NCBI GenBank assembly: GCA_023135255.1 | Contig: JAGLTN010000292.1 | Coordinates: 1 to 19,177 of the forward strand | Reading direction: 5' to 3' | DNA length: 19,177 bases | From: Planctomycetota bacterium | GTDB taxonomy: Bacteria; Planctomycetota; Phycisphaerae; Sedimentisphaerales; Anaerobacaceae | Shown: positions 1 to 19,177 of the stretch, piece after piece | How positions within the stretch are numbered: the stretch's first letter is position 1 | Layout of the letters: every line of letters starts with the position of its first letter | Notes under the pieces: model-generated | Seen by the model: the letters and a program-made list of their open reading frames with translations, nothing else | What the model was told of the DNA's origin: nothing | The model's database searches: none | Made by a program: the position numbers and the translations under genes

Positions 1-1149
1 AGCGGAGTAGAATCTGGAGAACAGTTGGCTAAGATTCTTAATACTAGTTTTGCTATTGTATATATATATACAGGAGGTGACCATGAAGATGAGGTACGGG
101 CAAGAGTGAAAGATAATGATTTAAAAGCATATTTTGGGAAGAGATTACACCTCTTGATGAAGGACAATGAGGAGAACTCTCATGACAGACTGATACTAGA
201 TACTCAGGGAATTTATAATGAGAATTTTTCATTTAAGTTTGGCTCCATGCTAAGAAAAACGTCAAGGGATTCCATCGAAAGTATATTAGTACGTTTGGGC
301 AACCATCAAGTTGACTTTGTAAAGCAATTCTTGGGCGACACAAAATCCCCAGAACATGATTTCAAAGAATTATTGGCAGAGAAAATAATAGAAAATATGA
401 ACGATGCTCTATGTGAAAAATTCAAGTCAAAGGAGATTGACGAAAATAAAACCAGTTCTCTCTTAGGTATAATAAAATCTAAATTTAGAGATGAAATTAA
501 ATCCTTGGATTTTGAAGACTTTCACAGCACTGGAGATAGTGGAGGTGCAGACATATCTTCATTGGTGGATCTGTGGTCATATCGGCTTTACTATTATCCA
601 CAGGACAAAACTGTTCGGATGGGTGACATTATAAAAAAAGACGAAGACTATTTTTTAGTTGTCACACCAGACTGTAATTTGGCTCGATTCTGGAAGAAAA
701 ATTTTGGTTATTTAAATCTGATACCGCTCTGGGAGATAGAAAAAGACATAGAAAAGTTCAAAGCGAGCCCGATTAAGAGGCGTAATTTTAAGGAGACAAC
801 GCCAAACTCTATGACCACTGAACCAACCGGGTATCCTGGCGGATGTTATGTGCTGCCTTATCTTAAAGATGGCAGTAAAAAGTTAAATTTCATCGTCATA
901 TCTAAAGCAATTACTAATACAGTAATTCCGCGTCTGGCTGGACCCAACGAAAAAACCGCTTTAGATTACGATGTTATCACAGACTACAACAGAGTAGCAT
1001 CTATTTCAGAGCCTTTCCTTACCCCTTTAATCAGCAACATATTAAGTGCTATACTAGGTGCCGGAACTCCCGATTACCCAAATAACATTAGTGGTAATAT
1101 CAAGGAGACTTTCGAAAAAACATGTACAGATCTATGGCTGACAACTTAA
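1..1149 (+). CDS. Receiver-like (iREC/Response_reg_2-type) conflict-system protein, 5' end missing
   Basis: The frame is open from the first base of the window, so the gene begins upstream; the TTG at 25 is only an internal codon. The first visible residues, SGVESGEQLAKIL followed by the hydrophobic strand FAIVYIYTG, look like the second half of a receiver-type alpha/beta domain. Near residue 220 is a strand ending VVTPDCNL, which I associate with the 'response receiver' family (Response_reg_2) encoded beside GHKL ATPases, cytosine methylases and Vsr in restriction or conflict islands. No catalytic motif is recognisable, so a sensing or scaffold role is an inference. The last 28 bases overlap vsr in another frame, indicating translational coupling. 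It could also be an unrelated defence protein; the family call is from memory of such loci. Confidence 0.6.
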   Translation, partial: SGVESGEQLAKILNTSFAIVYIYTGGDHEDEVRARVKDNDLKAYFGKRLHLLMKDNEENSHDRLILDTQGIYNENFSFKFGSMLRKTSRDSIESILVRLGNHQVDFVKQFLGDTKSPEHDFKELLAEKIIENMNDALCEKFKSKEIDENKTSSLLGIIKSKFRDEIKSLDFEDFHSTGDSGGADISSLVDLWSYRLYYYPQDKTVRMGDIIKKDEDYFLVVTPDCNLARFWKKNFGYLNLIPLWEIEKDIEKFKASPIKRRNFKETTPNSMTTEPTGYPGGCYVLPYLKDGSKKLNFIVISKAITNTVIPRLAGPNEKTALDYDVITDYNRVASISEPFLTPLISNILSAILGAGTPDYPNNISGNIKETFEKTCTDLWLTT

Positions 1150-1541
1150 CACACCCCCAACGCCATCTCTGTATGTCGCATAATAAAGGCAAAAACACAA
1201 GCCCCGAGATGCTTATTAGGAGGTTAGTCTATTCCTTAGGTTATCGTTACAGATTGCATAAGAAGAATTTACCGGGATGCCCTGACCTTGTGTTTTTAAG
1301 TCGTAAAAAAGTTATTTTTGTTAATGGCTGCTATTGGCATAGACACAAATGCAAAAAAGGTTATTCAATGCCTAAAACAAAGCATGCTTTCTGGCAGTCA
1401 AAGTTTAGTAAAACCATCAAAAGAGACAAACGTAACTATAAGGACTTAAAAAAACTTGGGTGGAAAATGTTAGTTGTCTGGGAATGTCAGTTGAAAAATA
1501 TAGAGACGGTTAAAGCCAAGATAGTCAATTTTTTGGAATAG
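1122..1541 (+). CDS. vsr: Very short patch repair (Vsr) endonuclease
   Basis: Vsr nicks DNA 5' of T:G mismatches that arise when 5-methylcytosine deaminates, and usually accompanies a C5-cytosine methylase. The 139-residue protein has the family layout: an N-terminal block (MADNLTHPQRHLCMSHNKGK), the catalytic aspartate in PGCPDLVF (D55), the zinc/active-site cluster GCYWHRHKC (about residues 69-77), and the later cysteine in VVWEC (C122). At the position of E. coli His64 there is Asn (VNGC), as I recall for many homologues outside enterobacteria. The ATG at 1122 has AAGGAG 14 nt upstream; the ATG at 1134, giving MADNL, fits family N-termini better, so the start is uncertain. No methylase is visible, so it is expected further left. 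Confidence 0.92.
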   Translation: MYRSMADNLTHPQRHLCMSHNKGKNTSPEMLIRRLVYSLGYRYRLHKKNLPGCPDLVFLSRKKVIFVNGCYWHRHKCKKGYSMPKTKHAFWQSKFSKTIKRDKRNYKDLKKLGWKMLVVWECQLKNIETVKAKIVNFLE

Positions 1542-1581
1542 GCAAAATTAAAATGTTGAGATATTTACGAAAACAAAACCA

Positions 1582-1804
1582 ATGACAATGCTGTTGATGA
1601 TGCTGGCAGGATGGCTAAACAGGCATCAGCAGGATGTGATTGAGTACGGCAAGGAAGGAAAATAAGATTCTACAGGAAAAACTGGGTAGCAAGCAAATAC
1701 TTCTCAATGATAGTCAAAAAATGCGATTGTCTCGCTTGGGTAAGCGTTTAGGCAGAAAAGTGTACGTCTTCATCAAAAATGAGACAAAAAGCTGTTTAAA
1801 TTAA
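1582..1804 (+). pseudogene. Frameshifted, truncated integrase-core (rve) type transposase relic
   Basis: From the ATG at 1582 the frame reads MTMLLMMLAGWLNRHQQDVI and continues to K-E, then hits a TAA at 1663. Deleting one G at 1657/1658 restores ENKILQEKLGSKQILL and then KMRLSRLGKRLGRKV. This matches, from memory, the N-terminus of a widespread integrase-core transposase family (pattern AGWLNRHQQDVIEYL..EN..L...LG.K) common in Planctomycetota and Verrucomicrobiota. After GRKV near 1763 the resemblance stops, so only about 57 residues of a protein of roughly 300 survive. It is a dead fragment between vsr and the minus-strand transport operon. It fills most of the gap 1542-1889; the rest holds nothing I can name. 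Confidence 0.6.
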
Positions 1805-1889
1805 GAGACAGTTTTGGTTCCTGTTATTAAAATTCTACCATTAAATTCTTTTCTTTCAAGCATTGTTTTTGCTTTTAATTCACCATGTT

Positions 1890-2588
1890 TTATAGAAATA
1901 TTTGTCTTAACCGTTCATCATGCCTTATTTGTTCAGGCTGGCCATCAAACACTACTTTGCCAAGTTTTATGCCGTAAACCTTATGACAGATTTTGAGTAC
2001 TTTACGTACCTTTTGCTCAACAATCAATATTGCTGTGCCTCTTTCTCTATTGACTTGCTGTATCCTTTCAAAGGCAGTGGAAATCAGATTTGGAGAGAGT
2101 CCAAGAGAAGGCTCATCGAGTAGTAATAATTTGGGTCTTGGGATTAGTGCTCGCCCTAAAGCTAACATCTGTTGCTCTCCACCGCTGAGTGTTCCGGCGT
2201 TTTGCTTCAGCCTGTCTTTCAGCATAGGGAATAATTGAAGGACATCATCAATTCTGCCAGCAAGTTCCTTCTTTTTCAGATATATGCCACCAATCTGAAG
2301 GTTTTCATTAACACTTAGCTCATCAAAAACTCTATTACCTTGCGGGCAGAATGTAATCCCACGTTTAACATTCTTGGCTGGTGTAGAGTCGTTTATACAG
2401 GAATCTTCAAAAGTGATTTTACCATCCCAGACAGGTATTAATCCGCAAATAGCTTTTAATATTGTGGATTTGCCCGCACCATTAGGGCCTATAATAGCAA
2501 CAATCTTGCCCTTACTGATCTCAAGGGATGGTCCAAACAGCACAGGCTTTTTGCCATAACCAGTATGTAGTTCATTAACTTTAAGCAT
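1890..2588 (-). CDS. livF: Branched-chain amino acid-type ABC transporter ATPase LivF
   Basis: This is one of the paired cytoplasmic ATPases that power a LivHMGF-type (HAAT family) importer. The 232 residues contain Walker A GPNGAGKST (34-42), a Q-loop CPQG (Gln83), the signature LSGGEQQ (134-140) and Walker B LLLLDEP (154-160). The switch position reads VEQK, with Gln instead of the usual His; VEQ is characteristic of LivF, whereas LivG has IEH. It is the last gene of the operon and starts 11 nt after the livG stop without a visible ribosome-binding site, so it is probably translationally coupled. No convincing terminator follows. The family is clear; the substrate cannot be read from the ATPase. 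Confidence 0.93.
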   Translation of the reverse strand: MLKVNELHTGYGKKPVLFGPSLEISKGKIVAIIGPNGAGKSTILKAICGLIPVWDGKITFEDSCINDSTPAKNVKRGITFCPQGNRVFDELSVNENLQIGGIYLKKKELAGRIDDVLQLFPMLKDRLKQNAGTLSGGEQQMLALGRALIPRPKLLLLDEPSLGLSPNLISTAFERIQQVNRERGTAILIVEQKVRKVLKICHKVYGIKLGKVVFDGQPEQIRHDERLRQIFL

Positions 2589-2599
2589 AATACATTAAT

Positions 2600-3355
2600 T
2601 CAGTCCAGATAAGCCTCTATTACTCGCGGGTCGTTATGTACTTCTTGTGGCGTACCTTCACAAATTTTCTCTCCTGCATCCATAAACACAACTCGATTGC
2701 ACACTTGCCTCACTGCTTCCAGATTATGTTCGATTATAATTACAGACTTACCTTGCTTCGGAAGATCGGTAATTATCGACAATATTTGCTCTATCATAGC
2801 GGGAGCAATTCCCGCAACCGGCTCATCCAAGAGTAGCAGGTCCGCATCTGAAACGAGGCAGCAGACCAAACTCAAAAGTTTCTGCTGACCATACGAAAGG
2901 TCAGATGCCAAGCTGTTAGTTTTCTCTGCAAGTCCAGCCTTTCCCAGTATAGAATAGGCCGCATCTTTGTTCTCAGCTTCCACCTTCCTACATCTTCCGG
3001 CCCTAAAGAATGTGTTAGCAAGATTTTCGCCGGGCTGTTTCCTAAAAGAAAGTAGTACATTTTCTAATACACTGATCTGCTTGATAAGACGCAAATCCTG
3101 AAATGTTCTTGCAACGCCCAGATTAGCAATCCTATGAGCGGGCTTCTTGTGAAGATAAACGTCACAAAATACTACACTTCCACTATCAGCAGCTATAAAT
3201 CCAGTCAAGACATTGAATAGTGTAGTTTTGCCAGCCCCATTGGGTCCTATCAGCCCAAGTATCTCACCCTTATCTAAAGAACAAGAAAAATCCACAAGAG
3301 CCTTGACTCCATCGAAATGCTTGTTCAGATTATCTATTTTAAGCCAACTGCTCAT
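2600..3355 (-). CDS. livG: Branched-chain amino acid-type ABC transporter ATPase LivG
   Basis: This is the second ATPase of the HAAT-type importer. Over 251 residues it shows Walker A GPNGAGKT (37-44), Q-loop RTFQD (Gln86), a variant signature LSYGQQ (153-158), Walker B LLLLDEP (173-179) and the H-loop IEHN (His210). The LSYGQQ signature and the extended helical insert after the Q-loop are typical of LivG rather than LivF. The start ATG shares one base with the livM stop (TAATG), which implies coupled translation. Length and motif order are normal for the family and the gene appears intact. Confidence 0.93.
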   Translation of the reverse strand: MSSWLKIDNLNKHFDGVKALVDFSCSLDKGEILGLIGPNGAGKTTLFNVLTGFIAADSGSVVFCDVYLHKKPAHRIANLGVARTFQDLRLIKQISVLENVLLSFRKQPGENLANTFFRAGRCRKVEAENKDAAYSILGKAGLAEKTNSLASDLSYGQQKLLSLVCCLVSDADLLLLDEPVAGIAPAMIEQILSIITDLPKQGKSVIIIEHNLEAVRQVCNRVVFMDAGEKICEGTPQEVHNDPRVIEAYLD

Positions 3356-4242
3356 TATTTTTTTGTGTCTTCCAATCGAAAACCATACTTACCAACTAAA
3401 CCTTGTGGCCGCCACATCATAAACGCGACAAGCAATCCGCCATATAATATTTGCCTCATGTTAGCGGCTATAGAACTCGGCATACCAACAAATCGCAATA
3501 TTTCCGGAAGCATTACAAGAAGTACAGCACCAACTACTGGCCCCCACAAGCTGCCTGCTCCGCCTATAATGACAATCGAGATTATGAAGATAGATTCCAT
3601 TACAGTAAAGCTTATAGGTTCTATGGAGCTAATGTAGTGAGCATATAAGGCTCCGGCTATTGCAGCCATACCAGAACCAATAACAAACACAGCCACCTTG
3701 TATAGTGCAACGTTCTTACCTGCAGCTAAAGCAAAAACTTCATCTTCCCTGATAGCCATCAAAACACGGCCAAATGGTGATTTAATAATACGATGACATA
3801 GCCAGAAAACAAGGATCGCAAAAGCACCGACAAGCAATAGAAACTCAAGGTGTGATGAAACCTGCCAGCCGAATATTACCGGCTGAGGTATTCCCGGCAA
3901 TCCCATGGGGCCGCCGGTAAATGAAACCCAGTTATTTAAAATACTGAAAGCAATAACTTGAAAAGCAAAAGTAGCAATAATAAAATAATGATCCTTTATA
4001 CGAAGTGAAGGGACACCCACCAACCCACCTAATAACCCGCTAATAATAATCGCACAGATAATGTTTATTACAAAAGGGCTACCTAGCTTTAACGCCATAA
4101 GAGCCACAACATAGGCTCCTATACCATAAAAAGCAGCATGAGCAATTGACAACAAACCCGTATAACCTACAATTAGGTTAAGTGACTCTGCCAGAATCAC
4201 ATAGATACCAATCAATATTAAAATATGCAGCAGATATTCCAA
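3355..4242 (-). CDS. livM: Branched-chain amino acid-type ABC permease LivM
   Basis: A polytopic inner-membrane permease of 295 residues. Landmarks of the LivM branch are the N-terminal ESLNLIVGYTGLLSIAHAAF, the cytoplasmic segment GRVLMAIREDEVFALAAG (the coupling loop that docks on the ATPase), the IIGGAGSLWGPVVGA motif and the C-terminal RPQGL. It starts with TTG at 4242, chosen because GGAGG lies 4 nt upstream on the coding strand and no in-frame ATG is better placed. The gap to the livH stop is 12 nt. It pairs with LivH to form the translocation pore. Confidence 0.92.
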   Translation of the reverse strand: MEYLLHILILIGIYVILAESLNLIVGYTGLLSIAHAAFYGIGAYVVALMALKLGSPFVINIICAIIISGLLGGLVGVPSLRIKDHYFIIATFAFQVIAFSILNNWVSFTGGPMGLPGIPQPVIFGWQVSSHLEFLLLVGAFAILVFWLCHRIIKSPFGRVLMAIREDEVFALAAGKNVALYKVAVFVIGSGMAAIAGALYAHYISSIEPISFTVMESIFIISIVIIGGAGSLWGPVVGAVLLVMLPEILRFVGMPSSIAANMRQILYGGLLVAFMMWRPQGLVGKYGFRLEDTKK

Positions 4243-4254
4243 CTGACCTCCATA

Positions 4255-5136
4255 TCATACAGTCGCACTTTTAACCTTCTTTCCAAAAAATCCTTCTGGT
4301 TTGAATAATAGGAACAAAACCAAAATGACAAAAGCAATCGCATCCTGCCATTGTGAACCAATAAACCATGCTCCAAAATGCTGAGTTATTGCAAGTAGCA
4401 ATGCAGCAAGAGCAATTCCAAGGATACTATTAACACCCCCTATTATTACAGTAACAACTCCCATCATAAAGGCATTCATTCCCATGGTTGGAGTCATGTC
4501 AACATCAATAGCAATAAGAATACCTGCTAATCCACCCAGACCAGAGCTAATTGCAAATGCCCACAAAACAACAGCATATGAGTCTATCCCTGAAACATCC
4601 GCTAAGACTGAATCGCTCGCTACCGCACGAATGGATTTGCCAATAGTTGTCTTTTTTGAAAACAACAACAAAACACCCAGCAACGCAATACTGACGACAA
4701 TCATGAGTATTTGCTCATTAGTTATATATACATCCAAGATATTGTGCCCTCTCTTAACTGGCCAGCTACATAGGCTTTTAGGGGCATCTAGCCAAATTAA
4801 TGAAATTAGATTTTGCAGCACTAAATAAATACCAAGTGAAGCCACCAGCATTTTCGTTGAGGATGCCTTTCTTTTTTGCAATGGTTTAAATATTAGCAAG
4901 AACACTGTTATTGCTATTATCGCGGTAATAGCAACAGAGAATGGAATGACTATGAAGATGTTCCAAGCCAATTGCTTTTTAATTTCAAAAGCCAGATAGG
5001 CGCCTAATGCTATTATTGCGGCATGAGACATATTTAAGAATTTACGTGCCGAGTACATAAAATAATATGAATATGCGACAACTGCATATATCGAAGCAGC
5101 GTATATTACATTAATAATTAGTTGCATCAAATTCAT
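4255..5136 (-). CDS. livH: Branched-chain amino acid-type ABC permease LivH
   Basis: A polytopic inner-membrane permease of 293 residues, partner of LivM. Visible landmarks are an N-terminal membrane segment, SHAAIIALGAYLAF in the first third (the livH/livM 'SLAHGA' position), the coupling helix KSIRAVASDSVLADVSGID, the VIIGGVNSILGIALAALLL motif and the C-terminal FKPEGFFGKK (RPQGL-like). It begins 12 nt after the radical SAM stop. It is the first permease gene of the operon, giving order livH-livM-livG-livF downstream of the binding proteins and the radical SAM gene. Confidence 0.9.
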   Translation of the reverse strand: MNLMQLIINVIYAASIYAVVAYSYYFMYSARKFLNMSHAAIIALGAYLAFEIKKQLAWNIFIVIPFSVAITAIIAITVFLLIFKPLQKRKASSTKMLVASLGIYLVLQNLISLIWLDAPKSLCSWPVKRGHNILDVYITNEQILMIVVSIALLGVLLLFSKKTTIGKSIRAVASDSVLADVSGIDSYAVVLWAFAISSGLGGLAGILIAIDVDMTPTMGMNAFMMGVVTVIIGGVNSILGIALAALLLAITQHFGAWFIGSQWQDAIAFVILVLFLLFKPEGFFGKKVKSATV

Positions 5137-5148
5137 TACCAGCTTTTT

Positions 5149-6573
5149 CTAAATATCATATTTCATCAGATTAAACTTGCGTACTTCACTCAACTCTTTC
5201 TTCGCCATATCAGTGGTTTCAGGTTTTACATATTGTGTCAAGGAGGATGGTAATTGGCATATTTTTTTATAGAATTTCGTTATCAGCTTCCGCAATTCTC
5301 CATCTGGATGTGTGTAGGGGGATGGTATAGCGGTAAAATCCAAATTTTGAAACAATACTGGATTTTTTATAAACCGATTTACAACTTCTTCATTTTCTTT
5401 ATTTCTCCAGCCATCATTGCCTGGAGCAATGTCTTTAGCGATGTGAGGCCTGATTAATGCTCCATATTCCTCAGACATATCTCTTGAGAAATCATATGCT
5501 AGCTGTAATGATTTCTCATTGTCATACTTATTGTAGCCAAAAACCATTAACATTTCTGTGATTAAGTTATATTCATTTTTTGAAACAACCATAGCTTTAA
5601 TGCATTCAGATTTTGTTTGTGGTTTACGTGTTTCTTTCCATATCTCTGGAGTTGCTCCATCGATCCCAAATCCAATTCGATACAAACCAGCTTCAATCAT
5701 TTGTAAAATAATTTCAGGACTTGACTTGTGAACCTTCAAAAACGACCGGACATTCGATAAAGCTCTCATGTTTATTGAGAAACCAGGATAGTTTTTTCTC
5801 AATTGAATTATCCGTTCAGCAAACATCTTCACATTCGCAGGATTTTGAAACAGATCCAAATTTGATAAATAAAGATCGAGTTTCTTAATACCAAAGCCTA
5901 TCGCTTTGTTTACTAGGTATCGCATATCATTATATGCAACATCCAAGTTCCTGTATATTTCTTTGTTGTTTATTACTTTGTTGTTAATTGGATCGTGTAT
6001 GCTTCTGCTTGCAGTGCAAAAACTGCATGCATACTTACACCCTTGTGACAAATAGAACCCAAACTCTGTATTAAGATATAATCGCATATACTTATCTGAT
6101 AATTGGGAATAAGCAGGGATCAAAGACAATTCACTTATTTTCTTTCCCGCCCCCACCTCTGCCCCTATTGCTTCCATTAGCACTTCAACTTTATTTCCGT
6201 TTATTGTGTTGGAGCCAAATAATTGTTGATGTTGTTTAGCGGATAATCCTGAAGCAACTTGTCCTCCGATTATTAGCAGAAAATTCTTGTTATATGTACT
6301 TTGTAGAAACTTAGTATATGCAATTGCGGTGGGGATATAGGGCGGTCCCAGTAAATTAATACCAATGACGGGGTGGGTGTAATTATGTGTTTCAATGTTT
6401 TCGTCCGATACTGAGACGTCTATTCCTGAATTCAAAATAATTGTTGCCGCTGCTAGCAATGAAGTAGGCATGTAAATGTGACCTAACGGTTCATTCCCAG
6501 GATCTGGTGCATAAATATGCCTGGGTTGGATTAGAGATATTCTATCTATCTTTGTAGTGGTTAATACGCTCAT
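5149..6573 (-). CDS. Radical SAM protein with B12-binding-like N-terminal domain
   Basis: The 474-residue protein has two parts. Residues 1-150 look like the Rossmann-type cobalamin-binding domain of class B radical SAM enzymes (MPTSLLAAATII, IDVSVSDENIE, VIGINLLG, FLLIIGGQ). The canonical DxHxxG histidine motif is not visible, so cobalamin, if bound, would be base-off without that ligand, or is not bound. Residues 175-400 form the radical SAM barrel: the cluster motif CKYACSFC (Cys179, 183, 186; CX3CX2C) and a later strand IGFGIDGATPEIW. The reaction and substrate are unknown. It sits inside a Liv-type import operon, 5 nt after the second binding-protein gene and 12 nt before livH, so it probably acts on the imported compound or a product of it. 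Confidence 0.85.
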   Translation of the reverse strand: MSVLTTTKIDRISLIQPRHIYAPDPGNEPLGHIYMPTSLLAAATIILNSGIDVSVSDENIETHNYTHPVIGINLLGPPYIPTAIAYTKFLQSTYNKNFLLIIGGQVASGLSAKQHQQLFGSNTINGNKVEVLMEAIGAEVGAGKKISELSLIPAYSQLSDKYMRLYLNTEFGFYLSQGCKYACSFCTASRSIHDPINNKVINNKEIYRNLDVAYNDMRYLVNKAIGFGIKKLDLYLSNLDLFQNPANVKMFAERIIQLRKNYPGFSINMRALSNVRSFLKVHKSSPEIILQMIEAGLYRIGFGIDGATPEIWKETRKPQTKSECIKAMVVSKNEYNLITEMLMVFGYNKYDNEKSLQLAYDFSRDMSEEYGALIRPHIAKDIAPGNDGWRNKENEEVVNRFIKNPVLFQNLDFTAIPSPYTHPDGELRKLITKFYKKICQLPSSLTQYVKPETTDMAKKELSEVRKFNLMKYDI

Positions 6574-6578
6574 GTCAT

Positions 6579-7757
6579 CTAGTAGTTAGTGAACCGTTCT
6601 AACTTCCCCCCTTTTATTTCATACACAAAATAAACTCCTTCTTCATTTTCACCGTGTGGACTGAAACCATACCTCCCTGCTTTACCAAAAAAGCCTAAAT
6701 CCTTCTTGTTGTTTGCAATTAAGTTTCGTACACCATTTCGTGTACCATCACTACGTTTAATAACTGAGGATGCCAAAGTAAAGGCATCCTCACCAATATG
6801 CTTATAAGATGGCAAAAACATGTCCTCTTCTGTAAACTCTGCTGGAGAGAGAATGAAAGCCCTTCCTGTATACTTTGAAATATTAGAAAGGAGAGAAGTG
6901 ACCAAGCACCCATCCGTAAAGATTATTGGGACTGATATGTCAAGTTCTGATATCTGATCTAAGAAAAGTAAACCATGATGTGAAACACCCACATAAACTA
7001 TGACTTCGGGGTGTTTGCTTTCAGAAGTCCATTTAACAATACTGTTATAAAAAGAGTTGGTAGGGCCTATTAATTCTTCGATAACAATCGTGCCTCCCTT
7101 TTTCCTCACTTTATTTGCAATATCTCTCAATAGATTTATAGAATATGATTGATTATCCTCGTCTCCGTAAATAGCAACTTTCCTATTCGTTGCCAACTTA
7201 GACACCAAACGTTCTATGGCGTCCGATTGTTTGCCATTATGTGGGAGCATCCTTAGTACAGCCTTGTAATCTACAGATTCAGCCTTTTTCAGAAGAGTTT
7301 CGTCTGTAGCTATTGGAATTATGAATGGCACTTTATTGTTTGAAGCCATTAAAACATCTAGATTTATACTAGTTAAAGTGCTATTGGAGTTGCCAATTAT
7401 AAGGATGCAGTTATCATCAGAATTCAGTTTTTCAGAAACTATGGCCGTCTTCTCTTTGGACAAAAAATCCTCTTCATATCTAATCTGAATCTTATCATTA
7501 TTTTTGGACGAAAAATAATGTTTACCTTTCTCCATCCTGGCATGATTAAATCCATCAATGAAGTCTTTTGGAATATCAAAATCAATGGTTTTGGTGGATA
7601 CTAGCACAGCAACATACGGCTCAGATTCAAAGAATGCCTTTATCTTATCCCACGATGCTGAAACGACTAAGCCGACTATAGTGCCAATAACCATAGCACC
7701 TATCCAAAGTAATTTTCGGCGTAATTTAATATATTTTTTCAAATCAGATATTTTCAT
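6579..7757 (-). CDS. Second periplasmic-binding-protein-like (Peripla_BP_6/ANF receptor) protein, membrane-anchored
   Basis: A 392-residue protein with a basic N-terminus, one hydrophobic segment (about residues 16-33, LLWIGAMVIGTIVGLVVSAS) and then a bilobed alpha/beta domain of the type-1 periplasmic binding fold (strands CILIIGNSNST, PFIIPIAT, KVAIYGDED, VIVYVGV, VPIIFTDGC). No lipobox cysteine is present, so it is probably tethered by the uncleaved segment. It is clearly diverged from the other binding protein upstream, keeping the fold but little sequence. The start is supported by AGGA 6 nt upstream. It may bind a second ligand, or be a sensor or accessory subunit of the same transporter. 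The family assignment is by fold pattern and is weaker than for its neighbour. Confidence 0.75.
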   Translation of the reverse strand: MKISDLKKYIKLRRKLLWIGAMVIGTIVGLVVSASWDKIKAFFESEPYVAVLVSTKTIDFDIPKDFIDGFNHARMEKGKHYFSSKNNDKIQIRYEEDFLSKEKTAIVSEKLNSDDNCILIIGNSNSTLTSINLDVLMASNNKVPFIIPIATDETLLKKAESVDYKAVLRMLPHNGKQSDAIERLVSKLATNRKVAIYGDEDNQSYSINLLRDIANKVRKKGGTIVIEELIGPTNSFYNSIVKWTSESKHPEVIVYVGVSHHGLLFLDQISELDISVPIIFTDGCLVTSLLSNISKYTGRAFILSPAEFTEEDMFLPSYKHIGEDAFTLASSVIKRSDGTRNGVRNLIANNKKDLGFFGKAGRYGFSPHGENEEGVYFVYEIKGGKLERFTNY

Positions 7758-7781
7758 GATATCCTAATCCATTCTGTATCG

Positions 7782-8918
7782 TCAATTGACTGCTAAATCA
7801 TAGGGAATAAATTTGCCATCTTGTACAACATACACAATGTAATCTCTATTTGCTTCCCAGCCAGGACGATTAGGATCACCTTCATTCTCAAAGTGCATCA
7901 TGCCAGTTAATGAATTGAATTCATTCGACTGAAGATATTCTATTACTTCTTTCGTGGTGTTACTTGAACTGGAATTGATAGCCTCCATCATTATGAGTCC
8001 ACTTTCGTATCCATAACACGCAAAAATATCTGGTTTGGTATTATTGTTCTTTTTTAAATATTGTTTTTCAAACTCCAAATATATCTTTGACTGATAGTCA
8101 ACGGGCATCATTGTTAACAAGAAACCTTCAGAGGCTTCGCGAGCTGATTCAATAAGTTTTGGAGAGTAAGTTCCATCTGTGCCAATAAACACAGCATTAT
8201 AATTAATCTGCCGAGCTTGTTTTAATATTGTTGCAGTTTCTATATAATTGCCTGGAAGAAATACAAGATTGACCGCTTCGTTCTTAAACTTCAACAGCAA
8301 ACTTCTAAAATCATTTTGGCCTTCTTGGTATGCTTGGCTATAAGTTTCATTTTTAAACAATTTCAGGAAAGTATGTGCAATGTTTACTCCATAATCGTTC
8401 TGCTTAAACAAACAACCAATCTTTTTATCATCAAAATTATTTTTGATAAAGTTGACAATTCTGTGCGTTTGTTTTTCATTTCGAGGGGATATCATAAATA
8501 TGTTTTCGCCTATACATTTGATTCGGTCACCTGTAGCAATTGGTACCATCAACACTCCGTTTTTGGCTTGTATTCTTGGACCAATTTCATACGTTACTGA
8601 AGATGTTGCATCGCCAATAAAATACTTTACCTTGCTAAAGAACAGTTTTTCCAAAGCATTTATTGCTGTGCGTTTATTAGCCATTGAATCTTCATAAATA
8701 AAATCAAAGTTTTTGCCCTTTTCAGACCCACTAGCAAGTTCCAATCCTCTCCTAAGGGATTGGCCGTATGTAGCAACTTCTCCCGTCAAAGGTATAATAA
8801 CTCCTATGTTAATGACTGTCGTGTCCTCCTTGCGTCCATGTGAAAAGATGGCAATTGTTACTATTGTTATCACAACTATAATCACAACGACAATACCAAC
8901 CCATATCTTTTTAATCAT
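7782..8918 (-). CDS. LivK-type substrate-binding protein of the ABC importer
   Basis: The 378-residue protein has a long hydrophobic N-terminal segment (about residues 5-25) and then a Peripla_BP_6 domain: INIGVIIPLTGEVATYGQS is the classic first strand of LivK-like proteins, followed by RRGLELA, IGDATSSVTYEI, VLMVPIATG, FMISPRNEKQT, IGCLFKQNDYG, VFIGTDGTY and near the C-terminus GWEANRDYIVY. No lipobox cysteine is present, so it is either released after signal cleavage or stays anchored. GGGAGAT upstream supports the start at 8918. The ligand-pocket Ser/Thr pattern is family-like but does not define a ligand; amino acids, amides, urea and aromatic acids are all known for the family. It is the second gene of the operon, 19 nt after the regulator. 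Confidence 0.9.
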   Translation of the reverse strand: MIKKIWVGIVVVIIVVITIVTIAIFSHGRKEDTTVINIGVIIPLTGEVATYGQSLRRGLELASGSEKGKNFDFIYEDSMANKRTAINALEKLFFSKVKYFIGDATSSVTYEIGPRIQAKNGVLMVPIATGDRIKCIGENIFMISPRNEKQTHRIVNFIKNNFDDKKIGCLFKQNDYGVNIAHTFLKLFKNETYSQAYQEGQNDFRSLLLKFKNEAVNLVFLPGNYIETATILKQARQINYNAVFIGTDGTYSPKLIESAREASEGFLLTMMPVDYQSKIYLEFEKQYLKKNNNTKPDIFACYGYESGLIMMEAINSSSSNTTKEVIEYLQSNEFNSLTGMMHFENEGDPNRPGWEANRDYIVYVVQDGKFIPYDLAVN

Positions 8919-8937
8919 TTCTGATCTCCCATTTAGA

Positions 8938-9132
8938 TTATTTACTCTGCCCTAATTTATTTTGTAATTCTTCGATTTGTTTCATTGCCAATGGAAAAGG
9001 CAAGCCTTCTCCGTTCTCCCAATGGTTGACTGTTGAAAAAGTGACACCAACCTTAGCTGCAAATTGCTCCTGGGTCAGTCCAAATGCAGTTCGCAGTTTT
9101 TTAACTATTTTGGGAATATCTTTATTTTTCAT
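8938..9132 (-). CDS. Small XRE-family helix-turn-helix regulator
   Basis: The 64-residue protein is one Cro/CI-type HTH domain: KIVKKLRTAFGLTQEQFAAK followed by VGVTFSTVNHWENG, then a short C-terminal helix. The start at 9132 (MKNKDIPKI) is chosen over an in-frame ATG at 9189 because the latter lies inside the predicted -10 box, so it could not be on the mRNA. AAGG lies upstream of the chosen start. It is the first gene of the operon with the importer and radical SAM genes, 19 nt before the first binding protein, so it is likely to control this operon, including itself. Confidence 0.85.
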   Translation of the reverse strand: MKNKDIPKIVKKLRTAFGLTQEQFAAKVGVTFSTVNHWENGEGLPFPLAMKQIEELQNKLGQSK

Positions 9133-9160
9133 ATTACCAACCTTGGCCAACAGACCTAAA

Positions 9161-9175
9161 TAGATATAACATCTA
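9161..9175. promoter_or_regulatory. Candidate operator of the XRE regulator (inverted repeat)
   Basis: A perfect inverted repeat TAGAT-N5-ATCTA lies just downstream of the predicted -10 box, at about +3 to +17 of the transcript. Position and size suit a dimeric XRE repressor acting on its own operon. Arms of 5 bp are short in AT-rich DNA, so chance is possible. Confidence 0.4.
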
Positions 9176-9184
9176 ATATAAGGA

Positions 9185-9213
9185 ATCATATATGAGCTTA
9201 ATCAACACGTCAA
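9185..9213 (-). promoter_or_regulatory. Sigma70-type promoter of the XRE-binding protein-radical SAM-liv operon
   Basis: On the minus strand a TTGACG -35 box (9213-9208) is separated by exactly 17 nt from a TATGAT -10 box (9190-9185). Predicted transcription starts near 9178, leaving a leader of about 46 nt before the regulator ATG at 9132. Confidence 0.7.
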
Positions 9214-9274
9214 GGCCTTTTTTGAAGCCATTAACCACTCTTTTGATTATTATCGTCTTGCCAGCAACTGATAT

Positions 9275-9295
9275 AATGGCATAAATTTAGCCATT
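9275..9295. repeat. Inverted repeat between the RHH gene and the liv-operon promoter
   Basis: The arms AATGGC and GCCATT are perfect 6-mers around a 9-nt AT-only centre. It lies about 60 bp upstream of the operon -35 box and about 90 bp after the RHH stop. It could be a distal operator site or a weak hairpin ending the RHH transcript; no U-tract follows on the minus strand. The rest of the 9214-9386 gap shows no gene. Confidence 0.3.
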
Positions 9296-9386
9296 GTATT
9301 TTATACCGCTGTTAGCTAAAACTCAAGCCTTGTATTTTTGCCTTTGTGAGTACCATAAATGATTTTTCCTCTCGCGAACACACCTT

Positions 9387-9767
9387 TTAATGGCCTGTTT
9401 TTATTTGTGGTTCTACTTTTAACTTTCCGAATGGTCTTTTTGTGTTTTTATACAAGCAAATTCGAAGAAGCAGTACCGCTGGTAGCCCTGTTTGTCGCCG
9501 GGCGTAATTTAACCGACCAATAACATTGTCATCTAGTGGCACTCGTACCAGCTTGTCAGCCTTGATCTCCCCCTTCAAACCGAGTTCTCGTAATGACTCA
9601 ATTAGTGGTATAAGTTCAGTATCCAAAGCTTCATCAACAATCCAACGCGAAGACTTCTTTTCATGTTTACCCAATTCCTTAACTTTGTCCCAAAGTCCAT
9701 TTGGCAACTTAACAGTACGATGGAACATTGGTAAGCGGTCTTCTATTGAACAATTATTTTCATTCAT
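9387..9767 (-). CDS. Tandem ribbon-helix-helix DNA-binding protein
   Basis: A 126-residue protein with two ribbon-helix-helix-like units. The first is RTVKLPNGLWDKVKEL followed by a helix SSRWIVDEALDTEL (about residues 17-50). The second is DKLVRVPLDDNVIGRLNYAR followed by PAVLLLRICLY (about residues 70-103). Each unit has the short beta-strand plus two helices of the MetJ/Arc fold, so one chain could make its own pseudo-dimer. The ATG at 9767 is preferred over one at 9818 because AAAAGGA lies about 9 nt upstream and the longer start falls inside the TTGACA box. It is transcribed toward the liv operon but has its own upstream signals. Its target is unknown; autoregulation or control of the island is inferred. 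Confidence 0.6.
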   Translation of the reverse strand: MNENNCSIEDRLPMFHRTVKLPNGLWDKVKELGKHEKKSSRWIVDEALDTELIPLIESLRELGLKGEIKADKLVRVPLDDNVIGRLNYARRQTGLPAVLLLRICLYKNTKRPFGKLKVEPQIKTGH

Positions 9768-9812
9768 TTCGGAATTCCTTTTATTTTTTAAAAAAGCACA
9801 CCGAAAATTCTT

Positions 9813-9837
9813 TGTCAATATTCCATCTTCGGAATAT
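9813..9837 (-). promoter_or_regulatory. -35 box and overlapping inverted repeat upstream of the RHH gene
   Basis: On the minus strand TTGACA (9818-9813) is a consensus -35 box; the -10 region is poor (T-rich, no clear TATAAT). The inverted repeat ATATTCC-N6-GGAATAT (9818-9837) abuts and overlaps it by one base. Part of it, TTCGGAAT (9828-9835), recurs at 9768-9775 next to the start codon, and GGAATAT recurs at 9853-9859. Repeated sites like these suit an RHH repressor. Confidence 0.45.
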
Positions 9838-10029
9838 GAGTTTGAACATTTGGGAATATCCTAAAACCTTTTGGGGGCTTCACGGTAAGGGATGGATAAT
9901 TAGATATGTCCTACGAGATGCTCAGGAAGGTATTTCCTGTTTGTTCCCTTGGACAGAAAACCCATTATGGCTATTCTGGGGCCACTCGACATCTCAGGTG
10001 AATCCGGACAATTATGGCTAAGTGTGAAA

Positions 10030-10065
10030 GCCAAGCTCGGCGCCAAGTTAGGCGCCAAGTCGTTT
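10030..10065 (+). repeat. Three 12-bp direct repeats in gene-poor DNA
   Basis: GCCAAG recurs at 10030, 10042 and 10054, exactly 12 bp apart, in the units GCCAAGctcGGC, GCCAAGttaGGC and GCCAAGtcgTTT. One plus-strand frame reads AKLGAKLGAKSFVKVP and a stop at 10078. This may be the tail of a decayed gene or an iteron-like tract near the island end. The surrounding 9838-10140 contains no ORF that I can recognise. Confidence 0.4.
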
Positions 10066-10149
10066 GTAAAGGTGCCATAAATTTCTACTGAAATGTGGGT
10101 TTACGATATCTCGAAGGCCATTTTGTGTACATTTTAATGGAACAAATTA

Positions 10150-10196
10150 ACAGATTTCTAATCCGTAGGTCACAGGTCCGAGTCCTGTCAGGCGTA
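10150..10196 (+). other. 3' half of a tRNA-Arg(UCU) gene: putative attR of an integrated island
   Basis: Seen in sequence: anticodon loop TTTCTAA with TCT as anticodon (10157-10159), 3' anticodon strand TCCGT, variable loop AGGTC, T arm ACAGG-TCCGAGT-CCTGT with a perfect stem, acceptor 3' strand CAGGCGT and discriminator A (10196). The 5' anticodon strand ACAGA pairs with one mismatch. No D arm and no matching 5' acceptor strand (ACGCCTG) are present upstream, so it is not a functional tRNA. CCA is not encoded. A tRNA 3' half followed by a tRNA-style terminator is the expected remnant on the chromosomal side of an element integrated at a tRNA 3' end. Bases 10155-10196 are the likely core. Confidence 0.65.
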
Positions 10197-10198
10197 GT

Positions 10199-10250
10199 GC
10201 TGTAACTTTTTGTAAGTCATTGATTTTACAAGGCGTTACAGCTTTTTCTT
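10199..10250 (+). terminator. Rho-independent terminator after the tRNA-Arg remnant
   Basis: The arms GCTGTAAC (10199-10206) and GTTACAGC (10235-10242) pair perfectly, with a further inner stem TTGTAA/TTACAA (10210-10215 with 10226-10231), and TTTTTCTTTT follows. The T-tract is only on the plus strand, so it serves the former tRNA gene rather than the leftward Sel1 gene. The stretch 10251-10455 holds no recognisable gene. Confidence 0.75.
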
Positions 10251-10455
10251 TTGGTGCTTGGGCAAAACTGCATTTGCTGTATTTTGCTGGGATTTGATGG
10301 GGTTTTTACTAAAATTCGCACTAAAATTTTCAGGCACATCACAAGTCCCAGTTTTAGCTATTTTTCTTCTTTTACTGCTCGGCAAACCAGACCCTCGGTA
10401 ATTTTTGACAAGTACAGGCGGTATGGTTTTAAGAAAAAACAAGTTGGTTTAGTTT

Positions 10456-11751
10456 TTACTGCTGTTGCTTGATTTTTTCTATTTTGTCGATGAGTTTTTT
10501 CGCAGCTATTTGGGCGGTTCTTATCTGGTCTTTTGACATTTGTGATTTCAGGTCTTGTTTTAATTTTTGGACGTCGTAGCCATTGATACCTGCGAGCAAT
10601 GCGAATTTATAAGCTTCAACGTTATTTTTCGGCAGACCTGTTGCCTGGAAGTACATAATCGCCAGTCTGAATTGCGCTTTTGTGTTTCCCTGTTTTGCAG
10701 CTTTTAGATACCATCTAGCGGCTTCTTCGGGGTCAGCGACAACGCCCTTTCCCTGGTCGTACATATAGCCGAGGTTGTATTGCGATTTTTCGTACCCCGA
10801 TTCAGCGGCTTTTCGGAACCATTTCACCGCTTGCAGATAATCTTTTTCAACTCCCCATCCAGAGGCATAGTTTACACCGAGGTCGGATTGTGCCGGCGGG
10901 TATGCCTGCATTGCTGCTTTTAAGTATAGCTTGGCAGCCTCGCTGTGGTCCTGAGGGACACCTGCGCCGGCAGCATAGTTTGCTCCGAGGTTATATTGAG
11001 CAAGTGCGTAACCGGCGTCTGCTGATTTTCGATACCATTTACATGCCTCTTTCAAATCCTGTTTGCAGCCTTGAGCATAGGCGTACATATTACCAACGAG
11101 GAATTGAGCGGCGGCATCGCCCTGCTCAGCAGCTTTTTTGTACCAGAGTAATGCCTGAGCATAGTCTTGTTTTACTCCCTGACCGCCATAGTAACTGCAT
11201 GCAAGAAGATATTGGCCTGTCGCGTATCCTAAATTCGCAGCTTTTAGATACCATTTTATCGCCTGCGTGTAATCTTTCTTTACGCCGATCCCGAGATCGT
11301 ACATACCGGCAATTGCACATATGGCTGGCCCGTGGTTTTGCCTTGCCGATTTAATATATAAATCTATCGCTTGGGTAAAGTTCTGTTCTACTCCTTCGCC
11401 ATCGGCATACATTGTTCCGAGGAGAAACTGAGCTTGTGCGTGATTTTGCTGAATGGCTTTTCGAAGCCAGTATATTGCTTTTGGCAGATCCCGCTCGACT
11501 CCTATTGCCTGGGCATACATTGTGCCGAGCATAAACTGTGCATCTGCATGACCCAGGTTGGCAGCTTTTTTGTACCATCTCATTGCTTCTGCAAAATCCT
11601 TGTTTTTCGCGTAGGTACTGCCGAGTTTGTACTGCGAAGCTGGATCCTGATTTCTGGCTGAGGTGATAAGGTCTTCTAAAGATTGCTCTGCTAATGCAAA
11701 TGAGGTGGTGAACAATAGAATAATAATTACAGTGATTGATCTGAATTTCAT
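10456..11751 (-). CDS. Secreted Sel1-repeat (TPR-like) protein
   Basis: A 431-residue protein with a cleavable signal peptide (MKFRSITVIIILLFTTSFALA, cut expected before EQ) and then about ten 36-residue Sel1 repeats from about residue 36 to 395. Each follows the pattern A.AQ..LG..Y..G.GV..D...A..WY.KAA..G (for example EGVEQNFTQAIDLYIKSA, QGVKQDYAQALLWYKKAA). The C-terminal tail is Lys/Gln-rich. Sel1 solenoids mediate protein-protein contacts, often in envelope assembly or signalling. It is divergent from an exopolysaccharide operon, so a role in regulating or assembling that glycan is plausible but not shown. No terminator is obvious downstream. Confidence 0.9.
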   Translation of the reverse strand: MKFRSITVIIILLFTTSFALAEQSLEDLITSARNQDPASQYKLGSTYAKNKDFAEAMRWYKKAANLGHADAQFMLGTMYAQAIGVERDLPKAIYWLRKAIQQNHAQAQFLLGTMYADGEGVEQNFTQAIDLYIKSARQNHGPAICAIAGMYDLGIGVKKDYTQAIKWYLKAANLGYATGQYLLACSYYGGQGVKQDYAQALLWYKKAAEQGDAAAQFLVGNMYAYAQGCKQDLKEACKWYRKSADAGYALAQYNLGANYAAGAGVPQDHSEAAKLYLKAAMQAYPPAQSDLGVNYASGWGVEKDYLQAVKWFRKAAESGYEKSQYNLGYMYDQGKGVVADPEEAARWYLKAAKQGNTKAQFRLAIMYFQATGLPKNNVEAYKFALLAGINGYDVQKLKQDLKSQMSKDQIRTAQIAAKKLIDKIEKIKQQQ

Positions 11752-11785
11752 GCCTTACCCACTTTCTTTTTCATTGTTTATCGTC

Positions 11786-11794
11786 TGATATGAT
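11786..11794 (+). promoter_or_regulatory. Extended -10 promoter candidate for the glycan operon
   Basis: The plus strand carries TG-N-TATGAT (TG at 11786-11787, TATGAT at 11789-11794), an extended -10 element, without a good -35 box. Transcription would begin near 11801, ahead of the first glycosyltransferase. Confidence 0.4.
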
Positions 11795-11818
11795 AATAGC
11801 TCATCAATTTTTTATCAA
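11790..11818 (-). promoter_or_regulatory. Promoter candidate for the Sel1-repeat gene
   Basis: On the minus strand TTGATA (11818-11813) is followed after 17 nt by TATCAT (11795-11790). The predicted transcript starts near 11783, about 32 nt before the ATG at 11751. It overlaps the opposing extended -10 element, so the two promoters would compete or be co-controlled. Confidence 0.45.
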
Positions 11819-11848
11819 TCTTACTTTTTTTAATCTTTTTATCAACAG

Positions 11849-13021
11849 ATGGGATGTGAGAGTCGCTTTTGGGGAGCTATGGTTTTAAAAAGAGAAAAAA
11901 AACATTCAGACGGGCTTGTGATTAATAGAGCATGTGTGTGTTTTATCTGCATTGAGGGGCATCTGGGCGGTGCTGAGAAGAGTTTGCTGCTGCTTGGAGA
12001 GGTTGTTAAACAGCAATATTCGATTATTGCGGTTTGCCCGGCAGGTAGCGAAGTTGAAAAACGTTTCAGGCAGATGCGGATTAAATGCCGGGCGATAAAT
12101 GAGATAGCGAGAGGTATCGGGATCATTGGAAAGGGATGGTATTTTTTTAAGACAAGTTGGCGAGTCTGGAAAATAATTAAAAAGAGAAGACCTGCGATAA
12201 TACATGCTAATAATTCCAAGGCTGCTCTGGTGAGTATTTTGGCCGGCAAACTTAGCGGGGCAAAGTTTGTCTTTCATTGCAGGGACATGGTGGGCAGCAA
12301 AGCGGCAATTCGGCTTTGCAGCTGGGCAGCGGATAGTGTGATAGCGGTTAGCAAAGCAACTCGGTGGTGGTTGATAAAGAAAGACGCTGATAAAAAGAAA
12401 ATTGAGGTTATTTATAACGGAACGAAAATTCAAAAGGATAGTGTTAAGAATAAATTTATTAATGAAAAAATATGTTTTGGTAATGTCGGGCAATTTGTCG
12501 GGTGGAAGAGACAGGGACTTTTTATAGACGCTGCGGATATCGTTTATCGGCAGCGCTCGGATGTGCGGTTTTGTATTGTCGGGGACGATATTTTTAGCAG
12601 AGAGGGTAAGTATAAAAAACAACTTTTGCAGCAGGTACAAGACAGCGAGGTGAAAGGCTGTTTAAAACTTCTCGGCTGGCAGGAGAACATGGAGGATGTT
12701 TGGGGACAAATCGATTGCCTTGTCCATACTGCGGAGAATGAGCCTTTTGGCAGGGTTATTATTGAGGCTATGGAACATGAGATAGCAGTTGTTGCCATTG
12801 ATAGCGGCGGATGCGCAGAGATCATCACAGACAAAGTGACGGGGATATTAGTAGACAGCGCAGATGCCGTTGAGCTGGCTGGCGCAATGATGCAAATCGC
12901 AGGTAACAGGGACTTGGAGAGGAGGCTGGCAAAGGCTGGCAAAAGAAAGGTTTGTGAAAAATTTTCGTTCAAGACAGTTGGTCACAAAATTATGGGGATA
13001 TATGAAAGGCTCCTGGCGTAG
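11849..13021 (+). CDS. GT4-family glycosyltransferase, first gene of the glycan operon
   Basis: A 390-residue GT-B-fold retaining glycosyltransferase. The N-terminal acceptor domain opens with VCFICIEGHLGGAEKSLLLL, a glycine-rich loop typical of GT4. After about residue 205 the nucleotide-sugar domain shows GNVGQFVGWKRQGLFIDAA, a strand FCIVGDD, and the EX7E motif EPFGRVIIE (Glu298 and Glu306), then GGCAEII and TGILVD. It likely adds one sugar to a lipid-linked glycan at the cytoplasmic membrane face; donor and acceptor are unknown. The start is uncertain: ATG 11849 has no ribosome-binding site and ATG 11879 has GGGGAG only 2 nt away. Residues before about 27 look non-conserved. Confidence 0.88.
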   Translation: MGCESRFWGAMVLKREKKHSDGLVINRACVCFICIEGHLGGAEKSLLLLGEVVKQQYSIIAVCPAGSEVEKRFRQMRIKCRAINEIARGIGIIGKGWYFFKTSWRVWKIIKKRRPAIIHANNSKAALVSILAGKLSGAKFVFHCRDMVGSKAAIRLCSWAADSVIAVSKATRWWLIKKDADKKKIEVIYNGTKIQKDSVKNKFINEKICFGNVGQFVGWKRQGLFIDAADIVYRQRSDVRFCIVGDDIFSREGKYKKQLLQQVQDSEVKGCLKLLGWQENMEDVWGQIDCLVHTAENEPFGRVIIEAMEHEIAVVAIDSGGCAEIITDKVTGILVDSADAVELAGAMMQIAGNRDLERRLAKAGKRKVCEKFSFKTVGHKIMGIYERLLA

Positions 13022-13026
13022 GCATT

Positions 13027-14154
13027 ATGAGAATCGGTATTACATTTCATACTACGGATGAGTTTATTTCCGGGGTGCAGTATTATACGCTTGGGCTTAT
13101 CAATGCACTGCTCAGGATTGACGCTGGCAATGAATATTTTGTTTTTACGAACCAAAGCAGAGTTGCTCAAAAGAATCTTGTCAAGGCGGAGAATCTGCGG
13201 ATCGTCAATTGTGACAGGCTTGATAACAGATGTAAAAGGATATTGTGGGAGCATTTCAGACTTGGGAGACTGGCGGAGAAAATGGCCATTGATGTACTGC
13301 ACTGCCCTGCTTATATATGCCCGGCGTTTGGTTGTAAAGTGCCTGTGGTTTTGACGGTGCATGACAGTATCGCGATCGACCATCGACAGTTTTGTACTGC
13401 GGCCAATGCTGCTTACTTTAATCTTTTTATGCCTGTCTCGGTCAGGAATGCAGATAAGGTTGTCGCGGTTTCTAAAGTTACTGCGAAGAGTATCAGGGAA
13501 CATTTTAAAATTGATAATGGTAAATTAAAAACGGTTCGACCTGGGGTTGACAATATATTTACGTATTATGCGGATAAGTGGGTTCTGAAGCAGGCGGTGC
13601 TTAAATATAATCTGCCGAGAAAATACATTCTGTTCGTGGGTAACATTGAACCTAAAAAAAATATCGATACGCTGCTTAAGGCTTATAAAAAACTTAAAGA
13701 GAAAGGGCTTAGGCACAAGCTGGTGATCGTTGGGGGCAGAAGCTGGAAAAGCAGCGATTTGCGACGGAAGATACGGGAAGATTTTAACCAGGGTGACATT
13801 ATTCTGACTGGTTATGTAGACAGGGACATGCTGGCTTCGATCTACCAGATGGCGGATGTATTTGTTTCGGTGTCACTATGTGAAGGGTTTGGGTTTTGTC
13901 CGCTGGAGGCGATGGCTTGCGGGTGTTGTGTGGTAGCTTGTAAAACGGGAATACTTGAGGAAATTTCTGATGATGCGTTTTACGCAGTTGAAGCTCACGA
14001 CGCTGAAATGATAGCGGAGGGAATATTTGCAACTATAAACAATAAGAATCTGAGAAAAAGATTGGTACTAAGCGGCTTGAGACAGGCGAGAAAATTTGAC
14101 TGGGACAGATGCGCGGAGAAAATGCTGAGGGTATATAAGGAGGTTGCGGGGTAG
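13027..14154 (+). CDS. GT4-family glycosyltransferase (mannosyltransferase-like)
   Basis: A 375-residue GT4 enzyme. MRIGITFHTTDEFISGVQYY opens the acceptor domain; DVLHCPAYICP, VVLTVHDSIAIDH and ADKVVAVSK are typical of the WbaZ/MtfB-like branch that often transfers mannose or rhamnose. The donor domain has YILFVGNIEPKKNIDTLL, LVIVGGRSW, the DRDMLASIYQMADVFVSVS segment and the EX7E motif EGFGFCPLE (Glu286 and Glu294). It starts 5 nt after the previous gene and its stop directly abuts the next start. The sugar specificity is inferred only from subfamily resemblance. Confidence 0.9.
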   Translation: MRIGITFHTTDEFISGVQYYTLGLINALLRIDAGNEYFVFTNQSRVAQKNLVKAENLRIVNCDRLDNRCKRILWEHFRLGRLAEKMAIDVLHCPAYICPAFGCKVPVVLTVHDSIAIDHRQFCTAANAAYFNLFMPVSVRNADKVVAVSKVTAKSIREHFKIDNGKLKTVRPGVDNIFTYYADKWVLKQAVLKYNLPRKYILFVGNIEPKKNIDTLLKAYKKLKEKGLRHKLVIVGGRSWKSSDLRRKIREDFNQGDIILTGYVDRDMLASIYQMADVFVSVSLCEGFGFCPLEAMACGCCVVACKTGILEEISDDAFYAVEAHDAEMIAEGIFATINNKNLRKRLVLSGLRQARKFDWDRCAEKMLRVYKEVAG

Positions 14155-15360
14155 ATGGCTGATATGAAAATTGCGTATGTGCTTGGGAGATATCCGTGTT
14201 TGAGTGAGACATTTGCGGCGAGGGAGATGGCAACTTTGAGAAAGATGGGGCAAAAGATATTTGTGTTTGCAAATGACGGCCGAAAGAGCACAAAACAAAG
14301 GGATGTGTTTTATAAGCCGGCGTTTTTTTCTCCGGATGGTATTTATTCGGTTTTGAGTTTTTTTGTTAAGAAGCCTATGTGTTTTTTCAGGTTCTGGTAT
14401 TTGGTTTTTCGATTGTTTGTTGAATCGGCTGGCGATGGGCTGTATCTGGCGCGGAATATTCATACAGCTGTGTTTTTTTGCAGGAAGGTTATTGAAAAGA
14501 GAATCGAACACGTTCACAGTTATTTTTTGAGCAGACCTGCGTGTATTGGATTGGCGGTATCGAAGCTTGCCGGGGTGGATTTCAGCATTGGGGCACATGC
14601 CAGGGATATTTATGTCGAAAGTGGTGCTTTGAGGGTTAAGGTTGAGAGAGCGAAATTTATTGTTTGCTGTACGGCAAGCGGACAACGGTATTTGCGGGGA
14701 AAATTGGGGGCAAAACACCGGCGTAAAGTTTATTTGAATTATCATGGGGTTGAGGATTGTTATGTGGAAAGGAAAAGAGGGACGAGCGAGTTAAAGATAC
14801 TGTCTGTCGGCAGATTGGTACGCAAGAAAGGGTTCGATTATTTTATCAGAGCGATGGCGATTGTGGTGAAGAATAGACCTGAAGTTAAGGCTGAGATAAT
14901 CGGCAGCGGATATGAAGAGAGAAAATTAAAAGAGCTTGTGGTAAGGCTTGGTGTTGCTAAGCATGTTTGTTTTGGGGGAGCGAAAAGTCATCGGGAAACT
15001 TTAAAGGCTATTGGGCGGGCTGACATTTTGGTGGCGGCTTCGGTGGTAGCCGACGATGGGGACAGAGACGGGATACCTAATGTGGTGTTGGAGGCTTTTG
15101 CCAGCGGATGCGCGGTTTTAGCCAGCAACCTTGAGACGATAAGAGAAGTTGTAAAAGACGGAAAAACGGGCTTGATAGTTGCCCCGGAGCAAGTGCAGGA
15201 GTTGGCGGATGCGATTTTGCGTCTTGTTGATGACCAGGAGCTTAGGAAGTATCTGGCGGACAATGCTTACCGGTTTGTGAGAGAGAATTTTGATAGTCGC
15301 AAAAATGCCCAAAGGCTTATCGGGTTATTTCAGGGAGGAAAGATATGCCGGAGAAAATAA
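14155..15360 (+). CDS. GT4-family glycosyltransferase (WcaL/ExpE-like)
   Basis: A 401-residue GT4 enzyme. The N-terminus KIAYVLGRYPCLSETFAARE matches the 'FPxLSETF' opening of the WcaL/AmsK-like colanic-acid and succinoglycan-type transferases. The middle has HVHSYFLSRPACIG and FSIGAHARDIYV. The donor domain has ILSVGRLVRKKGFDYFIRA, AEIIGSGYEERKL and the motif DGIPNVVLE (Asp305, Glu313), where the first acid of EX7E is Asp, as I recall for this subfamily. AAGGAGG lies 11 nt before the ATG, which directly follows the previous stop. The last 16 nt overlap the next gene. Confidence 0.9.
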   Translation: MADMKIAYVLGRYPCLSETFAAREMATLRKMGQKIFVFANDGRKSTKQRDVFYKPAFFSPDGIYSVLSFFVKKPMCFFRFWYLVFRLFVESAGDGLYLARNIHTAVFFCRKVIEKRIEHVHSYFLSRPACIGLAVSKLAGVDFSIGAHARDIYVESGALRVKVERAKFIVCCTASGQRYLRGKLGAKHRRKVYLNYHGVEDCYVERKRGTSELKILSVGRLVRKKGFDYFIRAMAIVVKNRPEVKAEIIGSGYEERKLKELVVRLGVAKHVCFGGAKSHRETLKAIGRADILVAASVVADDGDRDGIPNVVLEAFASGCAVLASNLETIREVVKDGKTGLIVAPEQVQELADAILRLVDDQELRKYLADNAYRFVRENFDSRKNAQRLIGLFQGGKICRRK

Positions 15361-16502
15361 AGATAGTTCACGTGCTGGAAGGCTTTGCCGGCGGCGCTGC
15401 GACTTATATAGACAATACGCTTATTCGGCTTAAAGACAGAGGCTTTGATGTTACGTTTATATGTTCGCTTGACAGAACTGAGGACGGCAGCGAGGAGCGG
15501 ATAGAAAAGTTAAGAAGGCTCGGCGTTAAGGTTCATATTGTTGATATGAGGCGAGAGATAAAAATTATAGCGGATGTGCAGGCGTTTATCGCTATCTTAA
15601 AAATATTCCGCAAAAACAGGTTCGATATTGTGCATAGCCATTGTTCCAAGGCGGGTGCTTTGAGCAGGGTTGCTGCTTTGATCGCGGGGATAAAGGTACG
15701 GATACATAGCCCGCATTGCTTTGCTTTTATCAGATGCGGAGGAGCTTTGAGCAAACGTGTTTATCTTGCTTTAGAGAAAATATTGGCCGCTATCACAACA
15801 AAGTTGGTTTTAGTGGGCAAGGGCCAAAAGGAGATCGCTGAAAAATATAAAATAGCATCGGCCCAGAAGTGTGAAGTGGTGCAAAACGGCCTTGATACGA
15901 AAACGGTTGAATTGAGTGACGCAGAAAAAGCAGCTTATAAAAAGCAGCTCGGGATTGGTAGTAATTGCAGAGTTGTCGCTACTGTTTGCAGATTGACGGG
16001 GTATAAGGGGGTTGGAAAATTTATTGAGGCAGCGGAACTTTCTAAAATCAAAGATGTGGTTTTTGTTATCGCTGGCCAGGGACAATTACGCCGACAGATA
16101 GAGAAAACAATAACGGAAAAAAATCTGAGCAAGAAAGTTTTATTGCTGGGACAACTGCGGGACATGGATCGGCTTTACGGCATCTGCGATGCGGTGGTGC
16201 TCTGTTCACAGGCTGAGGGACAAAGTTATGTGATACTTGAAGCGATGCGGAGCAGTTGCGCAATTGTGGCGAGTTCGGTTATTGGTAATATTGAGCTGCT
16301 CGATGAGGCAAGAGGTGTGCTGGTTGAAAACAAGGTAGAGCATATCGCAGCTGGTATAGATTCAATATTGAGTGACAAGGAAAAACAGCAGCAGATGCGG
16401 GACAGGGCTTATGAATATTTTTTGAAGAACCATAATGTTGAAAGACAAATAGATAAGCTTAGCAGAATTTACAAATCGGCTGTCAGAAAGATAAAATTAT
16501 AA
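15345..16502 (+). CDS. GT4-family glycosyltransferase (EpsD-like)
   Basis: A 385-residue GT4 enzyme. KIVHVLEGFAGGAATYIDNT gives the N-terminal Gly-rich loop, followed by FDIVHSHCSKAGALSRVAAL and VRIHSPHCFAF (common to EpsD/CapM-like transferases). The donor domain shows VATVCRLTGYKGVGKFIEAA, VFVIAGQGQLRRQI, LGQLRDMDRLYGICDAVVL and the EX7E motif EGQSYVILE (Glu291 and Glu299). GGGAGGAAAGAT precedes the ATG, a strong ribosome-binding site inside the end of the previous gene. It presumably adds a later residue to the same repeat unit. Confidence 0.9.
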   Translation: MPEKIKIVHVLEGFAGGAATYIDNTLIRLKDRGFDVTFICSLDRTEDGSEERIEKLRRLGVKVHIVDMRREIKIIADVQAFIAILKIFRKNRFDIVHSHCSKAGALSRVAALIAGIKVRIHSPHCFAFIRCGGALSKRVYLALEKILAAITTKLVLVGKGQKEIAEKYKIASAQKCEVVQNGLDTKTVELSDAEKAAYKKQLGIGSNCRVVATVCRLTGYKGVGKFIEAAELSKIKDVVFVIAGQGQLRRQIEKTITEKNLSKKVLLLGQLRDMDRLYGICDAVVLCSQAEGQSYVILEAMRSSCAIVASSVIGNIELLDEARGVLVENKVEHIAAGIDSILSDKEKQQQMRDRAYEYFLKNHNVERQIDKLSRIYKSAVRKIKL

Positions 16503-16503
16503 C

Positions 16504-18093
16504 ATGCAAAGCGCAAAGAACGACAGCTACAATAAAGGCGGACAGATTCTTTTGGGGACGGTTTTCGGACTGGCGGGTATTAATATTTTCAGTAAGATAT
16601 TCGGGTTTGGGGAGAAAGTTGTTATCGCTCATTTTTTCGGCACTGGTCAGGTTGCAGATATTTATTTTGCTTCGATGGGGTTTGTGCTTTCAATCGTTTA
16701 TCTTGTTAAGGAACTGATACATCCATCGTTGTTGCCGATATTTTCGAGGAGTCTTGATAGAGGCGGTGACATTTGCGGTGTGCTTTTTCGGAGGATATTT
16801 TTTTATTCAGCGGGTTTGCTTGGGGCTATAGCGGTGTTTATGGCAGTCTGGCCTGGAGTTGTTGCGGATATTTTTGTGCCGGGGTTTTCTGATGAGAAAA
16901 AAATATTAACCGGTAATTTAATACGAATGCTTGCGCCCGCAACGATGGTTTGGGGACTTTCGATGGTGACTATGACAGCTTTGAATGGGCGGAAGTTTTT
17001 TATTCGGGCGGCCTGGCCTGAGGCATTGATGAAATTTTTTATAGCAGCTGGGCTTGTACTAATTGTGCCGATAGCGGGAGTATCTGCGCTGGCGATAGTG
17101 GTTAGCGTGGGCATTTTGGGAGTCTTGGGATGTCACTTATATTTTCTGCCTGAGAGCAGGTATCTTTTACGGACAGGCTTTGATAAAAAAATTGATGAGG
17201 TTGGGCAGGTTTTAGCTTTGATGGGACCTATAGCGATCGGGGTCGTATCTTCGCATATCAGCGGAATCGTTGATAATATGCTGGGGTCTACCTTGCCTGA
17301 CGGAGGGTTGGCATATCTGGGATACTCGAAAAAGCTTATTGATGCGATTTTGCTGGTTGGGCCGGTGGCTTTGGTGACTGTGGTTTATTCGCAGCTTTGT
17401 CACTTAACGGGGTTAAAAAACCGCAGGCTTTTCGCTGAGGTTTTTGAGAGGTCATTAAGGCTTATTGTGTGTTTTGCATGGCCTATAAGTTTATTGTTGA
17501 TAATGCTCAGGGCCGATATAATTTCGGTACTTTTTGAGAGGGGTAATTTTTGCAGCCAATCGACAATGGCGACGGCGGAAACTTTTATGTTTTATGCTTT
17601 CGGGCTTACTACGTTTTCGCTTGAGTCGCTGGTAGTGTGCAGTTTTTTTGCTTTGAAAGATACCAGAACGCCTGTAGTGGTCGGGGTTATTGCGGTTGGC
17701 GCAGATATCCTGCTGGCGTGGTGGTTTTTGCCGACGATGGGACATTTATCTATTGCGATGGCATTGGTGGTTTCTAAGAGTGCCAAGGTTGGGATTTTGC
17801 TATGGCTTATGAGGAGAAGGCTTGATGGTTGGGGGGATGGGGGAATCTTTAGATTTTGTTTAAAGATAGCAGCTTCGACGGCGGCAGCTGGTATTGCGGG
17901 CTGGGCTGCTGGAACCTGGTTTGCGTTTGAGCCTCCGGTTTTGAAACTTTTGGTTATATCGGCGGTTTTTATGTCAACATTTGTTACTGCTTGTCAGCTT
18001 TTAAGGATAAGGGAATTGAAAGAAATTGTGTTTTTGGTGCTGAAGAAAAAATATAAAAACCTTGAGCAGAAAAAAAATGGATGTAACAATTGA
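16504..18093 (+). CDS. murJ: MurJ/MviN-family lipid-linked glycan flippase
   Basis: A 529-residue polytopic membrane protein of the MOP superfamily, with the roughly 14 membrane segments expected of MurJ. Landmarks are KVVIAHFFGTGQVADIYFAS near the N-terminus, IRMLAPATMVWGLS, the central ISGIVDNMLGSTLPDGGLAY, LFERGNF (343-349) and FFALKDTRTP (381-390), the last two being strong MurJ signatures. MurJ flips lipid II; here it sits among glycosyltransferases and a ligase-like gene, so it more likely flips this operon's lipid-linked glycan as a functional stand-in for Wzx, with a housekeeping murJ elsewhere. It starts one base after the previous stop without a ribosome-binding site, so it is probably translationally coupled. 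The name marks family, not proven substrate. Confidence 0.88.
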   Translation: MQSAKNDSYNKGGQILLGTVFGLAGINIFSKIFGFGEKVVIAHFFGTGQVADIYFASMGFVLSIVYLVKELIHPSLLPIFSRSLDRGGDICGVLFRRIFFYSAGLLGAIAVFMAVWPGVVADIFVPGFSDEKKILTGNLIRMLAPATMVWGLSMVTMTALNGRKFFIRAAWPEALMKFFIAAGLVLIVPIAGVSALAIVVSVGILGVLGCHLYFLPESRYLLRTGFDKKIDEVGQVLALMGPIAIGVVSSHISGIVDNMLGSTLPDGGLAYLGYSKKLIDAILLVGPVALVTVVYSQLCHLTGLKNRRLFAEVFERSLRLIVCFAWPISLLLIMLRADIISVLFERGNFCSQSTMATAETFMFYAFGLTTFSLESLVVCSFFALKDTRTPVVVGVIAVGADILLAWWFLPTMGHLSIAMALVVSKSAKVGILLWLMRRRLDGWGDGGIFRFCLKIAASTAAAGIAGWAAGTWFAFEPPVLKLLVISAVFMSTFVTACQLLRIRELKEIVFLVLKKKYKNLEQKKNGCNN

Positions 18094-18586
18094 GAACCCG
18101 TTAATATTGATACTGGGAGCAGTTTTCTCGGCTATCCCGTTTAAAAACAGATACCAGCTGGTAGTTATTCAGAAACTTGTTTTGTTTTATCTGGCTTGTG
18201 TATTTATCAATCTTGTGTCGGATGAATATTTTACGATTTCAGCCTGGTGGTGGTCGGTGAATATAAGTTACGGGATTTTGGGAGTCGTTTTTTTGAGCGG
18301 CATGGTTTTTTTGAAAACCAAAGCTATGACGGAGAATGAACAGCAGCCATACAGGGAAATTTTGGTCGGCTGGGGGATTATTTTGGGGATTATTGTTATC
18401 CATATGGTTGTGCTGTTTTTTATATTGAAATGGTTTTACGGATATGGGTATGAGCATGATATTAAAAGTATGGGGGCTGTGTGCGGCTGCTTTGTTTTGT
18501 TTGTTTGCATGTGGCAAGGGCTTAATCTCAGATGGGTTAGATTGTTTTTGGGGGTGGTCTTTATTGCGGGAGGTTGTGTGCTATGA
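18077..18586 (+). CDS. Small polytopic membrane protein of unknown function in the glycan operon
   Basis: A 169-residue protein with about five or six hydrophobic spans (for example LVLFYLACVFINLV, ISYGILGVVFLSGMVFL, IILGIIVIHMVVLFFIL, CCFVLF-like segment near residue 130, and WVRLFLGVVFIAGG at the C-terminus). No family is recognised. The ATG at 18077 is preferred over the TTG at 18062; either overlaps the end of the flippase gene (17 nt for the ATG). The stop overlaps the next start as ATGA. Its position between flippase and ligase/polymerase suggests an accessory role in export or polymerisation, by context only. Confidence 0.65.
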   Translation: MDVTIENPLILILGAVFSAIPFKNRYQLVVIQKLVLFYLACVFINLVSDEYFTISAWWWSVNISYGILGVVFLSGMVFLKTKAMTENEQQPYREILVGWGIILGIIVIHMVVLFFILKWFYGYGYEHDIKSMGAVCGCFVLFVCMWQGLNLRWVRLFLGVVFIAGGCVL

Positions 18587-19177
18587 AGCATCCGGCAGAA
18601 TTGAGGGACAGGCATATCGAAACTTGCGCGAATGTGCTGGTTGGAATAGCTGTTGTGGGGTCGGCTTTTCATTTTTGGCCTGGTGAGGAAAGTAAAATAT
18701 GGCAGGTATTTAATTTCAGTAACTCTGCGGTGTTTATCTGGGCGATCATATTGGCTTTGATGGTTTTTAAAGACAAGAAAAAAGTTGCTTCGTCGATGCC
18801 GGGGGTTTGTGTATGGGGGTATTTGGTTATTAGTATTCTATCGGTTGCGTTTGCTAAAGATATCGGCAGGTCTGTCGGTTTTAATATAAAGCTGACGGCT
18901 ATAATGGTTGCCGGCTATAGCCTGGTTTGTTTTTCGGGCAGGTCGATGCCGGCGATCAGACAGATATATTATTTTGTTACTGCCGCGGTTTTGGTAAGTG
19001 TTGGGACAGCCTTAGTAACAAAATTCTGGTGGCCTGCGAACGGGCTTGGATTTCATGGTAATATTTTTAAATACGGAACTTATGTTGGGCCTATGGCAGC
19101 TCTTTGCGGGGCATATTGGTTTGGGGGCAAGGGGATACTGAAAAAGCTATTGGCTGGTGTAATAGTTGGTGGTGCTG
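18583..19177 (+). CDS. O-antigen ligase/polymerase-like membrane protein (5' part)
   Basis: The frame opens with MKHPAELRDRHIETCANVLV and stays open to the window end, 198 codons. GGGAGG lies 9 nt before the ATG, and the ATG overlaps the previous stop (ATGA). Hydrophobic spans alternate with short loops; the loop LSVAFAKDIGRSVGFNIKL resembles the 'S..wa.d...S......' segment common in Wzy/WaaL-type proteins before their third or fourth helix, and GFHGNIFKYGTYVGPMAAL fits the 'GtfgNpn..g..l' segment. The large periplasmic loop that would settle the family is beyond the window. It would polymerise or ligate the flipped glycan. Confidence 0.7.
   Translation, partial: MKHPAELRDRHIETCANVLVGIAVVGSAFHFWPGEESKIWQVFNFSNSAVFIWAIILALMVFKDKKKVASSMPGVCVWGYLVISILSVAFAKDIGRSVGFNIKLTAIMVAGYSLVCFSGRSMPAIRQIYYFVTAAVLVSVGTALVTKFWWPANGLGFHGNIFKYGTYVGPMAALCGAYWFGGKGILKKLLAGVIVGGA

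Follow-up and report, generated by a model that had tools for sequence, protein, structure and literature searches.

According to the Islander paper, genomic islands are defined by an intact tRNA gene together with a displaced tRNA fragment, and a table in that paper lists 125 'Tandems >= 2' (PMC4383910). Additionally, a review of archaeal recombinases likens the anticodon loop and stem to the 7-bp overlap and core of lambda attB (PMC8371274). This likeness and the Islander definition are the basis for the exchange in the anticodon loop proposed below. Similar to the Islander-class islands at anticodon-centred 'A' sites (PMC4383910), the locus described here has a distal tRNA 3′ fragment broken at the anticodon stem-loop and, in some relatives, tyrosine integrases beside the intact tRNA; it differs in that the distal end is the only end in hand. 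It is also similar to tandem island arrays in one tRNA gene, as two element ends meet at one 3′ fragment, but erosion has reduced the right-hand member here to an integrase tail without definable limits. Each member of a tandem has its own fragment and integrase; here, one fragment is in hand, with one integrase tail to its right. Among the matches listed for planctomycete islands, no title or abstract opening describes such a junction.

The window, that is, the whole stretch of 19,177 nucleotides analysed, is one contig (C215) in full, from a MAG of 644 contigs and 2.85 Mb with a completeness of 83% and a contamination of 4%. The assembly ends at position 1 of this contig, with no sequence further left. 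The GC content is about 0.34–0.43 left of the tRNA scar versus 0.39–0.47 right of it, a modest difference only. In this study, we propose that 10149–10196 is probably the scar of an attachment site in tRNA-Arg(UCU), flanked by two different integrative elements, designated A (left) and B (right).

The tRNA-Arg(UCU) fragment and its terminator

The fragment at 10149–10196 (plus strand) comprises the anticodon stem-loop, variable loop, T arm, and 3′ acceptor strand of tRNA-Arg(UCU). ARAGORN, alignment to relatives, and folding all agree with the earlier note, which had described a 3′ half without D arm or 5′ acceptor strand and with a terminator directly after it. In the tRNA search proposed there, ARAGORN reported 0 tRNAs in the whole window, and Rfam gave 0 matches at the gathering score. 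No intact fold was obtained over 10120–10196, which folds no better than its shuffles (z 0.23), versus z −2.92 for the intact tRNA of a relative (L069). The fragment is displaced and reaches the tRNA 3′ end, as in the island definition; no ORF of at least 60 aa lies over it, and it therefore overlaps no conserved protein domain.

Identity to the relatives begins at 10149–10154 with the 5′ strand of the anticodon stem, which reads AACAGA in the window and AACGGA in intact genes, and continues from the anticodon loop through the variable loop, T arm, and 3′ acceptor strand to 10196. As read from the alignment, the anticodon-stem pair 29–41 is A·C in the window and not G-C. Before 10149, the window has other sequence in place of the D arm and 5′ acceptor strand: GAGC-AACGGATTTCTAATCCGTAGGTC... 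is read at the 26 intact loci, and the window shows unrelated sequence to 10148 followed by AACAGATTTCTAATCC.... The remnant had previously been taken to start at 10155; this position is in the loop and does belong to the remnant, but the shared block starts about 5 nt earlier. The loop itself, TTTCTAA at 10155–10161 (plus strand), is the probable 7-bp overlap region of strand exchange, judged by its position in the tRNA and by a locus of genome G094 (L102) in which identity with the tRNA starts at the anticodon loop.

The intrinsic terminator of the tRNA follows at 10197–10248 (plus strand), with a hairpin stem at 10199–10242 (z −5.23) and a T run after it. In two relatives, G029 and G078, the terminator is kept after an intact tRNA-Arg, and identity extends through it at 86% and 85% to 10244 and 10248, respectively. 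No integrase was found in the 19.9 and 12.9 kb fetched around these two loci; G029 has its own repeats downstream of the tRNA, likewise with no integrase.

Using 10140–10260, we searched 99 genomes (98 besides the window's own) and examined the best 29 non-self loci (L031–L059). ARAGORN called an intact tRNA-Arg(tct) at 26 of the 29, while the remaining three (L036, L042, and L043) are, by inspection of the alignment, 3′ halves as well. The match to the tRNA-Arg(UCU) of relatives is far beyond chance, with a core identity of 87–96% across the 29 loci and E values of 9.3e-27 and 1.8e-25 for the two loci whose match includes the terminator and 1.2e-15 to 5.4e-11 for the remaining 27. The integrases of these same loci were used to build a profile, which was then run on the loci at E 1e-3. 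A facing tyrosine integrase, or part of one, lies within 1.5 kb downstream at 7 of the 26 intact loci (L033, L037, L039, L052, L054, L055, and L059) and also at the half-only locus L042; the integrase of L057 points away from the tRNA, and the other 18 intact loci have none there. PF00589 was found in all six integrase ORFs given to Pfam (L101, L121, L075, L086, L072, and L074). Integrase pieces also occur on the tRNA 5′ side in L041, L054, L055, and L058, which the two-element model leaves unexplained. One contig of genome G009 (L082) carries both an intact tRNA and, about 7.9 kb away, a 3′ half, with similar DNA after both copies; after the first copy, this DNA encodes an integrase fragment. 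The G009 arrangement thus points to repeated integration at this tRNA elsewhere too. Collectively, tRNA-Arg(UCU) is an integration site in frequent use in this group.

The 3′ half, the intact relatives, and the frequent use of the site uphold the earlier interpretation of the scar as the product of a tRNA-targeting element. A deletion could also yield a lone 3′ half, leaving a degenerate tRNA pseudogene with no integrase involved, and the window holds no intact integrase. We find this origin scarcely credible, as the break lies at the anticodon stem-loop, as in the scars L042, L074, and L102, and the scar is flanked by an arm-like repeat and an integrase tail. In the MAG, with its 83% completeness and 13 tRNA matches, neither an intact tRNA-Arg(UCU) nor a 5′ half was found. 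The 17-nt loop region is otherwise matched at only four places in this genome, with 3 mismatches each, versus six for the reversed control pattern.

The left side: proposed element A

We assign 1–10148 to element A up to its right end, as identity to intact loci stops at 10149 and the radical-SAM cargo lies here; the left extent is presumed. A direct repeat revealed by the repeat scan at 10039–10060 (plus strand; GGCGCCAAGT twice, period 12) provides candidate arm-type integrase sites of element A. In genome G096 (L147), TCGGCGCCAAGTTTGGCGCCAAGTCGCTTGT, which is nearly the window's sequence, lies upstream of a tRNA-Arg(UCU) 3′ half; the distance from the repeat end to the half is about 60 nt there, compared with 88 nt in the window. 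The left motif and this right end have 10 nt in common. ARAGORN's call at L147 is read as false because its 5′ half departs from the family sequence.

No second place in the window's own genome carries the GGCGCCAAGT repeat within 3 mismatches. Exact searches of 397 genomes, including the window's own, with the looser pattern GCGCCAAG-N4-GCGCCAAG gave 33 places in 27 genomes; the reversed control gave 11 in 9. Thirty loci were returned, one of which is the window, and the other 29 were examined (L134 and L158 overlap). An ARAGORN tRNA lies within about 300 bp at eight of these (L138, L142, L143, L145, L147, L149, L151, and L153) and an integrase piece within 400 bp at L141, while 20 have no tRNA or integrase close by.

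At the right ends of L147 (G096) and L074 (G015), a common ORF extends from the antisense tRNA, with a (S/N)DLAxxLA motif and a WPxLPE motif in both; the window keeps only a few residues of an ORF of this type (NDLAPNLAPS). When the window was compared to the fetched loci, no shared right-end DNA was detected at E 1e-4, and a looser comparison of 9001–10160 gave one match, 26 nt at 85% (E 0.33), which is the repeat at the left of L074.

By family, the left genes encode a Vsr, a Liv-type transporter run with two binding proteins, and a radical-SAM protein. At 1890–8918 (minus strand), the Liv-type transporter genes, the radical-SAM protein, and the two periplasmic binding proteins form a one-strand run. 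For the radical-SAM protein, the contig search found no related locus, and 247 other genomes contained no close homologue; distant radical-SAM matches occur in 7 of the 247 (best 9.0e-7, 25% identity). The left genes may be cargo, and the evidence for this is the radical-SAM protein without close homologues. Defence genes had also been proposed on this side, and Vsr was confirmed; the ORF beside it at 25–1149 has no match in Pfam, PADLOC, NCBIfam, or PHROGs. A short repeat at 1759–1837, also present in contig C11 and in G009 (L082 15637–15713), is perhaps the end of an insertion sequence.

According to the local integrase profile, no window ORF of at least 40 aa is an integrase. Elsewhere in the MAG, nine integrase matches lie on nine contigs, and ARAGORN found tRNA-Arg(UCU) with none of them in the stretches fetched. 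The integrase end of element A, searched for by the left motif, was not found in this genome. Contig C334, with an integrase at one end, was considered as the left end of element A and rejected, because it starts with the 3′ end of another tRNA. The intact tRNA-Arg and the element A integrase would lie further left. That the DNA directly left of the scar is the right end of an element, as previously claimed, agrees with the arm-like repeat in common with G096 and with the radical-SAM cargo.

The right side: integrase remnant and mosaic

A minus-strand ORF at 10236–10442 (68 aa) includes AKTGTCDVPENFSANFSKN...; this sequence aligns with the C-terminal part of a tyrosine integrase of G094, identified as Planctomycetes bacterium GWF2_41_51 (100% protein match; integrase contig MHXZ01000135.1). 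The G094 integrase ORF of 510 codons lies beside an intact tRNA-Arg(UCU) and is 58% identical to the window's tail over 43 columns. With PF00589 in this relative, we assign 10269–10358 (minus strand) to the eroded C-terminal tail of a tyrosine integrase of element B. In a search of 248 genomes with the tail, four, own included, gave matches at E <= 0.01, with G094 the best (1.4e-9). G073, which is taken to be Planctomycetota MohnsGC08_bin191 and holds a 49% relative, gave two weaker matches: one (0.007) lies in a 503-codon integrase ORF beside tRNA-Lys, and the other is interrupted by stops. The match in G176 has no tRNA nearby.

The window and GWF2_41_51 are alike in the C-terminal tail sequence, the repeat motif, and the position and strand relative to the tRNA. 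In the window, 73 nt separate the tail from the tRNA 3′ end, and in G094 the spacing is 82 nt; in both, the tail is on the strand opposite to the tRNA. In contrast, the GWF2_41_51 integrase extends into the antisense of the tRNA, whereas the window keeps only 30 tail codons. In GWF2_41_51, the integrase adjoins Cas9 and Cas1 genes (Pfam); at L101 150–4937 (G094 contig C135), a 120-aa ORF between Cas9 and Cas1 is taken for Cas2. The stretch 10269–10358 comprises only what follows the catalytic domain of PF00589, and the local integrase profile is not significant on the 68-aa ORF (E 0.09, score −2.3); it is thus a remnant and not a gene. Because the 68-aa ORF is a mosaic, with residues 11–28 corresponding to a 55-bp stretch identical to contig C104, the tail claim is limited to 10269–10358. 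Within the tail, a second direct repeat from the repeat scan (ACTAAAATT twice, period 12, 10308–10328, plus strand) provides candidate arm-type sites of element B.

These observations bear on a simple attR, with one element on the left, native chromosome on the right, and the integrase-like tail a chance or unrelated ORF. The terminator kept after the intact tRNA-Arg of G029 and G078, with no integrase in the DNA fetched, is in its favor. However, the integrase matched by the tail is placed and oriented in the same way next to tRNA-Arg(UCU) and has a repeat in common with the window, and we consider a simple attR improbable.

Adjacent to the tail, the 55 bp at 10359–10413 are 100% identical to C104:1893–1947, inside a CsgG-like gene, and reflect a rearrangement or misassembly. 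Following this, 10417–10568 is 93% identical to contig C457, which carries a complete PEP-CTERM ORF; in the window, the last 12 codons of such a gene, including the stop, occupy 10417–10452 (plus strand) next to the Sel1 gene. Sel1 is too repetitive a gene to serve as evidence of synteny. A word length of 55 is common in assemblers. Exact identity to C104 over just this length, followed by the C457-like stretch, could mark an assembly chimera at or near 10359–10413, with the Sel1/glycosyltransferase side foreign to the tRNA locus. A real short duplication is possible instead, and both window ends are free of such identity to other contigs, so that a chimera seems somewhat unlikely to us. It would be compatible with the two-element reading, which rests on 10039–10358. 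The mosaic right of the tail may be a rearrangement or a misassembled join. The earlier note had taken the right side for plain host flank and the scar for the organizer of the whole window; this is not supported, as an integrase-tail remnant with a different repeat, the C104-identical stretch, and a cut-off PEP-CTERM end follow the terminator.

Repeat motifs and proposed serial integration

Exact direct repeats with a period of 10–14 were collected up to 200 bp from each of 21 cores, one in the window and 20 elsewhere. At the chance level, 4% of random 200-bp segments reach at least 9 nt and 11.4% at least 7 nt (1000 trials each). The longest run common to the left and right window motifs is 3 nt. 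The right motif, however, shares 18 nt with the G094 right end (L102) and 11 nt with the G094 integrase side. The repeats are candidate integrase arm sites.

Integrase-side and 3′-half motifs of the same genome agree over 13 nt in G015, 10 nt in G066, and 11 nt in G094, whereas the pairing is poor in two of the five genomes, with 5 nt in G096 (weak) and 2 nt in G009 (none). Two of 120 permutations, the observed one included, reach this pairing; the tie arises because the G009 integrase side carries the G015 motif. As the five pairs were chosen after the motifs had been seen, the pairing is suggestive and not a blind test. The G009 integrase-side motif has one mismatch, was missed by the exact scan, and was entered by hand, and the G096 right end was taken from the GCGCCAAG pattern search and not from the repeat scan. 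L073, L085, L105, L054, L059, and the left repeat of L074 were left out of the pairing count. L073 has a repeat and no integrase-side partner fetched, while the 3′ halves L085 and L105 have no repeat on the left. L054 and L059, with facing integrases, have no right repeat but one upstream of the tRNA.

Two further observations concern repeats of this kind. Upstream of the 3′ halves in L071, L073, and L084, from three genera, the right ends are alike over 150–200 bp (78–80% identity), and the period-12 repeat variant differs in each despite the similar right ends. A second scar, at L098 (contig C457) 6508–6552 (minus strand), is a 3′ half resembling tRNA-Arg(CCU) and is preceded by ACTAAAATTTGTACTAAA, a repeat of the type on the window's right side.

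The order of right end, 3′ half, and integrase has the look of attP and recurs in G015:C347 (L074). An attP-like junction of one element, in circular form or in head-to-tail copies, would place its own right end on the left and its own integrase end on the right. We judge this very improbable: the integrase is truncated, and the window's two motifs share only 3 nt, in contrast to G015, G066, and G094, where the motif of the integrase side matches that of the right end. So short a common run argues against a single element flanking the core on both sides. As for G015:C347, the left repeat of L074 (CGCCAAGCAACACGCCAAG) differs from its right repeat, and this locus therefore looks like a second hybrid junction.

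The window thus holds a 3′ half, a native-type terminator, an integrase tail, and two different repeat motifs. The absence of a common run above 3 nt between the motifs argues for serial integration by two elements with different integrases. In the two-element reading, element B, with a GWF2_41_51-type tyrosine integrase, would first have been located directly 3′ of the tRNA, and its arm sites and integrase tail would have remained. Element A, whose arm sites differ, would later have entered the same tRNA by exchange in the anticodon loop (10155–10161). Its insertion would have moved the old 3′ half, the terminator, and the B integrase tail away from the tRNA 5′ half. Such displacement would produce the order seen in the window: the right end of A, the 3′ half, the terminator, and the eroded left end of B. 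We infer this order of events, as well as the strand exchange in the anticodon loop, from the arrangement of the sequences.

The locus is a tRNA scar of an ordinary kind that is unusually readable. It corrects a tempting reading, as a tRNA 3′ half alone does not tell which side is host. More tentatively, within this group of planctomycetes tRNA-Arg(UCU) might be a docking hub common to several integrase lineages, each with a private period-11/12 repeat at both element ends, one at or inside the integrase coding tail and one at the far end; the window would then be a hybrid junction of two lineages. The repeat pairs flanking the att core suggest a simple way to match island ends in fragmented genomes, and, if the hub model is true, such an 'arm code' could pair the ends of islands that are split across draft genomes.
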